Positions 1-37,509 of a stretch of 37,509 nucleotides of DNA are shown here, piece after piece. The DNA is from an uncultured Nitrospira sp. (GTDB lineage Bacteria > Nitrospirota > Nitrospiria > Nitrospirales > Nitrospiraceae). The first letter of the stretch is position 1. Each line of letters opens with the position of its first letter. The translations under genes were made by a program, and so were the position numbers. The stretch is from the NCBI GenBank assembly GCA_902500745.1, contig CABVRS010000015.1, positions 1-37,509 of the forward strand. Direction: 5' to 3'. The notes under the pieces are model-generated. The model searched no databases. It saw only the letters and a list, made by a program, of their open reading frames with translations, and was not told the origin of the DNA.

Positions 1-120
1 ATGGGGAGGGAAGTCAACACGATCGGATCGAAAGCGAATGACGCGGGGATCACGGCTGAAGTCGTCAGAATGAAAGCGGAACTTGAGCGTCTGCGCGAAC
101 AGATGCAGAATGTCGAATGA
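1..120 (+). CDS. yicC: YicC/YloC-family endoribonuclease, C-terminal end only
   Basis: The window opens inside this gene, and only the last 39 codons are present in frame 1. The translated tail matches the C-terminal signature of the YicC/YloC (DUF1732) family: [12 protein letters not shown], then a hydrophilic helix ending in REQMQNVE, close to the REQVQNIE ending known for E. coli YicC. Members of this family are stress-linked endoribonucleases acting on RNA in the cytoplasm. Its TGA stop overlaps the ATG of the guanylate kinase gene (ATGA at 117-120). The yicC-gmk-rpoZ order is common in bacteria and supports the call. The ATG at position 1 is an internal codon, not the start. Confidence 0.8.
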
Positions 121-803
121 GTATGGCGATGTCTCCGAGTAGTCTTTCTTCAACTCAGACGACGAGTTCTCACGTGTCTGACCGTCGGGGAATTCTCTAT
201 ATTGTTTCGGCTCCTGCTGGAGCGGGAAAGACGACCTTGTGTAAACAGATCGTGGCATCGGTTCCGGGGGTGTGGCACTCGGTGTCTTGCACGACAAGGC
301 TACCACGCCCTGGAGAAGACCATGGGCGCGAATACTTTTTTACGGATGAACATGCGTTTCAGGGTATGGTTGCACGGAATGAGTTCTTAGAATATGCCCA
401 TGTCCACAGCCATTGGTATGGAACTCCACGGAAACCGTTGATGGGCAAGATGGAAGCGGGAATTGATGTGTTGCTCGAAATCGATGTCCAAGGCGCACTG
501 CAAATAAAGAAAAGCTTCGAAAATGCGGTCTCCATCTTTATTCTCCCTCCGTCCATGGATGTACTACGTACCAGGCTGCAGAGCCGTGGCTCGGATTCTC
601 AGGAGGAAATAGCCCGCAGATTGAGGACGGTGAAGGAAGAAATACGGCATTTCCAGGAGTACTCGTACATTGTTTGCAATGATGATCTCACTCGATCGCT
701 TCATGATCTGCGTAGCATTTTTCTGGCCGAACGGCTCAAAACTAATCGGTTGGACGTGCATTGGTTTGAACAAAGTTTCCTTTTCGACGATGATACGAAA
801 TGA
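117..803 (+). CDS. gmk: Guanylate kinase
   Basis: Guanylate kinase phosphorylates GMP or dGMP with ATP to GDP or dGDP in the cytoplasm. The 228-residue protein has a P-loop [10 protein letters not shown] at 31-40, the GMP-binding block [12 protein letters not shown] at 59-70 followed by EYFF, and EIDVQGA at 121-127. All are diagnostic of the family. The roughly 25 Ser/Thr-rich residues before the kinase fold are longer than in E. coli (about 207 aa). Two further in-frame ATGs (codons 3 and 5) could be the true start. The ATG at 117 overlaps the yicC stop, so translation is probably coupled. rpoZ follows after 49 bases. Confidence 0.95.
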
Positions 804-852
804 GTAGAACGAGAGCCATCAATCACTTCATAACAGAGGGGCAAGGTGAATA

Positions 853-1212
853 ATGATCGATATGCTGAGCTTGTTGCCGCAATACACCACCGATGAATTT
901 GATTCTCGCCATCGCCTAGTGATCGTCGCATCACAGCGCGCCAAGCACTTAACGCAAGGTGCGAAACAAGCCGTATCCTCTCGATTTACCAAAGAGACAA
1001 CAATTGCTCTCGATGAGGTGTTGAGGGGATATTCTAAATACCTCACTGGTAAGGAAGCGCGCGACGCGATGAAAGAGGCCAAGCGTGGGAAAGAGGGAGA
1101 AACCGAGCGCATTGCGATGATGACGGGAGAGGATGCTCGAGAAATTAAGAAAGAGCTGAGCGTGTACGTCGATGACGCGGTCCAACCGGTGGCGGCGCCA
1201 ACCGAGGAGTAA
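853..1212 (+). CDS. rpoZ: DNA-directed RNA polymerase omega subunit
   Basis: Omega is the small subunit that binds beta-prime and helps assemble RNA polymerase. The 119-residue product has the characteristic N-terminal block, a short lead followed by SRHRLVIVASQRAKHL, corresponding to the family's R-(F/Y)-x-L-V-x-x-A-(S/A)-x-R-A motif. An acidic, variable C-terminal tail follows. The ATG at 853 has an AAGGTG ribosome binding site about six bases upstream. The place between gmk and coaBC is the usual one for rpoZ. The middle segment is divergent from proteobacterial omega, so the call rests on the N-terminal motif, the size and the neighbours. Confidence 0.85.
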   Translation: MIDMLSLLPQYTTDEFDSRHRLVIVASQRAKHLTQGAKQAVSSRFTKETTIALDEVLRGYSKYLTGKEARDAMKEAKRGKEGETERIAMMTGEDAREIKKELSVYVDDAVQPVAAPTEE

Positions 1213-1215
1213 GGA

Positions 1216-2460
1216 TTGGACGAAACGCGAGTGGGCACTCGTCTGTCGGGCAAGCGGATTGCCTTGGGTGTAACCGGGAGCATCGCCGCCTATAAAGCAG
1301 TCGGCTTGCTTCGAGCGTTACGATGTGAGGGCGCTACCGTGTCCGTGGTTATGACCAGGGCTGCGACGAAGTTCGTGACTCCCCTCACATTTGAAGTACT
1401 GTCGGGGACGCGAGTGGTCACAGATCTGTTTGATGCACACGAAGAAATAACCCATCTGACGATTCCGGAACGTGTCGATGCGTTTCTCGTCGCCCCGGCA
1501 ACAGCAAATTTTCTAGCAAAGGCGGCTCTTGGCCTAGCGGATGATGCGCTGACCACGATGCTGTTAAGCGTCCGAGGCCCTATCATTGTCGCGCCTGCAA
1601 TGGACGGCGATATGTGGAGCCACCCTACCGTGGTTGAACATGTGCAAACTCTCAGAGCTCGCGGTGTTGTCGTGCTTGAACCAGAAGTCGGACCACTGGC
1701 CTCAGGGCAGGTTGCACAAGGCAGGTTGTGTGGAGAGTCTACGATCTTAGCAGCCGTTGATGCGGCGCTCGCTGCACAATGTGATTGGCACGATCAGGTG
1801 GTTCTGGTCTCGGCGGGCCCAACCCAGGAGCCCATCGATCCTGTTCGTTTTCTTTCGAATCGTTCGTCCGGGAAAATGGGGTACGCGATCGCGGACGCCG
1901 CACGAGCTCGAGGAGCAGAAGTCATCCTGGTTTCAGGTCCCTCGTCTCTGAGTGCCCCGCCGGGAGTCACGATGATTCGTGTGAATACCGCCGCTGAAAT
2001 GGCGGATACGTTATTCCAGAATTTTCGTGCCTGTACGGTCTTGATTATGGCAGCCGCCGTCGCAGACTTTCGCCCTAAAGAAGTCGCTCAACAGAAGGTG
2101 AAAAAATACGGCAAAGCAGACATGACGCTCGAGCTTGAATCGACCACCGACATCCTTACGATGCTGTCCGCGCACAGAACATCGCAGATCGTGGTGGGAT
2201 TCGCGGCGGAAACGGAGCAGGTTCTGTCCCATGCACACGAGAAGTTGAAGGCCAAAGGCCTGGATCTCATCGTGGCCAACGATGTGACTCAAGCAGAGGG
2301 TGGATTTGGCAGTGATGACAATGCCGCCGTGATTCTTACGGCTACGGGCGAACAACGTGCCTTTGGGTTGATGTCCAAGCGGCGGTTGGCGGACGAGATC
2401 CTCACGGCGGTGCACGAGTTCTGCTTGGTCAGGCCGCAGCGCAAATTTCCAGTGGAATAA
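1216..2460 (+). CDS. coaBC: Bifunctional phosphopantothenoylcysteine decarboxylase / phosphopantothenate-cysteine ligase
   Basis: CoaBC makes 4'-phosphopantetheine from phosphopantothenate and cysteine (CTP, FMN) in coenzyme A synthesis. The N-terminal CoaC flavoprotein domain has GVTGSIAAYKA at 18-28, the active-site His in ITHLTIP (H80), PATAN (94-98, usually PASAN) and PAMDGDMW (127-134, usually PAMNxxMW). The substrate-clamp loop reads GPLASG (159-164), with Ser where E. coli has Cys. The CoaB domain starts near 195 with GPTQEPIDPVRFLSNRSSGK. At 414 residues it is of normal length. The TTG at 1216 is chosen because GAGGAG at 1204-1209 lies six bases upstream and overlaps the rpoZ stop. 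An in-frame GTG at 1231 is the alternative. Confidence 0.93.
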   Translation: MDETRVGTRLSGKRIALGVTGSIAAYKAVGLLRALRCEGATVSVVMTRAATKFVTPLTFEVLSGTRVVTDLFDAHEEITHLTIPERVDAFLVAPATANFLAKAALGLADDALTTMLLSVRGPIIVAPAMDGDMWSHPTVVEHVQTLRARGVVVLEPEVGPLASGQVAQGRLCGESTILAAVDAALAAQCDWHDQVVLVSAGPTQEPIDPVRFLSNRSSGKMGYAIADAARARGAEVILVSGPSSLSAPPGVTMIRVNTAAEMADTLFQNFRACTVLIMAAAVADFRPKEVAQQKVKKYGKADMTLELESTTDILTMLSAHRTSQIVVGFAAETEQVLSHAHEKLKAKGLDLIVANDVTQAEGGFGSDDNAAVILTATGEQRAFGLMSKRRLADEILTAVHEFCLVRPQRKFPVE

Positions 2461-2468
2461 CCGAGAAA

Positions 2469-3206
2469 ATGGCTACAGGATCTAGGAAAGCAAATAATGC
2501 TGCTGAGATTGACCGTTGGGCGCTTGCCTTTGCGAAGGAGCCTGGGTCCAAGGCCTTTATTCCTTTGGCGGAAGAATATAGTAAAGCTGGAATGTGGGAA
2601 GAGGCGGCTGGAGTCCTTGAAGATGGGTTGAAGACGTATCCTGGCTTCATTACTGCCATGGTGGCATTGGGCCGTGCCTATGAACAGATGAACCAGCCGG
2701 TTAAGGCAATGGCGATTTTGGAAGAGGCCGTCAAACTGAGTCCTGATAATCTGCGTGCTCATCGGACCTTGGCCAAGCTCTATGTGGCTCAAGGAGCGAA
2801 GGATGCGGCGATCCGTTCCTGCAATTCCATTTTAGCTCTTCACCCACAAGACCAAGAGGCCTTGTCGCTTCGTAGTGGTCTAGAGGTGTCAGGAGAGCAA
2901 GGGTCTGACGATAAGTTCCGTCAGGCCGGGATAAGCACGAGGACCTATGATGATCAAGACGAGCACACGGGACCTACCGCAATGGGCACCGCGGTAGGTC
3001 AGGCTAACGAAGCGAATGATAATTCCCGACATCTGGCAGACCGAAAAAACATTGATAATCCTCTATACCCTACCGAAACCCAGGGTTCACAGACAATCGG
3101 CAGAACTCAAGTCACAATACGACTAGAGCAGTGGCTCAACTCGATTCAGGCACGTCGTCGTGACTCGCCAAGCTCCTCTGAGCTACACTCCAAAACTTCT
3201 TCGTGA
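2469..3206 (+). CDS. Tetratricopeptide-repeat protein
   Basis: This 245-residue cytoplasmic protein carries about three TPR helix-turn-helix units between residues 15 and 130 (for example LAEEYSKAGMWEEAAGVLE, then ALGRAYEQMNQPVKAMAILE and LAKLYVAQGAKDAAI). TPRs mediate protein-protein contacts, and no catalytic motif is visible. There is no signal peptide. The C-terminal 100 residues are polar, low-complexity and probably disordered. The gene starts eight bases after the coaBC stop and is probably cotranscribed with it. Its function is unknown; such proteins are often lineage-specific passengers in Nitrospira operons. A perfect inverted repeat lies in the tail-coding part (see 2971-3000). Confidence 0.8.
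   Translation: MATGSRKANNAAEIDRWALAFAKEPGSKAFIPLAEEYSKAGMWEEAAGVLEDGLKTYPGFITAMVALGRAYEQMNQPVKAMAILEEAVKLSPDNLRAHRTLAKLYVAQGAKDAAIRSCNSILALHPQDQEALSLRSGLEVSGEQGSDDKFRQAGISTRTYDDQDEHTGPTAMGTAVGQANEANDNSRHLADRKNIDNPLYPTETQGSQTIGRTQVTIRLEQWLNSIQARRRDSPSSSELHSKTSS
2971..3000. repeat. Perfect 10-bp inverted repeat inside the TPR gene
   Basis: GACCTACCGC at 2971-2980 and its exact reverse complement GCGGTAGGTC at 2991-3000 are separated by ten bases, inside the coding region for the disordered tail. In RNA this would be a stable GC-rich hairpin. There is no T-run after it, so it does not look like a standard terminator. It may be chance. Confidence 0.6.
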
Positions 3207-3216
3207 CTTCAATGGT

Positions 3217-3245
3217 TTGACCCCTAGAATAGGGACTGCTAGAAT
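3217..3245 (+). promoter_or_regulatory. Sigma70-type promoter for aroQ-efp-accBC
   Basis: TTGACC (3217-3222) is followed after exactly 17 bases by TAGAAT (3240-3245), which is preceded by TGC, an extended -10. The start of transcription would be near 3252, about 42 bases before aroQ. The spacer contains a short inverted repeat CCCTA-GAA-TAGGG (3222-3234), which could be an operator half-way between the boxes. This is the best-matching promoter in the first 10 kb and separates the coaBC-TPR unit from the aroQ unit. Confidence 0.6.
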
Positions 3246-3293
3246 GCCGCCTCCGGTGAAGTGGCTGTATGTACATGAGGTATCGTACGCGAC

Positions 3294-3740
3294 ATGTTGC
3301 GTATCCTTGTTTTGCATGGTCCCAACCTTAATCTACTAGGTAATCGGGAAGAGTCGATCTATGGTACGGCGACGCTCGCCATGATTGACGCCTCTCTTCA
3401 AAAGCTCGGTACTGAGTTAGGGGTAGAGTTAGTCATCCGTCAGTCAAATCTGGAAGGGGATTTAGTGACCTGGATTCAAGAGGCACGAAATGGGTATCAT
3501 GGCATCATCATCAATCCGGCGGCCTATACCCATACCAGTGTCGCGATACGGGATGCTGTCGCCGCCGTCAATCTGCCCACCGTCGAGGTTCATCTATCGA
3601 ATATTTATCGGCGGGAGGAGTTTAGACGTCATTCGTACATATCGGGAGTCGCCTTAGCACAGATCTCTGGTTTTGGCCCATGCGGATATCTACTGGCTCT
3701 AAGAGGATTGCATGAGCAGCTTACTGATGCGAAAGGTTAA
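3294..3740 (+). CDS. aroQ: 3-dehydroquinate dehydratase, type II
   Basis: This shikimate-pathway enzyme dehydrates 3-dehydroquinate to 3-dehydroshikimate. The 148-residue length is typical for the dodecameric type II class. Motifs in order are [12 protein letters not shown] (6-17), the Arg/Tyr active-site loop NREESIYG (18-25, catalytic Tyr in IYG), [11 protein letters not shown] (the NPGAYTHTS block), and [17 protein letters not shown] with the catalytic His and substrate-binding Arg residues. No strong ribosome binding site is adjacent: the nearest GAGG is 14 bases upstream. aroQ-efp-accB-accC is a common bacterial gene order, which supports the start of an operon here. Confidence 0.96.
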
Positions 3741-3839
3741 GAATCTTTCAGGTGCCCACAGTGGTGCTCAGAGAACGGATCTTGGTCCCTGCGAAGGTGA
3801 GTATAGAACGGTGCGTATTGTTATCGAAGGGAGTGACGA

Positions 3840-4400
3840 GTGATTTCTACCGTTGATTTTCGTAGCGGTGTCCGGCTGATGGTTGAAGGAGAACCATTTT
3901 ATATCGTCGACTTTCAACATGTAAAGCCTGGCAAGGGTGGGGCGTTTGTCCGTACCAAATTAAAGAGTTATCTTTCAGGAAACGTATTAGATCGAACCTT
4001 TCGATCGGGAGAACGGTTTGAAGAACCTGACCTAGAGGAACGTGACATGCAGTTTCTCTACGCGTCCGGAGAGTCTTATACGCTCATGGATACCGAGACG
4101 TATGAGCAACTGACCTTTGAAAAAAATCAGTTAGGCGAGAATGCGGATCTTCTGAAAGAAAATATGATCGCCAAGATTCTCATCTACGAGCATCGGCCCA
4201 TTGCCGTAGAGTTGCCCAACTTTGTCGAACTCAAAGTGGTTGATGCGGAGCCTGGAGTGCGGGGAGACACGGCGTCTGGGGGGACCAAGCCTGCGGTCGT
4301 TGAAACCGGAGCCACGATCAAAGTGCCGTTATATCTGGAAGTTGGAACCGTGATCCGGATTGACACGCGTACGAGATCCTATGTGGAGCGTGTTCGGTGA
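3840..4400 (+). CDS. efp: Translation elongation factor P
   Basis: EF-P binds ribosomes stalled at polyproline stretches and promotes peptide-bond formation. The 186-residue protein has the usual KOW-like domain and two OB domains. The tip loop is HVKPGKGGAF, with Lys32 at the position modified by beta-lysine in E. coli. The C-terminal signature VGTVIRIDTRTRSYVERV is also present. The GTG start at 3840 has AAGGGAG (3826-3832) seven bases upstream. No epmA, epmB, earP or ymfI gene is in the window, so the modification state cannot be read here. The stop overlaps the GTG of accB. Confidence 0.96.
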   Translation: MISTVDFRSGVRLMVEGEPFYIVDFQHVKPGKGGAFVRTKLKSYLSGNVLDRTFRSGERFEEPDLEERDMQFLYASGESYTLMDTETYEQLTFEKNQLGENADLLKENMIAKILIYEHRPIAVELPNFVELKVVDAEPGVRGDTASGGTKPAVVETGATIKVPLYLEVGTVIRIDTRTRSYVERVR

Positions 4401-4951
4401 AGCGTCGTCGAGCGAAGATACAGACTCGCCGGATTGTGATGCCGGAAATCACGAGAGAAGCGATACCCGATGCGTCGCTTGCGACGGGTTCTACGAAGCA
4501 AATCCAAGAACTCATCGATTTACTTCGTCGAAACAATTTGACAGAGCTCGAGGTTGAACGCCAAGGCATACGGATCCGTGTTCGTCACGAAGTTCACGCT
4601 AAGCCTACAACAGCCTCGCTCCAAGAATCTGCTCCTGCCTCGCCGCAACAGCCGACCCAATCCGCATCAGCGACGATGCCAGCTCTAGAAGGTGCGACAG
4701 GATTTGTGACCGTCACCTCTCCCATCGTCGGCACATTCTATCGATCTCCCTCTCCTGACGCCGATGCGTATATTGAAGAGGGTGACACGGTTAAGAAGGG
4801 ACAAGTGCTGTGCATTGTTGAAGCGATGAAACTGATGAATGAGATCGAATCTGAAGTGGATGGCCGTGTCGTGAAGGTTCTGGTTGATAATACGAAATCC
4901 GTGGAATATGGTCAGCCGCTGTTTCTTATCGATCCCAAAGCTGCTTCGTAG
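4397..4951 (+). CDS. accB: Biotin carboxyl carrier protein of acetyl-CoA carboxylase
   Basis: BCCP carries the biotin that is carboxylated by AccC and passed to acetyl-CoA for malonyl-CoA synthesis. The C-terminal biotinyl domain (about 103-180) has [13 protein letters not shown] and the biotinylation motif EAMKLMNEI, with Lys145 as the biotinylated residue (numbered from the GTG). An Ala/Pro/Gln-rich linker (66-98) and an N-terminal helix ([14 protein letters not shown]) precede it. The GTG at 4397 overlaps the efp stop and has GGAG at 4385-4388. This gives a very basic 14-residue leader ([11 protein letters not shown]). ATG 4439 (MPEITRE) is the alternative start if that leader is not translated. 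Confidence 0.95.
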
Positions 4952-4998
4952 GTTGCTCTCACGACACGCCGTATCAGCACCGTCTATCGGAGTCGCAC

Positions 4999-6339
4999 GT
5001 GTTTAAGAAAGTGTTAATCGCCAATCGCGGAGAAATCGCGCTACGGGTCATCCGAGCTTGCAAGGAACTTGGCATTGCGACGGTCGCTATTCATTCCGAA
5101 GCCGACGCCCTGAGTTTGCACGTGCGAGCAGCCGACGAAAAAGTGTGTGTCGGACCTGCCGATTCCGCGTTAAGCTACCGGAATATCCCCAATGTCCTCA
5201 GTGCCGCCGAGATCACAGGCGTCGATGCCATCCATCCCGGATACGGGTTTCTTTCTGAGAACGCTCATTTTGCCGAGGTGTGTGAGTCGATCGGCATCAA
5301 GTTCATTGGCCCGAGCTCTGAAAATATTGCTTTGATGGGTGATAAATCCAAAGCGCGCGAGATTGTTGCGAAACGAGGGTTGCCGGTCACACCTGGGAGC
5401 CCAGGTGAATTGCGGAGCGAAGAGGACGCATTGCAGGCCGCCGTGAAAATCGGCTTTCCGGTGATCATTAAGGCAACGGCCGGAGGGGGCGGACGGGGCA
5501 TGCGCGTCGTCAATAGAGCTGAGGACTTAGGTCGGGCGTTCCAAGCTGCTCAGGCGGAGGCTAAGTCAACCTTTGGCAATGATGGTGTCTACCTTGAGCG
5601 CTATTTTCTGGAGCCCCGGCATATCGAGGTGCAAATCATGGCCGACCAGCATGGTCGGGTGATCCACCTGGGAGAGCGTGACTGTTCGATTCAACGGCGG
5701 CATCAGAAACTGGTTGAGGAAACACCGTCTCCGGTCATTGATGACAAACTGCGCCGAGAAATCGGCAAGGTCGCAGTGGAGGCCGTGAAGGCTGCCCATT
5801 ATAGAAACATTGGGACCGTGGAATTTCTCCTCGATAAGGACCAGAAGTTTTACTTCATGGAAGTGAACACCAGAATTCAGGTTGAGCACCCTATTACGGA
5901 GATGGTGACGGGTATTGATCTTGTCAAAGAACAGATTCGTCTTGCGGCGGGCCATCCGCTCTCTATCCGTCAGCAAGATGTCGTACTCACGGGCCATAGT
6001 CTGGAATGTCGTATTAACGCAGAAGACCCTGAGAAGTTTACGCCGTCTCCCGGTGTGATCACAAAGTACAGCCCACCTGGAGGGTTTGGAGTTCGCGTTG
6101 ACTCCGCGATGGAGTCGGGCTCGACGGTCGTGCCCTATTATGATTCTATGATTGCTAAACTCATCACCCATGGTCGCAACCGTCAGGAATCCATGGCGCG
6201 GATGAAACGCGCGCTGAGTGAATTCGCCATCGAGGGCATCAAAACGACCATTCCGCTTCACCGTCGGATTCTCGATGATCCGGACTTTCAGAAGGGGCAC
6301 GTCTCGACGACCTTCTTGGAACGATTCTTAGCACGTTAG
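4999..6339 (+). CDS. accC: Biotin carboxylase subunit of acetyl-CoA carboxylase
   Basis: AccC uses ATP and bicarbonate to carboxylate the biotin of AccB. The 446-residue protein is full length, with [15 protein letters not shown] at the N-terminus, the ATP-grasp glycine loop GGGGRGMR from residue 162 with K158 just before it, [15 protein letters not shown], and [10 protein letters not shown] with E288, N290 and R292. These match E. coli positions closely. The GTG start at 4999 has GGAG at 4989-4992. It follows accB by 47 bases. No accA/accD is in the window, as is usual for this gene order. No clear terminator is seen after the stop. Confidence 0.97.
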
Positions 6340-6403
6340 CGGTGCGAATGCTCTCCAAACCTCCTGTCGAAGTATTCTTGCCTTCATTGAGAGTTTTCAT
6401 TTC

Positions 6404-6432
6404 TTGGTCTGCAACCGTGGCCGTGTTAGGCT
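6404..6432 (+). promoter_or_regulatory. Possible promoter for the macA operon
   Basis: TTGGTC (6404-6409) and TAGGCT (6427-6432) are spaced by 17 bases in the 200-base gap between accC and macA. The match to consensus is only moderate. The gap is otherwise featureless, apart from A-rich bases near 6444-6450. Confidence 0.25.
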
Positions 6433-6539
6433 AAACAGAGTCAAAAAACACCAACATCCCCTTATGTGGACGCTGAGATGATTCTCACCAGTCTTCTTGA
6501 TAGGATGTAGGTGCCTTTTACGGGTAGATCTTAGGACCT

Positions 6540-7793
6540 ATGCGACGAATTGTTCTAATTATTAGTGTGTTAGCCATCGGGTTGGCCATTGGCGGCTACG
6601 TGTTTTTTAACGGGGAGCGCAAAGTGCCCGTTCATTACCGAACGGCTGCAATCGAACGTGGTTCGATCATTTCAGTCGTGAGTGCGACAGGAACAATTAA
6701 TCCAGTTGTGCTGGTGGAAGTGGGGACCCAAGTATCAGGGATGATTAAGAGTCTCCATGCAGATTTTAACTCTCAGGTGAAGGCCGGGGAAACGGTTGCT
6801 GTTATTGACCCTGAGCCGTTTAAGGCGCGCAGAGAACAGGCCGTCAGTAATCTGGAAGTGGCGCGCTCGAATGTTGCTCGATCAAAGGCCGATCTGGCAC
6901 AGCGGAAGCGTGAACTTGACCGTGTGCAATCGCTGCTGCCTCAGCAGTTCGTCTCGCAAAACGACGTCGATGTCGCACTCACCAATCACCAGAGCGCAGA
7001 GGCACAATTGCGGGTGGCGGAGGCGCAAGTCAGACAGGCAGGGGCGGCCTTGAATGTAGCTGATCAGGAATTGAAATATACCGTCATTCGATCACCTATC
7101 GAAGGAATTGTGGTGGCCCGGAACGTTGAGGTCGGACAAACAGTCGCCGCCAGCTTTGCGACACCAAACCTGTTTCTGATTGCTCTGGATCTCACCAAAA
7201 TGCAAGTCAATACCAACGTGAGTGAATCGGACATCGGCGGGATGGCCGAGGGGCAAGACGCTGTATTTACGGTGGATGCCTATCCAGGTGAGTCTTTTAC
7301 CGGCACCATTCGGCAGGTGCGCCTCGCGCCGATCAATATCCAAAATGTGGTGACCTATAATGTGGTGGTTGGGGTTGACAATAAGGATCTACGGCTCAAA
7401 CCAGGCATGACAGCTAATGTCTCGATCGTTGTGGCTCAGAAAAATCAGACTCTGAAGGTCCCTAACGCGGCGCTTCGATTCGCACCACCGAAGAGCGAGC
7501 GGGATCGTCATGAAGTTGATGGACAAGCGGGAAATGTCGTCGAAGGACATTCGTCGGCTAGGAGCAAAGAAGAACTGAGGCAGAAAACTGTCTGGAAGCT
7601 CATGGAGGACGGAAGTCTTGCGCCTGTGCCGGTCCAAATTGGAATTTCTGATGGGATCTCCACGGAAATGTTGTCTGGAGCCTTGACGGAAGGTGAGCCG
7701 GTAGTCGTGGGCATCGAGCAGTCATTGGGAGAGGAGAAGGGGGGCGAGTTGCCGCCAGGCTTTGGAACGAAGAAGCGCCCGCGTTATCGATGA
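6540..7793 (+). CDS. macA: Periplasmic adaptor (membrane fusion) protein, MacA-like
   Basis: Adaptor of a tripartite ABC efflux pump, linking the inner-membrane MacB-type transporter to a TolC-type outer-membrane channel. The 417-residue protein has an N-terminal membrane anchor (about 4-23). The first lipoyl half follows (VEVGTQVSGMIKSL), then a long alpha-helical hairpin rich in Ala/Gln/Arg (about 95-175), the second lipoyl half (TVIRSPIEGIVVARNVEVGQ), a beta-barrel domain and a membrane-proximal domain. The region 325-350 is a polar insertion. AGGA sits four bases before the ATG. The ATPase and permease genes follow directly. No outer-membrane factor gene is in the window. Substrate unknown. 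Confidence 0.88.
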   Translation: MRRIVLIISVLAIGLAIGGYVFFNGERKVPVHYRTAAIERGSIISVVSATGTINPVVLVEVGTQVSGMIKSLHADFNSQVKAGETVAVIDPEPFKARREQAVSNLEVARSNVARSKADLAQRKRELDRVQSLLPQQFVSQNDVDVALTNHQSAEAQLRVAEAQVRQAGAALNVADQELKYTVIRSPIEGIVVARNVEVGQTVAASFATPNLFLIALDLTKMQVNTNVSESDIGGMAEGQDAVFTVDAYPGESFTGTIRQVRLAPINIQNVVTYNVVVGVDNKDLRLKPGMTANVSIVVAQKNQTLKVPNAALRFAPPKSERDRHEVDGQAGNVVEGHSSARSKEELRQKTVWKLMEDGSLAPVPVQIGISDGISTEMLSGALTEGEPVVVGIEQSLGEEKGGELPPGFGTKKRPRYR

Positions 7794-7870
7794 GACCGTT
7801 TGATAAGTCGGACATCGTTTGTGCCCTGTGAGTCCTCGCCAACTGACGTCATGCGTGATTGTGTCTATGG

Positions 7871-8593
7871 ATGGCTGTCATCGTGAATCCGTTGATTGTT
7901 TGCCAAGATATGTGGAAGGTGTATCGAGTTGGAGACGTCACCGTACAGGCTTTGAGGGGGGTGAGTCTCACAATCGAACAGGGTGAATTTGTTGCGATCA
8001 TGGGATCGAGCGGCTCGGGGAAATCCACACTGATGAACATCCTTGGTTGTCTGGATAAACCGAGCCAAGGGCATTACTGGCTCGACGGAGCTGATACCGG
8101 AAGCCTACGTTCTGATCAACTGGCGGAGATTCGGAACCAACAGATCGGGTTTGTCTTTCAAAGTTTTAATCTCATTCCCCGTACAAGTGCGTTGGAAAAC
8201 GCGCAGCTGCCGTTGTTTTATCGAGGGCTTCCATTAAGACAGCAACGGGCGCTTGCTGCCGCTGCGCTTGAGCGTGTCGGTTTGCGAGGTCGCGAAGAGC
8301 ATTCCCCGACGCAACTTTCTGGTGGGCAGCAACAACGAGTGGCGATCGCCCGCGCGTTGGTGGCCACGCCCTCCTTGCTCTTAGCGGATGAACCCACCGG
8401 GAACCTTGATACACAGTCCAGCCGAGAAATTATGGATATCCTGAGCGCGTTAAACCAGGAAGGTATGACGGTGATCTTAGTGACCCATGAGAATGATGTC
8501 GCTGCTTGTGCTGCGCGAGAAGTGGTAATCAAGGATGGCCAGATCCAGAGTGACCGCGTGACCAAGGCAAAGATTCACGTGGCGGAGGCCTAG
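7871..8593 (+). CDS. ABC transporter ATP-binding protein, MacB/LolD type
   Basis: ATPase of the mechanotransmission-type ABC system encoded with the adaptor upstream and permease downstream. The 240-residue protein has Walker A GSSGSGKST (45-53), Q-loop Gln97, signature LSGGQQQRVAIARAL (149-163), Walker [13 protein letters not shown] (169-180) and H-loop His206. In E. coli MacB this domain is fused to the permease; here it is a separate gene. The ATG at 7871 is chosen because it gives the normal N-terminus; a TTG at 7859 would add four residues. The ribosome binding site is weak. The stop TAG directly abuts the permease GTG. Confidence 0.92.
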   Translation: MAVIVNPLIVCQDMWKVYRVGDVTVQALRGVSLTIEQGEFVAIMGSSGSGKSTLMNILGCLDKPSQGHYWLDGADTGSLRSDQLAEIRNQQIGFVFQSFNLIPRTSALENAQLPLFYRGLPLRQQRALAAAALERVGLRGREEHSPTQLSGGQQQRVAIARALVATPSLLLADEPTGNLDTQSSREIMDILSALNQEGMTVILVTHENDVAACAAREVVIKDGQIQSDRVTKAKIHVAEA

Positions 8594-9823
8594 GTGTTCA
8601 CGTGGCTGACGATTGTGACAGCCCTGCGAATTCTCCGACGAAATCGGTTGCGGGCTGGTTTGACGTTGCTTGGAATCGTCATCGGTGTTGCTGCAGTCAT
8701 CGCGATGGTGAGCATTGGTGAAGGGGCAAAGCAAGCGGTGCAGAAACAAATTGCCTCAATGGGGACGAATGTCATCCTCATTTGGCCGAGCGGGACCACG
8801 GTCGGCGGAGTACGTGGCGCTCAAGGAGGTGCGGTGACGTTAACGGTCGGTGATGCAGTAGATTTAAAGAAAAAGGTTCATGTGTTGACCGATACCGGTT
8901 GGTACACACGTGGCGCGATGCAGATTGTGAACGGCAGCCAAAATTGGAACTGCTCGGTGTATGGAACGTCACCCAGCTATCTGACCATTCGAGACTGGTC
9001 CTACAGCAGCGGAGGAGCGTTCACTCAAGCTGATCTGGACAGTGCTGCCCGCGTCGCCATTCTTGGCCAGACGGTCGTCGAGAATCTCTTTGATCACGGG
9101 GAAGAGCCTGTGGGTGCGGCCATTCGTATTAATAACGTTCCATTTCGTGTCATTGGAGTGTTCTCTCCCAAGGGGCAGAGCGCTCAAGGGTGGGACCAGG
9201 ATGACGTGGTGTTTATTCCCTATAGTACCGCCGAGCGAAAGGTTCTCGGGACACAGTTTTTGGGATCAGTGGGAGCCATAGCGGCATCTACCGCGCGTTC
9301 TGAAGACCTGGAGACTGCCGTAGAGGACATTCGATCTGTGATGCGAGCTCGTCATCGGTTGCAGGGGGAACAGCCTGACGATTTTACGATACGCACACAG
9401 GTCGATATGGGAAAGGTCCAGGAAGGGACGAGTGAAACATTAACGGTCATGCTGATGGTGATCGCATCGGTCTCGCTCCTGGTTGGTGGCATCGGAATCA
9501 TGAATATTCTGCTCGTCTCTGTCACCGAACGGACCAGGGAGATTGGTATCAGGATGGCCGTTGGGGCTAAGCGGGTACATATTATGACGCAGTTTCTCAT
9601 TGAAGCGATGACGCTTGGTGTCGTCGGTGGTTTCATTGGAGTGCTAGTCGGGATTCTGGCCGCGCGCCTGACGACGATCATTGCCGGTTGGCCGACAATC
9701 ATTTCGAGTGATGCCGTTGTGATCGCATTTATCTTTTCGGTCGCGGTGGGTTTATTTTTCGGTCTCTATCCAGCCAATAAAGCTGCCCGCCTCAATCCCA
9801 TCGAAGCATTGCGCTACGAATAG
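8594..9823 (+). CDS. ABC transporter permease, MacB/FtsX type
   Basis: Inner-membrane permease with four membrane segments: TM1 about 21-41, then a large periplasmic MacB core domain (about 45-280), and three C-terminal segments in the FtsX domain (about 285-400). The cytoplasmic motif SVTERTREIGIRMAVGA, between TM2 and TM3, and the ending LNPIEALRYE are typical of MacB. The 409-residue length suits a stand-alone permease. GTG start at 8594 with GGAGG at 8584-8588. It acts with the preceding ATPase and the MacA-like adaptor, probably exporting a peptide, lipid or drug. The next gene converges from the other strand, 25 bases away. Confidence 0.92.
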   Translation: MFTWLTIVTALRILRRNRLRAGLTLLGIVIGVAAVIAMVSIGEGAKQAVQKQIASMGTNVILIWPSGTTVGGVRGAQGGAVTLTVGDAVDLKKKVHVLTDTGWYTRGAMQIVNGSQNWNCSVYGTSPSYLTIRDWSYSSGGAFTQADLDSAARVAILGQTVVENLFDHGEEPVGAAIRINNVPFRVIGVFSPKGQSAQGWDQDDVVFIPYSTAERKVLGTQFLGSVGAIAASTARSEDLETAVEDIRSVMRARHRLQGEQPDDFTIRTQVDMGKVQEGTSETLTVMLMVIASVSLLVGGIGIMNILLVSVTERTREIGIRMAVGAKRVHIMTQFLIEAMTLGVVGGFIGVLVGILAARLTTIIAGWPTIISSDAVVIAFIFSVAVGLFFGLYPANKAARLNPIEALRYE

Positions 9824-9848
9824 AGACGTGTCACGAGAAACACCTCCA

Positions 9849-11051
9849 TCAATTGTGTAGTGAGATGATGGTCTCGATCGCCCGCGGATGAGATGCATCG
9901 ACTTGATGCGCAAGGTTAATGACAAATGGGTCCGGATATTCTTTTCCGACAGCTTGATGCGTGATCGTAATGATCGGTTGATGCAATTGAGCCTGATTGA
10001 GTTCTGTGACGACTGCCAACTCCTGTGTGTTGAGACGGACGTGGCTATGGACTGGGTAGATTCCTATCAAGGCAATAAACGTCGATACGATTCGCTCATC
10101 GAGTTTGCGTGTCTGTGCTTCATGATAGAGGCGTTGGAAGGTTTGATGCGCTGTCAGCGGAGTGGTTCCCCCAAAGCCAGTGAGCAATTCGTCGTACCTG
10201 TCAACGACCATGAGAATGCGAGTGCGATCAGAGGTAAACTCCCCGCGCGCCTCTTTGGGGTACCCGCTGTCGTCGAGGTAGGCGTGGTGATTGGCAATGA
10301 GATGAAGAATAGAGGAGTCGAACCCGCCTTGTCGCTGCAACGTCAGCACACCTCGACTGGGATGAGTCTCGAATTCATCTTTCTTAGCTTGTGAAAGGTC
10401 GGACATGATGTGGGCTCGATGCCGAATGGCAGGTCGAATCTCTAAGAGCCCAACGTCGTGTAGGAGCGCTGCGGTCGCGAGTTCCTGCAGTTCCAGGGGA
10501 TTGAATTGGAGTGCTTGACCGAGGATAAGCGATAACGTACAGGTCGTGAGTGCATGTTGGCTTAGCTTCGAATCACCTGCCTGGTTCTGGCTCAGTGCGA
10601 TGAACAGGGAGGAGTGTGTGAGGGTTCTTGCGACGATCGTGATTTCTTGAACGGCTTCGGCGGCTTGTTGTGTATTGACAGTTCCGGTTTGGGATATTGT
10701 CGTAAAAACGGATTGGACTGCCCGAGTCAATTGCTGCTTGGCCAGCTTCGCTTGTGCATATTCTTCGTTCAACTGAGCTAAAGGTTTGAGTGCTTTCGAG
10801 GGTTGGGCAGGTGATGTCGGGTCTGTGGCCGATACTGGTATCGGCGCGTCATGCTGTGAGTTCGGGGCAATCCCACGGGCAAGATCGACGACGACCATTC
10901 GAACTCCTGCACGGGCTAATTTGTTAATTTGCGAAGAACGCTCCACGAGAAACGAGTGGTGAAGAAATGGAGAACGATACCAAGGAAGGTCTAGTGAGGA
11001 GACGTACATTCCGATCTGCAGGTCTGTGATTGAGATACGGGTAGTTGCCAT
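9849..11051 (-). CDS. HD-GYP-type protein with DUF3391 N-terminal domain, active site degenerate
   Basis: HD-GYP proteins hydrolyse cyclic-di-GMP. This 400-residue protein (from ATG 11051) has the N-terminal DUF3391 signature (ISITDLQIGMYVSSLD), a linker and coiled region (about 85-130), then the HD domain. The metal pair H198-D199 is present, but the motif is HDVGL, not HDxGK, so the conserved Lys is replaced by Leu202. HPSRG (H230) and H255-H256 remain. The HHE motif reads HHA (Ala257) and is followed by DDSGYP (GYP at 263-265). It may therefore bind c-di-GMP or metals with weak or no hydrolysis. A TTG at 11078 would add nine residues. Neither start has a good ribosome binding site. Confidence 0.82.
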   Translation of the reverse strand: MATTRISITDLQIGMYVSSLDLPWYRSPFLHHSFLVERSSQINKLARAGVRMVVVDLARGIAPNSQHDAPIPVSATDPTSPAQPSKALKPLAQLNEEYAQAKLAKQQLTRAVQSVFTTISQTGTVNTQQAAEAVQEITIVARTLTHSSLFIALSQNQAGDSKLSQHALTTCTLSLILGQALQFNPLELQELATAALLHDVGLLEIRPAIRHRAHIMSDLSQAKKDEFETHPSRGVLTLQRQGGFDSSILHLIANHHAYLDDSGYPKEARGEFTSDRTRILMVVDRYDELLTGFGGTTPLTAHQTFQRLYHEAQTRKLDERIVSTFIALIGIYPVHSHVRLNTQELAVVTELNQAQLHQPIITITHQAVGKEYPDPFVINLAHQVDASHPRAIETIISLHN

Positions 11052-11152
11052 GGCAGCGCAGGTTATATCTGTAACCAATTGAAATAATAGATGCTTTAGG
11101 TATCGGAAAGAATGAGAGAGAACTGTAGCTTGGCGTTTGCCGAAATTCGCAG

Positions 11153-11749
11153 CTAGGTCAAGGGATGCAAGGGGAGACAGAGTGATAATGAGACCTCAAT
11201 GCGGGGGCTCGATTTATCGACATGCTTATAGAGATGGGTTTCGACGATCCGGTTATCATTAATGCCGAGGCCCTCGCATACGGCATCTTGAGTGATTTTA
11301 AGGCCTCCATCGAGATCCCGGCGTAATGAAGAAGCGAAAAAAAACCTGATGGAGATGATCAACGGTTCAGAGCGTAATCTATCTCGTAACCTGGTCCTGA
11401 ACGGAGATTGTGTCAATGCCAGCCACACTTGTTGACCGACCTGCTTCTTATACGCACGTCCTGTAGCCGATAGCAAACGACGTCCGTTCACAGTCGCATA
11501 CTGATGGTTGATGCTTGGAGGGACAGGCAGAGTGATTGAGAGAGTATCAGGTGTGACGCTCACTGGTTGAGGTGTATCCAACAGGGTGGTTCGTATGAGT
11601 ACCTGATCAGGTATGCCTGGCGCAGGTGTCTCCTGGGCAGGCAGCTCTGTGCATGTTACACGTATAATGTCTCTCTTAATTCGATGCGAGACAAGGTCAG
11701 ATACGTGTTTCCTTAGTCTGGAAGATGGGCGGGGTCGGATTGGCGGCAT
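11153..11749 (-). CDS. RusA-family Holliday junction resolvase-like protein
   Basis: RusA enzymes cut Holliday junctions as homodimers. The C-terminal 130 residues match the family: LPVPPSINHQYATVNGRR (74-91), the SATGRAYKK region, then RRDLDGGLKITQDAV with D145, D147 and D155, and NDNRIVE with D165. These align with the catalytic Asp residues of E. coli RusA (D70, D72, D91). The usual Asn after DLD is Gly here. RusA proteins are about 120-140 residues; this frame gives 198. The first 62 residues are an unrecognised Pro/Arg-rich extension. A GTG at 11563 would give a normal 136-residue protein. The ATG at 11749 lies nine bases after the mraZ stop, so coupling is plausible. RusA is usually phage-derived. 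Confidence 0.75.
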   Translation of the reverse strand: MPPIRPRPSSRLRKHVSDLVSHRIKRDIIRVTCTELPAQETPAPGIPDQVLIRTTLLDTPQPVSVTPDTLSITLPVPPSINHQYATVNGRRLLSATGRAYKKQVGQQVWLALTQSPFRTRLRDRLRSEPLIISIRFFFASSLRRDLDGGLKITQDAVCEGLGINDNRIVETHLYKHVDKSSPRIEVSLSLCLPLHPLT

Positions 11750-11758
11750 GGGGCGAAA

Positions 11759-12199
11759 CTAGAGGAGATTCTGGATCTTTGCCATGTTTTGCTCATATCG
11801 ATCTTCCGTACGAGCAATATACCGACGCCAATCGCTTGGATTCCAAATTTCCATCCGATGATAGAGTCCGACCAAGATGATTTCCTGATCTTCATCGACA
11901 GGGACAAGCTTGCGCAAGCGTCCCGGAATCAAGATCCGTCCTGTTTTATCAATGTCGGATGATCCGGCCTCGGAAACCACAAAATGCATAAAAAGGCGGC
12001 TTTGATCTTCATCTAGGGAGGTTCTGGTTCGTTCGAGTACCTTTGCCCATTCCTTCGTCGAATAAATCAATAGAGATTGTTCTGGGCCTTTGAGAAACAT
12101 CACTGCTTCCCCATCGGCCTCAAGTTGTTCACGGATGGGGGAGGGGACGATAAAGCGTCCCTTTTCATCAAGCTTGCACAGGTACTCACCAGCGAACAT
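11759..12199 (-). CDS. mraZ: MraZ transcriptional regulator
   Basis: MraZ is a ring-forming DNA-binding repressor made of two SpoVT/AbrB-like swapped-hairpin domains. The first (1-60) begins MFAGEYLCKLDEKGRFIVPS and the second (about 76-125) has IDKTGRILIP (83-92). The 146-residue length is normal. ATG 12199 is preferred over ATG 12205 because it matches the family start (MF-G) and has AGG about nine bases upstream. The gene is normally first in the dcw cell-division cluster, followed by rsmH and ftsL. Here it sits between an HTH gene and a rusA-like gene. No TGGG-type MraZ site repeats are visible upstream, so its target may be elsewhere. Confidence 0.93.
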   Translation of the reverse strand: MFAGEYLCKLDEKGRFIVPSPIREQLEADGEAVMFLKGPEQSLLIYSTKEWAKVLERTRTSLDEDQSRLFMHFVVSEAGSSDIDKTGRILIPGRLRKLVPVDEDQEIILVGLYHRMEIWNPSDWRRYIARTEDRYEQNMAKIQNLL

Positions 12200-12213
12200 T
12201 GTCATTACCTACG

Positions 12214-12411
12214 TTAGGAGCTCAGAGAAGTTCTGGTTCGGTCTCGTATCCACTGCTCTAAATCCGAGCGGACAAATCGCCATTCTTTGCCAAGCTTGAA
12301 AGCAGGAATCTGCCGACTGTGCAGATATCGATAGAGTGTACGCTGGGTAATTTTGAGGTAACGGCACGTTTCCATCGCCGTCATCAGTTCGCTTTTGGAA
12401 GAACTGCGCAT
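12214..12411 (-). CDS. Excisionase-type helix-turn-helix DNA-binding protein
   Basis: Small 65-residue protein that is almost entirely one MerR/excisionase-like winged HTH (HTH_17): METCRYLKITQRTLYRYLHS, then RQIPAFKLGKEWRFVRSDLEQWI. The KLGKEWRF hairpin is typical of the wing. Such proteins act as regulators or as architectural factors for recombination. ATG 12411 is chosen because the promoter at 12467-12494 puts the transcript start near 12460. That would leave the upstream GTG at 12456 almost no leader. GGAG lies just two bases before the ATG. It is the first gene of the HTH-mraZ-rusA run, with an eight-base gap to the upstream mraZ ATG. Confidence 0.75.
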   Translation of the reverse strand: MRSSSKSELMTAMETCRYLKITQRTLYRYLHSRQIPAFKLGKEWRFVRSDLEQWIRDRTRTSLSS

Positions 12412-12466
12412 AACTCCATCTCGTGGCTGAGTCGGGAAGACGCACAATGCCTCCACTCTTATGTCT

Positions 12467-12521
12467 ATTCTAAATATCGTGGTGTAAATGTCAAGTGAAA
12501 GTATATGACAGTCTATGTCAA
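12467..12521 (-). promoter_or_regulatory. Strong promoter with TGACA repeats, reading into HTH-mraZ-rusA
   Basis: On the minus strand TTGACA (12494-12489) is followed after 16 bases by TAGAAT (12472-12467). Upstream, TGACA-5-TGTCA forms an inverted repeat at 12506-12520. A second TTGACA overlaps the stop codon of fmdB (12521-12516). Three copies of the TGACA half-site within 32 bases suggest an operator for a dimeric regulator, perhaps the HTH protein or MraZ encoded just downstream. Confidence 0.6.
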
Positions 12522-12862
12522 AGGCTGTCGGTATGGTCGCTTCCTTCCTCGCTTTCAGAGGACTCGGACATCATGGCTTCTTCTACCTCACGTGTATCTT
12601 CACCCATTTCTGCTCCCATTTTTTTCATGAGCCGGGCGACGCTCTTCGGATCATTTTCATCGAGGTGACCAAGGTTGGTTGGATCCATGAGTGATTCAAG
12701 TCGAGCGTCTTCTGATTTAGGAGAAGCAAATCTGGATAGGAGTCGGTCCAGCTTCGAGCCGCCACAGTGCTTGCAACTCGCTGAAATGAGGTGACTGGCG
12801 CTCAGTATCAGGATGGAACTTCGCCGATGGCATGTTTGGCATAGGTACTCATATATCGGCAT
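12518..12862 (-). CDS. FmdB-family zinc-ribbon protein
   Basis: Members of this family start with MPIYEYxC and carry two CxxC knuckles. Here the protein begins MPIYEYLCQTC, with C8, C11, C30 and C33 (SCKHCGG) as zinc ligands. The rest (about 45-114) is acidic and probably flexible, rich in Glu and Ser. The family is a putative regulatory zinc ribbon of unknown precise role. ATG 12862 is chosen by the conserved N-terminus and because it sits four bases after the comF stop. An upstream in-frame ATG at 12907 would overlap comF by 41 bases. Confidence 0.88.
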   Translation of the reverse strand: MPIYEYLCQTCHRRSSILILSASHLISASCKHCGGSKLDRLLSRFASPKSEDARLESLMDPTNLGHLDENDPKSVARLMKKMGAEMGEDTREVEEAMMSESSESEEGSDHTDSL

Positions 12863-12866
12863 ACAT

Positions 12867-13697
12867 TCACACTCCGAATGGTTCAAAATTGGATTGGGGG
12901 TGGGCACGAATTCGATCGGGAATGAGATTCGGATCCAGGGTTCGGCCTAAGGTCAACACAAGAACGTCGGACGAGCCGGCCTTGCGCAATGACTTGGCAC
13001 ATTCGTTGACCGTTGTGCCGGTTGTAAAGACATCGTCGATGAGAAGAACGCGTTGCATTCTGATCTTATCGGGATATTGCACCGCAAACGTGCCACGAAG
13101 GTTTTTTAGACGCGTTTTACGGGGAAGTGCGGTCTGGGCAGGAGAATAGATAGTTCGTATCAGATTCGTGTATGAGACGGGAACACCCAGGACGCGCCCG
13201 ATCTGATCGGCGAGCAGCAACGATTGATTAAATTCCCGCTGACGAAGTCGCTCACGATGTAAGGGGACTGGCATAATGACATCGACATGGCCGAGCAGCG
13301 GAAGTCGGTCAATCATAAGGGCGGCAAGAGGAGACGCTAATGAAACCTTGCCGCGATACTTGAATAAGCAGATTGCATCACGGAGCGGTGACGTGTAGGG
13401 GTAGAGTGTCCACGCTCTCGTGAAGGAGGGTGGGCGTTTCACGCACGTGTGGCAGGTATGGGTTGGGCTGTACGCAGTGGTCATCGCAGATGGAAAGGGG
13501 CGATCGCATCGTGAGCAACGAGCGGGAGGCATCAGTGCCATCGCGCTCCAGCAACCGGCACAAAAATGAGGAGTTGGATCATCGCTCAGCTGAGATCCAC
13601 AGATCGAGCAGTGAGTCGGCAGGACAAACCGTACCGTGCGACGCATGAGACCTGGGATCCGATCCAAGAGAAGGTTAGTCATAATGACCGTGCTCAA
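12867..13697 (-). CDS. comF: ComF-family amidophosphoribosyltransferase-like protein
   Basis: ComF proteins combine an N-terminal zinc region with a phosphoribosyltransferase fold and are linked to natural transformation, although many non-competent bacteria have one. Four CxxC pairs are visible (C30/33, C46/49, C61/64, C82/85). The double-Gly-type PRPP loop VLLIDDVFTTGTT (217-229) is preceded by DVIMPVPLHRERLRQREFNQS. The 276 residues are of normal length. TTG 13697 is chosen as the start because a strong AAGGAG lies six bases upstream; ATG 13682 lies about 20 bases from that site. It is encoded just upstream of fmdB. The conserved competence gene cinA is also in the window. Confidence 0.9.
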   Translation of the reverse strand: MSTVIMTNLLLDRIPGLMRRTVRFVLPTHCSICGSQLSDDPTPHFCAGCWSAMALMPPARCSRCDRPFPSAMTTAYSPTHTCHTCVKRPPSFTRAWTLYPYTSPLRDAICLFKYRGKVSLASPLAALMIDRLPLLGHVDVIMPVPLHRERLRQREFNQSLLLADQIGRVLGVPVSYTNLIRTIYSPAQTALPRKTRLKNLRGTFAVQYPDKIRMQRVLLIDDVFTTGTTVNECAKSLRKAGSSDVLVLTLGRTLDPNLIPDRIRAHPQSNFEPFGV

Positions 13698-13714
13698 CTT
13701 ATTCTCCTTCTCTC

Positions 13715-13742
13715 TTTATGGCGAAGTGCCTGCGCCTGTCAA
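13715..13742 (-). promoter_or_regulatory. Promoter for comF-fmdB
   Basis: TTGACA (13742-13737) and CATAAA (13720-13715) with a 16-base spacer on the minus strand. The transcript would start near 13708, putting the AAGGAG ribosome binding site (13709-13704) at its very 5' end. It lies back to back with the divergent promoter at 13745-13774. Confidence 0.4.
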
Positions 13743-13744
13743 GG

Positions 13745-13774
13745 TTGTCGCTCTTTGAGTCATTGTGCTATAGG
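13745..13774 (+). promoter_or_regulatory. Promoter for the ABC ATPase gene
   Basis: TTGTCG (13745-13750), an 18-base spacer, and TATAGG (13769-13774) preceded by TGC (extended -10). The start would be near 13781, about 45 bases before the ATG. Confidence 0.35.
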
Positions 13775-13825
13775 AATACGAACACTTAGACCTGTACAAG
13801 GGAGTCGGTTATAAGTGGGTATCGT

Positions 13826-14527
13826 ATGGTAACTCTGAGGCACCTGTGTAAAACCTATGCACGTGGGGACGCCAAAGTCACGGCCTTACAGGACGTGACT
13901 TTGGACATCAAATACGGAGAATTTTGTGCGTTTGTGGGACCCAGTGGCTGTGGGAAAAGTACGCTCCTAAACCTTGTGGCCGGCTTGGATATGCCGACCT
14001 CAGGGGAAATTGTGCTCGATGGACGATCTACGACGAATCTGACCAGTTACGAATGGACCAAGATCAGGCGTGAAACGATCGGCATTGTCTTTCAGGCGTT
14101 CCATCTTGTTCATGGCCTAACGGCTGAGGAAAATATCGCACTGCCCTTGATGTTGAGCGGAGACGAGGGGCGGGAGATCAGTACACGAGTCGATGAAATG
14201 TTAGACCGTGTTGGGATGACACACAGGCGTCGACATCGACCAGCGGAACTCTCCGGCGGGGAACAACAGCGAATCGCCATCGCGAGGGCGTTGGCCCATC
14301 GACCACGTCTCCTCCTTGCCGATGAACCAACAGGCAATATCGACTCCCATCAAGGAGCTGGCATCATGGCACTGATTCGAGACCTTGCCACCTCCGGGGG
14401 GCAGACAGTACTCTTGGTGACTCATAGCTCGCAGGCAGCACAAACGTGCGATTACACATGGACCATGCAAGATGGCCGGTTGGTTTCACGCACTCCACGC
14501 GAAACTGGTATGGTGGCGGCATGGTGA
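13826..14527 (+). CDS. ABC transporter ATP-binding protein, LolD/YbbA type
   Basis: This 233-residue ATPase has Walker [10 protein letters not shown] (38-46), Q-loop Gln90, signature [15 protein letters not shown] (142-156), Walker [13 protein letters not shown] (162-173) and H-loop His200. It belongs to the LolD/MacB/YbbA branch, whose partners are FtsX-type permeases. The likely partner is the 870-residue permease at 15885, from which it is separated by pyrD and a LuxR-type gene. Its last codons overlap the pyrD ATG by seven bases. The ribosome binding site is weak (GTGGG). Substrate unknown: YbbA/YbbP-like systems are linked to lipid or toxin export. Confidence 0.9.
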
Positions 14528-15450
14528 ATTTGTCTACAACGATCGCCGGTGTCACATTTCCGAGCTGCTTCATGAACGCGGCGGGAGCGCTGTGTGTGAC
14601 TCAAGAAGAACTCGAAGCGCTTGGCAAATCCAGCGCCGGAGCAATTGTCACCAAGTCGATGACCATCGAAGCACGACGCGGCAACCCTGAGCCCAGATAT
14701 TATGGGTTTTTTGGGGGATCGATCAATTCGATGGGGCTTCCCAATCTCGGATACAAGGCCTATGCCGAGTTGATTCCTCACCTGAAACGGTTTGGGAAAC
14801 CCGTTATTGCGAGTGTGGCAGGACTTGCGGAGGATGACTTTCCTCGGATCGCCGAAATCATCGACGCCGCCCGTCCGGACCTCATTGAAGTGAATCTTTC
14901 TTGCCCCAATATTCCAGGCAAGCCCCAGATTGGCTACGACCCAGAGGCCTCTGAGCGGCTTCTCAAGAAAGTTCGACCTAAAATTACCGTACCGATGGGT
15001 GTCAAGCTGCCTCCTTACTTTGACCCGGCCCATCATGACGTGATGGGTGCGGTGCTCGGACGCTGCGGCGTCGACTTTCTGAACTTGATTAACTCTGTGG
15101 GGAATGGATTGGTGGTTGACCCGGAGCGAGAGGCCGTCGTCATTAAGCCGAAAGGGGGATTCGGCGGGGTAGGCGGACGAATCATCAAGCCGGTCGCGTT
15201 AGCCAATGTCCGCGCGTTCTATAAGTTCTTTGAAGGTAAGATGCCAATCATCGGAACCGGAGGAATTGTCGAGGGAGTTGATGCATTTGAACACGTCTTG
15301 TGTGGCGCGTCAGCCGTCCAGGTCGGCACCGTGCTCGTTGAAGAAGGGCTGGATGTGTTCAGTCGACTTGAGGCAGAACTGAGGGCGGTCTTGATGCGGA
15401 AGGGATACCAGTCGATTCAGGAATGTCGAGGACGGCTCAAAGAACTCTGA
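14521..15450 (+). CDS. pyrD: Dihydroorotate dehydrogenase, class 1A type
   Basis: Oxidises dihydroorotate to orotate in pyrimidine synthesis. The sequence follows the class 1A (soluble, fumarate-linked) pattern: NAAGALC at 19-25, TKSMTIEARRGNPEPRY (44-60), NSMGLPN, and NLSCPNIPGKPQIGYD (125-140) with catalytic Cys128. INSVGNGLVVDPE, a GGFGGVGG segment and CGASAVQVGT follow. These closely resemble the Lactococcus PyrDA sequence. No pyrK-like partner is nearby, which argues against class 1B. The ATG at 14521 overlaps the preceding ABC gene; GTG 14524 is also possible. The protein is 309 residues. The electron acceptor (fumarate) is known for the family, not shown here. Confidence 0.93.
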   Translation: MVNLSTTIAGVTFPSCFMNAAGALCVTQEELEALGKSSAGAIVTKSMTIEARRGNPEPRYYGFFGGSINSMGLPNLGYKAYAELIPHLKRFGKPVIASVAGLAEDDFPRIAEIIDAARPDLIEVNLSCPNIPGKPQIGYDPEASERLLKKVRPKITVPMGVKLPPYFDPAHHDVMGAVLGRCGVDFLNLINSVGNGLVVDPEREAVVIKPKGGFGGVGGRIIKPVALANVRAFYKFFEGKMPIIGTGGIVEGVDAFEHVLCGASAVQVGTVLVEEGLDVFSRLEAELRAVLMRKGYQSIQECRGRLKEL

Positions 15451-15452
15451 CG

Positions 15453-15731
15453 TTACTTCGTGCTAAAGTTGCGCGGCAGCAGATTCTGCTGGAGCGCTTG
15501 ACGCAGAAGTTGGGCGACGTTCCGGACATTGAGTCGATGCATTAAATTGAAGCGATGAACTTCAACCGTCCGGACACTGATGCCGAGAGACCCCGCGATC
15601 TCCCGATTGGTGTGGCCAAGTGCGACCAAGCGTAAGATCTCACGCTGTCGCGGGGTAATATGCGGCGTGGTTTTGAGGCGGCGATCAGTATGCTTGCGTC
15701 GGAGTACTGCAACACCTTTATGCTTTGTCAT
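15453..15731 (-). CDS. Orphan LuxR-type helix-turn-helix regulator
   Basis: The 92-residue protein consists of little more than a GerE/LuxR HTH: TPRQREILRLVALGHTNREI, then AGSLGISVRTVEVHRFNLMHRL (about 26-68). This is the classic four-helix DNA-binding domain of response regulators such as NarL. There is no receiver, PAS or autoinducer domain; a short basic N-terminal tail precedes the HTH. ATG 15731 has an excellent AAGGAG five bases upstream. It is convergent with pyrD, with two bases between the stops, and divergent from the permease gene. It may bind constitutively or form heterodimers, and could regulate the divergent permease. Confidence 0.85.
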   Translation of the reverse strand: MTKHKGVAVLRRKHTDRRLKTTPHITPRQREILRLVALGHTNREIAGSLGISVRTVEVHRFNLMHRLNVRNVAQLLRQALQQNLLPRNFSTK

Positions 15732-15758
15732 CTGGACTCCTTATCACTATTCGTTGCC

Positions 15759-15787
15759 AGTCTAGCAAATGATGGGAATTGTGTAAA
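15759..15787 (-). promoter_or_regulatory. Promoter for the LuxR-type gene
   Basis: Minus-strand TTTACA (15787-15782), a 17-base spacer, and TAGACT (15764-15759) preceded by TGC (extended -10). The transcript would start near 15752, 21 bases before the ATG and just upstream of its AAGGAG. Confidence 0.55.
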
Positions 15788-15884
15788 CGAATCTGCCGAT
15801 ATTCGCAAAGGCTCGACGGACCTTGTTGCCTGCATGCCGTGCCAAATGCGTCCATTGCGTTATGCATTGGTCCCTTCCATCTAA

Positions 15885-18497
15885 ATGTCCAGATTCTCTA
15901 GGGTTGTAGCCCTTATCCTCCAATCTCATCTCCGACAGTGGCCGTTACGAACATTGCTGACCATAGTGGGAGTGTCTTTGGGAGTGTCGGCTTCTGTCGC
16001 TGTACGAACCGCAAATGTCGATGTGTTGCGTTCATTTGAACAGGCTGTCCTCAGCGTTGCAGGGCCTACTACATTGGAAGTGTCAGGGGATGAGACGGGA
16101 CTTGATGAGCAACTGGTTGGATCGATACGGGCGGTGTCTGGTGTGACGTCTGTTTCTCCGGTAATTTTTCAGACGGCAGTGCGGATGAATAGAAACCAAC
16201 CGAGCCAGGCTATTCAAGTGATCGGGTTGGACCTTCTGGAAGAATTCCATACACGGGGTTTTCAGATGGACCAACCGGCGTCGGAAAAACAGTTAATGAA
16301 TATGATCGATCCACAGGCCGTGTATGTAGGAGATGCACTGGCGAGAGAGTGGAAGGTTTCGGTCGGCGACCACATCGATCTTCTGATTGGGACCGGGCAG
16401 CTCCGCTCTCAAGTTGTCGGGATCCTGCGTGGACCACCTGATCGCCGTTCATCATGGGAACGCATGGCGGTCATGGACATCGCAGCCGCACAGATTGCGT
16501 TTGGTATGGTCGGGAAGGTCGATCGATTCGATCTCGTTACCGATACTAACGTACCTATTGAAGAAGTCGGAGCGAGGGTGCGAGCAGTTCTCCCTCCTCA
16601 TGTGACCACCGAGCGGCCTGCCAATCGGACCAGCCAAGTTGAACAGATGCTACGCGCGTTTCGACTGAATTTAACGGTGCTGAGCTGGGTTGGGTTGTTG
16701 GTGGGCATGTTTCTCATCTACAACACGATGGCATTTTCCGTCGCCCAGCGGAGACGGGAAATTGGAATCTATCGGGCGATTGGGATGACGCAGTCACGGG
16801 TCGCCGCGCTGTTCCTCATGGAAGCCGGACTGTATGGGTTTTTCGGCGGAATTCTCGGCAGCGCAGCCGGAATGGCATTGGCGCAAGAGCTGATTACACT
16901 CCTGGGCCGAACGATTTCAGATCTCTTTGTTTCGGTTGGAACCGGCGGGAGTGGCCTCCTCTGGACAGATCAGTTTTGGAAGATTGTGATCGAAGGAATC
17001 GTGATTGGATGCGTGGTGTCCATGATCGGTGCCATCGGTCCCAGCTTGGACGCAAGCCGTACGACAACCGTGCGAGCCCTCGCTCCCGGTGACTATGAAG
17101 CAAGCCAGCAAGTGCGGGTCGGAGGGCTTGCGGTTGGAGGCGTGGTGTTGCTCGTGGTCGCTGGACTGCTGAGTTGGCCTGGGCCTATCGATGGCGTTCC
17201 CATCTTGGGATATGCGGCAACATTATGTTTGTTGGCAGGATTGGCCTGTTTGGCTCCGATATGTGTAACCGGATGGCGGCAACGACGATATGTGGGGCGA
17301 GAATTCAGTGCGGGTGGAGTGATGAGAGGGATTGCGGTGGAACATGCCGCTCGCAATCCCGGCCGCAACGGAGTCACCGTCTCAGCTTTTATGGTAGGAC
17401 TTGCGATCATGATCGGCGTCTTGGTCATGGTGCGGAGCTTTCGCCATACCGTGGAACTGTGGGTTACTGATACGGTCCTGGCTGATGTGGTGGTGGCTCC
17501 TTCACTATGGCTGCGCGGAACGGAAATTGGAACCGTGGGACGAAGCCTGCCTTCCGAATGGATGAGTATCCTGGCATCCGTTCCGGGTGTGGCCGCCGTT
17601 GACAGTTACCGTGATGTGCGTATTGACGTGAAAGGGCAACGTGTGGCTGTCGTCTCGAGGGATTTGCGGTTGCATGCACAATGGAGCCGTTATCTCGTGC
17701 GCAGCGGTGATTCGTCAGAACAGCTCAATCGAGCCGCTGACATCGGCGGGCTCCTCGTATCAGAGGTGTTGGCGAACCGGCTGGAGGTGCATGAAGGCTC
17801 GATGCTCGAAGTCGCAACACCCAGTGGACCGCGGCAATTTCCAATCGTGGCCGTGTTTTATGACTATTCGACCGACGGAGGCAAGCTGCTCATGGATCGG
17901 GCGCTCTATCAGTCGCTCTGGCATGATGATCTCGTGACGGTGTTCCCGGTGTATTTGCGGGATGGAACACATCTGGGTCGCGTCAGAGAACAGATGACAG
18001 AACTATTGAGCGCTTCCGGTAATGGTGGTCTGCCTCCGCTCATCATCAGCAATGTTGAATTACGAAAGGAGATTCTTGACATCTTCGATCGTACCTTTCT
18101 CCTCACGTACGTGTTGGAGGCCATCGCCGTTGTGATTGCCATGCTTGGGATCGTGAATACCTTGATTACGTCCGTCCTCGAACGGCGTCGGGAGTTTGCG
18201 ACTTTACGCGCGATTGGCGGTAGCGCTACACAAATACGCCAACTCGTGTTGTGGGAGGCGGCTTACCTGGGTACGGTCGGAATTGTGTTAGGACTCATCG
18301 GAGGTGGCTTGCTCTCGCTCTTATTGATTAAGGTCATCAATCGACAATCATTTGGCTGGACGATCCAGATGATTGTTCCCATCGGATCGCTGATCCAGGC
18401 GGTCTTGTTGGCAGGAGTGGCCACGTTCTTGGCAGGGTATTTTCCTGCCAGATGGGCTGCTCGACAACCGATTGTGGAGGGATTGAGGGAAGAGTGA
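15885..18497 (+). CDS. ABC transporter permease with two FtsX domains
   Basis: Large inner-membrane permease (870 aa) of the YbbP/LolC type. It has TM1 at about 24-42, a first extracytoplasmic domain (about 45-260), and then three segments with QRRREIGIYRAIGM between them. A central pair of segments (about 405-460) is followed by another segment (about 500-518), a second extracytoplasmic domain (about 525-735) and three final segments with ERRREFATLRAIGG. The duplicated FtsX arrangement is typical. It contains no ATPase; the gene at 13826 probably supplies it. The ATG at 15885 has no recognisable ribosome binding site. Substrate unknown; export of a lipophilic compound or lipoprotein is possible. 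Confidence 0.88.
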   Translation: MSRFSRVVALILQSHLRQWPLRTLLTIVGVSLGVSASVAVRTANVDVLRSFEQAVLSVAGPTTLEVSGDETGLDEQLVGSIRAVSGVTSVSPVIFQTAVRMNRNQPSQAIQVIGLDLLEEFHTRGFQMDQPASEKQLMNMIDPQAVYVGDALAREWKVSVGDHIDLLIGTGQLRSQVVGILRGPPDRRSSWERMAVMDIAAAQIAFGMVGKVDRFDLVTDTNVPIEEVGARVRAVLPPHVTTERPANRTSQVEQMLRAFRLNLTVLSWVGLLVGMFLIYNTMAFSVAQRRREIGIYRAIGMTQSRVAALFLMEAGLYGFFGGILGSAAGMALAQELITLLGRTISDLFVSVGTGGSGLLWTDQFWKIVIEGIVIGCVVSMIGAIGPSLDASRTTTVRALAPGDYEASQQVRVGGLAVGGVVLLVVAGLLSWPGPIDGVPILGYAATLCLLAGLACLAPICVTGWRQRRYVGREFSAGGVMRGIAVEHAARNPGRNGVTVSAFMVGLAIMIGVLVMVRSFRHTVELWVTDTVLADVVVAPSLWLRGTEIGTVGRSLPSEWMSILASVPGVAAVDSYRDVRIDVKGQRVAVVSRDLRLHAQWSRYLVRSGDSSEQLNRAADIGGLLVSEVLANRLEVHEGSMLEVATPSGPRQFPIVAVFYDYSTDGGKLLMDRALYQSLWHDDLVTVFPVYLRDGTHLGRVREQMTELLSASGNGGLPPLIISNVELRKEILDIFDRTFLLTYVLEAIAVVIAMLGIVNTLITSVLERRREFATLRAIGGSATQIRQLVLWEAAYLGTVGIVLGLIGGGLLSLLLIKVINRQSFGWTIQMIVPIGSLIQAVLLAGVATFLAGYFPARWAARQPIVEGLREE

Positions 18498-18532
18498 GGA
18501 TATATCGCGCTGCACCAGTACGCGAAGACGCA

Positions 18533-18892
18533 TCAAGTGTTGGAGCCTGGCCCATACTGCTCCAGCAAGCAACGAAGATCTTCAGGAATAGGCATGGAAC
18601 GAAACGGTGGTACGCGAGCACCACCGGTATTGCCCAGCGGCACCCATATTTTCGAGAATAGAAGCGCTCCAATGATACGTGGAATTTGACCGAAAACTTC
18701 GACAAAGTCACGACGTTCCCATCCGACTTTCAGCATCCACCAATGAGATTGTGCATGAGCAATGGGAAACGATTGCCCTAGGATGTGTGCGCGTTCAAGA
18801 TGGGAAAATGCCCGTTCCATGTCACCAGCCCGGTACTGTGCGGCCGCCATCATCATTTCGTCGTCGTGCGTTTGTTGGAGTTTGGGGTGCAT
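18533..18892 (-). CDS. DUF3703 family protein
   Basis: Recognised as DUF3703 from MHPKLQQTHDDEMMMAA, GDMERAFSHLERAHILGQ, then HSHWWMLKVGWERRD and the block SKIWVPLGNTGGARV, ending MPIPEDLRCLL. It is a soluble helical protein of about 119 residues, somewhat TPR-like in its N-terminal half; function unknown. ATG 18892 is preferred over ATG 18898 because GAGGG lies about six bases before the former but directly against the latter. It is convergent with the permease and lies 134 bases downstream of the tRNA gene on the same strand. Confidence 0.85.
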   Translation of the reverse strand: MHPKLQQTHDDEMMMAAAQYRAGDMERAFSHLERAHILGQSFPIAHAQSHWWMLKVGWERRDFVEVFGQIPRIIGALLFSKIWVPLGNTGGARVPPFRSMPIPEDLRCLLEQYGPGSNT

Positions 18893-19026
18893 GCTCATCC
18901 CTCATTGGACATACCGGTTACTGTATGTAATCAATGAATCAGAAGCCAGTGTGTTGAGGAAATGACTGCAGAATAGTCTAGAGTGAGTAGCCTGGCAGAA
19001 AGCTGCCTGCACGAGCGACCTTGGTT

Positions 19027-19102
19027 TGGTGGCGGTGGGCCGGATTGAACGGCCGACCCGCGGCTTATGAGTCCGCTGCTCTGCCAACTGAGCTACACCG
19101 CC
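19027..19102 (-). tRNA. tRNA-Met (anticodon CAT), elongator type
   Basis: A complete cloverleaf is readable on the minus strand. Acceptor GGCGGTG (19102-19096) pairs with CACCGCC. The D arm is GCTCAGTTGGCAGAGC and the anticodon stem GCGGA/GCCGC carries the loop CTCATAA. The T arm is GGCCG-TTCAATC-CGGCC, followed by discriminator A and an encoded CCA (19029-19027). A G1-C72 pair and no GGG/CCC anticodon stem argue against initiator tRNA. A CAT anticodon could also be tRNA-Ile2 if the C is modified to lysidine; that cannot be excluded by eye. Confidence 0.95.
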
Positions 19103-19124
19103 ACTAGAAGGTAAAAGGAATTTG

Positions 19125-19154
19125 ATAATAGCCGAAGACGCTGAGCGATGTCTA
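19125..19154 (-). promoter_or_regulatory. Promoter of the tRNA-Met gene
   Basis: TAGACA (19154-19149), an 18-base spacer and TATTAT (19130-19125) on the minus strand, each matching five of six consensus bases. The start would be near 19118, giving a 16-base 5' leader before the mature tRNA. Confidence 0.55.
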
Positions 19155-19215
19155 CCGAATGGATATGGCAACAATGGGGAACGTATGGACGAAGGCACTC
19201 GAAACCCGTTATGGT

Positions 19216-19239
19216 CCTCTCGTTGGTCATTGAGAGGGG
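19216..19239 (+). promoter_or_regulatory. Hairpin covering the SDR ribosome binding site
   Basis: CCTCTC (19216-19221) can pair with GAGAGG (19232-19237), the core of the ribosome binding site just before the GTG at 19243. If formed, this stem would hide the site and lower translation of the downstream oxidoreductase. Confidence 0.35.
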
Positions 19240-19242
19240 TAT

Positions 19243-20106
19243 GTGACGAGTGAACGCAATCAGGCGGTGGTCATCACCGGTGCCTCTACAGGAATTGGAG
19301 CGACCTGCGCACTGCATCTTGATCGATTGGGTTTCAGAGTGTTTGCAGGAGTGCGGAAGCCGGAAGACGGGCTGTCTCTTCAAAAAAACAGCTCAGATCG
19401 TCTCGTGCCCATTGCACTCGATGTCACGGATGATTCGGCGATACGAAAAGCTCATCTCTTAGTTTCAGAACTGACCAGGACAGATGGATTATATGGACTA
19501 ATCAATAATGCCGGGATTGCAGTAGTCGGTCCCCTGGAAGTTGTGCCTATTGCCGATCTCAGACGGCAGCTTGACGTCAATGTGATTGGACAGGTCGCTG
19601 TCACGCAGATCTTTCTTCCCTTGTTACGACAAGGACGAGGCCGCATCATCAATATGGGTTCTATTGCCGGTCTCTCGACCATGCCGCTCATGGGGCCCTA
19701 TTCTGCATCAAAATATGCGCTGGAAGCGATCACGGATGCGCTCCGCTTGGAAGTCCAACAATGGGGGATCCACGTGTCGATCATCGAGCCGGGTGCGATT
19801 GCGACTCCCATCTGGAACAAATCAACGGTTGACGCCGCCGAACGCGAGGCGGCAATAGGGGATGACCTACGAACGTTATATAAACCGATTGTCGTGGCCG
19901 TGAGGAAAATTGTGGAAGAAGCGTCGAAGCGAGCCGTCTCCTCCGAGACTGTTGCAATGGCGGTAGAAGCTGCATTGACCGCGCCGATCCCAAAGACTCG
20001 ATATCTGGTTGGAAATGATGCCAAGCTCCGCGCGCTCATGGCAAGACTGCTTCCCGATCGCACGTCAGATAAACTCTTGCGCTGGATTCTTAAACTGCCG
20101 CGTTGA
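19243..20106 (+). CDS. Short-chain dehydrogenase/reductase
   Basis: A 287-residue classical SDR oxidoreductase. The Rossmann motif TGASTGIG is at 12-19, NNAG at 88-91, the catalytic Ser140 in NMGSIAG, and Tyr153 and Lys157 in PYSASK. After the active site, SIIEPGAIATPIWNK and a helical C-terminus resemble the retinol/17-beta-hydroxysteroid dehydrogenase-like SDRs, which act on lipophilic alcohols. An Arg after the first strand (GVRKPE) favours NADP(H). The start is GTG 19243 with GAGAGGGG upstream. Its substrate cannot be read from sequence. It stands alone, with convergent and divergent neighbours. Confidence 0.9.
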   Translation: MTSERNQAVVITGASTGIGATCALHLDRLGFRVFAGVRKPEDGLSLQKNSSDRLVPIALDVTDDSAIRKAHLLVSELTRTDGLYGLINNAGIAVVGPLEVVPIADLRRQLDVNVIGQVAVTQIFLPLLRQGRGRIINMGSIAGLSTMPLMGPYSASKYALEAITDALRLEVQQWGIHVSIIEPGAIATPIWNKSTVDAAEREAAIGDDLRTLYKPIVVAVRKIVEEASKRAVSSETVAMAVEAALTAPIPKTRYLVGNDAKLRALMARLLPDRTSDKLLRWILKLPR

Positions 20107-20165
20107 GTGGAATAGCAACCGGTGGAGGTGGAACACACACATGCCGGACTGAACCGCGTCAGTGG

Positions 20166-20609
20166 TCAGCCGACAAGGTCAGGATTCAGGCGAGTCAACG
20201 GTCTGACAGAGAGGGCCTTGATCTCGTTGTAGACGATCTTGCGGCCTACCTGTCGCAGGCGACTAAACACACCCTCGACGATCACCTGATCGCCTTCATG
20301 AACCTCTACCTGGCCGAGACTCACGACTTTCAGAGTGCCCGCTTGGTCTTGGAGTAAAAACCCATAGGCAGGCTGTCCTTGACGATTCGTTGCCAGCTGA
20401 ACATTCATTACTTTTCCGGTCACGATGATGTCCAAGTGATCGTACTGCTCTGGATGCGCTAAGAGCTCAGCGATTTCGACGAGGCCACCTGCGGACGCCG
20501 GCATGGGTATGCCGAAGGCAATGGCGAGGGCCAGGATGATCGGTAGCAGCCGGACAAAGACTCCGGCTTCGAACATGGACCCAAAGAGAGTGCGGGGTGT
20601 CATCTTCAT
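20166..20609 (-). CDS. Exported OB-fold protein of unknown function
   Basis: The protein has an N-terminal hydrophobic segment (LLPIILALAIAFGIPM) ending in a signal peptidase-like ASA-GG. A mature domain of about 107 residues follows, with the pattern of a small OB-fold (tRNA_anti-like/DUF4131-like): DHLDIIVTGKVMNVQL, GFLLQDQAGTLKVVS, and EGDQVIVEGVFSRL. It probably acts in the periplasm; no ligand is known. ATG 20609 is chosen because a consensus promoter ends about eight bases upstream, which would make the transcript nearly leaderless. An upstream TTG at 20618 would lie inside the -10 box. Confidence 0.7.
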   Translation of the reverse strand: MKMTPRTLFGSMFEAGVFVRLLPIILALAIAFGIPMPASAGGLVEIAELLAHPEQYDHLDIIVTGKVMNVQLATNRQGQPAYGFLLQDQAGTLKVVSLGQVEVHEGDQVIVEGVFSRLRQVGRKIVYNEIKALSVRPLTRLNPDLVG

Positions 20610-20617
20610 TGGAGACA

Positions 20618-20645
20618 ATTATACCGAATGGCGTCGGATTGGCAA
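20618..20645 (-). promoter_or_regulatory. Near-consensus promoter with almost no leader
   Basis: Minus-strand TTGCCA (20645-20640), a 16-base spacer and a perfect TATAAT (20623-20618). Transcription should begin at about 20611, two bases before the ATG at 20609, with no room for a ribosome binding site. Confidence 0.6.
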
Positions 20646-20654
20646 TACGGAACA

Positions 20655-21842
20655 TTACCACTTGTCTGAGGATCGTCCGCTGACGTCTTCTCCGATGAAG
20701 TTATGCAGGATTTGGCGCTGCAAGTCCGTCAGTTCGCCGTGCCCAGCGTCTCGCTCTCGTAAGGCTGGTTGAGACTCTTTGGAGACCGGGCTTGATCGGG
20801 CCAGTAAGATTTCGTCCAATGCTTCAGGACTGGTATCGACTTCCTTTTGTATTGCGACCAACCGCTGAAGTCCGAACAGCGTCCTGGTGATTTCAGTATG
20901 CATCGCATTGGAACTGGCGCCATAGACAAGCGAGTTCCAAAACTTCGTTTCGATTGCTTCCGATAAACCAAGGACTGCATACGCCGTGAGTTTTTCGAGT
21001 AACGCAGACTCAGTCCCTTCGAGTCCGTCGTAGGTAGGAATTAATCGTTCAATGGGACGCTGGGAAAGCACGTGCAAGGTCGCTTTCCACAGATCCGGAG
21101 AAGGAACGAGCTTCTCCTTTGTGTGCGATTCCGCACCGGAACATTTAGCCTGGATTGCCAGGAGATACTGAGATAAAAATTTGACTTTGCGGGCCGCGAG
21201 GGTGCCAGCTGGGATTCCCCAGATGTGGCCGATCTCATGGTCCTGTAAGGTGGTCTGATCAGACGTCTGCCGTTCACGCTCCGCAAGCGCGAGACGCTTT
21301 TTGAACCGCTCCGCAAACCGAAGCTGCGTTTGCATTTCGACGACGAGACGATGATTCTGATACTTGTCGGGACCGATCTCGTTCTTGTTCCAGGCTTCTT
21401 CCAACAGGCGCAGTGTGGTTGATGGCACGGCGGAACGAGCTTGCGTTTTGAACTCGTGGATGGTCGTGGAGGAAATTCCTCGATCGACCAGAAGCGCCGC
21501 TGCACGAATGGCTAATGCGTCCGCCGTTCTCGCAAGATTGGCAAGGGCAACACATTGCAGCCACGTTCTCTCTCGGCGAAGTCGAACTCGTCGCCGATAC
21601 TCATCTCGGCGCTCAATCATGGCGGTAATGGATTCTTGCGTCATGGTGGTGACGGGCTTCTTCCCAGACACGCAACGGGGATCAGGGCGATCTGCGACCA
21701 TGAAAAGAATTTCGTCATGTGTCACATCAAGGTGTTGCAGCAAGAGCAGTCGAAGCAAAATGCGACCTTGGATCGGTAATCCGGCAATGGTCTCTTCGAC
21801 TATTTCCGCGGTCAGCGGCGATGAAGTGAGGGTTGTGGTCAT
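20655..21842 (-). CDS. Hypothetical protein, unrecognised
   Basis: A 395-residue soluble protein with no signal peptide, membrane segment or Cys cluster. I do not recognise a family. It is mostly helical and rich in Arg, Glu, Gln and Leu, with a basic segment at about 70-95 (RRDEYRRRVRLRRERTW) and a C-terminal conserved-looking block that includes LTDLQRQILHNFIGEDV. Residues 190-205 contain a His-Glu pair (QDHEIGHIW) that is not a standard HExxH protease motif. The ATG at 21842 has no clear ribosome binding site. It lies 48 bases downstream of the small gene at 21891-22106 on the same strand, so the two may be cotranscribed. The length and even codon use suggest a real gene. Confidence 0.65.
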   Translation of the reverse strand: MTTTLTSSPLTAEIVEETIAGLPIQGRILLRLLLLQHLDVTHDEILFMVADRPDPRCVSGKKPVTTMTQESITAMIERRDEYRRRVRLRRERTWLQCVALANLARTADALAIRAAALLVDRGISSTTIHEFKTQARSAVPSTTLRLLEEAWNKNEIGPDKYQNHRLVVEMQTQLRFAERFKKRLALAERERQTSDQTTLQDHEIGHIWGIPAGTLAARKVKFLSQYLLAIQAKCSGAESHTKEKLVPSPDLWKATLHVLSQRPIERLIPTYDGLEGTESALLEKLTAYAVLGLSEAIETKFWNSLVYGASSNAMHTEITRTLFGLQRLVAIQKEVDTSPEALDEILLARSSPVSKESQPALRERDAGHGELTDLQRQILHNFIGEDVSGRSSDKW

Positions 21843-21890
21843 AGCGCGTCAGTTAATCATTTGATGGCTTGAAGCCGGAATAAAGCCACC

Positions 21891-22106
21891 CTAGGCCGTA
21901 CCTGACCGCTGCTGTTGTTCGAGCTGGAGTGCCACATATTCTCGAATATCCTGAATGGTTCCTGTGATGAACATCTCGCGGGGAATTTCTACCCGCACGA
22001 GCCTCGAGGAGTCGATCCCTCGATCCTGGGCATACTGTTCATCAACGTAAAGGCTTACTGAACCGTCTGGAAAACGGAGTGCAAAAAGAGCTGTCGTATC
22101 AGCCAT
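21891..22106 (-). CDS. Small hypothetical protein
   Basis: A 71-residue soluble protein of unknown family. It opens with a predicted beta-rich half (ALFALRFPDGSVSLYVDEQY), then VRVEIPREMFITGTIQDIRE and a Gln-rich helical end. No cysteines. The ATG at 22106 lacks a ribosome binding site. Upstream on the minus strand there is a TTGACA (22169-22164), followed by GCCTC-AC-GAGGC (22163-22152), a small inverted repeat that could be an operator. The -10 region is not convincing. It may be coexpressed with the 395-residue unknown downstream. Confidence 0.6.
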   Translation of the reverse strand: MADTTALFALRFPDGSVSLYVDEQYAQDRGIDSSRLVRVEIPREMFITGTIQDIREYVALQLEQQQRSGTA

Positions 22107-22277
22107 GACGAGTCAAGGGTGTCGAAATTGTATTCACTAGAGGTAACACAGGCCTCGTGAGGCTGTCAAAGCGGGACGTAGCCGAGATATCCAAGGGATA
22201 GGGCCTCGCAAACCATCTTGATCTGAAAAGAACGGAGGTCTCTGGATAGCGTAGGAATCTGTCTCGATCGACCATGC

Positions 22278-22322
22278 AAAAAAGGAGAACGGCTTTCGGT
22301 CACGTGACCGAAAGCCGTTCTC
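22278..22322 (-). terminator. Rho-independent terminator of the chlorite-dismutase-like gene
   Basis: A perfect 38-bp palindrome at 22285-22322 (half-site GAGAACGGCTTTCGGTCAC, centre CACGTG) is followed on the minus strand by one C and six Ts (22283-22278). It begins 57 bases after the stop codon at 22379. A second hairpin (CCAACCT 22328-22334 with AGGTTGG 22349-22355) lies between it and the gene. On the plus strand there is no T-run, so the signal is directional. Confidence 0.9.
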
Positions 22323-22378
22323 GAGTACCAACCTCTCACGGAAACAGAAGGTTGGGGACGACCTTCCTCAATACGTGT

Positions 22379-23101
22379 TTAGCCGCCTAATGTATCGAGG
22401 GTTTCCTTGAGGCTCTTGCGAATACAGGTGAAAATCGGCGTATCACGTAACGTATAGCGTGAGCCTTCGGTTTCGCGCAGCGCCATCACCAAGTCCAGAA
22501 AATCTTCCGGCTTGTCGCTTTCAAACGCCACCACCCATTCTTGATCGTCGAGTCCGAATGAGTAGGTCGTGTTCAATTTCACCGAAGGGAATCGATGGCC
22601 TACTTCAATATGCTCGTCCATCATGCCTTGCCGAGCCGCCTTGGTCAGCAAAAACCACTCCCGTGTCTTTAAAAATGGATACACGAAGATGTATTTGCTC
22701 TTCCCTGGGACGACGGTCAACCGTTTGCCTTCCTGGCCTGCATGCGAGTGATGATCGACGTATACGGATCGCTTGGTGATGGCCAGATACGAATAGGGGG
22801 TCGTGAGGTACTGCCCAAGGCCGGAGGCGAGGATCTTGCTGCTCATATCCTGAAACAGATCGAGGTCGTAGCTGATGCGCCAGAGCATGAAGTCGCAGTC
22901 GCCGCGAATCCCAATGGTCGAATAGGGGACGATCAACACTTGGCCGTTAAAATCTTCAACGGCTCGCAAGAATTCCTGTTTGCCCTGTGTGCGCACGTCC
23001 TCCGGGAGACGTCGCCAGGCCGGATCTACCTTATAAAACACAAAGTTCACGTATTGCCGCCGAGGCGCCTGCGCGGCAGGGGGTGTGTCAGGAGTCGACA
23101 T
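22379..23101 (-). CDS. Chlorite-dismutase-superfamily haem protein, probable coproheme decarboxylase (ChdC/HemQ-like)
   Basis: A 240-residue cytoplasmic protein of the dimeric alpha/beta-barrel Cld/HemQ superfamily. The proximal haem ligand is His164 in MMDEHIEVG. The distal Arg that true chlorite dismutases need for O2 formation should lie in the block before GLDD (Nitrospira defluvii VKRKLYHSTGLDD); here it reads VKLNTTYSFGLDD, with Leu176 at that place. The loop YPFLKTREWF keeps Tyr141 and Lys145, matching the catalytic Tyr region (YPMSK-like) of coproheme decarboxylases. So decarboxylation of coproheme III to haem b is more likely than chlorite detoxification. The ATG has an AAAGGAG site seven bases upstream. 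Name confidence is higher for the superfamily than for the reaction. Confidence 0.85.
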   Translation of the reverse strand: MSTPDTPPAAQAPRRQYVNFVFYKVDPAWRRLPEDVRTQGKQEFLRAVEDFNGQVLIVPYSTIGIRGDCDFMLWRISYDLDLFQDMSSKILASGLGQYLTTPYSYLAITKRSVYVDHHSHAGQEGKRLTVVPGKSKYIFVYPFLKTREWFLLTKAARQGMMDEHIEVGHRFPSVKLNTTYSFGLDDQEWVVAFESDKPEDFLDLVMALRETEGSRYTLRDTPIFTCIRKSLKETLDTLGG

Positions 23102-23151
23102 TCAAAGCTCCTTTAGTAGATGGAAAATAAACGCTTCTTCTTTTTTTATTT

Positions 23152-23181
23152 CGTTTAGCATTTCCCCTTCCGTCTTGTCAA
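23152..23181 (-). promoter_or_regulatory. Promoter for the Cld/ChdC-like gene
   Basis: Minus-strand TTGACA (23181-23176), an 18-base spacer and TAAACG (23157-23152) preceded by TGC. An A-rich leader with AAAGGAG follows before the ATG at 23101. Confidence 0.4.
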
Positions 23182-23208
23182 CCGGAAGGCGAGGCTGGGA
23201 CGTGTTCA

Positions 23209-23238
23209 TTGACAGTGGAATGGTGGTTCTGTTAGTCG
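23209..23238 (+). promoter_or_regulatory. Promoter for the exported protein gene, nearly leaderless
   Basis: TTGACA (23209-23214), an 18-base spacer and TAGTCG (23233-23238) preceded by TGT. The expected start, about 23245, is next to the ATG at 23246. No ribosome binding site is visible. Confidence 0.35.
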
Positions 23239-23245
23239 CAATCGT

Positions 23246-23842
23246 ATGCGATCTGTCGGGCATTGGGCTGTAGGATTGGCCTTGGTGTTCCTGATCAGCA
23301 CCGAAGATCCCTCGGCAGCGATCGAGGTACATCCGTCACACAGGCAGATCCAGGTCGCACTCGATCGGGGAACAATAGCGGCGGCTCAGCATCAGTCGCC
23401 TGAGCAGTGGTATGCGCGCTTCGGAGGCAATGGGGAGCTTGACCTCGGCGGGTTCCTGGTCACGAAACTCGGTGGTGTATCCGTGCTGGCCACCCACATG
23501 GCGCTCCGGGGACTTGAACCGAGTGCGGCCGACATTGCGCAATTGGTCGATGCGACGACCATGCTGGTCAGTGTAGTCATCTTCGGGGACAGCCCTGCCT
23601 TTGCCGTGGAGAGTTACATGGTGCTGGATCAAGGAGGACGCGCCATTAAGCCTGTCACCGTCCGTGTCGATGGCCAAGCCAGACGAACGACGGCGTGGCC
23701 GGAGTCACCACAATTCACGGCCAAAGTTGTGGCGGCATTCCAGTATGCTGACTTTGATCCGAATGCGCACACGACCATTACCGTGTTTCCTCCGACCGGT
23801 GGAGAGCTCCGCTTCGCGGTCAATTTTCAGGAACTTGAATAG
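23246..23842 (+). CDS. Exported hypothetical protein
   Basis: A 198-residue protein with a short signal peptide (basic start, then AVGLALVFLIS and a probable cut near SAA-IEV at about 25). The mature part is mixed alpha/beta, with no cysteine and no recognisable family. It includes GFLVTKLGGVSVLATHMALRG and a C-terminal beta segment (HTTITVFPPTGGELRFAV). Its place is probably the periplasm. It is divergent from the Cld/ChdC-like gene and ends 15 bases before cinA. The start is inferred from the promoter position and signal peptide. Confidence 0.7.
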   Translation: MRSVGHWAVGLALVFLISTEDPSAAIEVHPSHRQIQVALDRGTIAAAQHQSPEQWYARFGGNGELDLGGFLVTKLGGVSVLATHMALRGLEPSAADIAQLVDATTMLVSVVIFGDSPAFAVESYMVLDQGGRAIKPVTVRVDGQARRTTAWPESPQFTAKVVAAFQYADFDPNAHTTITVFPPTGGELRFAVNFQELE

Positions 23843-23857
23843 GTGCGACAGTAGGGT

Positions 23858-25150
23858 ATGCGAAGATCTGTCTCCATCCACAGCCGGACTGCGGAAACTA
23901 TTGCGATCGGCTCAGAACTCCTGGCCGGTGGACGAACCGACACCAACTCGCTATTCATTACTGAAGCGCTGGGCGCGATAGGGATCGAGGTGAGGTTTAA
24001 ATCCATCGTCGGAGACGATCAGTCGGATATCGCCCAAGTGGTGAAGACGGCCTGTAGGCGTGCTCGAATCGTCATCCTGACCGGGGGGCTGGGTCCCACA
24101 GTGGACGATTGCACCAGGGAGGCGGTTGCGGCCATCACCGGGTTTCGACTCGCTCGCCGTAAAGAAGCGCTTGAGGGAATGAAGATACGATTAGCTCAAT
24201 GGGGGCGGATACCGAATACAAGGCAATTGCGACAGGCCTTGATTCCGTCTGGAGCCACTGTGTTGCCCAACCCGGTTGGCTCAGCACCAGGCTTTGCCTT
24301 GTTATGGCGCGGCACACACATCCTCGCGTTACCCGGTGTCCCGAGTGAAATGCGTGCGATAGTCCAGCAGGCAGTCCTTCCATATGTGATCGCTCACCTC
24401 GAACGTACGCCCAGTCAATGTCGCCAATCTCTGACCAGAATAGTGTTTCATACTTGGGGTGTGCCGGAGGCTGATGTTGATGCCAGATTAAAGGGACTCG
24501 TACCGACACGCATGCCTGTTGCCTTAGGGCTTCTGGCGTCACCGACCGGCGTGCTCGTGTCGCTGACCACGAGGGGAGGAAGTCGCCTGAAGGAAGGGGC
24601 TCTTTCGTCACTGGCCGAAGCGGTGCGTGGTCGACTGGGCGAGTGGGTCTATGCCGAAGGAGACGACACGATGGAGCAGGTGGTCGGCCGACTGTTGCGT
24701 CAACAGCGTCGGACGGTCGCTGTCGCGGAGTCCTGTACGGGGGGGCTCATTGGACAGCGATTGACACAGGTGCCCGGATCGTCGGCATACGTCGATCGCG
24801 TCGCCGTGTGCTACAGCAACCGGGCAAAAATCGAGATGCTCGGTGTTGCAGAAACGCTGTTGAATGAACACGGTGCGGTCAGCCGAGACGTCGCTGCGGC
24901 GATGGCCAAAGGAATGCGCGAACGCGCGGGCGTATCGGTGGCCTTGAGCGTGACAGGTATTGCCGGGCCAGGCGGTGCCACAGAGACCAAACCGATCGGG
25001 TTAGTCTATATTGGACTCGACGGTGGCAGTGACGACGTCATGACAAAAGAATGTCGGTTTCACGGCGATCGGTCCGTCATTCAACAGCGTGCAGCACAGG
25101 CCGCCCTCGATATGCTTCGTCGATGGTTGGCCAGTAAAGGAACAACATGA
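23858..25150 (+). CDS. cinA: CinA: ADP-ribose pyrophosphatase / nicotinamide-nucleotide amidase
   Basis: The 430-residue protein has the two-part CinA layout. The N-terminal COG1058/MoCF-like domain (about 13-180) carries AIGSELLAGGRTDTNS and LTGGLGPTVDD (74-84). The C-terminal PncC-type domain (about 288-425) has VAVAESCTGGLIGQRL, SYSN-like CYSNRAK and VTGIAGPGG. The amidase converts NMN to NaMN in pyridine nucleotide salvage. CinA is also induced with recA at competence in some bacteria. AGGG lies a few bases before the ATG. The stop overlaps the ATG of thpR. The adjacent recA cluster was probably contiguous before the island at 25.7-30 kb. Confidence 0.94.
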   Translation: MRRSVSIHSRTAETIAIGSELLAGGRTDTNSLFITEALGAIGIEVRFKSIVGDDQSDIAQVVKTACRRARIVILTGGLGPTVDDCTREAVAAITGFRLARRKEALEGMKIRLAQWGRIPNTRQLRQALIPSGATVLPNPVGSAPGFALLWRGTHILALPGVPSEMRAIVQQAVLPYVIAHLERTPSQCRQSLTRIVFHTWGVPEADVDARLKGLVPTRMPVALGLLASPTGVLVSLTTRGGSRLKEGALSSLAEAVRGRLGEWVYAEGDDTMEQVVGRLLRQQRRTVAVAESCTGGLIGQRLTQVPGSSAYVDRVAVCYSNRAKIEMLGVAETLLNEHGAVSRDVAAAMAKGMRERAGVSVALSVTGIAGPGGATETKPIGLVYIGLDGGSDDVMTKECRFHGDRSVIQQRAAQAALDMLRRWLASKGTT

Positions 25151-25746
25151 TCCGAACCTTCCTCGCCGTTGAGGTAAGCAACGAGGTCAGAACAGCGATC
25201 GCTCAGGTGCAAGATGATCTCAAACAGCGCCTTGCAGGGCATCTTCCCACAGATATCCGTATGGCATGGGGGCAACCGAATTCATTTCATCTCACGATCA
25301 GGTTTCTTGGCAATACCGACAAGCAACTCCTCGATCCCATGCGCGAGGCCATGGCGATCGTTCGCCGGTCTCACCCAACCATTCAGATCCCGCTCGATCG
25401 CCTTCAGGCGTTCCCGAATCTTCAGAAACCGCGGGTGCTTTGGGTGGGGCCGTCGGAACAGTGGCGTACGAGTGAGGCGGCACGCCAATTAACGGCCTTG
25501 CATCGGGAGATCGAAGCCTGTTGCCACTCGTTGGGGTTTGCGCCGGACGACAAACTATTTAATCCTCATCTGACACTCGCGAGGATCAAAGCAGGTGAAC
25601 GAGAGGTGGGGCAGTGGTTGGCTCAAAGCGGGGTCTGTGAACGACCGCTCTCTCTCGGGGAGGTTCGGATTGGGCCGCTCGTGCTGGTGAAAAGCAGCCT
25701 GCGTCCGACCGGACCGGTGTATACGAAACTCTGGGAAGTGGAGTAG
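25147..25746 (+). CDS. thpR: RNA 2',3'-cyclic phosphodiesterase (2'-5' RNA ligase family)
   Basis: Member of the 2H phosphoesterase superfamily (ThpR/LigT), which opens 2',3'-cyclic phosphates on RNA ends. The two signature motifs are present: His48 in FHLTIRFLG and His141 in FNPHLTLARI. The 199-residue length is normal. AAAGGA lies a few bases before the ATG, which overlaps the cinA stop (ATGA). cinA-thpR-recA is a widespread order. Here the gene after thpR is on the other strand, 23 bases away. Confidence 0.93.
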   Translation: MIRTFLAVEVSNEVRTAIAQVQDDLKQRLAGHLPTDIRMAWGQPNSFHLTIRFLGNTDKQLLDPMREAMAIVRRSHPTIQIPLDRLQAFPNLQKPRVLWVGPSEQWRTSEAARQLTALHREIEACCHSLGFAPDDKLFNPHLTLARIKAGEREVGQWLAQSGVCERPLSLGEVRIGPLVLVKSSLRPTGPVYTKLWEVE

Positions 25747-25768
25747 GCGGCATGTGGGGCATCTCACG

Positions 25769-26314
25769 TTAAGGCTCGAGGAGCGGGATCAGCGTCATGT
25801 GACCTTGCGCCTGAGCCAAATCGACCGGGCGCTCTCCGGATGTCATTCTGGCCTGCTTACTCGCTCCATGTTGCAGCAGGAGAGTGATGAGCTCCTGGTC
25901 GCCTCGATAGGCCGCAATATGTAAGAGCGTCACGTCGCTTATTTGCGCGTGCGCGTTCGCATCCTCTCCGTGTCTAAGGAGAAGAGCCACAACCTGCCGC
26001 TGTCCTTCTTGTGCTGCGATGAAGATCGGCGTGACGCCGTCCTGCCTGATGGGATTCATGGCTGCTCCTCGTTCTAGTAGGAGCGCCACCACGTCCCGAT
26101 GTCCATACTTGGCTGCCAAGAAGAGCGGGGTCACACCGCGCACATCGGCTGCCTGAGCGCTAATGCCTTGCCCAAGGAATGTCTCCACTCGAAGGAGATT
26201 TCCCTCCGCTGCCGCCATTCTAAGTTTCTCTTCAGGCGTAGTCGCGCAACCACTTAAGAAAATCAGCGCAAGCGTACAGATGGCAAGGCTCAGACGGGGC
26301 CAGACCTGCGTCAT
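25769..26314 (-). CDS. Ankyrin-repeat lipoprotein
   Basis: A 181-residue lipoprotein: the signal sequence ends in the lipobox LSGC with Cys23 as the lipidation site. The mature part has about four ankyrin repeats (about 30-165), with the TPLFLAAKYGHRDVVALLLERGA consensus seen in three forms (TPLFLAA, TPIFIAA, TLLHIAA). Ankyrins bind proteins; there is no catalytic motif. It is probably outer- or inner-membrane anchored facing the periplasm. A GAGGAG site lies upstream of the ATG. It is in the opposite orientation to the cinA-thpR-recA cluster. Confidence 0.88.
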   Translation of the reverse strand: MTQVWPRLSLAICTLALIFLSGCATTPEEKLRMAAAEGNLLRVETFLGQGISAQAADVRGVTPLFLAAKYGHRDVVALLLERGAAMNPIRQDGVTPIFIAAQEGQRQVVALLLRHGEDANAHAQISDVTLLHIAAYRGDQELITLLLQHGASKQARMTSGERPVDLAQAQGHMTLIPLLEP

Positions 26315-26396
26315 CTCAACTCTCCTCGTTCTACGAGCATGGTTGTTGGAGATTACCGATCAAGTGTGTTCCGGCTTTATTGGGACGGGGCGGTGT

Positions 26397-27467
26397 CTAC
26401 ATTGGCAATGTTGGATAGTCACTGTAGCCATCAGATCCGCCGCCATACAGTCGATTAAAATTTACCTCATTGAGTGGGGCTTGCTTCGCAAACCGTTCGA
26501 CCAGGTCCGGATTGGCGATATAGGGACGCCCGTAGACAATTGCATCGGCCGCTCCACTTGCAACCGTCGATTCGCCGCTCTCACGGGTGTAGCTTCCGTT
26601 GCTCATCAATACCCCCTGGAAATGTTTGCGGGCGATTGCCAGGATGGCTTGCTCTTCGGGCAACGCGTGGTTCTCGTGCCGGATTTCCAAAAACGCGATC
26701 GCTCGCCGACTTAATTCTTGTGCCACATGTGTCACCAGGGCTTCTGGCTGGCTATCCACCATGTCATTGAAGGGGACCAGCGGTGAGATACGCACAGCCA
26801 CACGCCCGGCGCCCCAGACGTTGATTGCTGCGTCCGTTACCTGTAGGAGAAACCGCGCACGGTTGGGGATAGAACCTCCATAGGAGTCCGTTCGGGCGTT
26901 CACACCGTCGCGCAAAAAGTTATCAATCAAGTAGCCGTGTGCACCATGGACCTGGACCCCGTCAAACCCTGACTGTTTGGCGTTTTTGGCGGCGAGCCGA
27001 AACATCTCCACATACCGTGGGATCTCTTCTGTACGGAGCGCACGCGGGACTTCATACGGCTTGGCGCCTTGTGGGGTATTGGTAGTTTCATGACGGATTG
27101 GTTTGGCGCTACTGGAGACGGGCTGCTCGCCATCGTTCAGCAACGAGTGTGCGGCACGGCCAGGATGCCAGATCTGCATGAAGATCCGGCCACCCTTCGC
27201 ATGCACGGCATCGGTCACACGTTTCCAACCGGCCACGTGCGCCGGGCTGTAAATCCCGCCTTCACCCATGAACGCGCAGGCATGGGCATCGACCATTGTG
27301 CATTCCGTTATGATGAGCCCACTCGACGCGCGCTGAGAATAGTAGTCCACCATCATGTCGTTGGGAATATGAGTGGAGCCGGCTCTCACGCGGGTGAGAG
27401 GAGCCATCACGATACGGTTGGGAAAGAGAAGTTCTCCGACTTGGAGTGGGGTGAATAATGTGGGCAT
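26397..27467 (-). CDS. Old Yellow Enzyme family ene-reductase (NADH:flavin oxidoreductase)
   Basis: FMN-dependent reductase of activated C=C bonds, nitro compounds or nitrate esters, using NAD(P)H. The 356-residue protein starts LFTPLQVGELLFPNRIVMAPLTR. The substrate-anion pair is His174 and His177 in VHGAHGYLIDNFLRD; classical NemA/OYE enzymes have His-x-x-Asn there, while YqjM-type enzymes have His-x-x-His. Tyr196 in RTDSYGGS is the proton donor. The rest (ARFLLQVTDAAINVWGAGRVAVRISP, then the phosphate-binding ADAIVYGRPYIANPDLVERF) is classical. AAAGGA lies upstream of the ATG. It is probably cytoplasmic and stress-related. The ankyrin gene is downstream. Confidence 0.93.
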   Translation of the reverse strand: MPTLFTPLQVGELLFPNRIVMAPLTRVRAGSTHIPNDMMVDYYSQRASSGLIITECTMVDAHACAFMGEGGIYSPAHVAGWKRVTDAVHAKGGRIFMQIWHPGRAAHSLLNDGEQPVSSSAKPIRHETTNTPQGAKPYEVPRALRTEEIPRYVEMFRLAAKNAKQSGFDGVQVHGAHGYLIDNFLRDGVNARTDSYGGSIPNRARFLLQVTDAAINVWGAGRVAVRISPLVPFNDMVDSQPEALVTHVAQELSRRAIAFLEIRHENHALPEEQAILAIARKHFQGVLMSNGSYTRESGESTVASGAADAIVYGRPYIANPDLVERFAKQAPLNEVNFNRLYGGGSDGYSDYPTLPM

Positions 27468-27508
27468 TTGTGGTCCTTTGCTCTCTTTAAATAAATTGTC
27501 GGCCGAGA

Positions 27509-27536
27509 AACTTATCGGTGAGAGGGCTGGGGAGTC
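27509..27536 (-). promoter_or_regulatory. Possible promoter for the ene-reductase gene
   Basis: Minus-strand TTGACT (27536-27531), a 16-base spacer and GATAAG (27514-27509). The start would be near 27502, about 35 bases before the ATG at 27467. Confidence 0.3.
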
Positions 27537-27668
27537 AAGGCAACATCGTGAGTCGCCGAGGCCAAAGGCTGCATACGTATTGGGTTAAAAGTGCTGACGT
27601 TGAAACAGCATGACTATAAGCCTTCCAGGTATGAGACCAGAATAATTGCTCATTGTCGGGCGATCCGC

Positions 27669-27770
27669 CTAATAACCTGCCGTCATCAGCGCGAACGCTA
27701 TGATCGCTACTATCACAATCCCAATAGCAATCAGCATGAGCGGCGGATTTTTGCCAAACATTCCAGGCAT
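27669..27770 (-). CDS. 33-residue single-span membrane protein
   Basis: A short open frame: start MPGMFGKNPPLM, then a 17-18 residue all-hydrophobic stretch (LIAIGIVIVAIIAFAL), ending MTAGY. The ATG at 27770 has GAGGAAG only four bases upstream, a good ribosome binding site. The hydrophobic run fits one membrane helix. The opposite strand also has a long open frame through this region, with a basic composition and no recognisable domain; I judge that one a shadow. Function unknown; small peptides of this kind often sit in envelope complexes or are type I toxins. The surrounding 27468-27969 holds no other supported gene. Confidence 0.5.
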   Translation of the reverse strand: MPGMFGKNPPLMLIAIGIVIVAIIAFALMTAGY

Positions 27771-27969
27771 TGGCTTCCTCGTATAGGCGTGTGCCTCAGC
27801 CTAATCCTTATTGTTGCCTGGTGTCGAGTGGCAGAGGTGGAGGCAGCTCTTCAGGCCTGTTATTCAACAGGATCGAAGCCTGGTCTAGATCCTCTGTTGT
27901 GTTATGGTCGGGTAATCGTGAGTGTGAGAAATTATCTGTGAAATGCTGAGGGATTCAACTGACGCATTG
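27771..27969. other. Gap with no supported gene
   Basis: Between the small membrane protein and the RelE-like gene I see no coding frame with a credible start, no RNA gene and no clear terminator. A plus-strand frame running 27591-27941 crosses it but shows no domain and no ribosome binding site. Confidence 0.4.
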
Positions 27970-28263
27970 TTATGCGCGGGTCTTTCGTCGAAGTTGTTCG
28001 GCCAACACCTCATGCAGAGATCGATGGTGGCCTACGGCCATCAGGCGAATAACTCGTGCGTTCTGCTCAACAGCATAGACGATGCGAAAGCGCCGAACGC
28101 GATACTTTCGTAGCCCATTCAGTTCACGCTTGAGCGGCTCTCCACATTTGGGATCAGCTGCAAACGCGCGAATGGCTGACTTGATCAGGGGCTTGAGATC
28201 GGGATGAAGTGAACGGATCACGTCCGCCACATGTGGAGGGATGTCCGGACGGAAGGGGATCAC
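27970..28263 (-). CDS. RelE/ParE-family toxin
   Basis: A 97-residue RelE-superfamily protein. These toxins cleave mRNA on the ribosome or act on gyrase. Visible features are the helical hairpin (HVADVIRSLHPDLKPLIKSAI), the central strand motif LRKYRVRRFRIVYAV (51-65) and the C-terminal VGHHRSLHE (77-85), which holds the usual His/Arg catalytic region. The frame is intact. GTG 28263 is the start because it overlaps the TGA that would end an intact antitoxin gene (GTGA), the normal antitoxin-toxin coupling. The antitoxin upstream is frameshifted (see 28260-28549), so the toxin may be inactive, or silenced by lost coupling. Confidence 0.88.
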   Translation of the reverse strand: MIPFRPDIPPHVADVIRSLHPDLKPLIKSAIRAFAADPKCGEPLKRELNGLRKYRVRRFRIVYAVEQNARVIRLMAVGHHRSLHEVLAEQLRRKTRA

Positions 28264-28549
28264 GCCGTGCGGCGCTTCTTGGCGGGCGTAAGAGGCTCGC
28301 CGAATACGTCTTCAAATGAGAGTCCTTGGCGCTTCGTTTTGTAAAAGGCCCGGCTATCTGGCTCATGAGGTCGGGATCGCTCAGGACATCCAAGGTCTGT
28401 TTGATACGGGTATATTCATCGATATTCATCAGGATGGCCGCCGGCCGGCCATTTTTTGTAACGATGACTTCCTCTTCACGCTCTTGAATACCTGCCACGA
28501 GTTCAGGGAGGCGGGTTTTAACTTCGGATAACGACAAGGTTTTTGCCAT
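28260..28549 (-). pseudogene. Phd/YefM-family antitoxin, frameshifted near codon 66
   Basis: The N-terminal domain is an intact Phd/YefM DNA-binding fold (MAKTLSLSEVKTRLPELVAG, then VTKNGRPAAILMNIDEY). After SDPDLMSQIA the frame reads into an unrelated Arg/Ser/Pro-rich tail that overlaps the toxin and ends at 28154. Another frame from 28348-28353 gives a typical antitoxin end (AFYKTKRQGLSFEDVFGEPL, then TPAKKRRTA) and stops at 28260, exactly where the toxin GTG overlaps. Inserting one base in the GCCGGGCC run would restore a 96-residue protein. So one base is missing: a real mutation or an assembly error. The toxin-neutralising C-terminus is what is lost. Confidence 0.8.
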
Positions 28550-28571
28550 CGAAAACCTTTTATTTAAAGAG

Positions 28572-28605
28572 ACCAGAATTCTGGTTGTTATCGTACAGCG
28601 ACCAA
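28572..28605 (-). promoter_or_regulatory. Promoter and operator palindrome of the Phd/RelE locus
   Basis: A perfect 14-bp palindrome ACCAGAATTCTGGT (28572-28585) overlaps the -10 CAGAAT (28583-28578). This sits 16 bases from the -35 TTGGTC (28605-28600). An AAAGG ribosome binding site follows before the ATG at 28549. The layout suits autorepression by the antitoxin N-terminal domain. Confidence 0.5.
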
Positions 28606-28650
28606 CAGCCCATCAAATGAACGAGTCAGTGACCAGGGCCTCCGGCGACT

Positions 28651-29046
28651 TTACTCATCCGTCTTTGATGCAGAGGTAAACTCGTCAATGATGCGGATTG
28701 CAGTTCCCAATGCCATCAAAGCTGTAGACCTCGTGCAGTTCTCCTTGGTGCGAATAGACTTGCCCGGATGGATAAAGTTGCGAAAGTCTCTCACTAGGTT
28801 TGCTTGAGCTTGCCCTTGTTCTGATATCAGGCGAAGGTGGCTAACCACCTTGATATATTGCCAGAGATCCCAACTGTCCAGTTTTTCGGCCGGCTTCAAC
28901 TGTCCTGGCTTAGATTCGGAACTTAAAGCTTCCAAAGCGCTTTGAATTTCACTCGGCCGTAGGGTGCTCAACTTCCACAACAACAGCGCTTCAACAACTG
29001 CTCCTCCCAGTTCCAAAAAATTAGGGTCACGTCTTGCTTTGTGCAT
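28651..29046 (-). CDS. HEPN-like hypothetical protein
   Basis: A 131-residue helical protein from ATG 29046, with LELGGAVVEALLLWKLSTLRPSEI and a C-terminal LVRDFRNFIHPGKSIR. The pattern R86-x2-R89-x3-H93 resembles the R-x4-6-H motif of HEPN ribonuclease/defence proteins and of many small island proteins with RDFRN-IHPG. There is no nucleotidyltransferase partner beside it. The open frame continues upstream to about 29247, in residues that look less protein-like, so the true start is uncertain; no strong ribosome binding site precedes the ATG. Its position between two damaged toxin-antitoxin loci supports an accessory origin. Confidence 0.5.
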   Translation of the reverse strand: MHKARRDPNFLELGGAVVEALLLWKLSTLRPSEIQSALEALSSESKPGQLKPAEKLDSWDLWQYIKVVSHLRLISEQGQAQANLVRDFRNFIHPGKSIRTKENCTRSTALMALGTAIRIIDEFTSASKTDE

Positions 29047-29403
29047 TCTGTTGAGCGAGTCAGAGGTCTCATAGTTCAGCCGCTGATCTTTGGTGGTCGT
29101 TATGTCTGATGGACCAGCTCCCGGAAGAAGTTGACGGCTTTCAGGAGTATGCTTATGGAGGCAAAAGTTGTGCTGCGGCGGCCAAGACGGCGCCGAGTAA
29201 TTCTTTTGGCCGGTCGCCGATTGCCCGATTAGCGTTCCCGACGGCAATCAACAGCCTCCGTCCCGCGGAGGAATATCCCACGGTTAGGTAGTAAGTTGGT
29301 CTCATGCTTGACAGTTTTACACGACAAGGACGATCCAATCGAAAGATCGAAGTGATGCTGTTGGGGAAGAAAACGTAAAGGTTTGTGTTCTTAATCCAAG
29401 GGG
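29047..29403. other. Gene-poor stretch, probably decayed
   Basis: About 350 bases without a convincing gene. A minus-strand frame at 29153-29338 (51 residues from ATG 29305, with KELLGAVLAAAAQLLP) and short sense-like pieces in other minus frames (LLKAVNFFRELVHQT) suggest remnants of one or more disrupted genes. A small hairpin, CCTCCG-TCCCG-CGGAGG, is at 29255-29271. I could not assign any of it. Confidence 0.35.
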
Positions 29404-29688
29404 TCAGTGGGGGCTAGGCTCGATCGGGAGACGTCGTAATCGGTACCGGGTTTCTTCAATGGTGACGATTGCGCCATTCGTAAGGGCCTCGTGGCATTCG
29501 CTGAGTACCTGCACGAGCCGAGGGATCACTGAGCCTGGTGTCTGGTCCTGGAGTCGGATAAGGATCACACTCGGTAGGGTACGAGCACTGAGTGCCAGCA
29601 GATCGGCAAAGTCGAGATCGCACGTAATAATCAGACGCTCTTCCCGTCCGGCCTTTTCGAGGATGAGCGGATCGGCCAAACACTTCAC
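29404..29688 (-). pseudogene. DUF5615 PIN-like toxin with N-terminal internal deletion
   Basis: DUF5615 proteins are PIN-like nucleases paired with DUF433 antitoxins and are usually about 115 residues. This one has 94. It begins MKCLAD, like the normal first strand (M-K-F-L-x-D), but jumps straight to PLILEKAGREERLIITCDLD, skipping some 25-30 residues that normally carry helix 1 and the second strand. The later part (ITCDLDFADLLAL with D24 and D26, [20 protein letters not shown]) is intact. GTG 29688 overlaps the antitoxin TGA. The family assignment is good; the size of the loss is inferred by comparison with remembered family members. Confidence 0.7.
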
Positions 29689-29921
29689 AACGGGCTGCTG
29701 GTCAACGGATGGAGTTCTTCGTTGGTGAGTACTGCGGCATACTGAAGGGCTTGCCGGATATCATCTGCTTCGAGTAGCGGGTATTCTTTTAAGATCTGTT
29801 CAACAGGCATGCCATTGGCCACCAGATTCACGAGTAACGACACGCTTATCCGCATCCCGCGAATACAAGCTCGTCCCCCGAGAATCTGAGGATCGAACGT
29901 GATCCGATCATGTGCTCTCAT
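29685..29921 (-). CDS. DUF433 antitoxin
   Basis: A 78-residue DUF433 protein, the usual antitoxin partner of DUF5615 PIN-like toxins: DRITFDPQILGGRACIRGMR (5-24), ISVSLLVNLVANGMPVEQIL and YPLLEADDIRQALQYAA. The fold is a short HTH-like DNA-binding domain. The frame is full length. GAGGT precedes the ATG, and a strong promoter lies upstream at 29988-30015. The overlap with the downstream toxin start (GTGA) shows the pair was intact when it arrived. Confidence 0.85.
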   Translation of the reverse strand: MRAHDRITFDPQILGGRACIRGMRISVSLLVNLVANGMPVEQILKEYPLLEADDIRQALQYAAVLTNEELHPLTSSPL

Positions 29922-29987
29922 GTTCGCACCTCAGGTGTGTCCTCATAGCAATAAACCTGATACTTCCACCCCGTGGGGCTGATTCAC

Positions 29988-30015
29988 AGTATAAGCCAGC
30001 CGTTATCCTTGTCAA
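29988..30015 (-). promoter_or_regulatory. Promoter for the DUF433/DUF5615 locus
   Basis: Minus-strand TTGACA (30015-30010), a 16-base spacer and TATACT (29993-29988). A small inverted repeat CCCC-GT-GGGG (29969-29978) lies in the leader and might be an operator. Confidence 0.5.
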
Positions 30016-30084
30016 TCTGGACTAAAAGATGATGTGCCAGCTACAGTGCCTCGAATCAGGCTAGGTTTCCTTTGCCCACTTGGG

Positions 30085-30090
30085 TATAAT
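30085..30090 (+). promoter_or_regulatory. -10 box of the recA promoter
   Basis: A perfect TATAAT at 30085-30090 would start transcription near 30097, with GGAG (30118-30121) before the ATG at 30128. No good -35 box is at the expected distance, and I see no clear LexA-type operator, so an activator or alternative control is possible. Confidence 0.45.
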
Positions 30091-30127
30091 CCATCCGCTT
30101 AGACTGTTCATTTTGTAGGAGATTTCT

Positions 30128-31198
30128 ATGTCCGAAAAAGAGGATAAGAAGCGCGCGCTCGATTTAGCCCTTTCCCAGATTGAGAAGCAATATGGGAAGG
30201 GAGCCATCATGAAACTAGGAGCCGAGGAGAAGGTCGATGTACCGGCGATTTCCACCGGTTCACTGACGCTCGACATTGCGCTTGGAGTGGGGGGGCTGCC
30301 GCGCGGACGGGTGATCGAGATCTTTGGCCCGGAGGCTTCCGGCAAGACGACGATGACGCTGCACTGTATTGCCGAGGTGCAGAAGACTGGGGGAGTGGCC
30401 GCGTTTATCGACGCAGAACATGCGCTTGATCTCACCTATGCCAAGAAGCTGGGTGTGCAGGCGGATGATCTCCTTGTGTCCCAGCCAGACACAGGTGAAC
30501 AGGCCCTGGAAATTGCCGAGACTTTAGTCCGAAGCGGTGCGATCGATTTAATCGTCGTCGATTCTGTGGCGGCGTTGACTCCGCGCGCCGAAATCGAAGG
30601 TGAGATGGGCGACTCCCATATGGGGCTGCAAGCGCGGCTGATGTCACAGGCACTCAGAAAACTCACGGCGGCCATTTCGAAATCACTGACCACGGTGATC
30701 TTCATTAATCAAATTCGCATGAAGCTAGGGGTGATGTTTGGAAACCCTGAAACAACGACCGGCGGGAACGCCCTGAAGTTCTACTCCTCCGTCCGGCTGG
30801 ACATTCGCCGCATCGAATCGATCAAAGAAGGGCAGGATGTGATGGGCAGCCGGGTGCGTGTCAAAGTGGTGAAAAACAAAATGGCACCGCCATTCCGCCA
30901 GGCAGAGTTCGACATCATGTTTGCCGAGGGGATTTCCAAGACCGGCGAGTTGGTAGATCTGGGGGTGGACAAGAAGCTCATCGATAAATCAGGGGCCTGG
31001 TATTCCTATAAGGGAGAGCGAATCGGGCAGGGACGTGATGCCGTTCGGGAGTTTCTGAAGGCCAATGCCGCCACGGCGCATGAGATCGAAGCACGAATTC
31101 GAGAAGCGGCCGGTGTGCCGGCTCGCGCCGAGAAAAAGGCCGAGGTTAAGGAAGACAAGCCTGTTGCACGAAGCGAGGAAAAACGGGCGCATCGGTAG
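30128..31198 (+). CDS. recA: Recombinase RecA
   Basis: RecA forms filaments on single-stranded DNA, drives homologous pairing and triggers LexA cleavage. The 356-residue protein has the Walker [10 protein letters not shown] (67-75), Walker B-type [12 protein letters not shown], the L1 loop region with [16 protein letters not shown], and the L2 region [20 protein letters not shown]. The C-terminal tail is charged and variable. ATG 30128 has GTAGGAG upstream. It is the first gene of recA-recX-alaS-ruvX-mltG-deoC. Confidence 0.98.
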
Positions 31199-31208
31199 CC
31201 GGCGGAGC

Positions 31209-31706
31209 GTGAAGACTCGCGCGCACGCCACACCGTTGAGCCCGGATACGGTCATCCAACTCGCGGTTCGCTTTGTCGCACACCGAGATCGGACGATCGC
31301 GCAAGTCGAACAGTTTCTCACCTCACGAGGAATCTCGTCTCTCCAGGCCAAGCAGGCGATTCGCCGATTATTGGATCTCCGGTATCTCGATGATGAGGCC
31401 TATGCCAAGCGATGGGTGGAGAGGCGGATGGCCGCTCGCCCGATGGGGCAAGAGCGGTTGCGGGCAGAGTTACAGGACAAGGGAGTTGCCGATCGTCTGG
31501 CCGACCAGGTCGTCGCCGATGCCTTCCGAACAGTGCATGAAGATACATTGGCTCATCGCGTCCTGAAAGCCGCACAGCGGCGCGGCCGCCGGTTGACACC
31601 GACTCAAGCGGGGCGCCTTCTCCATCAACGGGGTTTCGCTGAAGACACGATCGACCATATAATGATGATGTTCGGAACGAACGAGGAATCTGTCCATGAA
31701 GAATAG
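31209..31706 (+). CDS. recX: Regulatory protein RecX
   Basis: RecX binds RecA filaments and limits their activity. The 165-residue, very basic all-helical protein has the tandem three-helix repeats of the family: QLAVRFVAHRDRTIAQVEQF, LLDLRYLDDEAYAKRWVERR and KAAQRRGRRLTPTQAGRLLH. GTG 31209, 10 bases after the recA stop, is chosen; the open frame runs further upstream inside recA, but that part is a shadow. The ribosome binding site is weak (GGAG directly before the start), suggesting low translation or coupling to recA. It overlaps alaS by 11 bases. Confidence 0.9.
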   Translation: MKTRAHATPLSPDTVIQLAVRFVAHRDRTIAQVEQFLTSRGISSLQAKQAIRRLLDLRYLDDEAYAKRWVERRMAARPMGQERLRAELQDKGVADRLADQVVADAFRTVHEDTLAHRVLKAAQRRGRRLTPTQAGRLLHQRGFAEDTIDHIMMMFGTNEESVHEE

Positions 31707-34329
31707 TGCGAGTGACCTACGGCGGGCGTTTATCCGTTATTTCGAGAAGCAAGGCCATCAGGCGGTTCCCAGCGCTGCGCTCATTCCGCAGGCTGATCCA
31801 ACCTTGCTGTTTACCAATGCCGGGATGAATCAGTTCAAGCGGGTGTTTCTCGGTGAAGAATCGCGCGCGTACAAACGAGCGGTGACTGTGCAGAAATGCC
31901 TGCGAGCCGGGGGCAAGCACAACGATCTGGAAAACGTCGGCTACACGAGACGGCACCACACATTTTTTGAAATGCTCGGAAACTTCTCGTTCGGCGATTA
32001 TTTCAAGGAAGAGGCGATCCGATTCGGGTGGGAGTTCTTGACCGACACCGTCGGTTTGGCGAAAGACCGCCTTTGGGTGACGATCTTCCGAGAAGACGAA
32101 GAGGCGGACCGCCTCTGGAAGAAGATCGGCGTGTCAGCTTCCCGCATCGTGCGGAGTGACGAGAAAGACAATTTTTGGCAGATGGCGGACACAGGGCCCT
32201 GTGGTCCTTGTTCCGAGATTCATTTCGATCAAGGGGAGGCGGTTCCAGGCGATGATCGCCCAAACGGAGACGGCGATCGTGTGATCGAAATCTGGAACCT
32301 CGTCTTCATGCAGTACAATCGGGATGCCGCAGGCACACTGCATCCGTTGCCCAAACCGAGTATCGATACAGGGATGGGGCTTGAACGACTGACGGCAGTC
32401 GCACAAGGCGTCTTGAGCAATTATGACAGCGATCTATTTAGGCCTCTCTTGACGGCCATCGCGCGGCGCGCTGGTGCCCAGTACGGTGACGCTGAGCAGG
32501 CGGATCGGTCCATGCGGGTCATCGCCGACCACCTGCGTGCCATGACCTTCTTGATGACGGATGGCGTCTTGCCATCCAATGAAGGGCGAGGCTATGTGCT
32601 CCGTCGGATCTTGCGTCGTGCCGCACGACATGGACGATTGCTCGGAATCGTCGAACCGTTCCTGCATGAACTGACGTCAGCCGTGGTTGACCAGATGGGA
32701 GATGTCTATTCTGAAGTCACCCGCGCGGCAAGTACGATTGTTGAGGCCACCAAGGGTGAAGAAGAACGGTTCATCGCAACGCTCGATCAAGGCCTGCCGA
32801 TTCTCAACGACATGATCGAGAAGACACGAGCCGCTGGCGGAATTGTCTTGGCGGGTGGGGACGTCTTCAAGCTGTACGATACGTACGGGTTTCCAATGGA
32901 CCTGATCACCGAAGCCTGTCGTGAGCAGGGAATGACGGTCGATGAACGTGGATTTGATACGGCAATTGAAGACCAGCGGACACGTGCGCGGAAGACTGGT
33001 GGGTTTGAGCAAGTTACGGCCCGTCCGGCGGTGGCGGAGTTGGCGAAGCGGATCGGTGCCACGCAATTTGTCGGTTACGACCGCTTAGAGAGCGACAGCC
33101 TTCTCCGCGCGATCCTTAAAAATGACCAGCTGGTCAAGGAAGCGTCCGAAGGAGACGAGGTCGAGGTTGTCCTGGATGCGACGCCGTTCTATGCCGAAGG
33201 AGGCGGACAGGTCGGAGACCGAGGAACATTGGTAGGCCCAGACGGGATGGTTGAGATCACGGATACGACGAGGCCGGCACCGACGCTTATCGTTCATAAG
33301 GGCACTGTGCGCAAGGGGAGTATCCACGAAGGCGAACAACTGCGGATGGCGGTCAACGGGTCGATTCGTCAGGATGCCGCACGTAATCACACGGCGACGC
33401 ATCTGGTCCATGCGGCTTTGCGCGATCTGCTCGGTCCACATGTCAAACAATATGGCTCTCTGGTCGGACCCAACCGGCTTCGCTTCGACTTCGCCCATTT
33501 TCGGCCGCTGTCGTCCCGCGATATCGACGACATCGAATCAACGGTGAACGAAGAAATTCGGAAGAACGAGGTGGTGAGTGCCCAAGTGATGAGCATTCAA
33601 GATGCGGTGGCGAAGGGTGCCCTGGCATTCTTCGGCGATAAGTACGGGGAACAAGTGCGAGTGGTCAGCATCGAGTCGTTCAGCAAGGAACTCTGTGGCG
33701 GCACTCACGTCAGACAGACCGGGGAGATCGGACTGTTCCGTATCGTATCAGAGGCGGGTGTGGCTGCCGGTGTCCGTCGGATCGAAGCTCAAACGGGGAG
33801 CGGCGCGTATGCGCTGATGAAGAAGCTTGAGGCCGACGTCCGCGAGTTGTCGGACCTGTTGAAGGTCGGGCAGTCCGAATTGGCGGCCAAGACTCGCAAG
33901 CTGGTGACCCAACTGAAGGACAAGGAACGGGAGTTGGAAGAGCTGAAACTCAAGATGGCTGGTGGTTCTGCCGCTGCTTCAACCGCCAAGACCGTTGCCG
34001 GGGTTTCCGTGCATGTGCAGCGGACGGATGGGCTCGATGTCAACGGCATGCGAGCGCTGGCGGATCAGTTGCGGGATAAGCTGAAGAGCGGCGTGATTGC
34101 GCTGGGCGCTGTTTCCGGAGACGAGAAGGTTTCGTTATTGGTTGTGGTGACCAAAGATTTAATCGGCAAACTCAAAGCGGGCGAGCTGATCAAAACGATG
34201 GCGGCCGAAGTGGGAGGGAGCGGTGGTGGCCGACCCGAAATGGCCCAAGCCGGCGGTAAGGACCCGGCCAAGCTCGATGCGGCGCTAGAAAAAGTCTTTG
34301 GCTTGGTCGAAAGCACCCTGCAGCGGTAA
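31696..34329 (+). CDS. alaS: Alanyl-tRNA synthetase
   Basis: Charges tRNA-Ala with alanine. The 877-residue protein is full length. The aminoacylation domain begins with RRAFIRYFEKQGHQAVPSA and TLLFTNAGMNQFK. The editing domain has zinc ligands H565 and H569 (HTATH) and C667 and H671 (CGGTH). The C-terminal domain includes a coiled coil (about 705-755) and the DHHA1-like end with GGSGGGRPEMAQAGG. The ATG at 31696 has GAGGAA upstream and overlaps recX. recA-recX-alaS is a conserved order. Confidence 0.98.
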   Translation: MKNSASDLRRAFIRYFEKQGHQAVPSAALIPQADPTLLFTNAGMNQFKRVFLGEESRAYKRAVTVQKCLRAGGKHNDLENVGYTRRHHTFFEMLGNFSFGDYFKEEAIRFGWEFLTDTVGLAKDRLWVTIFREDEEADRLWKKIGVSASRIVRSDEKDNFWQMADTGPCGPCSEIHFDQGEAVPGDDRPNGDGDRVIEIWNLVFMQYNRDAAGTLHPLPKPSIDTGMGLERLTAVAQGVLSNYDSDLFRPLLTAIARRAGAQYGDAEQADRSMRVIADHLRAMTFLMTDGVLPSNEGRGYVLRRILRRAARHGRLLGIVEPFLHELTSAVVDQMGDVYSEVTRAASTIVEATKGEEERFIATLDQGLPILNDMIEKTRAAGGIVLAGGDVFKLYDTYGFPMDLITEACREQGMTVDERGFDTAIEDQRTRARKTGGFEQVTARPAVAELAKRIGATQFVGYDRLESDSLLRAILKNDQLVKEASEGDEVEVVLDATPFYAEGGGQVGDRGTLVGPDGMVEITDTTRPAPTLIVHKGTVRKGSIHEGEQLRMAVNGSIRQDAARNHTATHLVHAALRDLLGPHVKQYGSLVGPNRLRFDFAHFRPLSSRDIDDIESTVNEEIRKNEVVSAQVMSIQDAVAKGALAFFGDKYGEQVRVVSIESFSKELCGGTHVRQTGEIGLFRIVSEAGVAAGVRRIEAQTGSGAYALMKKLEADVRELSDLLKVGQSELAAKTRKLVTQLKDKERELEELKLKMAGGSAAASTAKTVAGVSVHVQRTDGLDVNGMRALADQLRDKLKSGVIALGAVSGDEKVSLLVVVTKDLIGKLKAGELIKTMAAEVGGSGGGRPEMAQAGGKDPAKLDAALEKVFGLVESTLQR

Positions 34330-34333
34330 AATC

Positions 34334-34918
34334 ATGCCTACTCGTATTCTCGCGCTCGATTATGGGTCCAAACGAATCGGCGTCGCTCTCAGCGACGAAT
34401 TACAATGGACGGCACAACCGCTTGAAACATTTGAACGACGGGCATTGGATTGGGATGTCGCGCACATTGCCGCGCTCATTACGTCCCACGATGTAGAGCG
34501 AGTGGTCTTAGGCTTCCCACTCCAGCTGGATGGCCGCCAAGGGCCGGCAGTTCTTGCGATGCGAGTGTTTGCGGAGAAACTGGAAGCGGGAATCTCCGTG
34601 CCGATCGTCCTGTGGGACGAGCGGATGACGACGAAGGCGGCGGAAGATCTGCTGATCGCTGCGGACGTCAGCCGAAAAAAACGCAAGGGTGTGATTGATC
34701 GAGTCGCGGCGGCGATACTCTTGCAGAGTTATCTTGAGGCACAGGCCTCTTCGTCAACGGCGGATGGAGCGGCATGCACTGATGATGGGATAGAACAGAC
34801 GTGGGCGACAGAACCTCCAAGCGATCAATCTTATGATGCTACGCGCAATCCTCATCGGAATCATCGCCGTCGTCGCGATCGTCGGAACGGTCGGCTATCA
34901 GATGATGCGATGGGCTGA
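34334..34918 (+). CDS. ruvX: Putative pre-16S rRNA nuclease / Holliday junction resolvase-like YqgF, with C-terminal extension
   Basis: YqgF/RuvX has an RNase H-like fold and acts in 16S rRNA 5'-end maturation. Motifs: ILALDYGSKRIGVALS with Asp9, VLGFPLQLDG (58-67), WDERMTT (E96) and KGVIDRVAAAILLQSYLE with Asp122. The family is usually about 138-150 residues; this frame gives 194. The last 55 residues are a Ser/Thr/Asp-rich then Arg/His-rich tail whose final 86 bases overlap mltG in another frame. ATG 34334 is chosen because it gives the standard N-terminus, four bases after the alaS stop. Confidence 0.9.
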   Translation: MPTRILALDYGSKRIGVALSDELQWTAQPLETFERRALDWDVAHIAALITSHDVERVVLGFPLQLDGRQGPAVLAMRVFAEKLEAGISVPIVLWDERMTTKAAEDLLIAADVSRKKRKGVIDRVAAAILLQSYLEAQASSSTADGAACTDDGIEQTWATEPPSDQSYDATRNPHRNHRRRRDRRNGRLSDDAMG

Positions 34919-35915
34919 AGGTCCGGTTCTCTCAGCGTCCGATCATCCTGTGAACAAAATCGTCGTGATTCCGGACGGGGCTACCTTTCAGCAGGCTGCG
35001 ACCCTGCTTGAACGCGAGCAACTGATTAGAAGCCGTTCGACGTTTGTCATGCTCGGAAAGGCTCAAGAAGCCGACCGAAAGATTCAGCCTGGGGAGTATG
35101 AGTTCAATGGTGCCATGCCCCCGGCCGAGATTCTTTCAAAACTGCTGACCGGACGAGTGCTGCTCCATGCGGTGACGATCCCAGAAGGTTATACGATCAA
35201 TCAGATTGCCGACGTCCTCGAGGAACAGCGCATTACAAACCGTTCGGAGTTTCTCCGGACGGCATCGGACAAGTTCTTGATCAAGTCTCTGGGAATTTCC
35301 GCTGACACTGTGGAAGGGTATTTGTTTCCCGATACCTATCGCTTTGCCAGAGCCACGCCTGCAAAAGAAATCATTCGAACGATGGTGGATCAGCTTGGCC
35401 GTGTTGTGACCGAGGACTGGCACGGGCGAGCGAAGGAAATGAATTTAACGTTCCATCAGGTGCTCACGTTGGCCTCAGTGATTGAAAAAGAAACCGGCGC
35501 CGGGGATGAACGGCCGCACATTTCTTCAGTCTTTCATAATCGGTTAAAAAAACGCATTCCCCTGCAAAGCGATCCGACGGTGATCTACGGCTTGCCGAAT
35601 TTCGATGGGAACCTTCACAAAAAAGACCTGTCCCATCCCAGTCCGTACAACACCTATCGCTGGGCGGGTTTACCGCCCGGTCCTATTGCCAGTCCTGGGG
35701 CTGATTCGATCCGTGCCGCATTGTATCCGGCGACGTCAAAATATCTATATTTCGTATCGAGAAACGACGGGACACATCATTTTTCAGCTACTCTGATCGA
35801 GCACAATAAAGCCGTCGAGAAGTATCAGAAGCGGCCCTTCCGTCGGGGACCCCATTCACACACCTTCATCGCTCCGGGCGACAGGAATGTGGCTGATTGG
35901 AAAGGAGTGTCGTAG
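34833..35915 (+). CDS. mltG: Endolytic murein transglycosylase MltG
   Basis: MltG is an inner-membrane lytic transglycosylase that cuts nascent peptidoglycan. The 360-residue protein has an N-terminal anchor (about 4-23), a LysM-like part (VVIPDGATFQQAATLLERE) and the YceG domain. This includes TIPEGYTINQIADVLEEQ, EGYLFPDTYRF (161-171), catalytic Glu218 in LASVIEKETG, FHNRLKKRIPLQSDPTVIYG, and YNTYRWAGLPPGPIASPG. The start at 34833 lies inside the ruvX tail; the anchor would be lost from any later start. ruvX-mltG adjacency is common. Confidence 0.95.
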   Translation: MMLRAILIGIIAVVAIVGTVGYQMMRWAEGPVLSASDHPVNKIVVIPDGATFQQAATLLEREQLIRSRSTFVMLGKAQEADRKIQPGEYEFNGAMPPAEILSKLLTGRVLLHAVTIPEGYTINQIADVLEEQRITNRSEFLRTASDKFLIKSLGISADTVEGYLFPDTYRFARATPAKEIIRTMVDQLGRVVTEDWHGRAKEMNLTFHQVLTLASVIEKETGAGDERPHISSVFHNRLKKRIPLQSDPTVIYGLPNFDGNLHKKDLSHPSPYNTYRWAGLPPGPIASPGADSIRAALYPATSKYLYFVSRNDGTHHFSATLIEHNKAVEKYQKRPFRRGPHSHTFIAPGDRNVADWKGVS

Positions 35916-35918
35916 AGG

Positions 35919-36581
35919 ATGTCTGCATGGACCCTGCCGGCTCTTATTGATCACACGATATTGAGACCGGATGCCACCAAAGCTGATGTGCTCCGATTAT
36001 GCCGCGAGGCGAGAGACTGTGGCTTTGCCGTCATTTTTGTCCCCCCATGCTACGTCGAGGAGGCAGTCGAAGCCGTGGCAGGGACCGCAATTCGAGTCGG
36101 CATTCCTGTCGGATTTCCCTTGGGTGGACACACCACAAAGGCCAAGGTCGCCGAAGCCGTCGAAGCGGTGGCTCATGGTGCTCACGTGTTGGACATGGTC
36201 CTGAACGTCAGTCGTCTGAAATCAGGCGCCCATGATGCGGTGCGGGCGGACATTGCTGAAGTGGTGCGGGCGACGCCGGATGTGGAGCACAAAGTGATTC
36301 TTGAGACCTGTTATCTGACACAGGAAGAGAAGCGCACCGCCTGTCACCTGGTCGTCGAAGCGGGCGCGGATTACGTGAAGACTTCGACCGGCTTCGGCCC
36401 ATCTGGCGCGACGGTTGAAGATGTACGCCTCCTGAAAGAAACCGTCGCGGGGCGGGTAAAAGTCAAAGCGTCGGGCGGCATTCGCGATTGGAAGACAACC
36501 TTGGCGATGCTGGAGGCGGGTGCCGATAGAATCGGGACCAGTGCCAGTCTGAAAATCCTTGAAGAATGGCGAGCGGGTTGA
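35919..36581 (+). CDS. deoC: Deoxyribose-phosphate aldolase
   Basis: Splits 2-deoxyribose 5-phosphate into acetaldehyde and glyceraldehyde 3-phosphate. The 220-residue TIM-barrel has IDHTILRPDAT, Asp92 in LDMVLN, the Schiff-base Lys154 in YVKTSTGFG and the second Lys183 in VKASGGIRDW. It starts three bases after the mltG stop, with AAGGAG at the end of mltG. The next gene, a phosphopentomutase, makes the substrate of this enzyme. Confidence 0.97.
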   Translation: MSAWTLPALIDHTILRPDATKADVLRLCREARDCGFAVIFVPPCYVEEAVEAVAGTAIRVGIPVGFPLGGHTTKAKVAEAVEAVAHGAHVLDMVLNVSRLKSGAHDAVRADIAEVVRATPDVEHKVILETCYLTQEEKRTACHLVVEAGADYVKTSTGFGPSGATVEDVRLLKETVAGRVKVKASGGIRDWKTTLAMLEAGADRIGTSASLKILEEWRAG

Positions 36582-36800
36582 CATGGGCCCGGATGCCTAC
36601 CAGTTCAGGAAACGATCCTTACCGACTTCCGATGTGAATTGCGAATGCTCGGCGCGACTCCCTTAAAATATTTTCATCGGTCTCCACTGAAGAACCGTGC
36701 GGAAGACCAGCAGCAGCTTGCCGGCCTAGGTCCTCTCGGATCTCCATGTCAGTCCCATACGTATCTACATTGCGCTACGGCGATTTGGTAGAGTAGACGC
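36582..36800. other. Intergenic gap between deoC and deoB
   Basis: No gene or strong terminator is visible in these 219 bases. A weak promoter-like pair TTGCGA (36639-36644) and TAAAAT (36664-36669), with a 19-base spacer, is the only candidate signal for the downstream gene. Confidence 0.3.
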
Positions 36801-37509
36801 ATGATTAATAGGATCATTCTGCTCGTTATTGATGGGTTTGGCATTGGGGCATTGCCGGATGCAGCCGACTACGGCGATGCTGAGGCAAACACCCTCGTGC
36901 ATTTGGCTGAGACGGTCAATGGCTTGAATGTGCCGAATTTCGAGATGCTTGGGCTTGGACATGTCGCCCAAATCAAGGGCGTACGGACCATGGCACAACC
37001 AAATGGCTCCTTCGGACGGCTGGGGTTCCTCTCACCGGGAAAAGATTCCATGGTGGGGTATTGGGAACTCAGCGGCGTGATCCAGAACGATGCCCAGACG
37101 ATCTGTAGGTCCGGTGTGCCTACTAAGATTGTGGATCTGGCTGAACAGATCTTGGGCCGAAAAACGATCGGCAAGACCGTCTCTACCATGGGCGTGATGC
37201 TCCGTCGACATAGCATGGAACATATGGCGACCGGGGCGCCGATACTATGGACAGATGGATGGAATACGTGTTTCCTTGCCATGCATGAGTCCACCATGGC
37301 ATCGGTGGAATTCCAGCAGCGATGTCGTGAAATTCGAAAAGCGGCAAAGGATGCGGAGAGTGTCGTTCGGGTCGTTGCGCAGCCGGTGATCGGTGGCCAC
37401 GATCTGCTTCGCTCGCAGGTTGGACGGAAAGACTTTGTGATGGAGCCGCCGGGTTTGACGATGTTGGATGTGTTGAGCCGGTCCGGCCAGATGGCGATGG
37501 GGGTCGGAA
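36801..37509 (+). CDS. deoB: Phosphopentomutase-like protein, 5' part (runs off the window)
   Basis: About 236 codons are present without a stop. The protein begins MINRIILLVIDGFGIGALPD, with Asp11 as a metal ligand of the alkaline phosphatase fold. DYGDAEANTLVHLAE, GLNVPNFEMLGLG and PILWTDG follow. DeoB converts (deoxy)ribose 1-phosphate to 5-phosphate in nucleoside salvage, and deoC is adjacent. The nucleophile block, KDTxxGHWE in known enzymes, reads KDSMVGYWE, so Ser83 stands where Bacillus cereus has Thr85, and Tyr replaces His. A Ser nucleophile may still work. A related metal-dependent mutase or phosphatase is the alternative. Confidence 0.8.
   Translation, partial: MINRIILLVIDGFGIGALPDAADYGDAEANTLVHLAETVNGLNVPNFEMLGLGHVAQIKGVRTMAQPNGSFGRLGFLSPGKDSMVGYWELSGVIQNDAQTICRSGVPTKIVDLAEQILGRKTIGKTVSTMGVMLRRHSMEHMATGAPILWTDGWNTCFLAMHESTMASVEFQQRCREIRKAAKDAESVVRVVAQPVIGGHDLLRSQVGRKDFVMEPPGLTMLDVLSRSGQMAMGVG

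Follow-up and report, generated by a model that had tools for sequence, protein, structure and literature searches.

The canonical place of mraZ is at the head of the dcw cluster, upstream of rsmH. The DXXXR motif is the DNA-binding signature of MraZ, and the MraZ box of E. coli has the form TGGGN. In mollicutes, the boxes are direct repeats of AAAGTG[T/G] (PMC8475190, available sections). MraZ was reported in the same sections to repress its own cluster; in M. genitalium it could be complemented only in cis, and the paper's conclusion was that repression by MraZ depends on linkage of mraZ, operator and cluster (PMC8475190). For the resolution of Holliday junctions, the available sections of PMC1193525 put RuvC/RecU in the nearly ubiquitous core and did not consider RusA, which they describe as very rare and prophage-associated. 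For genomes that lack both RuvC and RecU, RecG-RusA was suggested as a possible alternative (PMC3403352, available sections).

The window analysed here is a stretch of 37,509 nucleotides that makes up an entire contig of an uncultured Nitrospira sp.; the assembly has 2.66 Mb in 188 contigs and is 80% complete. A preliminary description of this stretch had pointed to an HTH-mraZ-rusA operon, and that observation is right and reaches far wider than the window. The order Nitrospirales, which includes nitrite oxidisers, provides a natural separation of MraZ from its operator throughout its members, and a phage-type resolvase that, as the data suggest, took the place of RuvC and shares an apparent operon with a division regulator. 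We regard three parts as solid: mraZ is unlinked order-wide, an MraZ-type operator was left at dcw, and RusA lies beside mraZ where RuvC was not found. As an explanation of the whole, we propose with a probability of roughly 0.72 that mraZ was relocated, that MraZ controls dcw in trans and that RusA replaced RuvC. Among the titles and opening lines of abstracts listed, and in the available sections of PMC8475190, PMC8871954, PMC5138195, PMC1193525 and PMC3403352, neither a relocated mraZ nor a loss of RuvC was described for Nitrospira.

Gene order at the mraZ-rusA locus

The genes follow one another on the minus strand as HTH, mraZ and rusA, with intergenic gaps of 8 and 9 nt, in agreement with the gaps of about 10 bases described before. 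The operon's first gene (12214..12456, minus strand) encodes a small HTH_17 (excise-like) DNA-binding protein, which scored 57.3 bits against PF12728 and 48.9 bits against the NCBIfam model 'excise'. Its start codon is uncertain, with the first GTG located 10 nt past the -10 hexamer of the candidate promoter. The second gene (11759..12205, minus strand) encodes MraZ with two MraZ domains. It matched PF02381 in two stretches (94.4 bits, cut-off 23), scored just under the cut-off of TIGR00242 (92.1 against 98.35 bits) and matched MraZ chains in the PDB. The third gene (11153..11749, minus strand) encodes a RusA-type Holliday junction resolvase, the RusA domain (PF05866) scoring 32.9 bits against a cut-off of 22.8. 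Often found as upstream neighbours are an FmdB-like zinc-ribbon gene (12518..12907, minus strand) and a ComF/GntX-like gene (12867..13697, minus strand), the latter under the curated cut-offs of both models. A gene for an HD-domain (DUF3391 + HD) protein (9849..11078, minus strand) is often the downstream neighbour in the genus.

Elsewhere in the window, positions 30128-34918 hold recA, recX, ruvX and a gene that we take to be alaS-like, with recA about 18 kb from rusA. A chlorite dismutase family protein, a familiar Nitrospira gene product, is encoded at 22379-23101 (minus strand). Two open reading frames on the minus strand, at 28651-29247 (198 aa) and 20655-21842 (395 aa), had no Pfam match at E 0.001.

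Judged by MraZ, the nearest named relatives among the matches listed were Nitrospira, namely JAOUMR010000007 (97%) and N. moscoviensis NZ_CP011801 (90%), the latter belonging to the Nitrospiraceae, Nitrospirales, Nitrospiria and Nitrospirota. The two families compared here are presumably the Nitrospiraceae and a second family of the Nitrospirales.

A search of other genomes showed that the HTH-mraZ-rusA order recurs and is not confined to the window. Matches to mraZ were found in 55 of 59 genomes of the same genus, the window's own included. Twenty-nine same-genus loci were compared besides the window's own; the HTH gene was present in 28 (the exception being L010) and rusA was downstream in 28 (the exception, L030, is cut by a contig end). 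The complete order recurred in 78 of the 80 named Nitrospira-type loci, where L245 stops at a contig edge and L256 had no HTH gene that could be found. Beyond the genus, mraZ adjoined rusA in 14/14 further loci of the order, three from other genera of the family and 11 from the second family, and no rsmH occurred in the stretch. The three carry HTH-mraZ-rusA. All 11 second-family loci have comF-mraZ-rusA, one with fmdB in between, and no HTH gene was detected in them by tblastn. The neighbourhood common to the whole order is pyrD/lolD followed by comF-(fmdB)-(HTH)-mraZ-rusA. Since the HTH gene occurs in the first family and was undetected in the second, mraZ-rusA seems to be the older pair, with the HTH gene as a mark of the first family. 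We propose that in the ancestor of the Nitrospirales mraZ landed in this comF-side housekeeping locus directly before rusA and was lost from the dcw head.

Because the genes form an apparent operon, the link between repair and division that had been raised for this locus is possible. We give even odds to the view that the mraZ-rusA operon is an accident of position, in which case trans control of dcw and the replacement of RuvC would both hold and repair and division would be uncoupled. An accident is consistent with the second family, which keeps mraZ-rusA without a detected HTH gene, with one Nitrospira that seems to have lost a working HTH, and with the flanking genes comF and fmdB, which have no known tie to division. 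However, rusA was next to mraZ in all 80 named loci, the adjacency was held in two families, and the commonest gap before the longest rusA frame was 9 nt. If the genes are co-transcribed, the shared mraZ-rusA operon may bring some benefit. A specific form of coupling, in which HTH-mraZ-rusA would act as a repair-division switch with one promoter raising both the resolvase and a trans-acting dcw repressor, delaying division transcriptionally during junction resolution, appears unlikely.

Position of mraZ relative to the dcw cluster

The preliminary description had placed mraZ away from any cell-wall cluster, and this holds across the order, where rsmH heads the dcw stretch and mraZ adjoins rusA elsewhere. 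In three genomes read at length, the stretch starts with rsmH and continues with ftsI, murE, murF and mraY. A second mraZ beside rsmH was seen in 0/30 same-genus rsmH loci (1.5-kb flanks). The window's own genome, which is 80% complete, gave one mraZ match only and no second copy was found in it; its rsmH sits on another contig (C44) that ends inside rsmH, and the upstream side is absent from the assembly. A further, weak mraZ hit was present in six genus genomes (25-26 profile positions, E 3e-4 to 7e-4), and in three of them it reaches the cut-off only with neighbours in frame; these hits are probably AbrB-like. Outside the order, rsmH followed mraZ within about 0.6 kb in 51/52 loci (46/47 genomes) from families elsewhere in the class and phylum. 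These loci were made up of 30 best matches and 22 picked for spread from a larger set, with five genomes fetched twice. The single exception was L082, where a search of the 1.5-kb flank did not reveal rsmH.

One genome of the same family, G276 (95% complete), has the rsmH operator and an undetected mraZ, which could be an assembly gap or a real loss.

The MraZ tree was built with the same-genus rows thinned to eight and rows of 130 residues or fewer dropped. The 22 rows of the order fell on one side of a branch (100/100) with a stem of 1.66 changes per site, against 51 canonical rows. This supports the unity of the order and does not place the order further; the tree is compatible with a relocated gene that changed rapidly as well as with horizontal replacement. 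By parsimony, the departure of mraZ from dcw and the use of RusA for RuvC both fall on the order's stem. At matched RsmH divergence (50-75% identity), MraZ was better conserved on average in the order than in the canonical set: 303 pairs from 27 genomes of the order had a mean identity of 69% (range 53-93), versus 56% for 313 pairs from 50 canonical loci (range 34-84), two ranges that overlap, with a few canonical genomes counted twice. We count this in favour of the proposed explanation.

A possible but less probable course of events is that a foreign mraZ arrived beside rusA and the dcw copy was lost after, the operator being kept because the newcomer recognised it. The very long stem would suit such an arrival, as would an identity to canonical MraZ of only about 27-38% and a RusA that comes from a phage-rich family and was undetected in 11 outgroups. 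However, rapid change following relocation would give the same long stem, and no donor lineage was found among the best 80 of 235 confirmed stretches. Of these, 79 carry the names Nitrospira, Nitrospiraceae or Nitrospirae in their titles, and the one named Nitrosospira is apparently the same-genus G056.

RusA and RuvC

The claim of a RusA-like resolvase was supported both by the PF05866 score above the cut-off and by the presence of the catalytic residues. The protein has about 65 residues ahead of the catalytic domain, and residues 68-188 align to E. coli RusA 1q8r, from which PDB 2h8c differs at residue 70. Equivalents of D70, D72 and K76 were present in 95/95 proteins of the order and that of D91 in 94/95, the residue being unknown in the other; these four are the catalytic residues of RusA.

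RuvC was found in 0/235 genomes of the order, a set that includes 153 of high quality and spans 37 genera, each of these also without a match. A panel of 28 genomes gave RuvC in 0/17 of the order versus 11/11 outgroups, and RusA in 16/17 of the order (15 above the curated cut-off) versus 0/11 outgroups. The RusA exceptions were G223, with none by HMM, and G173, with a match under the curated cut-off. All 28 genomes had a RuvB match, weak in the outgroup G204 (1.4e-15). In 11/11 loci of the family, RuvA comes after YebC and no RuvC was detected between them. RuvC, RuvA and RuvB were adjacent in 8/11 outgroup loci, three of which had YebC before RuvC in the fetched flank; the remaining three showed RuvA-RuvB only, RuvB only and the weak G204 match. 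No RuvA or YebC was detected in the fetched flanks of six second-family RuvB loci (L282-L287), and ruvA and ruvB may be split in the second family, unlike in the first.

Since the catalytic residues are conserved and RuvC was not found where RusA occurs, RusA is likely the substitute for RuvC in the order. The third gene of the operon would then encode an apparently active Holliday junction resolvase, doing in the cell what RuvC does elsewhere. It is quite unlikely that the job is done by RuvX (YqgF) or by another resolvase such as RecU. RuvX is encoded in the window, and the available sections of PMC1193525 suggest YqgF as a possible stand-in when both RuvC and RecU are absent. The same sections, however, describe YqgF as co-occurring with RuvC/RecU in most genomes and as lacking demonstrated resolvase activity, and in our panel RusA and RuvC were nearly complementary, with the catalytic residues of RusA conserved.

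RusA is phage-like at the level of its phage-rich family. A near phage donor was considered and rejected; 75 phage records matched, but identity stayed below 60% in every case and no match spanned 80% of the query.

The MraZ-type operator upstream of rsmH

By sequence, the protein is an MraZ that does not have the canonical place at the dcw head upstream of rsmH. Both DXXXR motifs are present (DEKGR and DKTGR), and D13..R17 and D86..R90 were invariant in an 11-row alignment. The protein also matched an antitoxin family of PHROG weakly (6e-5), which probably reflects a shared AbrB fold.

Operators were scored as three GTGG boxes with a 10-bp period, which gives 12 defined bases, with a threshold of at least 11/12; at rsmH, the scored region took in 60 bases inside the tblastn match. 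Upstream of rsmH, an operator was found in 29/30 genus genomes and in 20/20 further genus genomes, in 15/16 genomes from other genera of the same family, and in 10/14 of the second family, or 54/60 plus 20/20 genomes over the order. A perfect operator lies at rsmH in G013, whose MraZ is the nearest to that of the window among the loci fetched. The boxes fell below the threshold in 4/14 second-family genomes, 1/50 genus genomes and 1/16 genomes of the other genera, and control of dcw by MraZ may be weak or lost there. The score left out nine of the 59 genus genomes, namely the window's own (rsmH cut), G011, G015, G020, G022, G032, G039, G047 and G053; in G022, a box was visible by a strict pattern search.

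The same kind of operator was absent from the relocated genes, with 0/44 loci having boxes upstream of mraZ and 0/29 upstream of the HTH gene (L010 skipped). Among the controls, boxes were present upstream of canonical mraZ in 30/35 loci (a set that counts four genomes twice) and upstream of canonical rsmH in 0/22, where 120 bases were used, a shorter stretch because mraZ lies just upstream. Dinucleotide shuffles gave at most 0.25%. A dcw-type promoter followed by two boxes was seen in 52/60 rsmH regions of the order and in 38/52 canonical mraZ regions, and the distance from the -10 to the first box was mostly 9-11 nt in the former and 10-12 in the latter. The middle box is usually AAGTGG or AAAGTGG, fitting the mollicute MraZ site AAAGTG[T/G]. 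A strict box pattern gave 18 hits in 18 genomes, six of which had none; ten of the hits were just upstream of rsmH, and the eight elsewhere are at background level, the reversed pattern giving 10 hits. The strict and promoter-anchored patterns gave no hits in the window's own genome, as expected because the contig end cuts rsmH and leaves its promoter outside the assembly.

The simplest reading of these positions is that mraZ vanished from between its operator and rsmH. Since the boxes were kept at rsmH and are absent at the relocated mraZ and HTH genes, the most likely reading is that MraZ controls dcw in trans and that the operator of its own gene was lost. In this model rsmH kept the dcw promoter and the MraZ operator ahead of it. 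MraZ produced at the new locus would bind the three 10-bp-spaced GTGG boxes just past the -10 hexamer and repress dcw, and the relocated mraZ, driven from a separate promoter, would no longer be autoregulated through such boxes. If MraZ still controls dcw in the Nitrospirales, it must do so in trans, without this autoregulation. The reported need for cis linkage of M. genitalium MraZ speaks against trans control (PMC8475190, available sections), and the Nitrospirales make the generality of that conclusion directly testable.

We consider it very unlikely that a different regulator binds the rsmH operator, or that this operator is a fossil, the relocated MraZ having other targets. The degraded boxes of some second-family genomes and the strong change of the MraZ sequence along the stem could be explained in this way. 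On the other hand, boxes were kept in 49/50 genus genomes with the canonical geometry in 52/60 regions of the order, both DXXXR motifs were retained, and other sites of the strict box pattern showed no excess in the 18 genomes.

The HTH gene, its promoter and the upstream palindrome

A shared strong promoter had been described for the operon. A sigma-70-like site, TTGACA-16-TAGAAT, does lie just upstream (12467..12494, minus strand), and a similar layout recurs, by eye, in same-genus loci. The promoter scan gave one site against a mean of 2.1 in shuffles of the same region; since this count is not above the shuffles, the weight of the promoter lies in its recurrence. No terminator-like site turned up in the same scan (10900-12700, minus strand).

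Upstream of the promoter is an exact palindrome, TGACA-N5-TGTCA (12506..12520, minus strand), a candidate operator of the HTH protein. It was found at 9/10 bases or more in 63/77 named loci, 51 of them exact, compared to 0.5% and 0% in shuffles, and in 3/3 loci of other genera of the family. It was found in 0/11 second-family loci, where the HTH gene was undetected, and in 0/2 HTH-less loci, both from one genome. Across the whole window, the palindrome with one mismatch occurred at two sites versus 1.36 expected, no rarer than chance. This pattern suggests that TGACA-N5-TGTCA is likely the operator of the HTH protein, which we offer as a proposal because the loci scored are related and the palindrome is not rare window-wide. 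In the Nitrospiraceae, mraZ would be expressed together with the small HTH protein, which would probably bind this site.

A LexA/SOS reading of the palindrome was dropped, as the site seems unlike LexA boxes. In L010, from the same genome as L256, no HTH frame is open between fmdB and mraZ (positions 1150-1510); by translation, a short stretch there looks like decayed HTH remains, with mraZ and rusA present.

The HTH gene product had been called excisionase-type. It does match excisionase models, which amounts to a general HTH_17 resemblance, and no integrase was found among the 17 window proteins given to Pfam; a comparison with the PDB gave no meaningful match. Its MAD1 model score was 66.4 bits, under the curated cut-off of 80, and RusA and MraZ had no PADLOC match, and a MADS defence system was therefore rejected. 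The suggestion of a domesticated mobile-element module with an excisionase, for which the excisionase matches and the phage-rich family of RusA could be cited, is highly improbable given a synteny stable over an order, the missing integrase among the 17 proteins, the HTH gene undetected in second-family loci and decayed-looking in one Nitrospira, and no defence match except the weak mad1 hit to the HTH protein.

Comparison with known systems

Compared with MraZ/dcw autoregulation in E. coli and M. genitalium, the Nitrospirales share the two DXXXR repeats and direct-repeat boxes of 10-bp period just after the dcw promoter. They differ in that mraZ lies apart from dcw and has a promoter at which we found no boxes.

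The HTH protein has the HTH_17 domain in common with excisionase-like HTH_17 proteins and with the small HTH proteins of MAD1. Unlike the MAD1 proteins, it scores under the cut-off and has no integrase or defence partner among the proteins scanned.

The resolvase resembles E. coli RusA (PDB 1q8r) in the equivalents of D70, D72, K76 and D91. It differs in its N-terminal extension, in being kept beside mraZ order-wide and in occurring where RuvC was not found. The nearest parallel for the exchange itself is RecU in Firmicutes/Mollicutes, which is likewise a non-orthologous replacement of RuvC with RuvAB retained (PMC1193525, available sections). In contrast to that case, the candidate substitute in the Nitrospirales is RusA, in another lineage.
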